Shown one piece after another: positions 1 to 47,350 of a stretch of 47,350 bases of DNA. A program made the translations under genes and the position numbers. The stretch lies in NCBI GenBank assembly GCA_012719345.1, contig JAAYAN010000059.1:1-47350 (forward strand), in the 5' to 3' direction. Origin of the DNA: Ignavibacteria bacterium. Lineage in GTDB: Bacteria; Bacteroidota; Ignavibacteria; Ignavibacteriales; Melioribacteraceae. The notes under the pieces are model-generated. The model did no database searches. It was not told the origin of the DNA and saw only the letters and a program-made list of their open reading frames with translations. Within the stretch, counting starts at the first letter, position 1, and every line of letters begins with the position of its first letter.

Positions 1-297
1 ATATCGGGATTTGGTATATCAATATCACCCAGAACTAAATAGTGAAAATGAAAAGAAATAATTTTATTTTGAAAAAGACAAAATTAAATAAATCAACTAA
101 CCGGAAAATTTTCCTAAACGTAAATAGACCTCCAAATAGCAAAAATCGGAGTTTTAGTCCTCACGGGAAAAATAAAGCTGGTTATAGAAATTCGGGATTA
201 TGACGAAGATAAAACTCCTTTTTTTGTTTAAATAATTATTCAAAATTAAAAATGATTACATATTTTTGAATTCGTAAAATGTTTAATCTTTATAAAT
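1..297. other. Gene-free window edge; possible 3' tail of an upstream gene
   Basis: No complete gene is visible. Two plus frames are open from the left edge and could be the tail of an upstream gene. One ends with TAG at 40-42. The other ends with TAA at 58-60 and encodes a stretch containing YRDLVYQYHPE, which faintly resembles the helix II/HPD part of a J-domain with HPE in place of HPD. Neither can be confirmed without upstream sequence. The rest is AT-rich. A Bacteroidota-like -7 box, TATTTTTG, lies at 261-268, about 30 nt before the first gene; no matching -33 TTG is seen. Confidence 0.35.
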
Positions 298-2220
298 ATG
301 CCTGGGAAAAGCTTAATGAAAAATATTAAGAATGATGGGAAAAAAAATAAAACGGCAGTTAAAGAAATTTCTTTGGGCAAAAAGAGATTATTTTACACAT
401 TAACAATTCTGCTCCCTTTTATTTTTATTCTGCTTATTGAAATATTTTTAAACATAATTAACTATGGTGGAAACAGAGAGCTTTTTATTGCCGGACCTGA
501 AGGATACGAAGAATATTTAAGATGCAATCCTGAAGTTACACGAAGATATTTTTATCTGCAGGAAAATGCTCCTACTCCGCCTATTCAGCTTTTCTTAAAA
601 AACAAACCGTCAAATTGTTACAGAATTTTTGTTCTCGGGGAGTCATCTGCTGCAGGCTTTCCGTATAGTAACAATGCAGCTTTTCCGAATGTTTTGCAAA
701 GAAAACTTTCCGAAACATTTTCTGATAAAAAGATTGAAGTTGTAAATATTTCATTTTCGGCAATAAATACATATACGCTGCTTGATTTAACTGATGAAAT
801 AATTGAGAATTCTCCAGATTTAATACTAATTTATACAGGTCACAACGAATATTACGGAGCAATGGGAGTCGGATCGGTTCAGTCTATTGGCAATAACCGC
901 TGGCTTATCAAATCGTATCTCAAGCTGCAAAAATTTAAGTCAGTTATATTATTGAGGGATATAGTCGGGTGGTTTAAAATCAGCATCGGGAAATTGTTTT
1001 ACGGCAGCAGCGAAAACAATCCATCCTCTTCTCTTATGTCCCGAATGGCTCAAGAACAGGAAATTATTTATAAATCAGATTTATATGAAGCCGGGAAAGA
1101 ACAGTTTACCGAAAATATGAATGAAATTATAGAAAAATTTATAGATAAAAAAATAAAGGTTGTAGTAAGCGAATTAGTAAGCAATTTAAAAGACCAGAAA
1201 CCTTTTGTTTCGGTGAAAGGAGACAATACATATTCAGCCGAATACTATTACTTGAAAGGCAAAGAATTTGAAAAGAAAAGCGACTTTAAAACTGCCGAAA
1301 ATTTTTATCTAAAAGCTAAAGATTATGATGCTTTACGTTTCAGAGCTTCCGAGGAATTTAATGAGATAATTGTAAATCTTGGGAAAAATTATTCAATTCC
1401 GGTTGTGCCGATGAAAGAATATTTTCGAAACGAATCGGAAAACGAAATTATAGGTGCGGAATTAATTCTAGAACATCTTCATCCAAATATTGACGGTTAT
1501 TGTCTGATTGCAAAAGCATTTTACGAAACTTTAAGAAATGAAAAAATAATAAGCGAAAACTGGCAGGATAGTATTTTTACTTCATATAAAAACGATGCAG
1601 TTACCGAGCTCGACAGTGTTTACGGTAAGATGATAATTGACGATTTAACACAAGGCTGGCCATTTAAGCCAAAAGGTTCTACCGTAAATTTTATGCAGAC
1701 CTTTGTTCCTAAAAACAAAATTGAAGAAATTGCTTTTGAAGTTTTACCGACCGATAATTATAATCTTGAAGCGGGACACCTAGATCTTGCAAAATATTAT
1801 GAAAGCAAAGGTGAAAATGAAAAAGCGTTAAAAGAATATAAAGCATTAATAGCATCGCTTCCAGCTGAAACAGAATTTTACAAGCGGGCTGCTATAGTGT
1901 ATATCAATCTTGAGAACTATGATGAGGCTAACAAACTTCTCAGAAAATCTCTTCGGTATAAAGAAAATGATTTTGCTTTTAAATGGATCGGTCAGATTGA
2001 ATTAAAAAACGGAAATTTCTCCGAAGCAATCAAATATTTGCAAAAAACAGATATGAAAGACCCTCAGGCAGTATTTAATATATCGCGTGCTTATTATTTA
2101 TCAGGTCAGTTTGATATGGGAGAAAAGTATTTTAATCTGCTGAAAATACTGGACCCGAATTCTAAATATGCCCGTTATCTCGCAAAAATGCATAGTCTTA
2201 ATAAAACTAAGCAAAAATAA
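298..2220 (+). CDS. Membrane-anchored SGNH/GDSL-hydrolase-like protein with C-terminal TPRs
   Basis: A 640-residue protein. A hydrophobic segment at about residues 31-54 follows a Lys-rich N-terminus and should anchor it, with the bulk outside the cytoplasm. The SGNH fold is suggested by a block-I-like VLGESSAAG (nucleophile Ser expected in GES), a block-III-like YTGHNEYYG (Asn in GHNE) and a late HLHPNIDGY (catalytic His region). A TPR-like helical pair interrupts the hydrolase part near residues 310-345, and TPRs fill the C-terminus from about residue 495. Families of this layout are esterases or acyl-modifying enzymes; the substrate here is unknown. An in-frame ATG at 316 is an alternative start, and neither start has a strong ribosome site. 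It lies 42 nt before the binding-protein gene and may share its transcript. Confidence 0.7.
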   Translation: MPGKSLMKNIKNDGKKNKTAVKEISLGKKRLFYTLTILLPFIFILLIEIFLNIINYGGNRELFIAGPEGYEEYLRCNPEVTRRYFYLQENAPTPPIQLFLKNKPSNCYRIFVLGESSAAGFPYSNNAAFPNVLQRKLSETFSDKKIEVVNISFSAINTYTLLDLTDEIIENSPDLILIYTGHNEYYGAMGVGSVQSIGNNRWLIKSYLKLQKFKSVILLRDIVGWFKISIGKLFYGSSENNPSSSLMSRMAQEQEIIYKSDLYEAGKEQFTENMNEIIEKFIDKKIKVVVSELVSNLKDQKPFVSVKGDNTYSAEYYYLKGKEFEKKSDFKTAENFYLKAKDYDALRFRASEEFNEIIVNLGKNYSIPVVPMKEYFRNESENEIIGAELILEHLHPNIDGYCLIAKAFYETLRNEKIISENWQDSIFTSYKNDAVTELDSVYGKMIIDDLTQGWPFKPKGSTVNFMQTFVPKNKIEEIAFEVLPTDNYNLEAGHLDLAKYYESKGENEKALKEYKALIASLPAETEFYKRAAIVYINLENYDEANKLLRKSLRYKENDFAFKWIGQIELKNGNFSEAIKYLQKTDMKDPQAVFNISRAYYLSGQFDMGEKYFNLLKILDPNSKYARYLAKMHSLNKTKQK

Positions 2221-2262
2221 TATTATATTGTTATGTGATGATTTTTACTAAGGGAAGAAAAG

Positions 2263-3594
2263 TTGAATAAAGTTTCAAAATTTATTGTAGAATCACCAAT
2301 TTGGTTCATATCAATCCTGATTCCCATTCTTTCGATTATCTTTTACTTGTATCATCCTATTCAGTTGAGCTTATTTCCGGAGCAGGAAATAAAAAAGATA
2401 TATTACATCGATAATATTTCTGAAGCACACAGAATACTTATTGAAAGATTTAACCAGCGATATAAAAATAAAATAGAAGTTGTTCCTGTAAATCTTCCTT
2501 TTTACAATTTTACTACAAACGACCGAAAAGAAATTCTCACACGTTCATTAAGAAGCCATAGCGATGGTATTGATGTTTTTGCTGTTGATTTAATATGGAT
2601 ACCCCGTTTTGCAAAATGGGGATACGCAATTGATGAATATTTCGATAAAAGCCTGCTTAATAATATTGATAAAACAATTCTTGAAACTTCCTATCAAAAT
2701 AACAATATTGTTGCTCTTCCTCTATTTTTAGATATTGGAGTTTTATATTATCGAAAAGACATAATAAATCAGTTGAATGATGGGGCGGAAATTGAGAAAA
2801 AATTAAAGCAATCAATAACCTGGAAAGAATTTATTGAGCTGGGGAAACGGTTTAAAGGAAAAAATAATCCATATTATGTTTTTTGCGGAAGCGATTTTGA
2901 AGGGATGGCTTGCACCTTTTTTGATTTATTATCTCCGGCAGAAATGAATAATATTTTTTATGGAAAAAATATTAATCTTGATAATTACTCGGTTAAAAGA
3001 TCTTTAAATTTGATGAGCGATTTTATAAATAAATACAAATATTCTCCTCTAAATGTTCTTAAGTTCGATGAAACAAGGAGTTACTTTTATACAAATGCAA
3101 ACGATGCTGTGTTTTTACGCGGCTGGATCGGTTATCATAAACAATATAAAAGGCAGCTTCCCGACACCTCAAAATTAAAATATCTTGAAATTGCACCTAT
3201 GCCTCATTTTGAAGGGGAAAAGACTGCCAGTGTATTCGGCGGCTGGAATCTTATGATTTCGAAAACATCTTCGCGAAAAGAAGAATCGGTGAAATTTCTG
3301 AAATTTATGTTCGAAAAAGAAAGTCAGGAAATACTTTATGAAACAGGCGGTATGCTGCCCGTGAATAATGAAGTTTATAGTGATACTAATTTTACTAAAA
3401 AACATCCCGAACTTTTGCGCATTAAAGAAATACTTAAATGGGGAAAACATCGTCCTTCGCTCGAAAATTATACAAAGATATCTGAAATAATTACTCATTT
3501 TTTCCATTTGGCGCTTAAAAATGAAATATCGGTTGATGATGCAATTTTAGTGGCAACCGAAAAAATTAATAAAGAAAAAACATTAAACGATTAA
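2263..3594 (+). CDS. Extracellular solute-binding protein (family 1-like), membrane anchored
   Basis: A 443-residue protein starting at TTG, with AGGGAAG about 6 nt upstream. One N-terminal membrane segment spans about residues 13-30 and there is no lipobox Cys, so it is probably held by an uncleaved anchor. The rest resembles family 1 (sugar/oligosaccharide) periplasmic binding proteins: the IDVFAVDLIWIPRFAKWGY region near residue 100, a hinge region with LPLFLDIGVLYYRKD, and a late GGWNLMISKTSSRKEES segment typical of this family. No ABC permease or ATPase gene is nearby; instead a sensor kinase starts 11 nt downstream, followed by its regulator. I infer a ligand-sensing role feeding the kinase rather than import. 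The ligand is unknown. Confidence 0.75.
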   Translation: MNKVSKFIVESPIWFISILIPILSIIFYLYHPIQLSLFPEQEIKKIYYIDNISEAHRILIERFNQRYKNKIEVVPVNLPFYNFTTNDRKEILTRSLRSHSDGIDVFAVDLIWIPRFAKWGYAIDEYFDKSLLNNIDKTILETSYQNNNIVALPLFLDIGVLYYRKDIINQLNDGAEIEKKLKQSITWKEFIELGKRFKGKNNPYYVFCGSDFEGMACTFFDLLSPAEMNNIFYGKNINLDNYSVKRSLNLMSDFINKYKYSPLNVLKFDETRSYFYTNANDAVFLRGWIGYHKQYKRQLPDTSKLKYLEIAPMPHFEGEKTASVFGGWNLMISKTSSRKEESVKFLKFMFEKESQEILYETGGMLPVNNEVYSDTNFTKKHPELLRIKEILKWGKHRPSLENYTKISEIITHFFHLALKNEISVDDAILVATEKINKEKTLND

Positions 3595-3605
3595 TCTTCG
3601 GTATT

Positions 3606-5072
3606 ATGTCATCCGAAAATAAAAAACACATAAGATTCGAATGGAAACATATCCTTATAATTTTCCTGACTCTTATATTTTTTCAGATATTTGTTTATTA
3701 CTTACAGAAGAATACATTGCAGGATCTGCTTTCGGATACAATGGAATGGTATAAGCAAAATTCTGCCGAAGAGATTGGAAACCTTACTACAACTGCAATG
3801 GAGCTTTTACTGGAATCCGATCCTTTTAATGAGGACGAAATCAACGAGAATGAAACAAAAAATCTTATTCATTCTTTTAACAGCATTTTAAAACAGCCTT
3901 TAATGAAGAGGAATGTTGAAGAAATGTGTGTAATTCTTCCTTATGGGGATAAGTTTATTGCTGTGGATCTGGGAAGTGAATTATTCTCTTACTTTTACAG
4001 CCGCGAACTTGCCGATACAACATCCAATTCTGAATATATAGATGCAGTAAAACAATATGCTGCTATTCATAAAGAGATGGTGAAAACAGAACTGATTACT
4101 ACCATAAAAAAAGAGCAAAGCGTATTTATGGTTTATGTGCCTTTAGTTCCTCACGGAGAGTACAGCGGTGCGGTTTATCTTAAAATTCATCCCGATTTTA
4201 CTTTTATCAGCAATAAGATATTAGCCAGTTTCGATCATACAGTTCTCATCTTTTCATCTTTAATTCTGATGGGTTTGCTGATAGTATTTTACATTTCCAC
4301 CTATACAATAATTGAGCGGGATGAAGCCAGAGAATTGCTTTATTCAGAACGAGAAGCGCATCTTACTGAATATATTGCTCAGCAGAAAGAACATCTTTTC
4401 ACAAAAAGAATATATCACACTCATCATAAAGCCGAAAAGGTTATGGGTTTTATAAATGAGGATCTTGATAATATTGATGAAAATAATTTTCGCGATGTTA
4501 AGTACCGGATATCGAAATATGCTAATTTTATTTCGCGGGTTATTTACGATATGAAATGGTATAATCCTCCTCTGCAGACAATCCGGAACCACATTTTTCG
4601 CACAGATTTGAATGAAGTGTTGAGTTTTATAATAAATAATATTTTTTTAAGGACGAGCAGGCAGGTAAATTCTATAAAATTTAATACTGTTTTTGATGAA
4701 AATCTGCCGGTGGTTTCCATAAACGAATTTGTGGTCTGGGAAATAATAGAACCTATAATTCAAAATGCAATAGATCACTCGGATAAAGAAATAATCAATA
4801 TAAAAATACTAACAAAATATCATCCCGAAAATCATCAGTCTGTTATTATTATTGAAGATAATGGGAAAGGAATTCGCGAGGATTTGCTAGAAAAAAATGA
4901 TGCCGGAGTAATGAGAATTTTTCTGGAAAATATTTCCACAAAAGCCGAAGGGAAAAATTGCGGATACGGATGCTACCTTGCTTACGAAATAGCAAAGCGA
5001 TGCGGCTGGGAATTAAAGGCGGAAAATTCGGAAACAGGCGGCGGAAGATTTATATTACTAATCAATCATTAA
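3606..5072 (+). CDS. Sensor histidine kinase with extracytoplasmic sensor domain
   Basis: A 488-residue inner-membrane kinase. Membrane segments lie at about residues 15-33 and 212-233, enclosing an extracytoplasmic domain of about 180 residues. The cytoplasmic part has a kinase ATPase domain with an N-box (N387 in PIIQNAIDHS), a G1 box (EDNGKGI) and a G2-like GYGCYLAYEIA. The phosphoacceptor region is atypical: instead of HExRTP there is a His cluster (H271, H273, H274 in IYHTHHKAEKV), so the acceptor cannot be named with certainty. It is preceded by a binding-protein gene and followed 21 nt later by an NtrC-type regulator, its likely partner. No clear ribosome site precedes the ATG. Confidence 0.85.
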   Translation: MSSENKKHIRFEWKHILIIFLTLIFFQIFVYYLQKNTLQDLLSDTMEWYKQNSAEEIGNLTTTAMELLLESDPFNEDEINENETKNLIHSFNSILKQPLMKRNVEEMCVILPYGDKFIAVDLGSELFSYFYSRELADTTSNSEYIDAVKQYAAIHKEMVKTELITTIKKEQSVFMVYVPLVPHGEYSGAVYLKIHPDFTFISNKILASFDHTVLIFSSLILMGLLIVFYISTYTIIERDEARELLYSEREAHLTEYIAQQKEHLFTKRIYHTHHKAEKVMGFINEDLDNIDENNFRDVKYRISKYANFISRVIYDMKWYNPPLQTIRNHIFRTDLNEVLSFIINNIFLRTSRQVNSIKFNTVFDENLPVVSINEFVVWEIIEPIIQNAIDHSDKEIINIKILTKYHPENHQSVIIIEDNGKGIREDLLEKNDAGVMRIFLENISTKAEGKNCGYGCYLAYEIAKRCGWELKAENSETGGGRFILLINH

Positions 5073-5093
5073 AATGGTTTTACGGAGAAGACG

Positions 5094-6542
5094 ATGGAAT
5101 TTGATAAAATAATCAATTTACTTTTAATTGAAGATGAGACCTATGATGTTAACAGAATTAAAAGAACGCTGGAACCCTTCAACGATAAAATTCAGATAAA
5201 AAAAATAGTATCGGACGGGCTTTCGGCAATTGAACTTTTATCGGATAATAATGATGAGTTTGACGTTGTAATTATGGATTATCAGATTGTTGGTCCCCTT
5301 ACGGGCGAAAAATTGATAAGACGTATAAAACTTATCGATCCTTTCATACAGATAATTGTAATTACAAAAATGACAATAAATGTAACAAACTTCGAACTTG
5401 CAAAAGATCTTATTGAAGCAGGCGCTATGTGGTTTTGCACTAAATATCCATCGGACATAAAAGACTATATTTATCAGCCTACCGATTTGCTTTTATCGAT
5501 AATGAATGCTTACGAAAAGAAAAAACTGAATCTGGAAAAATCGAGAACAAATCTGCAGCTCGATAAATCTATTGATAAAATAATTGCGCAAAAACCTTTA
5601 ATAGGGAATTCAGCCCCCATTAAAAAATTACAAAAACAGATAGAAAAAGCATCGCAGCAAGATGTAACCGTGCTGATTTCGGGGGCTTCGGGAACAGGCA
5701 AAGAACTTGTGGCAACCCACATTCACTATTTAAGCAAGCGGAAATTCGAAAATCTTGTAACGATTAATGCTGGAAGTATTCCGCAAAATCTTATAGAAAG
5801 CGAATTGTTCGGATTTGAGAAAGGATCGTTTACTGGAGCGAACAGCAGTAAAAAAGGATTATTCGAACAAGCCAACAACGGTACGCTTTTTATGGATGAA
5901 ATCGGTGAGCTTCCAACAAATTCGCAGGTAAAACTTTTACGTGTTCTTCAGGAAGGTGAAATTGATAAAATTGGCAGAACCGAAAAAATTAAAGTTAATG
6001 TACGGATAATTTCTGCTACTAATCAGGACCTCGAAAAAGCTGTGGAAAACAAAACATTCCGGTCCGATTTGTTTTACAGACTTAATGTTATTTATATATA
6101 TACGCCTACTTTGCTGGAAAGAATAGAAGATATTCCGGAACTTGCCGGGCATTTTATTTCCCAATTCAGCAAGCAGATGTCAATTCCTAAACCCGGTCTA
6201 TCGAAAGATGCACTGGATGTTCTTCAAAACTATAACTGGCCGGGAAACATCCGTCAGTTTCAAAATGTTATTCAAAGGGTACTGCTTACGGCTGAGGATG
6301 AAATAACAAAAGATGATTTGCTGGGTGTGATGAAAATGGAAAAACATTCGGGCTCGGTGGACGGTCCTAAATTTTCATTCGGCGATAAAATTCTTGAATG
6401 GAAAGAGATGGAAAACATTTTCCGCTGGCGTTATTTTAATCACGTTATGGATAAAACCAAAAACGAAGCCGAAGCCGCGCGTCTTCTGGGTTTTGCCCCT
6501 TCAAATTTTTACCGGATGCTTGGTAAAATGGGATTTAAGTAA
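5094..6542 (+). CDS. NtrC-family sigma-54-dependent response regulator
   Basis: A 482-residue regulator. The receiver domain covers about residues 6-125, with phosphoacceptor D62 (VVIMDYQ) and an acidic pair in LLIEDE. The central AAA+ domain has Walker A GASGTGK at 197-203, the sigma-54 contact loop GSFTGA at 244-249 (usual form GAFTGA), Walker B FMDEIGEL and a NWPGNIRQ segment. The C-terminus is a Fis-type helix-turn-helix (about 450-482). It should open sigma-54 promoters when phosphorylated by the kinase just upstream. The ATG follows GGAG by 8 nt. The target genes are not evident; no -24/-12 element was recognised nearby. Confidence 0.93.
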   Translation: MEFDKIINLLLIEDETYDVNRIKRTLEPFNDKIQIKKIVSDGLSAIELLSDNNDEFDVVIMDYQIVGPLTGEKLIRRIKLIDPFIQIIVITKMTINVTNFELAKDLIEAGAMWFCTKYPSDIKDYIYQPTDLLLSIMNAYEKKKLNLEKSRTNLQLDKSIDKIIAQKPLIGNSAPIKKLQKQIEKASQQDVTVLISGASGTGKELVATHIHYLSKRKFENLVTINAGSIPQNLIESELFGFEKGSFTGANSSKKGLFEQANNGTLFMDEIGELPTNSQVKLLRVLQEGEIDKIGRTEKIKVNVRIISATNQDLEKAVENKTFRSDLFYRLNVIYIYTPTLLERIEDIPELAGHFISQFSKQMSIPKPGLSKDALDVLQNYNWPGNIRQFQNVIQRVLLTAEDEITKDDLLGVMKMEKHSGSVDGPKFSFGDKILEWKEMENIFRWRYFNHVMDKTKNEAEAARLLGFAPSNFYRMLGKMGFK

Positions 6543-6564
6543 GGCAATGAATAATTAAAAGGTA

Positions 6565-6618
6565 AGTAAATAGTTAAAAGAGACTTTTATTATTAACCGA
6601 AAACTTAAACTATTTACT
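6565..6618. repeat. 11-bp perfect inverted repeat downstream of the regulator gene
   Basis: AGTAAATAGTT (6565-6575) and AACTATTTACT (6608-6618) are exact inverse complements around a 32-nt loop. It lies 23 nt after the regulator's stop codon. No T-run follows on the plus strand, so it is not a standard intrinsic terminator; it may be a 3' mRNA hairpin or chance in AT-rich DNA. Confidence 0.4.
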
Positions 6619-6652
6619 ATGCTTGTCTTATGTAACAGAAGTTAGTCGTTTG

Positions 6653-6682
6653 AAAAAAAAAGTCCGGCATTAAACCAGACTT
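6653..6682 (-). terminator. Rho-independent terminator of the superoxide reductase gene
   Basis: Read on the minus strand, AAGTCTGG - 7-nt loop - CCGGACTT forms a stem with one mismatch, immediately followed by a run of nine T. It starts about 20 nt past the stop codon of the minus-strand gene, where an intrinsic terminator is expected. Confidence 0.85.
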
Positions 6683-6701
6683 ATTAATAGGAAAAACATA
6701 A

Positions 6702-7079
6702 TCAGTTTACTTCAACTTCAACCGGGTCGCTTTGCCACAAACCGTGTTTAGTGCAATAAGCGGTTGCAGTAAGTTTCAATTTTTTCTGCGGAACAATATT
6801 AAAATCCACTTCAACATTTCCGGGAACTCCGCCCATTGCGCCTGCAACTAAAGTAGTTTGGGCAAGCATCGTTTCGGCGTTCCACAATTGAACGTAAGAA
6901 ATATAATGATCGAAATCATCAGGATGTTTGTATTGGTTTCCTACTTTTACTTTAACTTTAAACATTTCACCTGTTTTGGCAGTATTTTCACAATAAACAA
7001 ATGCCGAGTGACGGTCGATATAATCTTTTTTTGCTTCGCGCTCAATCAGAGCAATGTCTTCGTAGGTATTGATTTTCAT
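6702..7079 (-). CDS. Class II superoxide reductase (neelaredoxin/desulfoferrodoxin-like)
   Basis: A 125-residue cytoplasmic protein that should reduce superoxide to hydrogen peroxide at a mononuclear non-haem iron centre. All five expected iron ligands can be matched: H24, H52 and H58 (KHPDDFDHYI, with the family's six-residue spacing), C109 and H112 (CTKH). The short N-terminal desulforedoxin domain of class I enzymes is absent. The family's EKH motif before the first His is DRH here, so the usual conserved Lys near the iron site is replaced by Arg. An AGGAG ribosome site precedes the ATG. It lies 43 nt downstream of the rhomboid gene on the same strand and ends in a clear terminator. The gene suggests life with periodic oxygen exposure in an otherwise anaerobic or microaerobic cell. 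Confidence 0.88.
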   Translation of the reverse strand: MKINTYEDIALIEREAKKDYIDRHSAFVYCENTAKTGEMFKVKVKVGNQYKHPDDFDHYISYVQLWNAETMLAQTTLVAGAMGGVPGNVEVDFNIVPQKKLKLTATAYCTKHGLWQSDPVEVEVN

Positions 7080-7122
7080 AATAAACTCCTGAAATTATAT
7101 AATTAATGTTACTTATTGTTTG

Positions 7123-8244
7123 TTAACTATTTATTACCGGTTTTTCAGTTTCTTCGTAAATCTCTTTTTTCTCTTTATCAAAAATAAAAATTTTCCGACT
7201 GCCGAAATGGCTGCTGTTGTTATAATAAAGTCCAAAAATAATTCTTCCGTTTTCAAAAAATCCTTTTTTAAAATTAAAAACGCCGGAACTGTTTTGAAGA
7301 AATTTATCTTCGGGAAGAAGTGAACATCTTCCGTCCTTTTCAGATAAGGAAATGTTTAATATCGAATCGCCTTCGTTTACGGCAAAGCACTTAATGTTTT
7401 CGGTAGTTTCAATAACTCTTAAAATCCGGAATTTTGGGACAGATTCAATGGGGACAGCAAATGCATCATATTCTTTATTAAGTTCATTCATCATTTGAAT
7501 TTCGTAATTGTTTAAAATTCCTTGTCCGTAACTTTTATAATCATCTTTCGAAAGATGCGCTTTCTGAATATTTTCTTCTAAGCTGCGCTTCCTTTTTTTG
7601 CTTTTTCCGGAAATAACATCAAGCAATGTATCCTGATCGGGGGCAACTTTGTTCATTAAGAGCATAAAAAGACCAAAAGCAGTTCCGCCTAAAAACCCTC
7701 CGATATGAGCATAATGGGCAATTCCCCCGCCGGAAAAAAACAAACCGAAAAAATAGCTTAAAAGATAAAAAAGAGCTACAATTAATGTAAATACACTGAA
7801 AGAACCAAAATGAAAGTAAAAGTAATAATAGAATTTTACCTTGCTTTTGGGAAACCAGACCATTGCCAGTCCGATTAACCCTGATATTGCTCCGCTTGCT
7901 CCCACTGCAGGATTTCCGTCGGCAATTAAATGCAGCACGCTTCCGCAAATTCCAAGCAGAATAAATACAGGCACATAAAGTATATTCCCAACTGAATTGC
8001 AGATAGCATTACCGAATACATATAAAAAAAGCATATTAAAGAAAAGGTGCATAAAATCACCATGCAGAAAAATGCTTCCGATAATGCCAGCCGGATTCCA
8101 ATTCTTCAAAACAAGATTATCAAACAAAAAACCGCTTTCCTGAAACATTGTTAACAAGAAAAAAAACGTAATAAATGCAATAAGAGCATAATTAGAATAA
8201 GGTCTGTTAAAAGATTGTATTTCTACTTTTACCGGAATAAGCAT
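7123..8244 (-). CDS. Rhomboid-family intramembrane serine protease
   Basis: A 373-residue inner-membrane protein. The first ~200 residues carry the rhomboid core of about six membrane helices: H66 and N70 (HGDFMHLFFN, oxyanion region), catalytic S117 in GASG, and catalytic H180 in AHIGGFLGG. The remaining ~170 residues are soluble, without recognised motifs, and probably cytoplasmic. Rhomboids cleave membrane-embedded segments of other proteins; the substrate is unknown. The ATG is preceded by AAGGAG. The superoxide reductase gene follows 43 nt later and may be cotranscribed. Confidence 0.9.
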   Translation of the reverse strand: MLIPVKVEIQSFNRPYSNYALIAFITFFFLLTMFQESGFLFDNLVLKNWNPAGIIGSIFLHGDFMHLFFNMLFLYVFGNAICNSVGNILYVPVFILLGICGSVLHLIADGNPAVGASGAISGLIGLAMVWFPKSKVKFYYYFYFHFGSFSVFTLIVALFYLLSYFFGLFFSGGGIAHYAHIGGFLGGTAFGLFMLLMNKVAPDQDTLLDVISGKSKKRKRSLEENIQKAHLSKDDYKSYGQGILNNYEIQMMNELNKEYDAFAVPIESVPKFRILRVIETTENIKCFAVNEGDSILNISLSEKDGRCSLLPEDKFLQNSSGVFNFKKGFFENGRIIFGLYYNNSSHFGSRKIFIFDKEKKEIYEETEKPVINS

Positions 8245-8354
8245 TTATTGGCTCCTTTTCGAAATTATGTTCTTTTATTGGTTTAAATTGCAGCGTTAAC
8301 CTTATTATTTTTGCAAAGTTGTATTGCGTCATTTTTCAAGCAGACAATAATGCC

Positions 8355-9437
8355 TTATTTTCTGTTTTTATAAGTGTTATAAATTGCGCCTAAAAGAAAC
8401 AGAAAGTTAACCGACCACGCTGTTAGAACCGGATTTACTACTCCGTTTTTACCGAATGCCTCGGCAATTTTCATCAAGAATAAATAAGTAAAAGTTACAA
8501 GAAGAATGATTAAAACCTGAATTGCCATTCCGCCTTTACGCTTGTTGCCGGAAATAGGCAAACCGAAAAAAACAACAATCAAGCTTGCAAATGCAAAAGA
8601 ATATCTGGAATGATACTCAATTAAAATACGTGTAGGGTCGTTGCCTGTTTTTAATTGATCGGCAGCAAGTTCATTTAATTCCGATAAAGTCATTTCAACA
8701 GGTTTTTGCTGCTTTTTAACCACATCAGCCGGTTTAAAACCAAGATAATCAATTTTAATTTCGATGAACGGATTCATTGTTTCCTTATTATTCCGGAAAA
8801 ATCTTTGAACACCGTCGCGTACTATCCAAATTCCTGCCGAAGTATCGTACTGCATTCTTTCGGCATCCATACGCGAAATCATCTGTGTTATATCTTTTGC
8901 ATCAAATTCCTGAATGCTTACCTTGTGCGCAATGTTATCGCTGGTATTAAAATATTGTATCGAAACAATACGTGTGCGGCTATCCTGAAAAAAAACATTA
9001 CTGCCTGTTCTTTCAATGCCTTTCTGCATGTAATTCTGTTCTATAAAAACTTTTTCTTTGTTTGCATCGGGAACAACAAATCCGCCGAAATAAATTGAAA
9101 TAAGGCTGATAAAAAACGAAGTAATAAGGAAAGGAATCATGAAACGGTACAGACTTATACCGCTGGCTTTCATAGCAGTAAGCTCGTTCAGGTTACTCAT
9201 TTTTCCGGCGGTAAAAAGGCTTGCAAGCAAAACGGCAACGGGAGTTATAAGTCGTAATATTTCAGGGATAAAAACGATGTAATATTTTATAATCATACCG
9301 TTCGAAACATTATGATCAATAAAATCATCAAGATTTTCCATCAAATCGATTACAACAAACAAAAGGGAAATTGCCAAAAGTCCGAAAAGAACCATTGTAA
9401 GAAATTGTTTTACGAGGTATTTATCAATTATCTTCAT
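8355..9437 (-). CDS. lptG: LptF/LptG-family LPS export permease (downstream copy)
   Basis: A YjgP/YjgQ-family permease with membrane helices at the N-terminus (about 10-125) and C-terminus (about 270-360), and a periplasmic beta-rich domain between them. With its partner it forms the membrane part of the LptB2FG ABC transporter that extracts lipopolysaccharide from the inner membrane. The frame opens further to a TTG at 9446, but the ATG at 9437 gives the usual MKIIDKYL start and a 14-nt overlap with the upstream partner gene. Assignment as LptG rather than LptF rests on its order and shorter length. Confidence 0.85.
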   Translation of the reverse strand: MKIIDKYLVKQFLTMVLFGLLAISLLFVVIDLMENLDDFIDHNVSNGMIIKYYIVFIPEILRLITPVAVLLASLFTAGKMSNLNELTAMKASGISLYRFMIPFLITSFFISLISIYFGGFVVPDANKEKVFIEQNYMQKGIERTGSNVFFQDSRTRIVSIQYFNTSDNIAHKVSIQEFDAKDITQMISRMDAERMQYDTSAGIWIVRDGVQRFFRNNKETMNPFIEIKIDYLGFKPADVVKKQQKPVEMTLSELNELAADQLKTGNDPTRILIEYHSRYSFAFASLIVVFFGLPISGNKRKGGMAIQVLIILLVTFTYLFLMKIAEAFGKNGVVNPVLTAWSVNFLFLLGAIYNTYKNRK

Positions 9438-10797
9438 TTCCGCCAAACAATTTTTTAATACTTTTTGGAACGAGTCTTTGAAATCTGCTGAAATCGAGAG
9501 TAATTCTTTCGCGCGCGCTTTGGATAGTCATAAACACACCCAATACACCAAGAACAACATTTGCGCTCCACATCCCCCACAAAGGCGATAAAAGTCCGCG
9601 GTCGGCAAGTTTTTCGCCTCCAATTAAAAATGCCCAGTAAATAAAAATAAAAATAAGGCTCAGGGGAGCTGCAACACCCATTCCGCCTTTGCGCGCTATT
9701 GCTCCCAAGGGAGCGCCTACAAGAACAAAAACAATGCAGGCAAAAGGGATAGAGTATTTTTTGTGAATTTCCACCCAAAAGTTGTTGATGTTTTTCTGCC
9801 TGAATGAAATATCGGCAAGACTTACTCGTAAAGAATTCCGGGCAGATTTTAACATATCTTCGGCGCGGAAAAATAAAAATCTTTCCATTTTGCTGTAAGT
9901 TGCTCTCGAATTATTGAACATAAGCGAATCAGCAAAAAAATAATTATTTATCAGATTAGAGAAATTTTCTTTCATCGGAATTACTTCACGGTTAAGGCTG
10001 TCGGCAATTACAACCAGTTCTGCCGCTCCAAGTTCGCGGTTGCTGCGGGGCTCGCCGGGTCCGGTTTGTTTAAAGGAAAATTTATCGCCGTTCATTACAA
10101 TTTTATGTTTATCGAATTTAAGTATTCTGTAAACGGATTTGTCTCTTGTTTCAGCTTCGTGAATCTGCCCTTTTTCCAAATCCATAATGATTTTATCGTG
10201 TTCCTTTGCAAAATATATCTTTCCTTTGCGGGCAGTAATTATATTAACTTTTTCGATGCTGGAATAATCGTAAATTGTTAGGTTTGTTAAGTCGTTTGTT
10301 TCGGGATTTATTCCGCGGGCAAGAATTGAATAATTTTCCACTTCCTGACTGAATACGCCCGGAATTAAAGATAAAGTCGGTTTCTGCTTGCTTATATCAA
10401 CCATTAAAAGCCGGGCTGCGTGGTTTGCATCGGGATAAACGTGATTGTTAAACTGAATTAATGAATAGCAGAGTAAAACTGCAAAAGCAACCGGAGGGAT
10501 CATCAGTTTGTACAGACTTACTCCCGAAGCTTTTAAGATAGCTATTTCGTTGTTCTGCCCCATAGTGCCGAATGCCATAATTGTTGCAACCAGAACAGCC
10601 ATAGGAACAACAAGCACAAACATCCATGCAAGATTATAAACTACAAGTTTTATTATTACAAAAATGCTAAGTCCTTTGCCTACAAGATTGTCAGCAAACT
10701 TCATAAGAAACTGAAGTAGTAGAACCGCAGTCAGGACAAATATCGCTCCTAAAAAAGGGAACAGCAGATTCCGGAATATATATCGGTAAATTATCAT
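9424..10797 (-). CDS. lptF: LptF/LptG-family LPS export permease (upstream copy)
   Basis: A YjgP/YjgQ-family permease of about 457 residues from the chosen ATG, starting MIIYRYIFRNLL as is common for LptF. Membrane helices flank a periplasmic domain, with a cluster at the start and another around the conserved GAPLGAIARKGGMG segment near the C-terminus. It pairs with the overlapping downstream gene to form the LptFG membrane core. The frame extends upstream to a TTG at 10827, but that codon coincides with a possible promoter box (TAATTTTG, 10832-10825), so I prefer the ATG at 10797. Neither start has a clear ribosome site. Confidence 0.87.
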   Translation of the reverse strand: MIIYRYIFRNLLFPFLGAIFVLTAVLLLQFLMKFADNLVGKGLSIFVIIKLVVYNLAWMFVLVVPMAVLVATIMAFGTMGQNNEIAILKASGVSLYKLMIPPVAFAVLLCYSLIQFNNHVYPDANHAARLLMVDISKQKPTLSLIPGVFSQEVENYSILARGINPETNDLTNLTIYDYSSIEKVNIITARKGKIYFAKEHDKIIMDLEKGQIHEAETRDKSVYRILKFDKHKIVMNGDKFSFKQTGPGEPRSNRELGAAELVVIADSLNREVIPMKENFSNLINNYFFADSLMFNNSRATYSKMERFLFFRAEDMLKSARNSLRVSLADISFRQKNINNFWVEIHKKYSIPFACIVFVLVGAPLGAIARKGGMGVAAPLSLIFIFIYWAFLIGGEKLADRGLLSPLWGMWSANVVLGVLGVFMTIQSARERITLDFSRFQRLVPKSIKKLFGGNEDN

Positions 10798-10907
10798 TTG
10801 TTCATTGTATGAATTAAACAATTGCAAAATTAATTAAATATCTCAAATAAATTTTATTTTTTATTGAAGTTCTTTATCAATATTTAATTTTTGCTTATTT
10901 TATTTAT

Positions 10908-10915
10908 TAAATTTG
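10908..10915 (+). promoter_or_regulatory. Possible Bacteroidota-type -7 box (TAAATTTG)
   Basis: TAAATTTG matches TAnnTTTG and lies 35 nt before the dipeptidase start in the divergent lptF/dipeptidase intergenic region. The nearest TTG upstream (10891-10893) is only 14 nt away, shorter than the usual ~20, so the call is weak. Confidence 0.4.
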
Positions 10916-10950
10916 AAACATAGCATTTTTAATAATCGGACCGAGCAAAT

Positions 10951-12318
10951 ATGGAAAACGTAAAAAATTATGCGCAATTGCATCTGCAGGAATTTATTGA
11001 ACAATTAAAAGAATATATCCGAATACCAAGTATCAGCACCCTTGCCGAAAATAAAAAAGATATTTTAAATTGCGCCGAGTTTGTTAAAAATAAACTTACA
11101 GAAGCGGGGATGGAAAACGCGCGTTTGTTTGAAACAGAAGGACATCCTTTGGTATATGCCGATTGGCTTCACGCAAAGGATAAACCTACTGTATTAATTT
11201 ACGGACATTACGATGTTCAGCCTGTCGATCCGCTTAATCTTTGGAGCTACCCGCCGTTTGAGCCGGTAATAAAAGACGGTAAAATTTACGGAAGAGGTTC
11301 CGACGATAACAAGGGACAGAATTTTATTCATATCAAAAGCGTTGAATCGTATATTAAAACAAACAAATCGTTACCTGTTAACGTAAAATTTTTAATTGAA
11401 GGCGAAGAAGAAATAGGAAGCGAAAATCTTGAAAAATTCATAAAACAGAATAAAAAGTTATTAAAATGCGATGCCGTTTTAATTTCGGATACAAGCCTGT
11501 ATGCCGAAGGAGTTCCAACAATAAATTACGGATTGAGGGGACTTTGTTATATGGAAGTTGAGCTTACCGGTCCGAACCGCGATCTTCATTCGGGCAGTTT
11601 CGGAGGAGCGGTTGCCAATCCTATAAACGAACTTGCAAAACTAATTTCCAAACTGCAGGATAAAAACGGTAAAGTTACAATCCCTAATTTTTATAAAGAC
11701 GTATTAAAATTAACTAAAAAAGAAAAAGATAATTTTGCCGGATTAAAATTCAGCGATAAAGAATACGCAAAGGAATTAGGCGTTAAAATGCTGCAAGGTG
11801 AAAAAGGTTTTTCAACTTTAGAAAGAATTTGGACAAGACCTACATTAGATTGCAACGGAATTTACGGAGGATTTACAGGCGAAGGTGCAAAAACTGTTCT
11901 TCCTTCTAAAGCTTCAGCAAAAATAAGTATGCGGCTTGTTCCCGATCAGGATCCCGAAAAAATTGCTGCCGAATTCACAAAATATATTAAAAGTCTTGTT
12001 CCCGAAAGTATTAAAGTAAAAATTACAAATCTTCACGGAGGTTATCCTATTTTTATTCCTCTTGAAGAAAAAGCAATAAAAACTGCTGCAAAAGCTGTAT
12101 CGAAAGCCTATGGCAAAAAAACAGTATTTACCCGCGAAGGAGGTTCAATTCCTGTAGTGGTTGAATTTGTAAAACAGCTTAAAGCTCCTGCAGTGCTCAT
12201 GGGGTTTGGCTTGGATTCGGATAATATACATTCGCCGGATGAACATTTTGCACTTGATAATTTCGAAAAGGGGATATACAGTTCGATATACTTTTTAGAA
12301 GAATTTGCAAAAAGCTGA
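10951..12318 (+). CDS. M20-family dipeptidase (CNDP-like)
   Basis: A 455-residue cytoplasmic dizinc peptidase. Metal-site motifs appear in order: YGHYDVQP (H86, D88), GRGSDDNKG (bridging Asp at 118/119), EGEEEIGSE from residue 150 (catalytic and ligand Glu), SDTSLY, and the late NIHSPDE with the last His. The lid/dimerisation domain lies between, with GPNRDLHSG. Length and motifs fit the beta-Ala-His/general dipeptidase branch. It heads a plus-strand run with the lipoprotein, YgfZ-like, cobalamin adenosyltransferase and ssrA genes. No strong ribosome site is seen. Confidence 0.9.
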   Translation: MENVKNYAQLHLQEFIEQLKEYIRIPSISTLAENKKDILNCAEFVKNKLTEAGMENARLFETEGHPLVYADWLHAKDKPTVLIYGHYDVQPVDPLNLWSYPPFEPVIKDGKIYGRGSDDNKGQNFIHIKSVESYIKTNKSLPVNVKFLIEGEEEIGSENLEKFIKQNKKLLKCDAVLISDTSLYAEGVPTINYGLRGLCYMEVELTGPNRDLHSGSFGGAVANPINELAKLISKLQDKNGKVTIPNFYKDVLKLTKKEKDNFAGLKFSDKEYAKELGVKMLQGEKGFSTLERIWTRPTLDCNGIYGGFTGEGAKTVLPSKASAKISMRLVPDQDPEKIAAEFTKYIKSLVPESIKVKITNLHGGYPIFIPLEEKAIKTAAKAVSKAYGKKTVFTREGGSIPVVVEFVKQLKAPAVLMGFGLDSDNIHSPDEHFALDNFEKGIYSSIYFLEEFAKS

Positions 12319-12321
12319 TTG

Positions 12322-13134
12322 ATGATAAAAAAAAATGAAATATTTATGCTTATTTGTTTAAGCATTATGATATCCGGCTGTTTCAGGGATAGCGAAGATG
12401 AAAAACTTAAGCAGATTAAAAGCTACAATCTGGAAATGGAAAAAAAACAGACTGTAAGCCGGCAGCCCTGCGATACAATAGCAATTAAGGAATATGTAAT
12501 TCGAAATTATCCTGCCGGAACACATTTAATTGAATTTGACAGGTCGCTTACATATAATATTCCAAAACCGGCAGTTTTATATTTTAACGGACAAAGGAAT
12601 TACGTTTTTGCGGTAATAGCCAAATCCAAACCAGGCGAACGAAATATTGAGCCGAAAAATGTAATCGGATATGAATCGAGTTTTATCAACCTCGACAGCA
12701 CAAAACTTGGAACCGCGTTTTTTTATTTGACTTTATTCCGCTGCGATAACGGTAATTTTTCCCTCGTTTGGGAAAAAGAAGTTCCTATTCACGGCGGATT
12801 TAATTATATTGCAATGAAAAAGTGGATACCGAAAAATATTGATTATATTCAGCTTAATTTTGAAGACGGAATAATTTCAGGATTCAGAAATTATAATTAC
12901 TTTTTTATTGATGGAATTTCTGAAACTCCTCATTTGCTTGAAACATATGAAGGAGTTGCTTATAAACGGACTTTAATTAATTTTAACAACGATCTTTATC
13001 CCGATTATTATGAATACAGATTTTCAGATTCATTGGATTATAACCGTCTGATTGATTCCGTGTCGTTTTTTTGGGATGTTAAAAAGAATATTTACAGAAC
13101 AAATCAAAGTAATAAATGGATTAGAAAATTCTAA
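12322..13134 (+). CDS. Putative lipoprotein of unknown function
   Basis: About 270 residues. The N-terminus MIKKNEIFMLICLSIMISGC is a lipoprotein signal with lipobox ISGC, so the mature protein should be lipid-anchored at that Cys. The body is rich in aromatic residues and predicted strands (for example RNYNYFFIDGISETP), with no motif I recognise. The frame also opens at a TTG (12319) directly after the dipeptidase stop, but the ATG at 12322 is preferred. The tight packing implies one transcript with the dipeptidase and YgfZ-like genes. Confidence 0.7.
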   Translation: MIKKNEIFMLICLSIMISGCFRDSEDEKLKQIKSYNLEMEKKQTVSRQPCDTIAIKEYVIRNYPAGTHLIEFDRSLTYNIPKPAVLYFNGQRNYVFAVIAKSKPGERNIEPKNVIGYESSFINLDSTKLGTAFFYLTLFRCDNGNFSLVWEKEVPIHGGFNYIAMKKWIPKNIDYIQLNFEDGIISGFRNYNYFFIDGISETPHLLETYEGVAYKRTLINFNNDLYPDYYEYRFSDSLDYNRLIDSVSFFWDVKKNIYRTNQSNKWIRKF

Positions 13135-13155
13135 AAAAAAGAATTTGAGGAAATT

Positions 13156-14259
13156 ATGGATGAAGCTTTACAGCCTGTAAATTTAAAAACCGATATTTAC
13201 AAAAATATCTTTCCCGAAATATTATTCGGCGAAAACGGTAAAGTTAAAGTTTTTAATAACACCGACAAAGAATATTATTCTCTCACGAAAGGTGTCGCTG
13301 TGCGTTGTCCCGATGCTTCGGTTCTTAGTTTTTCGGGTGAAACCACACCGGATTTTCTTAACAGAATATGCACTAAAGATGTTAAAAATCTGCCGGATGG
13401 TAAAACATTGAGAACTTTGTTTACAAATGAAAGAGGAAAAGTAATAGACCGTACTACTTTTATAAATTTAGGTGCTGGCGAGTATATTTTAGTCGGCAAT
13501 TCCGAATACAGAGACAAACTTCACAGCTGGATTCAAAATTATATTTATCTCGAAAATATTGAGAAAAAAGATGTAAGCGATGATTTTCTGATACTTGAAA
13601 TATCCGGACCTCAGGCAAATTCATTTTTAACTCTTATTTGCGGAAATCTGGTGGATAAAATAGAAGATAACAGTCTAACCCCCTGCAATGCTGACGGATT
13701 TATTTTTAATCTGTTTAAGCTTCATAATATACGTAAACAGGAAAAATACTGGCTGATGATTGAATTAGAAAAAGCAGAAGGATTTATAAAATATATTATT
13801 GATAACAACATAGTTTTCGATTTATCTTTTATCGGCACGGAATCTTTTAACATTTTCCGTACGGAGATGGGAATACCGGCTTCCCCTAATGAGATTAATT
13901 TGTCCTTCAACCCGGTTGAAATAGGACTTGCTGAAGAAGTGTCGTTAAAAAAAGGCAGTTATATCGGACAGGAAGTAATAAGCAAACTTGATTCGTACGA
14001 AAAGATACAGCGAAATTTAACAGGAGTTATTTTTGATGAAATTCCTGAAAATCCAGAAAGTCTGCCTGTTCATCTTAATGATTCTGCCGGAAACGATGCC
14101 GGGAAACTTACAACTTTAGTTTACTCCAAAAAATTAAAGAAACATATCGGATTAGCCGTAATTAAAAAGAATTATATTGAAAGCGGAGAAAAGCTTTTTG
14201 TTAAATTAACTAACTCAAGTTATTCCGTTAAAACAACAAAATTGCCTTTTGAAAAATGA
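13156..14259 (+). CDS. YgfZ/GcvT-family folate-binding protein
   Basis: A 367-residue protein of the tetrahydrofolate-binding YgfZ/GcvT fold, whose YgfZ members help maintain Fe-S enzymes. The N-terminal part has FSGETTPDFLNRICTKDV and LRTLFTNERGKVIDRT, typical of the family. The signature segment reads KGSYIGQEVISKLDSY at 266-281. E. coli-type YgfZ has KGCYxGQE; here the key Cys is Ser268, so redox behaviour may differ. A GAGGAA site precedes the ATG, and the end overlaps the next gene by 4 nt (ATGA), implying translational coupling. An aminomethyltransferase is less likely because the other glycine-cleavage genes are not adjacent. Confidence 0.8.
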   Translation: MDEALQPVNLKTDIYKNIFPEILFGENGKVKVFNNTDKEYYSLTKGVAVRCPDASVLSFSGETTPDFLNRICTKDVKNLPDGKTLRTLFTNERGKVIDRTTFINLGAGEYILVGNSEYRDKLHSWIQNYIYLENIEKKDVSDDFLILEISGPQANSFLTLICGNLVDKIEDNSLTPCNADGFIFNLFKLHNIRKQEKYWLMIELEKAEGFIKYIIDNNIVFDLSFIGTESFNIFRTEMGIPASPNEINLSFNPVEIGLAEEVSLKKGSYIGQEVISKLDSYEKIQRNLTGVIFDEIPENPESLPVHLNDSAGNDAGKLTTLVYSKKLKKHIGLAVIKKNYIESGEKLFVKLTNSSYSVKTTKLPFEK

Positions 14260-14807
14260 AAATATATACAAAATCCGGGGATGATGGAACTACAGCACTT
14301 TTTGGCGGACAAAGAGTAGCAAAGAATGATTTAAGGATTGAATGTTACGGCACGGTTGACGAGTTGAATTCTGTTTTGGGTTTAGCGTTTTTTAAAGTCA
14401 AAAATGCTGAAATTATGAAAGTAATTAATCAGATACAAAACGACTTATTCATTTTAGGTGCCGATCTGGCAGCTCCTTCCGAAAAAAAAAATGCTAAAGT
14501 TTTAAGAATTAATCCGGATAATATTAAGGAATTAGAAAAAATTATTGATTATTTCAGCGGACAAATACCAGAATTGCGGGCATTTATTCTGCCGGGCGGA
14601 ACAGAAGGAGCTGCTTATCTTCATATTGCCAGAACAATATGCCGCAGGGCTGAAAGACTATCAGTATCTCTTTCTAATTATGTTGATATTGGTCTGAATA
14701 TTGTTATATATTTAAATCGTCTTTCTGATCTTTTTTTTATTTTAGCCCGATTTGAAAATCATTCTTGCGGATTTCCTGATAAAGAATGGAAAAATATACG
14801 GGGGTGA
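14256..14807 (+). CDS. PduO-type cob(I)alamin adenosyltransferase
   Basis: A 183-residue enzyme that transfers the adenosyl group of ATP to cob(I)alamin, making coenzyme B12. Motifs: the N-terminal KIYTKSGDDGTTALFGG, the ECYGTVDELNSVLG helix, and CRRAERLSVSL followed by YLNRLSDLFFILAR, all typical of the trimeric PduO/MMAB family. The start overlaps the YgfZ-like stop. The last two codons and stop (RG-TGA) are made from the first bases of the tmRNA acceptor stem, an overlap of 8 nt. Confidence 0.93.
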   Translation: MKIYTKSGDDGTTALFGGQRVAKNDLRIECYGTVDELNSVLGLAFFKVKNAEIMKVINQIQNDLFILGADLAAPSEKKNAKVLRINPDNIKELEKIIDYFSGQIPELRAFILPGGTEGAAYLHIARTICRRAERLSVSLSNYVDIGLNIVIYLNRLSDLFFILARFENHSCGFPDKEWKNIRG

Positions 14808-15153
14808 AATTGGCTTCGACGGGATTACTTGCTCTTTGAATTGCGCACCGTGTTCTCCGTAGACACGATAAACGACGGTAAAAAAAATTAACTGGCGAAT
14901 ATAATTACGCTTTAGCTGCTTAATAAAATTAAGCAGCCGTTCACTTCTTCTCCGCATATCGGGAACAGGATGAACGCCGACTAGGTATGATAGCCGAATT
15001 GAGTGTCTGAGTAAAAGAGGCGAAAATTTATCAGGCTGGTTATTGCAAATCATGTTAGTTTGAGTTGCTTTAACAAGATTAAAAAACTGACTATGTGCGT
15101 AGAAGTTCTCTGAACGGTTTTTTCGGACGCGGGTTCAACTCCCGCCACCTCCA
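14800..15153 (+). ncRNA. ssrA: Transfer-messenger RNA (tmRNA)
   Basis: One-piece tmRNA that rescues stalled ribosomes. The 5' end GGGGGTGAAATTGGCTTCGA and the 3' GGGTTCAACTCCCGCC T-arm are diagnostic. The acceptor stem pairs GGGGGTG (14800-14806) with CACCTCC (15146-15152, one G.U), with discriminator A15153; CCA is not encoded. The tag frame runs from the resume codon GGC (14894) to TAATAA (14921-14926) and encodes (G)EYNYALAA, a Bacteroidota-like tag. Pseudoknot-forming G/C pairs surround the frame. The first 8 nt overlap the preceding coding gene. Confidence 0.97.
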
Positions 15154-15481
15154 CTTTGAAGGCAATTAAAAATGAATAATGTATAATTAACAATTGTTGA
15201 TAAATGTTATATTCATTTTATTTATATTGTCCAGAAATTTGTAATTTATTTCTTTTCTCACATTAATTTCTCAATGATTAAAGTTAATATACTGCTGTAT
15301 GTTAATGAATTGTTGTAATCCTATACCAATTGGAAGTATTTGGCTAAATATCTTTATCCCAAAATGGTCATTTGAACAAACAATATTATGGTTTAGCTTT
15401 TATTATTGGGTATTTTGGGTAATACAGACTTATCCCTAATTAATCGGGATGTTTTTCAGGAATGTATAGATTTTGTTAGTC

Positions 15482-15555
15482 GATTTATCCGGCTTGCCAG
15501 GCTTTGGACGAATCCGCCATTACCTTGTTTTCTAATAGCGGATTTAGGATAAATC
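15482..15555. repeat. Nested inverted repeat
   Basis: Outer arms GATTTATCC (15482-15490) and GGATAAATC (15547-15555) are perfect 9-bp complements. Inside, AATCCGC (15511-15517) and GCGGATT (15538-15544) are perfect 7-bp complements. The two stems nest, separated by a 20-nt asymmetric bulge on the left and 2 nt on the right, so a single long branched hairpin is possible. No T-run follows, so it is not a standard terminator. It may be an inserted repeat or a structured RNA. Confidence 0.6.
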
Positions 15556-15662
15556 TTTATCACACAAACGGCGAAACAGAATATTAATCACAAAAAGAGA
15601 ACTGTTTTCAGCTTAATTTAACTGAAATGAAAAATTTTCTAACCAATTTAATTGGATAAACT

Positions 15663-15670
15663 TATATTTG
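15663..15670 (+). promoter_or_regulatory. Possible Bacteroidota-type -7 box (TATATTTG)
   Basis: TATATTTG matches TAnnTTTG, about 73 nt upstream of the propeller-kinase start. No -33 TTG at the expected spacing is seen, so only half of the promoter is supported. Confidence 0.4.
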
Positions 15671-15743
15671 TTTAATTCGATTATATAAAGTATTTAAAAT
15701 TGATTAGTTTTAAGTAAATAATTGATAATAAAATTGAAAACGG

Positions 15744-18700
15744 ATGGAAATTAAAACAGTTAAGCCCATCTCACATTGGTGTATTGAAATCTGCATTCAA
15801 GCAGTTTTAATTTTTGTAACTTTAACTGCTCAAAGCAGAACCTTCCAGTATATTAATTCCACAAGTGGTTTATATTCAGATAATGCTCATCAAATTATTT
15901 CGGATGAAAAAGGTTTCATATGGATATCTACACGCGATGGATTAACCAAATACGATGGTTATAATTTTAAACATTTTCGTAATAATGTTAAAGATATTTA
16001 CTCGATATCAAATAATGATGTTTCATCAATTATTGTTTTCCAGGGGACAATATGGGCAGGAACCTGGGGCGGGGGATTAAATAAGTATTTAGGTTCCAAT
16101 AAGTTTGAATCATTCAAGAGTGATCCTAATGATAAAACAACATTGTGCAGCAATAGGATTCAGAAACTGTTTGTAGATAGTGACTCGAATTTATGGATTT
16201 GTTCTGATAAAGGGCTTGACAAATATAATTCTGCTAATAAAAAATTTAAAAATATAATTAGTGGCATACATGTATTTAAAATTGTTGAAGATAATAATAA
16301 AAACTTTTTAATCCTTAATTCTAAAGGACTTATTAAATATAATCCTCGAACTCAGGATAAGAGAATATATTCAGAGTTTAAACAAAAAGGAATAATTGAA
16401 ATATTTGATTTATGTATTGATGAGTTGGGGGATTATTGGCTTGGAACAGAAAATGGACTTTTCAAATATAGTGTTGAAAAAAATGAAATTTCGAAATTTG
16501 AAGAATTTGATCTAAAAGGATTGCACGAAGAAAGAATCCGATCTATTGTTGAACATAATAAAATATTGTGGATTGGAACTGTAGGAGGCGGATTATTTTC
16601 TATTAATGAAGAAAAAAAAGAGACTATTAGATATTTAAATAATCCAGATGCAGTTGGAAGTCTTAGCTCTAATTACATATTTAGTTTATATGTAGATAAA
16701 TCTGAAAATTTATGGATATCTACAATTGATGGCGGAATAAATAAATTAAATTTGAAACCCCCAAAGTTCAAATTATTCAGACACGAAATAGATGAGCTCG
16801 GTTCTCTTATTCACAATACAGTATCCTCTTTTTTTGAAGATAGCAATGGAAATTTATGGTTATCTACAGGCGCGGGATTATGTAAGTTTGATAGAAAAAC
16901 ACAGATTTTTGAAGCAATTAAAACTGACCCCGTTATCTCTCAAGATTCTAAAATAAAAGTAGTGAAAATTTTTGAAGCCCCAGACGGTACAATTTTATTG
17001 AATATTTATAACAAAGGATTAGCCAAATATAATCCAAAGACTAATAAAATTGAAGAGCTGGAGAAAAAAATACAAATACCGGATTATCTTTTCGGACAGA
17101 ATTTTTGGGGGTATTATAAAACAAGTAACAATGAAATAATTGTCGGCACTTCTTCCCAAGGGATTTATAAACTTGATTTCGAAGAAAATAGTTATGTGCC
17201 TTTTATGCATTTTGCTGGAACAGAGATACTCGTAAACAAATCTATCCAGTTATTGTTTGAAGACTCAAATGGTATCTTTTGGTTCGGAACTACTGCTCAT
17301 GGTCTTTATCGTGTGGACTATAAAAATGAGAAAATAAATATTTTTTCAAGTAATTCTAATAAAAATTTATCTTCAGATTTCATAGTGGGTATTTCGGAAG
17401 ATGAAAACTATATTTGGGTTTGTACCTATACTGGTCTGGAAAGAATTGATAAGAAAAATTTAACGGTACAACATATAAAAGAAAACGATGGATTAGACAC
17501 AAAATTTATCCAGTCTATGATAATGGATAATCAACAAAATTTATGGTTCGCATCAAATAAAGGCTTAACAAAATACAATATCAAAAAAAATGAGTTTATA
17601 AATTATAATAAGGGAGATGGTCTTCAAGAGAATATTTTCAATTTTGGCAGTGCATTAAAAACAAAAGACGGTGAACTCTTTTTTGGTGGGAACAATGGAT
17701 TCAATTCCTTTTATCCGGAAAGTATAATATCAACTAAACAATCTTCCCCAGTATTTATTACAGAATTAGAAGTTAGGAATAACGGAAAAGATATTTTTTT
17801 CGATTTTGATGAATTAAAAGATATTGAACTAAGTTACAAAGAAAACAACATTAATATTAGATTTGCAGTGATGGATTATACCAATCCAAACAGCAACAGG
17901 TTTAAGTACAAATTAGAAAATTATGATTCCGATTGGATTTCTTCGTTTGATAAGAATTCCGCTAATTATTCTAATTTGGAGTCCGGCGAGTATATATTCA
18001 AAGTTATTGGATCAAATAGCAATCAAGTGTGGAATAATATAGGAGCTTCACTTAAAATTAAAATTATACCTCCATTTTGGCAGACTGCATGGTTTAAGGT
18101 TGCTGCTTTTTTTCTTACGGTATTTTTAATTATTGCTGTTTACAGAATAAGAGTCAATTCTCTTGAAGTTTATAATAAGAAACTTGAAAAAGAAGTTGAA
18201 GAAAGAACAAAAGAGCTTGATAATTCGAATAAGGAATTGCTGGCAGCAAAAGAGAAAGCTGAGGTTGCAAGCAAAGCAAAAAGTACTTTTCTTGCTCATA
18301 TGAGTCACGAGTTACGCACACCTTTAAATGGTATGATGGGGTATACACAAATTTTAAAAAATAAATCAAAAGACAAAGAATTTATAAGCAACCTAAATAT
18401 TATTCATCAAAGCGGATTACATTTGTTGACTTTAATAAATGATATTTTGGATATTTCCAAAATTGAAGCCGGCAAGATGACATTGGTTAATATGCCTATA
18501 AATTTCCAGAGCTTTTTAGATAATATTACCGGAATTATAGGTTCCCGTGCAGTTTCTAAGGGACTAACATTTAAATCGGATTTCGATCCTCTTTTACCTA
18601 ACATGATATTATCGGATGAAACAAGATTAAGACAGGTATTGCTTAATCTTTTAGGAAATGCTGTAAAGTTTACTGATGATGGAGAAATTATACTTAAGGT

Positions 18701-19655
18701 TACAAAAATTAAAGACACAGATCACGACAAGCAGCTTGTTCGTTTTAATATTATAGACACAGGTTCGGGAATTGAGAAAGAAGATTTAGATAAATTATTT
18801 AAACCTTTTGAGCAAGTTGGCGATCTATCCAAACGAAAAGAAGGAACCGGGTTAGGTCTAAGTATTAGCAGGCATATTGTGAATCTTATGGGATCCGATC
18901 TGCAAGTAAAAAGCAATGCAGGTCGCGGAAGCAATTTCTGGTTTGAACTTGAAATGCATACAATAAGCAGCGATTTACGTCTTACAAAACAAAGCGATAA
19001 ACAAATATACGGTTACGAGGGAAGCAGAAAAAAAATACTGATAGCTGATGATATTTCATCAAACAGAAATGTTATTGTTAAATTATTAAAGCCTCTCGAT
19101 TTTAAAATTATTGAAGCGGAAGACGGTAACGAAGCAATAGACAAAGTATTAAAGAGCAAACCTGACTTAATATTAATGGACAGGTGGATGCCGGATGTAA
19201 ACGGAATTGATGCTCTTAAGAGTTTGCGTGAACTTCCCGAATTAAAAGAAGTACCCTTTATTGCAGTTACTGTAGCAATGTCCGACGACGATACCGAAAC
19301 AACATTAGCTGCCGGATTTAATGATATTCTTTTTAAACCTGTAATTTGGCAGAATTTGATTGAAATTCTCCAAAAACATCTAAATCTTAATTGGATTTAT
19401 GAAGATGAAGAAAAAGAAAATATATTAAATCCAAACTTTAAATCTGTAATACCGCTGCCGCAGGAAGAACTTATTGTGTTAAAAGAATATGCCAAACGCG
19501 GAGATATTTATGCAATTCAAAACTATGTGAAAAATTACGATAAAAAAGATGAAATATTTACTGCTTTTATAGAAATTCTGCAAAAACTTGCAGATAATTA
19601 CGAAGAGAAAAAAATATTGGACTTTATTTCACGATATATTGAGAACAATAATTGA
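15744..19655 (+). CDS. Beta-propeller hybrid two-component sensor kinase
   Basis: A 1303-residue membrane sensor. A hydrophobic N-terminal segment (about 17-30) acts as a signal or anchor. Repeated two-component-propeller blades follow (IWISTRDGLTKYDG, LWICSDKGLDKYN and others) to about residue 660, then a Y_Y_Y domain, a membrane helix at about 784-803, a coiled coil, a HisKA domain with acceptor H855 (SHELRTP), a kinase ATPase domain (GNAVKF, DTGSGI, GTGLGLSI) and a receiver domain with D1146 (LILMDRWMP). A C-terminal helical stretch of about 75 residues follows. No DNA-binding domain is present, unlike many Bacteroides-type propeller hybrids, so output must pass to another protein. The stop overlaps the next kinase gene (TTGA). 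Confidence 0.92.
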   Translation: MEIKTVKPISHWCIEICIQAVLIFVTLTAQSRTFQYINSTSGLYSDNAHQIISDEKGFIWISTRDGLTKYDGYNFKHFRNNVKDIYSISNNDVSSIIVFQGTIWAGTWGGGLNKYLGSNKFESFKSDPNDKTTLCSNRIQKLFVDSDSNLWICSDKGLDKYNSANKKFKNIISGIHVFKIVEDNNKNFLILNSKGLIKYNPRTQDKRIYSEFKQKGIIEIFDLCIDELGDYWLGTENGLFKYSVEKNEISKFEEFDLKGLHEERIRSIVEHNKILWIGTVGGGLFSINEEKKETIRYLNNPDAVGSLSSNYIFSLYVDKSENLWISTIDGGINKLNLKPPKFKLFRHEIDELGSLIHNTVSSFFEDSNGNLWLSTGAGLCKFDRKTQIFEAIKTDPVISQDSKIKVVKIFEAPDGTILLNIYNKGLAKYNPKTNKIEELEKKIQIPDYLFGQNFWGYYKTSNNEIIVGTSSQGIYKLDFEENSYVPFMHFAGTEILVNKSIQLLFEDSNGIFWFGTTAHGLYRVDYKNEKINIFSSNSNKNLSSDFIVGISEDENYIWVCTYTGLERIDKKNLTVQHIKENDGLDTKFIQSMIMDNQQNLWFASNKGLTKYNIKKNEFINYNKGDGLQENIFNFGSALKTKDGELFFGGNNGFNSFYPESIISTKQSSPVFITELEVRNNGKDIFFDFDELKDIELSYKENNINIRFAVMDYTNPNSNRFKYKLENYDSDWISSFDKNSANYSNLESGEYIFKVIGSNSNQVWNNIGASLKIKIIPPFWQTAWFKVAAFFLTVFLIIAVYRIRVNSLEVYNKKLEKEVEERTKELDNSNKELLAAKEKAEVASKAKSTFLAHMSHELRTPLNGMMGYTQILKNKSKDKEFISNLNIIHQSGLHLLTLINDILDISKIEAGKMTLVNMPINFQSFLDNITGIIGSRAVSKGLTFKSDFDPLLPNMILSDETRLRQVLLNLLGNAVKFTDDGEIILKVTKIKDTDHDKQLVRFNIIDTGSGIEKEDLDKLFKPFEQVGDLSKRKEGTGLGLSISRHIVNLMGSDLQVKSNAGRGSNFWFELEMHTISSDLRLTKQSDKQIYGYEGSRKKILIADDISSNRNVIVKLLKPLDFKIIEAEDGNEAIDKVLKSKPDLILMDRWMPDVNGIDALKSLRELPELKEVPFIAVTVAMSDDDTETTLAAGFNDILFKPVIWQNLIEILQKHLNLNWIYEDEEKENILNPNFKSVIPLPQEELIVLKEYAKRGDIYAIQNYVKNYDKKDEIFTAFIEILQKLADNYEEKKILDFISRYIENNN

Positions 19656-21322
19656 AAAATAAAACAAAAATAGATTTTGAAGAAAGCGAATACTCAATTC
19701 TTGTAGTTGATGATAATATCACAAATTTAAGAGTTATTTCAGATTTTCTAAAAGAAACCGGTTACAAAGTTTACATTGCACAAGATGGTGCAAGTGCAAT
19801 TGAAAAAGCAAAATATAATCTTCCGGATCTTATTCTTCTCGATGTTCTTATGCCCGGAATTGATGGTTTTACTGTATGCAAAAAAATTAAGGAAGACAAT
19901 CAGCTTTTTGAAATACCAGTAATATTTATGACTGCACTATCCGAGACTCAAGAAAAAATTCGCGGATTTCAAGTTGGCGGAGTTGACTATATAACCAAAC
20001 CTTTCCAAGCTGAAGAAGTGATTGTCCGTGTAGAAAACCAGATAAAATATCATTCAGTAAAAAAACAGCTTGAATCGCGAAATAAGCAGCTTGAAAAAGA
20101 AATTAAGGATAGGATTGCAGCAGAAAAAGCTTTTGAAGAAAGCGAAGCTTTGGTAAGAGCACTTATTAATAATCTTCCGTTTGACGTTTGGGCAATGGAT
20201 AAAGATTTAAGATATATTTTACAAAATGCGGTAAATATTAAAAATTACGGGAATAATATAGGGAAGAAACTTGAAGAACTTGAAATTCCGGAAATCATAA
20301 AATATCAATGGCTTGAAACAGACAAAAAAGTTCTTGAAGGAAAATCATTCCATAGTGAATACGAAAAAAATGACGGAGCACTTAAAGCTTTTGAAAGTTT
20401 CAAAGTGCCTGTTTACGTTAATAAGGATATTGTAGGTATGATTGGGGTGGAAATAGATGTAACTGAAAGAAAAATTGCCGAGATAAATTTAAAGAGAGCC
20501 TACGATGAAATGGAACAAGAAGTAGAAAAGCGGACAGCTGATTTACGGCTGACTAATTTTAAACTTGAAGAAGAAATTGAAGACAGAATAAAAGCAGAAA
20601 AAGAACTGGTTTATGCTAAAGAAAAAGCAGAGCAGGCAGTAAGGCTAAAAACTGAATTTCTTGCCCAAATGTCGCACGAAATACGTACTCCAATCAGTAC
20701 ATTGTTAAATTTTACAAGTCTGCTCCGCGAGGAAGTTCAGGACAAAGTGAGCCAAGAAATTCAGCAATATTTCCCATCAATGTTTTCTGCAGGAAAGCGT
20801 ATTATTCAAACAATTGATTCTATACTTAATATGTCCGAACTTCAAGTAGGAGCTTATATTCCGGAAATAAGAGAATTTGAAATAGACAGAGAAATATTAA
20901 ACAAATTGTACAACGAGTTTAAAATTACTGCTAAAAGTCAGCAACTTGATTTTAATCTTAAATATAAAACTGAAAAAAGACTTATTAAAGCAGATTCCTA
21001 CAGTGTTGAACAAATATTGTCGAATATAATTTCTAACGCATTAAAGTATACGGAAAAAGGAAAGGTTGAAATAATAGTATCTCGAGATAAAAACGATAGA
21101 TTAACAATTGATGTTAAAGATACCGGAATAGGAATAAGTCAGGAACTGATAGAAGAAATTTTCGAACCTTTCAGGCAAGAAGAGCAGGGATACACGCGAC
21201 AGCACGAAGGAAACGGACTCGGTTTAGCTTTGGTGAGAGAATACTGTAAAATAAATAATGCCGAAATAAGCGTAAAAAGTAAAAAAGGTTCTGGGTCAAC
21301 TTTTACTGTAAAATTTTATTAA
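19652..21322 (+). CDS. REC-PAS-histidine kinase
   Basis: A 556-residue cytoplasmic protein starting at a TTG that overlaps the previous stop by 4 nt. Domains in order: receiver (about 14-135, D64 in LILLDVLMP, K116 in TKPF); a coiled coil; PAS (about 163-272, ending in DVTERK); a second coiled coil; HisKA with H342 (FLAQMSHEIRTP); and kinase ATPase (ISNALKYTEKG, DTGIGIS, GNGLGLALVREY). It has no membrane segment or DNA-binding domain. The overlap with the propeller kinase suggests a phosphorelay: the hybrid may pass phosphate to this receiver, or both may act on a distant regulator. Confidence 0.9.
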   Translation: MKNKTKIDFEESEYSILVVDDNITNLRVISDFLKETGYKVYIAQDGASAIEKAKYNLPDLILLDVLMPGIDGFTVCKKIKEDNQLFEIPVIFMTALSETQEKIRGFQVGGVDYITKPFQAEEVIVRVENQIKYHSVKKQLESRNKQLEKEIKDRIAAEKAFEESEALVRALINNLPFDVWAMDKDLRYILQNAVNIKNYGNNIGKKLEELEIPEIIKYQWLETDKKVLEGKSFHSEYEKNDGALKAFESFKVPVYVNKDIVGMIGVEIDVTERKIAEINLKRAYDEMEQEVEKRTADLRLTNFKLEEEIEDRIKAEKELVYAKEKAEQAVRLKTEFLAQMSHEIRTPISTLLNFTSLLREEVQDKVSQEIQQYFPSMFSAGKRIIQTIDSILNMSELQVGAYIPEIREFEIDREILNKLYNEFKITAKSQQLDFNLKYKTEKRLIKADSYSVEQILSNIISNALKYTEKGKVEIIVSRDKNDRLTIDVKDTGIGISQELIEEIFEPFRQEEQGYTRQHEGNGLGLALVREYCKINNAEISVKSKKGSGSTFTVKFY

Positions 21323-21396
21323 AAATTTCATTCTCCCTAATTTTTATCACTTCATTTATTATATTTCTTTCATTAAGAAAAACAAATACTTATTAA

Positions 21397-22233
21397 ATGA
21401 AGTTTTTTAAATTCAGCGGCTCAGGGAATGATTTTATTCTGATCGACCAGAATATCGTTCCGGATTTTATTCCAGAAAAGGAAATAGTGATTGAAATGTG
21501 TGCCCGAGGTACAGGAATAGGCGCTGATGGATTTCTATATTTTTTGAAAAGCAAAGAAAACGATTTTGATATGCGGTATTTTAATTCTGACGGCAGTGAA
21601 GGTTTTTTATGCGCCAACGGAGCCAGATGCGCTGTTAAATATGCCCAGTTTAGTAAAAGAATTGAACAAAATGCAAAGTTTTTCTGTTGCGGAAAAAAGT
21701 ATACTGCTAAAATTAACGAAGATAATTCTGTTACAATTAATCTAAATGAGCCTTCCGAAATTGAACTTGAAATAGAAATAAAATTCGAAAATTCTTCTTT
21801 AAGAGGTTCATTTATAAATACCGGAACCAGACATACAGTTATAAATATAACTGAATTAAATGAAGTTTATAATAACAGATTTAATGAGTTAGAAAATATT
21901 CCTGTTGATGTGTTAGGCAAGGGAATAAGAAATCTGCCGCAGTTTTTACCGGAAGGAACTAACGTTAATTTTATAGATATTCAGAACGAAGTAATTAGAA
22001 TACGTACATTTGAAAAAGGCGTGGAAAATGAAACGCTCTCTTGCGGTACAGGAATAACAGCAGCGGCAATAATCAGTTTTCTGAAAGGAAATGTTAAACC
22101 GCCGGTTACAATAATTCCCAAAAGTAACGATAAACTTATTGTAAATTTTGATTATATTAACAGCATAATAAAAAATATTTCTTTAACTGGTCCGGCAAAA
22201 TTAATTTTTACCGGAGAATACAATAACAAATAA
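21397..22233 (+). CDS. dapF: Diaminopimelate epimerase
   Basis: A 278-residue enzyme converting LL- to meso-diaminopimelate for lysine and peptidoglycan synthesis. The two catalytic Cys are C72 (FLCANGARC) and C216 (LSCGTGITA). The N-terminal FSGSGNDFILID and the ARGTGIGADG segments are classic for the family. The length is normal. A 74-nt gap separates it from the kinase gene, so it may start a new transcript: a long same-strand run continues to radC. Confidence 0.95.
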   Translation: MKFFKFSGSGNDFILIDQNIVPDFIPEKEIVIEMCARGTGIGADGFLYFLKSKENDFDMRYFNSDGSEGFLCANGARCAVKYAQFSKRIEQNAKFFCCGKKYTAKINEDNSVTINLNEPSEIELEIEIKFENSSLRGSFINTGTRHTVINITELNEVYNNRFNELENIPVDVLGKGIRNLPQFLPEGTNVNFIDIQNEVIRIRTFEKGVENETLSCGTGITAAAIISFLKGNVKPPVTIIPKSNDKLIVNFDYINSIIKNISLTGPAKLIFTGEYNNK

Positions 22234-22256
22234 ATATTGATTTTCTGAGGAGTTGA

Positions 22257-22553
22257 ATGGCAAAGGTGATTTTTTCCATCAAATATGAAATTCTTCCTGA
22301 AAAACGGGAAGCCTACCTTGAGGTAATTCGTGAATTAAAAGCTTTAATAAAAGCTGACGGGCTTGAAGGGTATTCTGTTTACGAAACAAAAAACAGAAAA
22401 AATTGCTTTGAAGAGCAATATGTATTTACCGATAAAAATGCTTACGAAGAATTTGATGATAATCCTAATGAACGTGTGAATATATTGATGACTAAATTAT
22501 CGGATATGATCAAACAGCAGACTACCGAATATACTACATTATTCGAAATCTGA
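22257..22553 (+). CDS. Small dimeric alpha/beta-barrel-like protein
   Basis: A 98-residue protein preceded by GAGGAG. The pattern of an N-terminal strand (KVIFSIKYEI), a helix rich in Glu/Lys, SVYETKNRKNCFEEQYVF and a later helix resembles the ABM-like dimeric alpha/beta barrel superfamily. No catalytic residue can be named and the role is unknown. It lies 23 nt after dapF and is probably cotranscribed. Confidence 0.6.
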   Translation: MAKVIFSIKYEILPEKREAYLEVIRELKALIKADGLEGYSVYETKNRKNCFEEQYVFTDKNAYEEFDDNPNERVNILMTKLSDMIKQQTTEYTTLFEI

Positions 22554-22601
22554 TAATTCTTGTTTTATAATTCTGAAAAATAATAGAAAAATTTAATCTC
22601 T

Positions 22602-23660
22602 ATGTATGAATTAATTGGTGCAATTCATATCCATTCAAAATATTCTGATGGTTCAGGCGATGTTAATGATATCGCCGCATTTGCCGCAGAATCGGGATTA
22701 GATTTTATTATGCTTACAGACCATAATACATTAAGGGCAAAAGAAGAAGGTCACGAAGGATGGAATAATAATGTTTTTATAATTGTAGGTTGCGAGATTA
22801 ATGATAAAGAAAATAAAAATCATTATCTGGCATTTGGAATTGATAAAACATTCTCAACACGCTTGTCTGCAAAACAATATGTGAAAAGTATAAAAGAAGC
22901 CGGCGGTATAGGTTTTATTGCCCATCCGCACGAAAAAAGAAACAACATCAAAGAACATCCGCCTTATCCTTGGAATGAATGGGATGCTGAAGGATTTACA
23001 GGAATTGAAATTTGGAACCATATGTCCGAATGGATGGAAGGACTGACTGAAGAAAATAAATATAACAGGTTTCTTCATCCCCTTAAAACAATTGAATGTC
23101 CGCCTGCCGAGACGTTAAAAAAATGGGACGAGCTTAATTCAGTAAGGAAAGTTGTTGGAATTGGCGGAATAGATGCTCATGCTCATAAAGTAAATGTCCT
23201 TGGATTTTTAGAAATGGAAGTTTTCCCGTATAAGGTATTGTTTAAATCAATAAGAACTCATATTTTTACGGAAACAAAAATTGAAAATACAAGTTCTTTA
23301 AATACTGAAAGATGTAAAGATATTATTCTTAAATCGCTATTGCAGGGAAGTTGTTTTGTTGCAAATGATTATCTGAAAGAATCGAAAGGATTTCGTTTCT
23401 TTGGGAAAGATAATAACGGAACTTATAAAATGGGTGATACTGCTGTTTTATCAAGTTCTTTAAGATTTGTAGTTTTGCTTCCCGGAACGGTTGCTAAAAT
23501 TCAGCTTGTATTTGATGGCAAAATCGTTTCGATAGTTGAAAACACTGAAGCAGAATTCCTTGTAAAATCTGCTGGTGTATATCGTGTCGAAGTATATTTT
23601 GAGGGTAAAGCCTGGATATTTTCTAATCATATTAGAGTTGTAAATAAAGATTATAATTGA
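22602..23660 (+). CDS. PHP-domain metal-dependent phosphoesterase-like protein
   Basis: A 352-residue protein. The PHP domain shows metal-binding motifs HIHSKYSDG near residue 9, LTDHNT near residue 40, a conserved Glu in VGCEIN, AHPHEK, and GGIDAHAHK near residue 190. The last ~90 residues (about 260-352) look like a beta-rich domain. PHP proteins hydrolyse phosphoesters such as nucleotides, histidinol phosphate or nucleic-acid ends; the substrate here is unknown. No clear ribosome site precedes the ATG. Confidence 0.8.
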   Translation: MYELIGAIHIHSKYSDGSGDVNDIAAFAAESGLDFIMLTDHNTLRAKEEGHEGWNNNVFIIVGCEINDKENKNHYLAFGIDKTFSTRLSAKQYVKSIKEAGGIGFIAHPHEKRNNIKEHPPYPWNEWDAEGFTGIEIWNHMSEWMEGLTEENKYNRFLHPLKTIECPPAETLKKWDELNSVRKVVGIGGIDAHAHKVNVLGFLEMEVFPYKVLFKSIRTHIFTETKIENTSSLNTERCKDIILKSLLQGSCFVANDYLKESKGFRFFGKDNNGTYKMGDTAVLSSSLRFVVLLPGTVAKIQLVFDGKIVSIVENTEAEFLVKSAGVYRVEVYFEGKAWIFSNHIRVVNKDYN

Positions 23661-23676
23661 TAAAAAAGGAGATAAT

Positions 23677-24363
23677 GTGTTAGCAAAAAAGAAGAAAATT
23701 TCGAAAAAAGAAATGAAAGAGGACAAACTTGTAACATTGTATTATAACAGTATGCAATATTTCGAAAAGTATCAAAAACAAATATTAATAGGGGTTGCAG
23801 CCGTTGCAGCAGCAGGATTGCTTGTTTATTTTTATATCACAAATAATCAGACAAAAAATACTGAAGCCTCTAAATCTTTAGCAAAAATAATTGATATTTA
23901 TGAAGCAGGTATGTTTAATGAAGCAATTGAAGGAAGACCGGGTACTGATAACAAAGGTTTAAAATATATTGCGGAAGAATTCGGCGGCTCTGAAAACGGT
24001 GAAACAGCCAGAATTTATCTTGCCAATAGTTATTATAATATTGGGGATATTGATAAAGCTCTTGAACAATACGAAGATTATTCCGGGGACAATGAAATGT
24101 TTTCGGCAGCAGCTTATTCAGGAATGGCCGCTTGTTATGTTGAAAAGAAGGATTATCAGAAAGCTGCGGAATATTTTATTAAAGCTTCTAAAGTGAACAG
24201 TACAAATCCACAAAACAGCGCATACCTGCTTGAAGCCGGTATTAATTATCTTAAAATAGGAGATAAAGAATCGGCAAAAGAGGCTTTAAACACTATTAAA
24301 GAAGAACATAAAACAACTCAGGAATTTACATTAGCAGACAGATATCTTGCTCAGTGTATTTAA
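23677..24363 (+). CDS. Membrane-anchored TPR protein
   Basis: A 228-residue protein with a Lys-rich N-terminus, one membrane segment (about 33-52, ILIGVAAVAAAGLLVYFYI) and TPR-like helices in the rest (ARIYLANSYYNIGDIDKALEQ, YSGMAACYVEKKDYQKAAEY). The layout resembles YfgM-type tail proteins, with a short cytoplasmic side and periplasmic TPRs. The start is GTG with AAGGAG 5 nt upstream. Its neighbours are PHP and efp genes and give no clear role. Confidence 0.7.
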   Translation: MLAKKKKISKKEMKEDKLVTLYYNSMQYFEKYQKQILIGVAAVAAAGLLVYFYITNNQTKNTEASKSLAKIIDIYEAGMFNEAIEGRPGTDNKGLKYIAEEFGGSENGETARIYLANSYYNIGDIDKALEQYEDYSGDNEMFSAAAYSGMAACYVEKKDYQKAAEYFIKASKVNSTNPQNSAYLLEAGINYLKIGDKESAKEALNTIKEEHKTTQEFTLADRYLAQCI

Positions 24364-24396
24364 AAACAATAAGAAGAAAAATTATTCAGAGGATAT

Positions 24397-24963
24397 ATGG
24401 CAGATACATCAGATTTTAGAAATGGTTTAATAATTAAGTTTAAAGAAGGACTATATACAATTGTAGAATTTCAGCACGTTAAACCTGGAAAAGGCGGAGC
24501 ATTTGTCCGCACAACGCTTAAAAACCTTAAAACCGGAAAAGTGCTTGAAAACACTTACCGTTCTGGTGAAAGTGTAGAAATTATAAGAGTTGAAAGAAGA
24601 AAATATCAATATTTATTCCGCGAAGGCGAGTCACTTGTGTTAATGGACAACGGTACTTACGAACAAATTAATGTTGATCAGAAACTTTTTGGCGACGGAG
24701 AAAAATTCCTAAAAGAAGGAATTGAAGTTGACTTACTTTTGGATAACAACGAAGAAATAATATCTGTGGAAATACCTATATTTGTTCAGCTTAAAGTTAC
24801 AGCTACCGAACCGGGTTTCAGAGGTGATACCGCAACAAACGTACTAAAGCCGGCAACCTTGGAAACAGGAGCAGTAATAAGTGTCCCTATATTTGTTAAC
24901 GAAGGCGATCTGCTTAAAGTGGATACAAGAACCAGCGAATATGTTGAAAGAGTAAAAAATTAA
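24397..24963 (+). CDS. efp: Translation elongation factor P
   Basis: A 188-residue factor that relieves ribosome stalling at polyproline stretches. Three beta-barrel domains are evident. The tip of domain I has VKPGKGGAF with K32, the residue modified in many bacteria; no epmA/epmB gene is nearby. The C-terminal VPIFVNEGDLLKVDTRTSEY is the family signature. AGAGGAT precedes the ATG. The synteny efp-accB-accC is common in bacteria. Confidence 0.97.
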   Translation: MADTSDFRNGLIIKFKEGLYTIVEFQHVKPGKGGAFVRTTLKNLKTGKVLENTYRSGESVEIIRVERRKYQYLFREGESLVLMDNGTYEQINVDQKLFGDGEKFLKEGIEVDLLLDNNEEIISVEIPIFVQLKVTATEPGFRGDTATNVLKPATLETGAVISVPIFVNEGDLLKVDTRTSEYVERVKN

Positions 24964-24983
24964 TAATTAAGAAAGCCGGCAAA

Positions 24984-25445
24984 ATGGACCTGATAAGTAT
25001 TAAAAAGCTTATTAAAATAGTTGAAGACAGCAGTATAACAGATTTTTCCATAGAAGAAAAAGATCTGAAAATAACAATAAGCAAAAAGGCTGAAATAATT
25101 CATTCTGCTTATCATCAAGCTGTGGATTATACAGCTAAAGAACCCATTAATATAAATGCAGCAAATACTGTTGAATTTGAAAAAAATTCAGTACAGGATG
25201 AAAAATTCCATGAAATCTGTTCGCCAATTGTGGGTACATTTTATCGCGCTCCTTCACCTGAAGCTGAACCTTATGTTCAGATTGGCGATCACATTACAGA
25301 AGGTAAAGTAATGTGTCTGATAGAAGCAATGAAGCTGATGAATGAAATAGAATCGGATATTAATGGTAAAATAGTTAAAGTATTAGTAGAAAACGGTTCG
25401 CCGGTTGAATATAATCAACCGCTATTTTTAATAAAACCCGATTAA
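24984..25445 (+). CDS. accB: Biotin carboxyl carrier protein of acetyl-CoA carboxylase
   Basis: A 153-residue protein carrying biotin on K117 in EAMKLMNEI. An N-terminal helical part and a flexible linker (about 36-75) precede the biotinyl domain from about residue 79 ([13 protein letters not shown]). It carries carboxyl groups between biotin carboxylase (the next gene, 14 nt on) and the carboxyltransferase, whose subunits are not in this window. Confidence 0.96.
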
Positions 25446-25459
25446 AAAGGCGGATTATA

Positions 25460-26788
25460 TTGTTTGATAAAATACTGATTGCAAATCGCGGTGAAATAGC
25501 TCTCCGTATAATACGAACCTGCAAAGAAATGGGAATTAAAACTGTTGCAGTGTATTCGGAAGCAGACAGAGAATCTCTCCATGTTATATTTGCCGATGAA
25601 GCCGTCTGCATTGGTCCTGCCAGCAGTAAGGACAGTTACCTGAAAATTCCAAGCATAATTTCGGCAGCGCATATTACAGGAGCCGATGCAATTCATCCCG
25701 GATACGGTTTCTTATCGGAAAATGCTGAATTTGCAGATATTTGTACCGGATCGGGATTTAAATTTATTGGACCTTCTGCCCGGATGATAAAACAAATGGG
25801 CGATAAAGCTTATGCAAAAAAAACAATGCGGGATGTTGGAGTGCCTGTAGTTCCGGGAAGCGATGGAATTTTAGAAAATGCCGAGCAGGCAAAAACTATT
25901 GCAAAAAAAATCGGTTATCCTGTAATGCTTAAAGCTTCTTCGGGCGGAGGCGGTAAAGGTATGCGGATTGTATTCAAGGAAAATAATCTTGAAAACGCAT
26001 TTCAGAGTGCCAGTGCAGAAGCTATGACATCGTTTGGAAATCAGGATTTATACATGGAAAAATTTGTTGAAAATCCACGGCATATTGAAATTCAGATAAT
26101 GGGGGATCAGTTCGGCAATGTTTATGATTTTGGCGAAAGAGATTGCACAATTCAGCGAAGACATCAGAAACTGATTGAGGAATCACCTTCTCCGTTTATC
26201 AATTCCGAAATCCGGGAAAAAATGATTGAAGCAGCTGTTCTCGGTGCTAAAAGCGTAAATTACGAAGGTGCCGGAACAATAGAATTTGTGGTTGATAAAA
26301 ATAAAAACTTTTATTTCATTGAAATGAATACACGAATTCAGGTTGAACATCCGGTAACAGAAATGGTTAATAATATTGATTTAATTAAACAGCAAATTCT
26401 TGTGGCTGCCGGCGAAAAGCTTAAGGATATTCCGGTGACTCCGCGCGGGCACAGTTTTGAATTCAGAATTAACGCTGAAGATTCTGAAAACGGATTTCTG
26501 CCTTCTCCAGGAAGAATAAAATATATTCATTTTCCGGGAGGATTCGGCGTTCGTATGGATTCTCATATTTACGCCGATTATGTGATTCCGCCATTTTACG
26601 ATTCGCTTATAGCAAAATTAATTGTATGGGGAACAGATAGAAAACATGCAATTATGAGGGCAAAAAGAGCGTTGGAAGAATTAACGATTGATGGAGTAAA
26701 AACAACAATTCCTTTCCATAAAAAAGTTCTCGAAAACAAAGAATTTATTAAATCAAAGTACGATACATCTTTTTTAGAAAAATTTTAA
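25460..26788 (+). CDS. accC: Biotin carboxylase
   Basis: A 442-residue ATP-grasp enzyme that carboxylates biotin on AccB in the first step of fatty acid synthesis. Motifs: N-terminal [16 protein letters not shown]-binding [11 protein letters not shown], and the catalytic [14 protein letters not shown]. The start is TTG after an AAGGCGG site. It is followed after 16 nt by gcvH. Confidence 0.96.
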
Positions 26789-26804
26789 TAATCAAGAGGA
26801 AAAA

Positions 26805-27185
26805 ATGAATATACCTGCAAACTTGAAGTATACAAAGGATCACGAATGGCTTTTAATTGAAGGAAACATTGGAACAATTGGAATAACAGATTTTGCACAG
26901 GGCGAATTAGGAGATATTGTATATCTGGATGTAGATAAAAATCTGCAGACAATTGCCGCCGGTGAAACATTTGGAACAATTGAAGCCGTTAAAACGGTAA
27001 GCGACCTTTATGCGCCGGTAGATGGTAAAGTGTTGGAGATAAATGAAGGTCTGAATGACGAACCTCAAGTTATAAATACCGATCCTTATGGAAAGGGATG
27101 GATTGTGAAAGTTGAAATAACAAATGCTTCGCAGATAAATGAATTAATGACGGCAGAAGAATATAAAAATCAGATTGGACAATAG
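26805..27185 (+). CDS. gcvH: Glycine cleavage system H protein
   Basis: A 126-residue lipoyl carrier protein. The lipoylated Lys is K63 in GTIEAVKTVSD. It shuttles the aminomethyl group between the P, T and L proteins; their genes are not in the window. Stand-alone H proteins can also be lipoyl donors. AGAGGA precedes the ATG; guaA follows 15 nt later. Confidence 0.95.
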   Translation: MNIPANLKYTKDHEWLLIEGNIGTIGITDFAQGELGDIVYLDVDKNLQTIAAGETFGTIEAVKTVSDLYAPVDGKVLEINEGLNDEPQVINTDPYGKGWIVKVEITNASQINELMTAEEYKNQIGQ

Positions 27186-27200
27186 TAAATACAGGAAAAA

Positions 27201-28742
27201 ATGAAACATACAGAAACAATTTTAATATTGGATTTCGGTTCGCAATACACTCAACTAATTGCAAGAAGAATCCGTGAAAGCAAGGTATATTCTGAGATTC
27301 ATCCTCATAATTTTTCAATAGATAAAATATCGGAGCTGTCTCCAAAAGGAATAATACTTTCGGGCGGACCGATGAGTATTTACGATGAAGATTCACCTCA
27401 GGTCGATTCTGAAATATTTAACCTTGGAATTCCAGTGCTTGGTATTTGCTACGGAATGCAGCTTGTTTCCGAATATTTTAAAGGAAAAGTTGAACCCGCT
27501 GACAAAAGAGAATATGGCAAAACAGATTTAGAAATTATCGGGAATTCCAAAATATTTCAAAATATTAAAAGCCCTTCAACAGTTTGGATGAGTCACGGTG
27601 ACTACATTACAAAGATTCCGCAAGGATTTTCTGTTGTTGCAAAATCTGCAAACTCTCCTATATGCGCTCTTTCAAATGATGATAAAGGTATTTACGGGGT
27701 GCAGTTCCATCCTGAAGTTGCGCATACTACCGAAGGCAGAAAGATAATTGATAATTTTCTTTTCGGAATTTGTAAATGCAAACCTGAGTGGACACCTGGC
27801 AACTTTATATTGCAGGCTGCTGAGGAAATTAAAAACAAAACTGGCAACAGTAAAGTAATTTGCGCATTAAGCGGAGGAGTCGATTCTTCCGTTGCGGCTG
27901 TTCTGGTTCATAAAGCGATAGGAAATAATTTAATTTGTGTTCACGTTGATACTGGACTGATGCGGAAGGATGAAAGTTCTGCAATAATAAAAATGTTTGA
28001 AGAAAATTATGATCTTCATATTATTCATATTGATGCTTCGGAAGAATTTTTAAGCAAATTAAAAGATGTTATCGAACCGGAAAAAAAACGAAAGATTATA
28101 GGTAATACATTTATAGAGGTATTTGAAAGAGAAGCTGAAAAATTCGGAGATGCGAAATATCTTGTTCAAGGTACGCTATATCCCGATGTTATTGAATCTG
28201 TTTCGGTTAAAGGAGCTTCTGTTACAATTAAAACCCATCATAATGTTGGTGGTCTGCCCGAAAAAATGAATCTTAAACTTATTGAACCTTTCAGGGAATT
28301 GTTCAAAGATGAAGTAAGAGCGATAGGAAAGGAATTGGGACTTCCGGATGATTTTATAGGAAGACACCCATTTCCAGGACCCGGACTCGCAGTAAGAGTA
28401 TTAAGCGACATAACAAAAGATAAACTTGATATTTTACGCGAAGCAGATTCAATTTATATTGAAGAACTTCACAAAGCCGGAATATATAATGATATATGGC
28501 AGGCATTTGCTGTTCTTTTGCCTGTAAAAACTGTTGGCGTTATGGGCGATAACAGAACTTACGAAAATGTTATTGCGTTGAGAGCAGTTACTTCAACAGA
28601 TGGAATGACAGCCGATTGGTTCCGGTTTGATTACGATTTTCTGGAAAATGTCTCGAACAAAATAATTAGAAACGTGAGGGGAGTAAACAGGGTTGTTTAC
28701 GATATAAGTTCTAAACCTCCTTCAACAATAGAGTGGGAATGA
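27201..28742 (+). CDS. guaA: GMP synthase (glutamine-hydrolysing)
   Basis: A 513-residue enzyme that aminates XMP to GMP. The N-terminal class I glutamine amidotransferase has C83 (GICYGMQL), H170 and E172 ([11 protein letters not shown]). The ATP-pyrophosphatase domain has the P-loop SGGVDSS at 224-230, and the C-terminal dimerisation domain ends KPPSTIEWE as expected. AGGAAA precedes the ATG. Confidence 0.97.
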
Positions 28743-28745
28743 TTT

Positions 28746-29609
28746 ATGGAAATTCAATCGGATCATAATTTTACTAAAGCGATATATCTTGCTCGTGAAG
28801 GTAAACTGCTTCATTCGCTGCAGATTTTATTAAAACTATATGAACAGAATCCTGAAGATAATTTTCTTGTTTTGAAAATTGCCGAGATATACGAAAAATT
28901 AGGGAATCCGGATTCGATTGTTAACTTGATTGATGAAGTAAACCCAATAAATCTTGCTGATGAATATCTTTTACAATTTGCTCAAATATTTATCCGCAAT
29001 TCATTTTTCGAAAAAGCAGCAGACCTTATATCGATTGTTGATAAAACAATGTTTCCGGAATCTTATTTTCTTAAAGGACAATCTTTATTTTTTAATAAAG
29101 AATATGAATTTGCCACTATGAATTTTTTGGAATTTATTAACAATTGCAAACAATCGGACATTTTAGGTGAAGCATATCAATATCTTGCAGAATGCAGCAT
29201 TATTCAAAAAAAATACGATACGGCACTTCAATATGCCGAAAAAGCTGAGAGCCTGACCGTACTTAATCCTGAATTAAACTTTATTATTTCAAAGATCTAT
29301 TATTTGAAAGAAATGCATTGTCATGCAAAAGAATATATTATGAAAGCATTGAAAATGAATGAAAGCATTAAAGATTTTCAGGATTTGGCAGGAAGAATAT
29401 TTTATGCAACAGGAGATTACAGCAAGGCAGAGAAATATTTGAAAGCTTCTGCTGAAAATAAAGACGATTCTGAAATCTTTTCACTGATAGGTCTTAGTTG
29501 CTTGCGCCAAAAAAAGTCGGAAGAAGCATGCGAATTTTTTAATAAATCGTTAAAAATAAATCCGAATGACTTAATTGCAAAAAGCGCTCTTGCCGATTGC
29601 AACAAATGA
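28746..29609 (+). CDS. Cytoplasmic TPR-repeat protein
   Basis: A 287-residue protein made almost entirely of TPR-like helix pairs (for example EAYQYLAECSIIQKKYDTAL and IFSLIGLSCLRQKKSEEACE). No signal peptide or membrane segment is seen, so a cytoplasmic scaffold is likely. It starts 3 nt after guaA, pointing to translational coupling; its partner is unknown. Confidence 0.7.
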   Translation: MEIQSDHNFTKAIYLAREGKLLHSLQILLKLYEQNPEDNFLVLKIAEIYEKLGNPDSIVNLIDEVNPINLADEYLLQFAQIFIRNSFFEKAADLISIVDKTMFPESYFLKGQSLFFNKEYEFATMNFLEFINNCKQSDILGEAYQYLAECSIIQKKYDTALQYAEKAESLTVLNPELNFIISKIYYLKEMHCHAKEYIMKALKMNESIKDFQDLAGRIFYATGDYSKAEKYLKASAENKDDSEIFSLIGLSCLRQKKSEEACEFFNKSLKINPNDLIAKSALADCNK

Positions 29610-29630
29610 CATTAAAATTAAGAGGGTATT

Positions 29631-30308
29631 TTGAAGGTAAAAGAACTGCCTCCGGATGACAGACCCCGCGAAAAATTACTTTTACACGGCGCTCAGTCAT
29701 TAAGTGATGCAGAGTTGATTGCAATTCTTTTAAGAACCGGAACAAAAGGCGTTTCGGTTATTGAAGTTGCAAGGAATTTACTCTTACGAAACGAGAATCT
29801 TGCTGTTCTTGCAACCAAATCAATTGGACATATAAAAAAAGAAAGCGGAATAGGGAACGATAAAGCTGCAACACTAGTTGCATCATTTGAAATCGGGAGA
29901 AGAATTGATCAGGATAAGAAAACCCGTTTTAACAAAAAAATTACATCGCCGCAGGATATTGCAGAATTTTTTATTCATTTATTAAGAGACGAATACAAAG
30001 AACATTTTATTGTTGTATGCCTTAACAGCAACAACAAAATAATAAAGTACGAAGTGATTTCGGTTGGAAGCTTAAGTTCAAGTATAGTTCATCCGCGTGA
30101 AGTATTTAAAGTAGCAATCGACAACAACTCCGCAAATATAATTTTAGTGCACAATCATCCATCCGGCAACCCGGAACCGAGCCCCGAAGATATTGCAATT
30201 ACAAAGAAACTTGTTGAGGCTGGAAAGCTGTTAGAGATTAAAGTTTTTGATCATATTATAGTTGCAGGTAAAAAATATAACAGTTTTGTAGAAAAAAGGT
30301 TGATTTAA
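29631..30308 (+). CDS. radC: RadC-family JAB/MPN-domain protein
   Basis: A 225-residue protein starting at TTG with AGAGGG upstream. An N-terminal helix-hairpin-helix-like part (about 1-100, SDAELIAILLRTGTKG) precedes a JAB/MPN metal site: H174, H176 and D187 in HNHPSGNPEPSPED. The family was once linked to DNA repair, but its true function is unresolved. It closes the long run that began at dapF. Confidence 0.92.
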   Translation: MKVKELPPDDRPREKLLLHGAQSLSDAELIAILLRTGTKGVSVIEVARNLLLRNENLAVLATKSIGHIKKESGIGNDKAATLVASFEIGRRIDQDKKTRFNKKITSPQDIAEFFIHLLRDEYKEHFIVVCLNSNNKIIKYEVISVGSLSSSIVHPREVFKVAIDNNSANIILVHNHPSGNPEPSPEDIAITKKLVEAGKLLEIKVFDHIIVAGKKYNSFVEKRLI

Positions 30309-30408
30309 TAGTAAATAAATAATTATCTTAGCGGATATTTTAACAGATTATTATTTTATTATAAATTGGTATTTAAAATTACTAATAATTCAAAATAGGA
30401 GGAACAAA

Positions 30409-30672
30409 ATGACTAAATTAAAAAGGCTTTTTACTTCAGCTATGGCTGTTGGTATGCTTGCTTTTGCAATGACTGCTTGCGGCGTGAGTGATGAACAGTA
30501 TGCTGAACTAGATGCTTTATCTGCAGAAGTTAAAGCTATTGAAAAAGACATAACCCAATTGAAGAGCGATAAAGCTAAATTGGAAAGAGAAATTGCAGAA
30601 CATAATGCTAAACTTGATGATTGCAACAAAAATTTAGCAGAAACAAAAAAGAATCTTGGATCAATTAAATAA
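30409..30672 (+). CDS. Small coiled-coil lipoprotein (Lpp-like)
   Basis: An 87-residue protein with a strong AGGAGG ribosome site. The lipoprotein signal ends in the lipobox MTAC, with the lipid-anchored Cys at residue 24. The mature part is one continuous coiled coil with heptad hydrophobics. It recalls Braun-lipoprotein-like spacers in form only; the C-terminal residue is Lys, which could be a peptidoglycan link site, but no L,D-transpeptidase context is seen. A LysM protein gene follows 35 nt later. Confidence 0.75.
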   Translation: MTKLKRLFTSAMAVGMLAFAMTACGVSDEQYAELDALSAEVKAIEKDITQLKSDKAKLEREIAEHNAKLDDCNKNLAETKKNLGSIK

Positions 30673-30707
30673 TTTTTGTAAAAAGTTTAAATTTACGGAG
30701 GAAATCA

Positions 30708-31400
30708 ATGAAGTATTATAATAAAATAGCTGCAATAGCATTTGTACTTCTTTTTACAGTTGGGTTGTTCGCTCAGACAAGAGATATGTCTACTGATGAA
30801 TGGGAACAGGAAATGGCAAGATTAGGGAAACAAAAAGTTGAACTTACAGCTGAACAGACAGCATTGAAAGCAGAAATTGAAGCTCTTAAAGTTAAAAAAT
30901 CAGCGTTAGGTGCTTTATCAGATTGCGAAAATGAAACATTAAAATTGATTGGTGCTACTCAAGCAGATGTTGATGCTTTTGCCGCAAAAGTTGCTGCTCT
31001 TGAAGCAAAAATAAATGCAAAAGAAGGTCCTAAAGCTGACAGACAAGCAGAACTTGATGCACTTAAAGCAAGCAAAATATCAGCTTTGCCAAGATTCTTT
31101 GATAAAGTTCATAACCAGTTACAAAGGAAATTGGATGCTTGGGATGATAAACCTTCTGAAATCCAGTACACAGTAGTAAAAGGTGATTATCTTTGGAAAA
31201 TTGCAAAGAAAAAAGAACACTACGGAAATGGATTTGCTTGGCCAAAAATATACAATGCCAACAAAGACAAGATCAAAAATCCTGATTTAATTTATCCTAA
31301 CCAGATTTTCACTGTTCCAAACTTGTCAGAAGAAGAACAAGCTAAATACGATAAATTAAGAAGAAATTACAAACCGGCTCCGGTTACAACAGCTCCTTAA
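30708..31400 (+). CDS. Secreted coiled-coil LysM protein
   Basis: A 230-residue protein with a cleavable signal peptide (about 1-23, ending LFAQ), a Glu/Lys/Ala-rich coiled coil (about 30-125) and a LysM domain (about 148-204, YTVVKGDYLWKIAKK ... IYPNQIFTVP) that should bind peptidoglycan. It is preceded by GGAGG and followed by a strong terminator. Together with the upstream coiled-coil lipoprotein it looks like a periplasmic cell-wall tether pair; this is inference. Confidence 0.85.
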   Translation: MKYYNKIAAIAFVLLFTVGLFAQTRDMSTDEWEQEMARLGKQKVELTAEQTALKAEIEALKVKKSALGALSDCENETLKLIGATQADVDAFAAKVAALEAKINAKEGPKADRQAELDALKASKISALPRFFDKVHNQLQRKLDAWDDKPSEIQYTVVKGDYLWKIAKKKEHYGNGFAWPKIYNANKDKIKNPDLIYPNQIFTVPNLSEEEQAKYDKLRRNYKPAPVTTAP

Positions 31401-31422
31401 TTTTTGTTATATGTTGAATTTA

Positions 31423-31460
31423 AAATGCCCTTTTCATTTATTGATAGGGCATTTTTTTTT
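31423..31460 (+). terminator. Rho-independent terminator after the LysM gene
   Basis: AAATGCCCT (31423-31431) pairs with AGGGCATTT (31446-31454) around a 14-nt loop and runs into a T tract to 31460. It begins 22 nt after the LysM stop. The phoH ribosome site begins only about 6 nt beyond it. Confidence 0.9.
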
Positions 31461-31513
31461 ATTTTGGAGGATTTACGGTAGTAGAAAAAGTTTTAAAACT
31501 CGAAAATGTTGAT

Positions 31514-32437
31514 ATGCTGTCCCTTCTTGGATTTAATGATAAAAATCTAATACCCATAGATGAAAGATTTAACACATCTGTTACTGTAAGAGGCGAAAAC
31601 GTTTATATTAAAGGTATTGTTGAAGAAGTTGAGGCAGTTGAAAAAGTTTTCAAAGAGATGGCTTACGTCCTTAATACTACCAATACATTAAAGACTGCTG
31701 ACGTTGAAACGATTATTGATCTTACAGTTCTGGGGCGCGAAATAATTTCGGAAAAAGAATACGACAATATAATTCTTTATACTAAAAAAGATGTGATAAA
31801 GGCAAAAACCCCAACACAAATTAAATATATCGAAAGCGTAAAAAAAAATGATATATGTTTTGCTGTTGGACCTGCCGGTACGGGTAAAACGTATCTGGCT
31901 GTAGCCTTTGCGGTTGCAAGCCTTAAAAAGGGAAGCGTTCGTAAAATAGTTCTTGCGCGCCCAGCTGTAGAAGCTGGCGAAAGTTTAGGCTTTTTACCGG
32001 GTGATTTTAAAGAAAAGGTTGATCCGTATCTGAAACCTTTATACGATTCGCTCCAGGATATGATCCCGGCTGAACAACTTAAAGGATACATTGAAAAAGA
32101 AATAATCGAAATTGTTCCTTTGGCTTATATGCGCGGAAGAACACTGAATAATTCATTTGTTATCCTTGATGAAGCTCAAAATTCCACATCACTTCAGATG
32201 GAGATGTTCCTTACCAGATTAGGACCTAACTCGAAAGCGATTATTACAGGTGATGTTACTCAAATAGATTTACCGCATAATACTAAAAGCGGATTAGTTC
32301 AGGTTCAGCAAATATTACGCGGTGTTGACGGAGTAAGCTTTATTTATTTCGATCGCGAAGATGTTGTAAGACATAAATTAGTTAAAGATATTATTTTCGC
32401 TTACGAAGAATATAACAAAGAAAACGGGAAAGGATAA
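31514..32437 (+). CDS. PhoH-family ATPase (start codon uncertain)
   Basis: A PhoH-like P-loop ATPase, 307 residues from the ATG at 31514. Walker A is GPAGTGKT at 119-126 and Walker B is VILDEAQN; LARPAVEAGESLGFLPGD is a family hallmark. PhoH proteins are RNA-linked ATPases of unclear role. The family's N-terminus usually includes residues encoded upstream (KLENVD), the frame is open upstream to TAG at 31445, and a GGAGG lies at 31466-31470, but no ATG, GTG or TTG follows it in frame; the codons after it include ACG (31475) and GTA (31478). The true start may be non-canonical and upstream. Confidence 0.9.
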   Translation: MLSLLGFNDKNLIPIDERFNTSVTVRGENVYIKGIVEEVEAVEKVFKEMAYVLNTTNTLKTADVETIIDLTVLGREIISEKEYDNIILYTKKDVIKAKTPTQIKYIESVKKNDICFAVGPAGTGKTYLAVAFAVASLKKGSVRKIVLARPAVEAGESLGFLPGDFKEKVDPYLKPLYDSLQDMIPAEQLKGYIEKEIIEIVPLAYMRGRTLNNSFVILDEAQNSTSLQMEMFLTRLGPNSKAIITGDVTQIDLPHNTKSGLVQVQQILRGVDGVSFIYFDREDVVRHKLVKDIIFAYEEYNKENGKG

Positions 32438-32441
32438 GAAT

Positions 32442-33203
32442 CTAAACGTTATTTTTGCTTTCTTCCCAAAATCTATCCATTTCCTCAAGAGATGATTCGG
32501 ATAAAGATTTTCCGGTTGCTGTTATTTTCCCTTCAACAAATTTAAATCTTTTAATAAATTTGGTATTTGTTTTACGCAAAGCATTTTCGGGATTAATTCC
32601 AATAAATCGGCAGTAGTTAATTAATGCAAAAAATAAATCGCCGGTTTCTTCCTCAAGCTTTTCTTTATCATCAAGTAATTCAGCTTCCTGCATTTCATCT
32701 ATTTCTTCAAGAACTTTTTTCCAAACATCAGCCTTATTATCCCAATCGAAGCCGACTTTAGATGCTTTATCTTGAAGACGACAGGCTCTTTGAAGTTCAG
32801 GAAGATTTTTAGGCACTCCGTCAAGAACGCTTTTCCGTCCTTCTTTAAGTTTAATTTCTTCCCAGTTTTTTATAACTTGTTTGCTGTCTTTTACTTCCGA
32901 ATCTCCAAAAACGTGCGGGTGCCTGCGGATAAGTTTGTTTTTAATTGTATCAATAACTTCGTGAAGATAGAAATTACCTTCTTCTTCGGCAATAACTGTG
33001 TGAAAAATTACATGCAACAGCAAATCGCCAAGTTCAGTTTTTAGTTCTGAAAAGTCTTTGTTATCAATTGCCTCAATTACTTCATAAACTTCTTCCAGAG
33101 TTTGCGCTTTTATCGAATCGTGTGTCTGTTCTCTGTCCCAAGGACATTCTTTACGTAACAGGTTAATTATTTTAACAAGTTCATCAAATTTGTTTTCCAG
33201 CAT
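32442..33203 (-). CDS. mazG: Nucleoside triphosphate pyrophosphohydrolase MazG
   Basis: A full-length two-domain MazG (about 253 residues) that hydrolyses NTPs to NMP and pyrophosphate. The first MazG domain has LRKECPWDREQTHDSIK and the metal-binding EE...E motif in TLEEVYEVIEAI with ELGDLLLHV; the second has EEIDEMQEAE and EEETGDLFFALIN. The frame opens to a TTG at 33230, but the ATG at 33203 gives the usual start. It converges with phoH, only 4 nt between stops, and is divergent from ridA. Confidence 0.93.
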   Translation of the reverse strand: MLENKFDELVKIINLLRKECPWDREQTHDSIKAQTLEEVYEVIEAIDNKDFSELKTELGDLLLHVIFHTVIAEEEGNFYLHEVIDTIKNKLIRRHPHVFGDSEVKDSKQVIKNWEEIKLKEGRKSVLDGVPKNLPELQRACRLQDKASKVGFDWDNKADVWKKVLEEIDEMQEAELLDDKEKLEEETGDLFFALINYCRFIGINPENALRKTNTKFIKRFKFVEGKITATGKSLSESSLEEMDRFWEESKNNV

Positions 33204-33275
33204 GTTACATCCCAAAAATATTGAACTCAAATCTATAAAAAAAAGCGATAACTTTTAATTGAATTTCAAATAAAT

Positions 33276-33283
33276 TATATTTG
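33276..33283 (+). promoter_or_regulatory. Possible Bacteroidota-type -7 box (TATATTTG)
   Basis: TATATTTG matches TAnnTTTG, 20 nt before the ridA-like start, which would give a very short leader. The upstream TTG (33259-33261) lies 14 nt away, shorter than usual. Confidence 0.4.
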
Positions 33284-33303
33284 GATTATCAAAGGAGTTT
33301 AAT

Positions 33304-33759
33304 ATGATAGAAGAAAGAATAAAACAACTTGGATATGTAATTCCCGAAACTCCGGCTCCATTGGCTGCATATATTCCATGCATCAGAGAAGGAAACCTTG
33401 TTTTTACAGCAGGACAGCTTCCGATTGTTGACGGGAAGCTTCAATATTCAGGAAAGGTTGGTGCTGAAATAAGTACTGAGACCGGAATGAAAGCCGCGGA
33501 ATTGTGTTTGCTTAATTGTCTTTCCGTTATTAAATCCTTGATAGATAATCTCGATAATATTGAGAAAATTATTAAATTAACAGTATTTGTAAACAGTGCC
33601 GATTATTTTACAGCACAGCCAAAAGTTGCTAACGGAGCCAGCGAGCTGTTGGTAAATATTTTCGGTGAAGCCGGCAAACACGTACGAAGCGCTGTTGGAG
33701 TTAGCGAATTGCCGCTTAATGCTCCAATTGAAATTGAAATGATTGCAAAAGTGAAATAA
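33304..33759 (+). CDS. RidA/YjgF-family protein
   Basis: A 151-residue RidA-superfamily protein of the longer type that starts with an N-terminal extension ([19 protein letters not shown]). FTAGQLPI and a late [16 protein letters not shown] match the family. Classic RidA deaminates reactive enamines and imines, but the Arg of the usual IR.....VEIE motif near residue 105 of classic RidA is not obvious in this subfamily, so the reaction is uncertain. AAGGAG precedes the ATG. Confidence 0.85.
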
Positions 33760-33841
33760 AACCAACTGACGATTTGTATTGATTTACTGTTAAAGGTTAG
33801 TTAAAATTGAATGTAAAATAAAAATGGATAAAAAGTAAGTT

Positions 33842-34198
33842 ATGACTAGAGATATGTTCAGATCAAAAATTCACATGGCTACAATTACTGAAGCTGATCT
33901 GTATTATGAAGGAAGTTTGACTGTTGATGAAGAATTATTGGAAGCAGCAAATATCTTACCGTACGAAAAAGTATCGGTTGTAAATATAAATAATGCAAGC
34001 AGATTTGAAACTTATACAATTGTAGGAAAAAGAGGAAGCGGCGTTATCGGACTAAACGGTGCAGCTGCCCGGCTGGGGCACATCGGCGATAAAGTGATAA
34101 TTATGACATATTCGCAGATGAGTGAAGAAGAAGCCTTAAAACACAAACCTACAGTCGTGATTGTTGACGAAAATAATATGGTAAAAGCGAAACTTTAG
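33842..34198 (+). CDS. panD: Aspartate 1-decarboxylase
   Basis: A 118-residue pyruvoyl enzyme making beta-alanine from aspartate for pantothenate synthesis. The self-cleavage site is G24-S25 in YYEGSLTVD, which gives the pyruvoyl group. The [12 protein letters not shown], INGxxA-like LNGAAARLG and [11 protein letters not shown] segments are standard. The length is slightly short, as usual for the bacterial form. The ribosome site is weak. Confidence 0.95.
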
Positions 34199-34236
34199 AA
34201 ATTTAGATTTGTTAAAAGCTGCAAAAAGGTGAAATT

Positions 34237-34698
34237 ATGAGATATTTGCTTTTAATTATTTTTATATTGGTTTCAATAAACATTAACGCTCAATTTAAAG
34301 ATTCAGAAAAACAAGTGAATATACGGCAAGGGATTGTGCAAAGCGAATATACAAGCATGTATCTAGGATTTATTAATCCCGAAAATTTCAGCATGAATCA
34401 CACATTTTCGATGTCTTATTCTGCCGGAAGTAGTTTTGGATATGCGCTTGGAGTATATACAAATACTATGGCTTACAAATTTACTCAAAATTTGAATTTG
34501 GAAGTGGATGCCAGTTTTGTAAATTCTCCTTACAGCACATTCGGCGACGGATTTGCTAAACAAGTAAACGGTATTTATTTAAGCAGAATCCAGTTGAATT
34601 ATCAGCCTTCAGAAAAGACAAGTATTACTTTGCAGTTTAATCAGAACCCGACAGGATTTTATAACTCGCCTTTTTTCCAGAATTCATTCTGGTATTAA
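34237..34698 (+). CDS. Small secreted protein of unknown function
   Basis: A 153-residue protein with a signal peptide (about 1-19, ending NINAQ). The mature part has alternating polar/aromatic residues and ends NSFWY, compatible with a small outer-membrane or periplasmic beta-rich protein. No family is recognised. AAGGTGA precedes the ATG; a terminator follows. Confidence 0.65.
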   Translation: MRYLLLIIFILVSININAQFKDSEKQVNIRQGIVQSEYTSMYLGFINPENFSMNHTFSMSYSAGSSFGYALGVYTNTMAYKFTQNLNLEVDASFVNSPYSTFGDGFAKQVNGIYLSRIQLNYQPSEKTSITLQFNQNPTGFYNSPFFQNSFWY

Positions 34699-34739
34699 TA
34701 AAATTTAACACATTCATCAAGAATTTAGTATTTTTACAG

Positions 34740-34767
34740 ACCGGGTTTTTTTCTCCCGGTTTTTTTT
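34740..34767 (+). terminator. Rho-independent terminator
   Basis: ACCGGG (34740-34745) pairs with CCCGGT (34755-34760) and is followed by T's to 34767. It ends the panD/small-secreted-protein transcript about 40 nt past the stop. Confidence 0.88.
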
Positions 34768-34817
34768 GTATGCAAATAGTATAAATTATTTTGGCAGAAT
34801 CTATACAGATATAATAA

Positions 34818-35273
34818 ATGAACAGCGAAAAAAAATCATTTAATAACACCGCTATTAATGCTGTAATTTTTCTTTTGGTAATTGTAGTTATCTATCTCGG
34901 TTATTCCTTTATTATAAAAATAACCGATCAAAACAGATACAATAAAACCGAAGATGAAATGAGCGCTCCGGCTGATATTGTTCAGTTAGAAGTTATGAAC
35001 GGATGCGGAGCTTCGGGGGTTGCGGACAGGGTAACCGATTATTTGCGTCAAAAAGGCTGTGATGTAGTTAATTCGGGTAATTACAAAAGTTTTGATGTTG
35101 AAAAAACTCTGGTAGTTGACAGAGCAGGCAACTATGCAAATGCATTAAAAATAGCTAAAATGTTAGGGGTAGCCAAAAAAGAAACAATAATAAGACAGTT
35201 AAATGACGAGTATTTTTTAGATGTATCTGTCATTATTGGAAAAGATTATTATTCATTAGAACCATTTAAATAG
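34818..35273 (+). CDS. LytR_C-domain membrane protein
   Basis: A 151-residue protein with one N-terminal membrane segment (about 12-33) and an extracytoplasmic LytR_C-like domain (about 55-145): LEVMNGCGASGVADRVTDYL followed by a VVDRAGN segment. In other bacteria this domain is found with or without a LytR/CpsA/Psr catalytic part and is linked to the cell envelope; the catalytic part is absent here. It is 8 nt before rsfS and may share a transcript with it. Confidence 0.8.
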   Translation: MNSEKKSFNNTAINAVIFLLVIVVIYLGYSFIIKITDQNRYNKTEDEMSAPADIVQLEVMNGCGASGVADRVTDYLRQKGCDVVNSGNYKSFDVEKTLVVDRAGNYANALKIAKMLGVAKKETIIRQLNDEYFLDVSVIIGKDYYSLEPFK

Positions 35274-35281
35274 GAGTAATT

Positions 35282-35674
35282 TTGGATTCACAGGAATTTG
35301 TTAAAATAATATCAGAATATATTTTATCTAAAAAAGGTTACGATATAAAAATCCTAGAGTTAAGAAATGTTTCTTCAATTGCAGATTATTTTATTATTTG
35401 CAGCGCCGATTCGGATACACAGGTAAAAGCAATTGCGGATGAAATTGATAAACAGCTGAGGGAACGCGGAATTAAATATAGCAATCTTGAAGGTTACGAC
35501 ACATTGAATTGGGTTTTGGTAGATTATTTTGATGTGATTGTGCATATATTTAAAAAAGAAGCGCGTGAATATTACAATCTCGAAAAATTCTGGGGAGATG
35601 CACCTGTTACCGACATTAAAGACGAACCTGTAACAGAAGTAAAAACAAAAAGCAGAACAAGGAGCAAGAAGTGA
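35282..35674 (+). CDS. rsfS: Ribosomal silencing factor RsfS
   Basis: A 130-residue RsfS/YbeB/Iojap protein that binds ribosomal protein uL14 and blocks subunit joining in starvation. ISSIADYFIICSADSDTQ-like and VLVDYFDVIVHIF segments are diagnostic; the C-terminus adds a Lys/Arg-rich tail. The start is TTG with AGGAG upstream. The stop overlaps the argS GTG start by 4 nt (GTGA). Confidence 0.95.
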   Translation: MDSQEFVKIISEYILSKKGYDIKILELRNVSSIADYFIICSADSDTQVKAIADEIDKQLRERGIKYSNLEGYDTLNWVLVDYFDVIVHIFKKEAREYYNLEKFWGDAPVTDIKDEPVTEVKTKSRTRSKK

Positions 35675-37299
35675 AGAATTATCTGGATAAATTATTCGAA
35701 AAAGCCTCGCTGAAATTAGAATATCTTAAAAATAGAAAAGCAATATTTAACGTTCCAAATCAAAAAGAAAACGGAGATATTTCAACTAATATTGCAATGA
35801 TTTTATCAAAAGAATTGAAAAAAAATCCTCGCCAGATTGCAGAAGAAATAATTGCCAATTTGGAAACGGACAGCAGTTTTATTGATAAAACAGAAATAGC
35901 CGGACCCGGCTTTATTAATTTTTTCTTCAAACCTGATTTCACTTCCAATATTATTAAAGAAGTCCTGAACGAAAAAGATAGTTTCGGAAAATCGGATAAG
36001 TATAAAAATATAAAAGCAATGGTGGAATTTGTTTCGGCAAATCCTACCGGACCCCTTACCGTCGGGCATGGAAGAAATGCCGTTGTGGGTGATACCATTG
36101 CAAATATGCTTGAATGGATTGGTTACAACGTTGACCGCGAGTATTATTTTAACAATGCCGGCAGACAAATGCGAATGCTCGGTGAATCCACAAAACTGCG
36201 TTATCTGCAATTGCTCGGGCAAAATATTGATTTTCCGGAAGATTATTATCAAGGCGAATATATTAAAGACATTGCCGCAAAACTTAAAGAAGAATACGGC
36301 GATAAATTGGTTAACGAACCAGGCGACGGTATCTTTAAAGATGTATCGGAAAAAGAGATTTTTGCAGATATCGAAAAAACAATGAACCGGCTGAATATAA
36401 AATTCGACAATTATTTTAACGAAAATTCTTTATACGAAGACGGAAGGATAAAATCCCTTTTAAATACTTTCCAAGAAAGAAAAGTATCCTACGAAAAAGA
36501 AGGAGCTGTCTGGCTTAAACTTACCGATATGGGACAGGAACAGGATAAAGTTATTGTAAAATCTACCGGCGAACCGACTTACAGACTTCCCGATATTGCT
36601 TATCACATTACTAAATTCGAGCGCGGGTACGATCTAATGGTAGATCTTTTCGGTTCTGATCATAATGCTACTTATCCCGATGTAAAAGCCGGATTACGTT
36701 CGTTAGGTTACGATGATGAAAAGGTTAAAGTTGTTATTCATCAGTTTGTAACCATCACCGAAAAAGGTGAAATTGTAAAAATGTCCACACGTAAAGCCAA
36801 TTTTATTACGCTTGATGAGCTTATTGATGAAGTGGGTCCCGATGTTGTACGCTATTTCTTTAATATGCGCGGTGTTACAAGCCACTTGAACTTTGATATA
36901 GCTCTTGCAAAAAAACATTCGGATGAAAACCCGGTTTTTTATTTACAATATGCACACGCAAGAATTTCATCCATTCTAAAAATGACCGATGAACAAAAAC
37001 TGAATCTTTCTACTGAAAACTTGAACTTGCTTGTTGCTCCTGAAGAGCAGGATATCCTGAAAAAGCTTCACGCTTTCCGTGAAGAAGTACTGTATGCCGG
37101 CGAAAATTTTGAAACCCACCGCATAGCAAATTATCTTGAAGAACTTGCTGCTTTATTTCATAAATTTTATGCTCAATGCCGAATTATCGGTTCGGATAAA
37201 AAACTTGCCGAAGCCCGTATTGCGCTTATTGTAGCAGTTCAGATTGCTATTCGCAACGGATTAAAAATTCTTGGTGTTACAGCTCCCGAAAAGATGTGA
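35671..37299 (+). CDS. argS: Arginyl-tRNA synthetase
   Basis: A 542-residue class I synthetase that charges tRNA-Arg. The HIGH-like motif is VGHGRN (131-136) in NPTGPLTVGHGRNAVVGD; the KMSK-like motif is K370-M-S-T-R. An N-terminal Arg-tRNA additional domain (about 1-100) and the C-terminal anticodon-binding DALR domain are both present. The start is GTG, coupled to rsfS. Confidence 0.97.
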   Translation: MKNYLDKLFEKASLKLEYLKNRKAIFNVPNQKENGDISTNIAMILSKELKKNPRQIAEEIIANLETDSSFIDKTEIAGPGFINFFFKPDFTSNIIKEVLNEKDSFGKSDKYKNIKAMVEFVSANPTGPLTVGHGRNAVVGDTIANMLEWIGYNVDREYYFNNAGRQMRMLGESTKLRYLQLLGQNIDFPEDYYQGEYIKDIAAKLKEEYGDKLVNEPGDGIFKDVSEKEIFADIEKTMNRLNIKFDNYFNENSLYEDGRIKSLLNTFQERKVSYEKEGAVWLKLTDMGQEQDKVIVKSTGEPTYRLPDIAYHITKFERGYDLMVDLFGSDHNATYPDVKAGLRSLGYDDEKVKVVIHQFVTITEKGEIVKMSTRKANFITLDELIDEVGPDVVRYFFNMRGVTSHLNFDIALAKKHSDENPVFYLQYAHARISSILKMTDEQKLNLSTENLNLLVAPEEQDILKKLHAFREEVLYAGENFETHRIANYLEELAALFHKFYAQCRIIGSDKKLAEARIALIVAVQIAIRNGLKILGVTAPEKM

Positions 37300-37433
37300 T
37301 TAAATAGATTAGGGTTCAAGATTAAGGTTTAAGAGTAAGTTCAAGATTTTTAGATAATAGTTTAGCGGCATAGCGAAAATTTGATCGAAAAAAATAATTA
37401 GATACATCGGAGCAGCATAAATTTTAAAACAAT

Positions 37434-38120
37434 TTAAATATTCGTAATTGCAACGCTTACGGCACTTACATCTTTTGCACCGTTTTGTTTTAATACCTTT
37501 GCACATTCCTTAATTGTTGCACCTGTTGTGATAACATCATCTACCATAGCGATGGTTTTGTCCCTAATTCCTTCAGGATTTCTTATGATAAATGCTCCGT
37601 CCATATTTTCCATTCTCTCGGTTATGTTTAATTTGGTTTGCGTTTTTGTGTTTTTTACGCGTTTTAAAATATCAGTTTTAACGGGTTTGCCGTAAACTTT
37701 ACTTATTCCGCGCGCAATAAAAACCGATTGATTAAAACCCCTTTCGGCTTCTTTGGAATGAAAAAGCGGCACAGGAATAAAAATGTCGATATCCCTTTCA
37801 GGAAATGCTTGCAGCAATTTTGAACCGACTTGCTTTCCTAAAAATATTCCTGCCCTGAAACGTTTCCCGTACTTCAGATGATGAATAATATCCTGAATCG
37901 GTTTGTCTGCTTCGAAAACATATAAGCTGTATAACTCCGAAATAATATTATCCGAAGCAAATTTTCTCTGGTATTCTTTTTCAATAAAATGGGTTTCCGC
38001 TTCTTTGAGTTCTTTGCTGCATCCGAAGCAAATATATTTTTGCTTTGTATTTAATTTAACATTGCACGAAAGGCAAAAACGCGGAAGCAGGAAATCGGAA
38101 AGCTCGGAAAGAAAAGACAT
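37434..38120 (-). CDS. ComF-family phosphoribosyltransferase-like protein
   Basis: A 228-residue protein with an N-terminal four-Cys zinc site (C16, C19, C31, C34) and a C-terminal phosphoribosyltransferase domain with the PRPP loop MVDDVITTGATI. ComF proteins are linked to DNA uptake, though bacteria without competence keep them too. It is the last gene of the surE-led minus-strand operon, starting directly after the hemerythrin stop. No clear terminator is seen downstream (37300-37433). Confidence 0.9.
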   Translation of the reverse strand: MSFLSELSDFLLPRFCLSCNVKLNTKQKYICFGCSKELKEAETHFIEKEYQRKFASDNIISELYSLYVFEADKPIQDIIHHLKYGKRFRAGIFLGKQVGSKLLQAFPERDIDIFIPVPLFHSKEAERGFNQSVFIARGISKVYGKPVKTDILKRVKNTKTQTKLNITERMENMDGAFIIRNPEGIRDKTIAMVDDVITTGATIKECAKVLKQNGAKDVSAVSVAITNI

Positions 38121-38525
38121 CTACTTAATCCCTTTTCCGTTAAGATATACGCCTATTTTCCGGTCGTTTAATTCTAAATGGTTTATGAGCCAGTTTTTTA
38201 CTGATTGCAGGAATTTCATTGTAACTTCTTCTTCACCCTGTTCAAAATTATTAGTAAAAGAAACAAGCTTGTTTAAGAAACGGTCGTGTTCAAGTTTATG
38301 GCTGAAGAATCCTTCGTAATTATTTTCTTTCATCAATTTTTCTTCAGTTAAAAAATGGAGCTTGGTAAGTTCAGTCAGCTCTTTTAAAAGCATTTCGGTT
38401 TTCCATCTTTTTTCGGAACCGAGATTTTTATATAGTTTGTTTGCAACCGAAACAAACTTTTCGTGCTGTTCATCAACTTCGGCAATGTTTATATTCTCTT
38501 TGTCAGACCATTCTATTAAATTCAT
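38121..38525 (-). CDS. Bacteriohemerythrin
   Basis: A 134-residue di-iron oxygen-binding protein. All seven ligands match: H21, H57, E61, H76, H80, H116 and D121. It starts with the usual MNLIEWSD. Single-domain hemerythrins store or sense oxygen; with the superoxide reductase gene upstream in the window this fits a cell that meets oxygen at low levels. AGAGG precedes the ATG; the stop directly abuts the comF-like start. Confidence 0.95.
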   Translation of the reverse strand: MNLIEWSDKENINIAEVDEQHEKFVSVANKLYKNLGSEKRWKTEMLLKELTELTKLHFLTEEKLMKENNYEGFFSHKLEHDRFLNKLVSFTNNFEQGEEEVTMKFLQSVKNWLINHLELNDRKIGVYLNGKGIK

Positions 38526-38542
38526 TTTAACCTCTTTTCAGT

Positions 38543-40654
38543 TTAAAGCAATCCGACTTTTTTTCGTAAAAACCATTCAGCAGAAAACAATAAAACAATT
38601 ATTGCAAGAATCCATTCGTAATTCCACAATGGAATTTCTTTGCGTTTAATTTCAGTCTTCACACCGGAATCTACAGTATTCTTAAAAATATCTTCCAAAT
38701 TTCCGGTTTCTGTTATTTTAAAATAACTTCCGCCGGTCAATTCGGCAAGTGATTTTAAAAACGCAATATCCTGTTTAAGGTTTACTTTTTCAATATCGAT
38801 TCTATTAACAATAAATTTGCCGGAAAAAGCCATTGGGCGGATACCTTGCGCATTTACTTTTGCAGTATAAGAATATTCTCCGGGGGTATTTATTATCAAA
38901 CCGCCTTCGTAAATGCCCGATTCGCTTTTAAAAAGATTAAAGCTGTTGCTGTAATCAGTCCCTTTAATTTCTATAACAATATCGGCATCTGCAACAGGTT
39001 CCATTAAATCGTTATAAATCTGTCCGCTGATAATCACTTCTTCGCCCTGAAAGAAATATTTTTTGGATGTTTCAACAAAACTTTTTGTCTTGCCCGATGC
39101 AGTAAGCCATTTAATTGAAGAGTTAATAAAATTATCGAAAATATTTTGGCTTTGGGAAGATGACTGTAATTTCCAGCGCCAGGTCTGCGCAGCAGTTACA
39201 ACAGCTCTTTTTGCCGCGCCGGTTTCATTCAATATTATCAGCGGAAAAGGGAAGTTTATATTTTTTACGGAAATTTCGGCTGGAACAATACTGCCGGGCG
39301 AAGCAGTAATTTCCGAATTTGTACGCAAAACCGGTGGAAGATTTTCCCACTCCGATACATCTTTTTCTATTGCAGATTTTATTAATGGGTGATTAGGCAT
39401 TTTAATTACAGGCTGTATCTGCGAAAAAGCGCTGTTAATTCTTTTTGCTGAAAACGGCAACAACCCTTCGAACTGATTTATCATTGTAAGGTCAAAGTTT
39501 TCGCCGAATATAAAAAGGAACGGTAATTTATTATTGGAAATATTTTGTTTAAGCAGATTTAATGTTTGCCGGTTGCTGCTTTTTGCTGGAAAATCTAAAA
39601 TAATAACAGCATCTGCCGAATCATTCATTTTGTTGAAAAAAGAAATATCCGGCGGCTGGTTTCGTATAATTTCGGTGTAAGTCCTGATATCAATATTTTT
39701 ATTCTGCTTAAGTGAATTTTTTATAAAGGATAAGTCCGATGAAGGCGAACCGGCAACCATAAATATCTTTAATTTTGAACGATCGGCAAAAATAAAAGTA
39801 TCTTTTCTGTTATTATCGAAAGTCTGTTCACCCGAAATTTTGCTAACAGATGCGGAAATCTTTTTTTCGCCCGGACTTGCAGGAAGATAGCTGGCTGAAA
39901 CCCGGTTTATGCCGTCTTTTAAAGTTGTTTCCTTACTTTCAAATAATCTGCCGTCTTCATAAAAATCAATTTTAATTTCCTGATTTTCAAATCCGTTGCT
40001 GAAAATTTCGGCGGAAATATTTGTTGCTGTTCCGGCGTAAACTGCTTCGTTATGGATTATTCTGTTAACAGTGATGTCTTTTGAAAGGGAAGTGTCGCCG
40101 AGACCGATTGTAAATACCGGAATGCCGGCTTTTTCGAAATTGCTTAACGGATTTTGCCCAGCTGTAATTATTCCGTCGCTAATAATAATTACCGATGCGG
40201 CAGGAGCATTATTTTCGCTTACTGCTTTGCTTATTTTTGAGAAATCGGTAAGAGGTTCACTGAAATCTATATCTCCGTTCAAATCTTTTACTTCTGTTCC
40301 GAAAGAATAAAATTTACTGCTTCCTGGAAGATTTTCAAGTTTTTCTTTCAGACCGTTTATCAGATTCCATTCGCTGCTTTCTTTTATTGAGGAAGACGCA
40401 TCATAGAATATCAGGTTTTCGGGCGTTTTTTCAGTTTTATCGGAAATTGAAAGCAAAGGTTCGAAGATTATGACTGTAACAAGAAAAAGCGCGGTAAATC
40501 TTAAAAAAGATAAAATAATGCGCAGGGATTTTTTTATCTGCGGAATTGTAAACCTGTAATAATAAAATGTAAAAATAAAAACTGCCGTAACAGCCGTAAG
40601 AAAAATCCAGACGCTGCCGTTCAGTGTTATTTTTATCGAATCGAAAATCTGCAT
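38543..40654 (-). CDS. Large membrane protein with degenerate vWA-like domain
   Basis: A 703-residue protein with two N-terminal membrane helices (about 15-33 and 43-65), a long extracytoplasmic part, and one helix near the C-terminus (WILAIIVLLFSAEWFL). The first soluble domain begins LIFYDASSS, like a vWA MIDAS DxSxS but without a clear full metal site, followed by SVIIISDGIITAG. Beta-sandwich regions follow. The layout resembles Bacteroidota/Ignavibacteria BatA-adjacent vWA membrane proteins and class I GATase-like proteins; the function is not known. It sits 15 nt after surE. Confidence 0.75.
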   Translation of the reverse strand: MQIFDSIKITLNGSVWIFLTAVTAVFIFTFYYYRFTIPQIKKSLRIILSFLRFTALFLVTVIIFEPLLSISDKTEKTPENLIFYDASSSIKESSEWNLINGLKEKLENLPGSSKFYSFGTEVKDLNGDIDFSEPLTDFSKISKAVSENNAPAASVIIISDGIITAGQNPLSNFEKAGIPVFTIGLGDTSLSKDITVNRIIHNEAVYAGTATNISAEIFSNGFENQEIKIDFYEDGRLFESKETTLKDGINRVSASYLPASPGEKKISASVSKISGEQTFDNNRKDTFIFADRSKLKIFMVAGSPSSDLSFIKNSLKQNKNIDIRTYTEIIRNQPPDISFFNKMNDSADAVIILDFPAKSSNRQTLNLLKQNISNNKLPFLFIFGENFDLTMINQFEGLLPFSAKRINSAFSQIQPVIKMPNHPLIKSAIEKDVSEWENLPPVLRTNSEITASPGSIVPAEISVKNINFPFPLIILNETGAAKRAVVTAAQTWRWKLQSSSQSQNIFDNFINSSIKWLTASGKTKSFVETSKKYFFQGEEVIISGQIYNDLMEPVADADIVIEIKGTDYSNSFNLFKSESGIYEGGLIINTPGEYSYTAKVNAQGIRPMAFSGKFIVNRIDIEKVNLKQDIAFLKSLAELTGGSYFKITETGNLEDIFKNTVDSGVKTEIKRKEIPLWNYEWILAIIVLLFSAEWFLRKKVGLL

Positions 40655-40669
40655 CGGAAAAAATCCTGT

Positions 40670-41434
40670 TTATCTGTTTGTTTCAATATTCCATTCTTTC
40701 ATTTTTAGGAAAGTTTTATAATCTGTTAAATCGAAATGAATGGGTGTAATGGAAACGAAATTTTTCTTTATCGCCGTCTGATCATAATCTTCCGATTCAT
40801 CAACTTCAACAAGATTGCCTTTCAGCCAGTAATAATCGTTCCCGTAAGGATCAACTCGTTTTTCGTAAATATCATCCCATTTTGCTTTGCTTTGTTTGGT
40901 GAGTTTAATTCCTTGTATTTTTTCTTTAGGAAGATCGGGAACGTTAATGTTTAGCAGGGTTCCGTTTTCAAGTCCGTATTTACAAACTTTTTGGACTGTA
41001 AGCACTGCTGTTTCGGCAGCATACGAAAAATTTTCCACCCGATGGGCGGCTACTGAAACCGCTATTGCAGGAACATCAAGAATTGCAGCTTCGCGGGCTG
41101 CGGATACAGTACCCGAGTAAATAATATTAATTGCAGTATTGGAACCGTGGTTTATTCCCGAAACAACAATATCTGGCGGGGTTTTCATAATATTCCGGAT
41201 TCCCATTTTAACGCAGTCCGCGGGAGTTCCGTCAACTGCATAGCCGAAAAATTCGCCGTTTTTATAATATTCGGTAACCCGTAAAGGTATTTTCATTGTT
41301 ATTGCGTGACCAACCGCGCTTTGCTCTGTTAAAGGCGCAACCACTGTAACTTCGCCAATTTCTTTTAAAGCTTTTACAAGTTCATAAATCCCTTTGGAAT
41401 GTATGCCGTCGTCGTTGCTTACTAATATTCTCAA
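40670..41434 (-). CDS. surE: 5'/3'-nucleotidase SurE
   Basis: A 254-residue stationary-phase survival phosphatase that dephosphorylates nucleoside monophosphates. N-terminal RILVSNDDGIHSKGI (metal-binding NDD) and GTPADCVKMGI plus SGINHGSNT are family motifs. The frame is open back to 41485, but I choose the TTG at 41434: AGGTG lies just upstream and the promoter boxes at 41462-41493 overlap the longer version. It heads the minus-strand operon with the membrane protein, hemerythrin and comF-like genes. Confidence 0.95.
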   Translation of the reverse strand: MRILVSNDDGIHSKGIYELVKALKEIGEVTVVAPLTEQSAVGHAITMKIPLRVTEYYKNGEFFGYAVDGTPADCVKMGIRNIMKTPPDIVVSGINHGSNTAINIIYSGTVSAAREAAILDVPAIAVSVAAHRVENFSYAAETAVLTVQKVCKYGLENGTLLNINVPDLPKEKIQGIKLTKQSKAKWDDIYEKRVDPYGNDYYWLKGNLVEVDESEDYDQTAIKKNFVSITPIHFDLTDYKTFLKMKEWNIETNR

Positions 41435-41461
41435 AACTTCACCTGAAATGTTTTTATGATG

Positions 41462-41493
41462 CAAATATAAGCTAATCCGGCACACCTTTCAAA
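41462..41493 (-). promoter_or_regulatory. Bacteroidota-type promoter for the surE operon
   Basis: On the minus strand, TTTG (41493-41490) is followed after 20 nt by TATATTTG (41469-41462), matching the -33/-7 promoter of Bacteroidota with ideal spacing. The transcript would start near 41455, about 20 nt before the TTG start codon. This supports the short surE start and the placement of the organism. Confidence 0.75.
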
Positions 41494-41530
41494 AAAGTTA
41501 AGCGAAATAACCGCTGATTTTGGGTTGTGG

Positions 41531-41616
41531 GTGTATTCCCTGGGGTCAGGGTCGTACCCTGACCCAAGAATAAATCTTTTTTCTGCCAGGGTGCGACCCC
41601 GGCAGCCGGGGAACAC
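41531..41616. repeat. Compact double-hairpin element
   Basis: Two adjacent hairpins sit inside a weak outer inverted repeat. The first is GGGTCAGGGT - CGT - ACCCTGACCC (41543-41565), perfect. The second is TGCC-A-GGGT - GCG - ACCC-C-GGCA (41584-41604), one mismatch. Both share CAGGGT around a 3-nt loop. The outer arms are GTGTATTCCC (41531-41540) and GGGGAACAC (41608-41616). It is GC-rich against AT-rich surroundings and is probably a dispersed REP-like element, though only one copy lies in this window. Confidence 0.7.
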
Positions 41617-41638
41617 TTATTTGAGAAAACTACTGTTT

Positions 41639-41766
41639 AGCTAACGGCTGCGGCTATATATTTTTTGCCGACTTCGTGATCTTTTTCTGTCAGCCGGAAC
41701 AAACAAAAAAAACTCAAAGTTTGCACTTTTCGGAAATAACGTTGGCTATACTGCGTGTTGTCGGTA
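41639..41766. repeat. attC-like imperfect inverted repeat A
   Basis: The left half CTAACGGCTGCGGCTATATA (41641-41660) and right half CTATACTGCGTGTTGTCGG (41746-41764) are imperfect inverse complements: AAC boxes at the outer edges, then GCGGcTATA/GCAGTATA cores. The centre is about 85 nt. The right half matches that of element C at 15 of 19 positions. It lies 7 nt past the amylase stop codon. Confidence 0.5.
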
Positions 41767-41773
41767 GTTTTTT

Positions 41774-43672
41774 TTATTTCTTATAAATTACGAATCCTGC
41801 CTTAGGAACTTTTAATAACACAACACATCTTCCGTTTACATTTTGAACCTGTATATCCATTTTTGTTGAATTGCAGGAATATAAACATCTTAATTTATCA
41901 CCTGCTTTATGGATGTTGTTGTCAATAGTTACATAAACTTCTAAGGTATTGTTTTCATCTGTATTAATGGCACACAATATTTCTTCGTTATTAAAAATTC
42001 GCGACCATGCAATTACAGAGCGGATGGTATCACCGCCTTCCGGATAGCCAAAATTAATTCCATTGCCTGATATTTCTCTTAGAAATTGTCTTCCTCTTCT
42101 TAAAGCAATTTCTTGTCTTCTAACCTGAACAATTTTGGCTGTTTCCTGATATTCATAAGTACTTTCATCAAAGAAGTGTTTGTTACGGCTTCTAAATGCA
42201 CCAAATTCACCACCAAACATAGCTTCCCGCAGGTATTTGTCACTTCCTCCTTCGCCATCGAAAGCCTGCTCAGTTCCATAATAAATGCATGGAATACCCA
42301 TTGTTGTAAGGTTTACAGCAATAGCCGGCAAAAGCAAATCTTTATTCCTGCCTCCATAGGCAGCAAAACGTAATTTTTTCGATTTGTCTTTATCATCATA
42401 ATCTTCAGTGCATATCTGATCGTGGTCGTTGAACATAATTACCACCTTATCTCTGAACCAGGTATGGGAATCTTTATTGATTAGTTCCGAATTTCGAAAT
42501 AAATTAAAATACTCTGCCGGGCAATATTTACCTTTTACAAAGCCCCTGAGTTTCGATTGAACATCATCTATTCCCAGAGCTGCATTTAATCCTGTAAGTT
42601 GTAAGGTTTCATATGCATTTTTTCTGCCTCCGGCTATCTCACCGACAAGGTAAAAATTTTCTTTGTTAATGCTTTGGGCAAACTCTTTCAAAACAGATAC
42701 AAAGTATCTTGTAGCAGGTCTTCCCATATGTTTTATCGTATCTATCCGGTAACCGTCAATATCAGCAAATGCTATCCAATATTTATAAACATCGCATAAA
42801 AACTTCAAACCATCTGATGGAATGAAGTTTTCTAAATCTTCATTGCCCAAATCAATGTCTTTTAAATCAGAGAAATCACCTTCAAGATATTCAGGATTGT
42901 GATCCCAATTGTTAATTCGTCCTTTTTGTGTAAAGGTTTGCGGATTTTGAAACTCAGACGGCCAAACGGCACCATCCGGCCATACCTGTGGATGTTGTGT
43001 TAAATCAATAGTACCAAATGGGATGCTGGATTTTCCATTTGCATCGTTATATCCATCTACCTGATAAAAACTACCATCCCAGCGAGGGTCGAGATAATAG
43101 TTTTTATTTGCATCTTCGGTCCAATATCTATCGGGATTGTAACTAAATACATTGCCGCTGTGATTTAGAATTATGTCGAGTATTACGTAAATTCCTTGTT
43201 CGTGTGCCGTTTTTACAAGCTGGTTTAAATCATCTTTACTTCCAAAATGAGCGTCGATATCGAGGAAATTTTGTATGCCATAACCATGGTATGTTTCCTG
43301 AAAGCTCACTTGCTTAAAAATAGGGCTTATCCATATTGTAGTAATTCCAAGTCTTTTTAAGTATCCTATTTTGCTTTTCAAACCATCTAAATTTCCACCC
43401 ATCCATTTTCCGCCACACTCGTTCCAAAAGTCTGCATCAGATTTATTTAAAATAGCATTTCCGTTATCAGTCACCTTGTACAAACCTGTTTTCCCTGTAT
43501 TAACTATGTTTCCAGTAATGTCTTTATAACCTTTTTCGTTGTTGTCTGAGAAACGATCAATCATTAAAAAATACAATACATTGTCTTCCCAAGCCAGCGG
43601 ACTAGGATGAAATGTTCTGTTGATCAGAGTTTTCCAATTTATGTCAGATAAACTTTTATGTTCTTTACCCAT
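41774..43672 (-). CDS. Cytoplasmic GH13 alpha-amylase-family enzyme
   Basis: A 632-residue glycoside hydrolase. The TIM-barrel regions are clear: region I DIILNHSG (H171), region II YRIDTIKHMG with nucleophile D311, region III VGEIAGG with acid/base E345, and region IV FNDHDQ with D418. A C-terminal beta domain follows (about 540-632). No signal peptide is seen, so it should act on internal alpha-glucans or maltodextrins. AGGAGGAG precedes the ATG. It is a lone gene bounded by repeats A and B, with no neighbouring carbohydrate genes, which supports lateral acquisition. Confidence 0.92.
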   Translation of the reverse strand: MGKEHKSLSDINWKTLINRTFHPSPLAWEDNVLYFLMIDRFSDNNEKGYKDITGNIVNTGKTGLYKVTDNGNAILNKSDADFWNECGGKWMGGNLDGLKSKIGYLKRLGITTIWISPIFKQVSFQETYHGYGIQNFLDIDAHFGSKDDLNQLVKTAHEQGIYVILDIILNHSGNVFSYNPDRYWTEDANKNYYLDPRWDGSFYQVDGYNDANGKSSIPFGTIDLTQHPQVWPDGAVWPSEFQNPQTFTQKGRINNWDHNPEYLEGDFSDLKDIDLGNEDLENFIPSDGLKFLCDVYKYWIAFADIDGYRIDTIKHMGRPATRYFVSVLKEFAQSINKENFYLVGEIAGGRKNAYETLQLTGLNAALGIDDVQSKLRGFVKGKYCPAEYFNLFRNSELINKDSHTWFRDKVVIMFNDHDQICTEDYDDKDKSKKLRFAAYGGRNKDLLLPAIAVNLTTMGIPCIYYGTEQAFDGEGGSDKYLREAMFGGEFGAFRSRNKHFFDESTYEYQETAKIVQVRRQEIALRRGRQFLREISGNGINFGYPEGGDTIRSVIAWSRIFNNEEILCAINTDENNTLEVYVTIDNNIHKAGDKLRCLYSCNSTKMDIQVQNVNGRCVVLLKVPKAGFVIYKK

Positions 43673-43723
43673 CTCAAACTCCTCCTAAATTTATTTTTCA
43701 ATACAGTTTCTAATTAAAATCAC

Positions 43724-43787
43724 CACCAACGTTCCGCGTGTATGTGCTGTTGCGAAGCAATGGCATATACACGCTGTTGTGCGTTCG
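43724..43787. repeat. attC-like hairpin repeat B
   Basis: A near-perfect palindrome: an 18-nt left arm (43736-43753, starting GCGTGTATGTGC) and right arm (43757-43774, ending ATACACGC) close on a GAA loop (43754-43756). All three mismatches are G.T-wobble compatible. Outside lie CAACGTT (43728-43733 region) and TGTTGTGCG (43775-43783). It fills the gap between the amylase and McrC genes. Confidence 0.55.
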
Positions 43788-43821
43788 TTCTTCTTTTCTG
43801 TCGTGCAGTTCTCCGTCCATT

Positions 43822-45093
43822 TTAGTTACTGATTACTGGTAATTTAATAGCCATTTTATAAAATCTTGTAAAGCCCCTAATCTGTTTCTCTTTTAAGTCG
43901 TCAGCTAATGTGTCAGATGCAGATTGGTCAGGATAAATAATTAAGCAGTCAATAACTTTGTCTTGCTCCTCTGCTGTTATACAACCTAATTTTGATAAAA
44001 CTTTCGTGTCTCTTGCATATCCGCTTAATTGTCTGATATCCTCTGCCTGATATTTTTCTTGCTGATATTTCCGTTTGTATTTTGTGTCAATTATCATTTT
44101 CTCAGTGTCACTTACAAAAATAAAATCGGGTTGTCCGTATGTTCCTTGAATTTGAAATTTTATGTTGTTGAAATACCTGTCTTTGAGCATGCCTAAAACA
44201 TATAGTTCAAAAAGTTTAGGCATATCAATCCAAAACGGTGGAACTTTAACAGTCTTGTTGATGAGTGTGTCAATCTCTTTAATGTTGTAACCAAACCGTT
44301 TCAATATGAGTGATGAAATATGAAGTGCTTCTTTGTATTCTTTATAAAATGCGTTGTGTTTAATTCCTTTCAATGTTTTCAATTCAATATTCTCATCAAC
44401 TTCGTAAAAAGCAGGTAGGCAATAATTTACTACTGGCGAAGCGAGTTTTGAATAGTCGGGAAATAGTGCAAGATATTTTTGAACGAAAACCAAAGTCCGT
44501 TTTAGAATTCTGTTTTCAATGCAGTTGAAACCAAATTCTTCATACTTGCAAAATGTTTTTGTCGGCTTGTTCTTAATGATATTCTGTTTTAGTGTTTGAC
44601 CAACTAAAACCTTTCCTTTGATTTTTGCATTTAAGTTGTGTTCAATCTTGTAGTAAGATTTCTTCAATCCCTTTCTAACAATGGTCTTTACTACCTGCAA
44701 AAATTGAATAACCAAAAGAGGAGTTAGCAAATCTTGTTTTTGCTCAATTTCAATAAAAGGTTCATCAAATTTTATTTCATACAAATCTTTTGTGAAGGTA
44801 GCAACATCCGAATGTCTCAGGCAAGAGAAAAGCATTTTTAGATAATCCGTTTGCTGTGAATTATCATTCAGTTTTGGTGCTACATAAACGGCAATTTTAT
44901 TTCTGTTTAGCCAATCAGTTCCGATATAAAAATTTGAATTTAGTTTTTTGCTGGTGCTGTCCTGCGTAATTTCAATGCACTTACAATCTGCCTTTTGCTT
45001 GTAAAGGATTGAAGATGCAGAAAGCATTTCCAATGAAGATATATCTTCATTGCAGTGTTCTGAAAATGCTTTATTGAAAAGTAACTTAGACAT
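43822..45093 (-). CDS. mcrC: McrC-family restriction endonuclease subunit
   Basis: A 423-residue McrC-like protein, the nuclease partner of McrB in modification-dependent (type IV) restriction. An N-terminal half (about 1-200) contacts McrB in known systems. The C-terminal PD-(D/E)xK nuclease shows E296 (LFELYVL), D323 (QPDFIF) and D336-T-K338 (IIDTKYKRK), followed by DIRQLSGYA. The start overlaps the mcrB end by 8 nt. The system is expected to cut DNA bearing modified cytosines or other marks, probably phage DNA. Confidence 0.9.
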   Translation of the reverse strand: MSKLLFNKAFSEHCNEDISSLEMLSASSILYKQKADCKCIEITQDSTSKKLNSNFYIGTDWLNRNKIAVYVAPKLNDNSQQTDYLKMLFSCLRHSDVATFTKDLYEIKFDEPFIEIEQKQDLLTPLLVIQFLQVVKTIVRKGLKKSYYKIEHNLNAKIKGKVLVGQTLKQNIIKNKPTKTFCKYEEFGFNCIENRILKRTLVFVQKYLALFPDYSKLASPVVNYCLPAFYEVDENIELKTLKGIKHNAFYKEYKEALHISSLILKRFGYNIKEIDTLINKTVKVPPFWIDMPKLFELYVLGMLKDRYFNNIKFQIQGTYGQPDFIFVSDTEKMIIDTKYKRKYQQEKYQAEDIRQLSGYARDTKVLSKLGCITAEEQDKVIDCLIIYPDQSASDTLADDLKEKQIRGFTRFYKMAIKLPVISN

Positions 45094-46930
45094 TTAATAT
45101 TTCAATTATGTCGTTGGCAGTTTCTAAAAATATACCGTCTTTCAAATACTCTCGAAGTATTGGCTTTATTTCAAATTCCAATTTTATTTTCAGCTCATCT
45201 TCGTCTTTTACAATAAAATAACTGTGTCCAATCATCACATCTTTAGCTTTGAAGTCTGGCGAAAGAAATTCGTTACCGAACAGTGCTTTTATTTCATTGA
45301 ACAATTTTTTTGCAAACGGATTTTGAATGACATTTTCGTCTGGTAAAATGTCTACAAATGCAAACCTTCGTCTTATTGCATAGTCAATATGCCCAACAGA
45401 ACGGTCTGCCGTATTCATTGTGCCAATGATGTAAAGATTTTTGGGCAATGTTATCTCTCTTTCGCCTTCAAATTCATACATTGAAGTTACAGCCTCATTT
45501 CTGTATTCTAATGCGTAAATAAGTTCGCCTAAAACAGAAGGCAAGTTTGCTCTATTTATTTCGTCTATTATTAAAACGTAATTTCCATTTGGGTTGTCAG
45601 TTGCTTTTTGTGCAAAATCGGCTAAAACTTTATTTTCAACTTGGTAGGAAACGCTACCACCTTCTGTTGTATCGGCAACAATTCCTCTAACAAAGTCTTC
45701 ATAAGAGTATGCTGGATGAAATTGTATAATTTCATATTCGCCACTTGCCACAGCATCATTATTATCAACAATGTTTTCTCCTGTTTTTAAATTGAAATTT
45801 TCCCAAAGCAGTTTCCCAAATTCATAGCTTGTCAACTGAACATTTAAACGCTTTTTCTTTTCAATGTAAACTTGATTTAGCTTTTGATTTTTTTCAAAAA
45901 CATTCAATCCTTGATAATTTACTTTGAAAATTTTAAGAGCATTGTCAATCATTTTCTCACTATTGATTGGGAAATACTCATCAGGGTAGTAGCTATTAAG
46001 TAGCTTTAGCAAAAAGCTATCGCCAAAATATTGATTTGAATTGTCTAAGTTTTTAGAATTAATAACTTCAGAAAGAAACTCTGCTACTTTTTTCATTGCT
46101 TCGTTATTATCTTCGATCTCTTTTACAAAGCCGTGTTTACTATAATCTTCTATAGCCTTTTTCCAATAGATTAAATACGACCTTGCACTGCCGGGAGAAT
46201 AAGAGCCAAGTAATTTTAAACCTGTCTCAATCCACCAACAAAAATTATCTCTATCGCCCCTGCCTGCACAGTAATTCTCTAAAGTAAGCTTATCAATGTT
46301 TTCTTTTGGAAACAGTTCGTAAAATTTGGAAAGCAGTTTCTCTCTACTTTCTCTTGTTGACTTTACAACTTCATCATTGGTGTTGAAGTTTTTAATTAAT
46401 TTATCAATTATACTTTCTGGATTTCCAACTATACGAGGTTTTGTAAGTTCACTTGCTATTAATTTTGCCTGTCTTGTTTTACCTGTCCCTGGAGGGCCTT
46501 GTAAAATGATTTGGTTTTTGTATTTGAGTAAGTCAATTATCATCTCTCTGTTTCCTTTTTCGATTATGCGTTGAGTAAATTCTAACATTTCATCATCTCT
46601 TAAAGGTTCGATTGTCTTTCTGTAGGAGATGCCATCAAAGTCTTTTGGTAGCTCAGCAAGGTCAAACCATTTTACTCTAAAGTAATGATTGCTATCCTTG
46701 TTGATTACTTTCCCGACTCCTTTAAGTTTTGTAAATGTTATTGAGTGATTTACTCCTTTTGTCGAACTTGATTTCATTAAAATCATGTCACCAATTTTAA
46801 CTTCCTTTAATGTGTCTTTGTTTCTATCATCTCCGTCCTCTGCATAACCGTCATACCAAATTCCTTGGTCTAAAAAGTCCTTTGATACATCTGTGTTTCC
46901 GTGTGCTGCTCCTACTGCCCAATATTTCAT
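45086..46930 (-). CDS. mcrB: McrB-family GTPase with N-terminal EVE-like domain
   Basis: A 614-residue McrB-like AAA+ GTPase. Residues 1-110 look like an EVE/PUA-type modified-base reader (MKYWAVGAAHG, KIGDMILMK, GVGKV). The motor domain has Walker A GPPGTGKT (145-152), Walker B VLIIDEINRAN (452-462) and the McrB GTPase signature MNTADRSVGHID (505-516). A helical insertion of about 200 residues (185-395, with YYPDEYFPINSEKM) separates Walker A from the rest. AAAGGA precedes the ATG. It pairs with the overlapping mcrC gene to form a two-gene restriction system bounded by repeats B and C. Confidence 0.9.
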   Translation of the reverse strand: MKYWAVGAAHGNTDVSKDFLDQGIWYDGYAEDGDDRNKDTLKEVKIGDMILMKSSSTKGVNHSITFTKLKGVGKVINKDSNHYFRVKWFDLAELPKDFDGISYRKTIEPLRDDEMLEFTQRIIEKGNREMIIDLLKYKNQIILQGPPGTGKTRQAKLIASELTKPRIVGNPESIIDKLIKNFNTNDEVVKSTRESREKLLSKFYELFPKENIDKLTLENYCAGRGDRDNFCWWIETGLKLLGSYSPGSARSYLIYWKKAIEDYSKHGFVKEIEDNNEAMKKVAEFLSEVINSKNLDNSNQYFGDSFLLKLLNSYYPDEYFPINSEKMIDNALKIFKVNYQGLNVFEKNQKLNQVYIEKKKRLNVQLTSYEFGKLLWENFNLKTGENIVDNNDAVASGEYEIIQFHPAYSYEDFVRGIVADTTEGGSVSYQVENKVLADFAQKATDNPNGNYVLIIDEINRANLPSVLGELIYALEYRNEAVTSMYEFEGEREITLPKNLYIIGTMNTADRSVGHIDYAIRRRFAFVDILPDENVIQNPFAKKLFNEIKALFGNEFLSPDFKAKDVMIGHSYFIVKDEDELKIKLEFEIKPILREYLKDGIFLETANDIIEILNV

Positions 46931-46994
46931 TTAATATCCTTTGTATTTTGGTTTCGACTTTCAATTTAATGGTTGCACGGTCTTCAATAGAATG

Positions 46995-47130
46995 ACGCAC
47001 AACGGGCGGCGGTATGGTTAGTTGCCGATTTCGAAGCACTTCCCTGTCAAGTTACAACTACTTTTGATACGGGTTGAGACGCTTGAATACGCACTGCACC
47101 GGCAATTAACTATACCGCATGTTAGCGGCT
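46995..47130. repeat. attC-like imperfect inverted repeat C
   Basis: The left arm GCGGTATGGTTAGTTGCCG (47009-47027) and right arm CGGCAATTAACTATACCGC (47100-47118) pair over 19 bp; the two differences are G.T-wobble compatible. The outer boxes are CGCACAAC (46996-47003) and GTTAGCGG (47121-47128), 5-6 nt and 2 nt from the arms. The 72-nt centre has no gene. The layout of outer AAC/GTT boxes, spacer, inner stem and variable centre is that of an integron attC site, though the boxes depart from the consensus GTTRRRY. Confidence 0.55.
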
Positions 47131-47165
47131 GGTGATGTTAAATGATAATTTTTTCTTGCAATTTA

Positions 47166-47198
47166 TTTGTTTTTATCATTTTTTATTTATTATCTTTG
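47166..47198 (+). promoter_or_regulatory. Bacteroidota-type promoter for the PadR-like gene
   Basis: TTTG (47166-47169), a 21-nt gap and TATCTTTG (47191-47198) match the Bacteroidota -33/-7 pattern. It lies 36 nt before the start codon, so the leader is short. Confidence 0.75.
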
Positions 47199-47234
47199 TA
47201 CTATACTTTTTGTTTAATACAATATGCTTAATAT

Positions 47235-47350
47235 ATGAATGAAGGAAATCAATTAAATGAACTATTATCAGCATGGGAAGAGACATATAAAAAAGGTCAA
47301 CTTACCCTTTGGGTTTTCCTGGCTTTGAAAGATGGGAAAAAATATGTTGA
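47235..47350 (+). CDS. PadR-family transcriptional regulator, 5' part only
   Basis: Only the first ~38 codons are in the window. The segment AWEETYKKGQLTLWVFLAL matches the winged-helix start of PadR regulators, where Y-K-K-G-x-L-T precedes the first helix-turn-helix helix. Members repress efflux or stress genes in response to small molecules. It is divergent from mcrB across repeat C. The target cannot be seen. Confidence 0.6.
   Translation, partial: MNEGNQLNELLSAWEETYKKGQLTLWVFLALKDGKKYV

Follow-up and report, generated by a model that had tools for sequence, protein, structure and literature searches.

The closest described systems are the sedentary chromosomal integrons and their CALINs, which are of the IntI type (TIGR02249), with extrahelical bases in attC. 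The system that we describe here resembles them in several ways. An integrase gene lies beside an attI-like site, and the sites form arrays with a single orientation. The sites have AAC...GTT boxes, unpaired spacers, and a folded bottom strand, and the R'' box of a site is complementary to the start of its own cassette. However, the I2 insert is missing here, the stem has no extrahelical bases but two bottom-strand G.T wobbles, and the cores are GTTAGCGG, GTTGTGCG, and others, in contrast to the strict GTTRRRY. Integron theory makes I2 a requirement for cassette capture and for the recombination of single strands, and regards it as absent elsewhere (PMC7790495). The sections of PMC8138268 consulted here, which cover "integron-like" simple tyrosine recombinases, call the insertion essential for integron function and link the insert-less members of that subgroup to no sites or cassettes; the recombinase studied here falls with IntI. 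In a published census, Salinibacter was the sole member of Bacteroidetes proper with a complete integron (PMC9024848). A search of open PubMed Central papers returned no description of a system like the present one. We propose, from sequence comparison, that sites A, B, and C described below very probably serve for the recombination of cassettes in an integron-like platform with an I2-less integrase.

The window, the whole stretch of 47,350 bases that was analyzed, is the complete contig C49 of a 4.02-Mb genome in 323 contigs. An earlier note on this DNA had placed three attC-like repeats around an amylase gene and an McrBC gene pair, had remarked that their boxes depart from the classic GTTRRRY, and had suggested a relaxed covariance-model search for attC. 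Our covariance model, R1, gave exactly three hits on all 47,350 bases, and these were A, B, and C (Table 1). The repeats were therefore confirmed at their places, and the cores bear out the departure from GTTRRRY. The bounds given for the elements needed one correction: the positions hold, but the sites lie on the minus strand, with borders at the minus-strand GTT cores. A pattern search first led to contig C224 of the same genome, which encodes a recombinase. A palindrome scan that treated both strands alike was then run around 20 relatives of this enzyme, and 12 of the elements, window site C included, were used to train R1. Across the genome, a simple half-site pattern did no better than its reversed control, a few true sites apart.

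Table 1. Features of the cassette segment, in window positions
Feature	Position	Strand	Remarks
attC-like site A	41637..41765	-	Terminal site of amylase cassette; R'' GACAAC, core GTTAGC; inner stem degenerate
Amylase-family gene, 632 aa	41774..43672	-	Cargo of B-A cassette; PF00128, E 4e-45; same orientation as site
attC-like site B, short form	43722..43784	-	McrBC cassette's own site; R1 44.9 bits
mcrC-like gene, 423 aa	43822..45093	-	Cargo of C-B cassette; PF10117, E 1.2e-30
mcrB-like AAA-domain gene, 614 aa	45086..46930	-	Cargo of C-B cassette; PF07728, E 2.6e-18
attC-like site C, full-length (123 nt, AAC to GTT)	46995..47129	-	Upstream border of McrBC cassette; R1 119.5 bits

Site C was among the 12 training sequences, so its 119.5 bits are partly by construction. 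Sites A and B were not in that set. Site B had an E value of 1.6e-9 for the whole window, and site A scored 18.7 bits, with an E value of 0.0097 for the whole window and 0.0014 when positions 40600 to 47350 were searched alone with filters off. Sites B and C are strong, and site A is the weakest of the three. The AAC-to-GTT span of site B is 51 nt in the model register versus the usual 122 to 124, and the inner stem of site A is damaged. Sites C and B form long stems on the plus (bottom) strand. The bottom strand of site B outfolded 200 of 200 shuffles (z = -3.4); the fold of site A was no improvement over its own shuffles. Site C had a palindrome score of 16.9, against a window background of up to about 11.6, and a palindrome scan that penalized unpaired spacers missed A and B. 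Rfam had no match at the three elements.

Genes and sites alike are read from the minus strand, which gives the order C - McrBC - B - amylase - A - surE, with each cassette bordered by minus-strand GTT cores. GTTGTGCGT opens the McrBC cassette, and the R'' of its own site B is complementary to this start at six of six positions; the amylase cassette start matches the R'' of site A at four of six. The contig ends 221 bases past site C. An intergenic hairpin, GTCAGGGTCGTACCCTGACCC..GGCAGCCGGGG, adjoins site A at 41538-41611 and has a look-alike beside an IntI gene on contig C69 (L056, about 4180-4250). The window also contains a tmRNA gene at 14800-15156 (Rfam RF00023).

The R1 elements share a common layout that is usually 122 to 126 nt long. 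An R'' box and about 2 unpaired bases lead into a stem that closes on a loop, after which come about 5 unpaired bases and GTT; these left and right spacers are those of the commonest register. AAC and GTT termini were present in 96 of 105 elements, and 84 of the 105 were 122 to 124 nt long. The box order is R''-L''-L'-R', with AAC/GTT cores and unpaired spacers, as in integrons. Across 96 aligned sites, the 16-pair stem is free of bulges and comprises 1082 Watson-Crick pairs, and the extrahelical bottom-strand bases of an IntI-type attC were found in none of them. Wobbles occupied 183 cells on the bottom strand of these 96 sites versus 17 on the top. The bottom-strand wobbles cluster about 10 and 15 nt after AAC, forming two conserved G.T wobbles. 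Ordinary IntI sites in related genomes carry their extrahelical bases close to these positions. Training of R1 used the bottom strand, which could favor bottom-strand wobbles, but the first scan, which scored both strands equally, gave the same asymmetry. In 86 aligned sites, we counted 480 double changes versus 152 in shuffled data, and double changes occurred at 18 of 20 stem pairs. Paired cells made up 90.9% of the total, compared with 64% in shuffles and 30 to 50% when the alignment, which had been fitted to the model, was slid. The wobble bias and the stem covariation indicate that selection acts on the bottom strand in its folded form and not on the duplex sequence.

Neighboring sites had the same orientation in all 71 pairs. 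The start of a cassette matched the R'' of its own site at a mean of 4.99 of 6 positions; shuffled pairings gave 2.35 (maximum 2.91 in 2000), and the next cassette gave 2.47. The match was perfect in 40 of 70 cassettes, and some cassettes scored 0 to 2 of 6. A same-orientation array in which each cassette's own R'' matches its own start is the arrangement found in integrons. This matching is integron arithmetic, in which excision leaves a unit with a full pair of boxes. The cassettes are mostly single-gene, with a median length of 920 bases, and 65 of 67 had their longest frame on the cassette strand. On contig C224, a gene for a 278-aa tyrosine recombinase adjoins a series of small genes, every one of which is closed by an element of this kind; the frames, named by eye, include lipoprotein-like and acetyltransferase-like ones, among others. 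BLAST found homologous cassettes between genera. Most of these have a border at just one end, which makes tet(X), discussed below, the cleaner case. The earlier note had held that fixed gene order and invariant content would speak against its proposal; the content between the elements varies, and the elements bound cassettes and do not sit in fixed gene orders.

The same note had reported that no integrase is present. This is true of the window but not of the genome, which encodes a cognate recombinase on a separate contig (C224:8016-8852) and an ordinary IntI on contig C69 (TIGR02249, 424.9 bits). The C224 recombinase keeps the conserved Arg, His-Arg, His, and Tyr residues and has the C-terminal KSPxD in common with IntI. 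In the alignment, it lacks the IntI stretch of about 43 residues that holds I2. It scored 214 bits against TIGR02249 (cut-off, 265) in two pieces, with the insert missing. The best solved relative by sequence was IntI4 (2a3v), again matched in two pieces around the missing stretch. An AF2 model, in which residues 253-269 are poorly predicted, has no extra helix at the I2 position. Matching the absence of I2 from the recombinase, the sites have no extrahelical bases. In structure comparisons, Xer and IntI chains scored about equally against the recombinase, and NCBIfam placed it just above the cut-off of the XerA/integron-integrase model. A quick tree, from which archaeal XerA was left out, joined the recombinase and IntI in one clade versus 15 Xer rows (SH-aLRT 100) and gave a support of 85 to the branch with the array-bearing recombinases. 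The enzyme does not group with the housekeeping XerC and XerD of its own genome and relatives: it falls with IntI and outside the Xer clade at that support of 100.

We then compared the occurrence of sites and recombinase in 395 phylum genomes. Sites were present in 100 of 115 genomes with the recombinase and in 85 of 280 without it (Fisher p = 4e-26). The 85 genomes with sites and no detected recombinase may reflect fragmented assemblies, pseudogenes, or another enzyme; in 15 recombinase-bearing genomes, no site was detected. The arrays lie beside the recombinase gene, on either side, and nearly all sites point away from it. At 38 of 52 loci (one locus counted twice), there is a GTT between gene and array whose next six bases match the R'' of the first site six of six. 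In 29 of those 38 loci, this GTT is about 80 to 135 bp from the recombinase gene. The bases just before it are conserved within groups, such as TATATAAACAA or CCTGCTATATACAAT..GTATAGCGGGAT ahead of GTT, and the attI-like sites contain inverted repeats. Judged on position and sequence, the conserved GTT boundary near the recombinase is that of a putative attI. A sister group of IntI that lacks I2 and stands beside attI-like sites and arrays makes the claim that I2 is necessary (PMC7790495) testable.

R1 sites were found in 94 of 164 order-level genomes. The search of related genomes that the earlier note had suggested recovered relatives of the elements, hundreds of them, in 185 of the 395 sampled Bacteroidota genomes. 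This 47% stands against the Salinibacter-only complete integron of the census. Because 20 or 8 candidates were scored per genome, site counts are lower bounds: at least 73 in Flavobacterium enshiense DK69, at least 56 in Polaribacter vadi, at least 17 in a Calditrichota bacterium, and at least 2 in the gammaproteobacterium Marinicella pacifica. The last species has the recombinase with an adjoining R1 site (L178:9178-9312), possibly a transfer out of Bacteroidota.

The xerD or tpnF gene next to tet(X3) has been treated as XerD or as a recombinase of unknown role (PMC7473080, PMC7722449, PMC7494873). No integron was adjacent to tet(X14), and whether XerD mobilizes tet(X) was posed as a question (PMC7473080). 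Our plasmid search with the recombinase found this gene beside tet(X3) in Acinetobacter, at 48.7% identity to the C224 enzyme. An attI-like site ending in GTTATGTGCC lies between it and tet(X3). In plasmids of Empedobacter, Bacteroides fragilis, and Riemerella, tet(X) is followed by an R1-type site (51 to 53 bits). The R'' of that site is GGCACATAAC, the complement of the GTTATGTGCC start before tet(X3). Identity among the three plasmids runs through the tet(X) site and stops at the last bases ahead of GTT, beyond which the sequences part. Upstream of the start GTT, the Acinetobacter, Empedobacter, and Bacteroides sequences are completely different. By this comparison, tet(X) is one of these cassettes, recurring between unlike flanking sequences with its breakpoints at the GTT core, and the system appears to carry tet(X) antibiotic resistance genes. 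With tet(X4) in Escherichia coli, only the start of the site is kept before ISVsa3.

On a Riemerella resistance plasmid, eight such sites all point the same way, and a six-of-six match is seen in six of its seven cassettes. In Empedobacter, lnu(H) has an R1-type site and a start that matches six of six. The natural plasmids with tet(X) and lnu(H) that look like cassettes are NZ_CP104735.1, NZ_CP040909.1, NZ_CP054002.1, NZ_CP072192.1, and NZ_CP037911.1. By position, estT, erm(F), and blaOXA on these plasmids (L285, L287-L291) are cassette-like. A plasmid of Chryseobacterium sp. SNU WT5 (L284) has the recombinase, an attI-like site, and five R1 sites, and the same palindromic stretch, GTTGGGAAAAATCGCC, comes after several of its cores. 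In an experiment with Riemerella anatipestifer, aph(3')-IVb entered the chromosome independently of homology, accompanied by 27 bp of preceding and 140 bp of following sequence (PMC13148043, 2026). The 140-bp tail folds like attC, and the authors liken it to lnu(H) and leave mechanism and enzyme open (PMC13148043). The aph(3')-IVb insertion resembles the present system through lnu(H), with its R1-type site and matching start. An enzyme and a site are now on offer for this insertion of resistance genes in Riemerella (PMC13148043) and for the open question of tet(X) movement (PMC7473080).

Could the sites simply be ordinary attC sites with a diverged sequence, served by an ordinary IntI such as that on C69? 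The source genome does have such an IntI, and R1 sites occur in 18 of the 24 order-level genomes that have one. However, around 22 ordinary IntI loci (366 kb), R1 gave three hits, two of them weak and one near the threshold (E = 0.72). The IntI-type sites of these related genomes are of another type, with extra bulged bases at stem positions 7 and 14, and the R1 sites start right beside the I2-less recombinase with its attI-like site. We rejected this explanation as very improbable, given a model that is nearly silent at the IntI loci and the different, bulged sites there. We give even less credence to passive repeats, whether terminators, REP-like repeats, or debris. That the elements are palindromic and intergenic and that site A is degenerate would suit such an origin, but it is contradicted by the complementarity of cassette starts, the uniform orientation, the attI-like boundary, the linkage to the recombinase, and the tet(X) breakpoints at the core. 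Terminators and REP elements were rejected on these grounds, and chance palindromes were also rejected as a reading of the elements.

Recombinases without I2 normally act on duplex DNA. The sites might then be recombined as double-stranded, dif-like DNA by the I2-less recombinase or by host XerCD, with the hairpin incidental. The inverted repeats in the attI-like sites and the NCBIfam score just above the XerA-family cut-off are in keeping with this. The excess of bottom-strand wobbles and the covariation over the stem pairs argue against it, and we regard duplex recombination as unlikely, though a more serious contender than the other two.

Under the integron-like reading that we prefer, the window would hold an integrase-less array piece (CALIN) carrying an amylase cassette and an McrBC defense cassette. 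The C224 recombinase would cut G^TT on the folded bottom strand of a site and, like IntI, would insert cassettes either into attI or into another site. Strand choice may be set by the two conserved bottom-strand G.T wobbles, in place of the extrahelical bases that are read by the I2 helix. We infer recombination by this system from the sequence patterns. The integron-like working, together with the lack of two IntI-type features (I2 and extrahelical bases), indicates a new class or variant and not the IntI type. We think it probable, with less assurance than for the sites themselves, that this is a phylum-wide integron class. It would recombine cassettes as single strands without the I2 helix or extrahelical bases, represent a way of choosing the strand that is either independent or ancestral, and be the native vehicle of exported tet(X) and other Flavobacteriales resistance genes. 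The earlier note had suspected an undescribed Bacteroidota/Ignavibacteria-type cassette system for metabolic and defense genes. The cassette arithmetic, the arrays in many genomes, the cognate recombinase with its attI-like site, and the tet(X) breakpoints at GTT all support that suspicion.

Two observations concern the ordinary IntI. The IntI on C69 (L056) has its own cassettes and GTTATACC-type sites bearing extrahelical bases, so that one genome holds two cassette systems. In another genome (G089), an ordinary IntI on contig C81 (L168:16573-17535) shares its contig with R1-type sites and is about 7 kb from one of them; cross-use is possible there.
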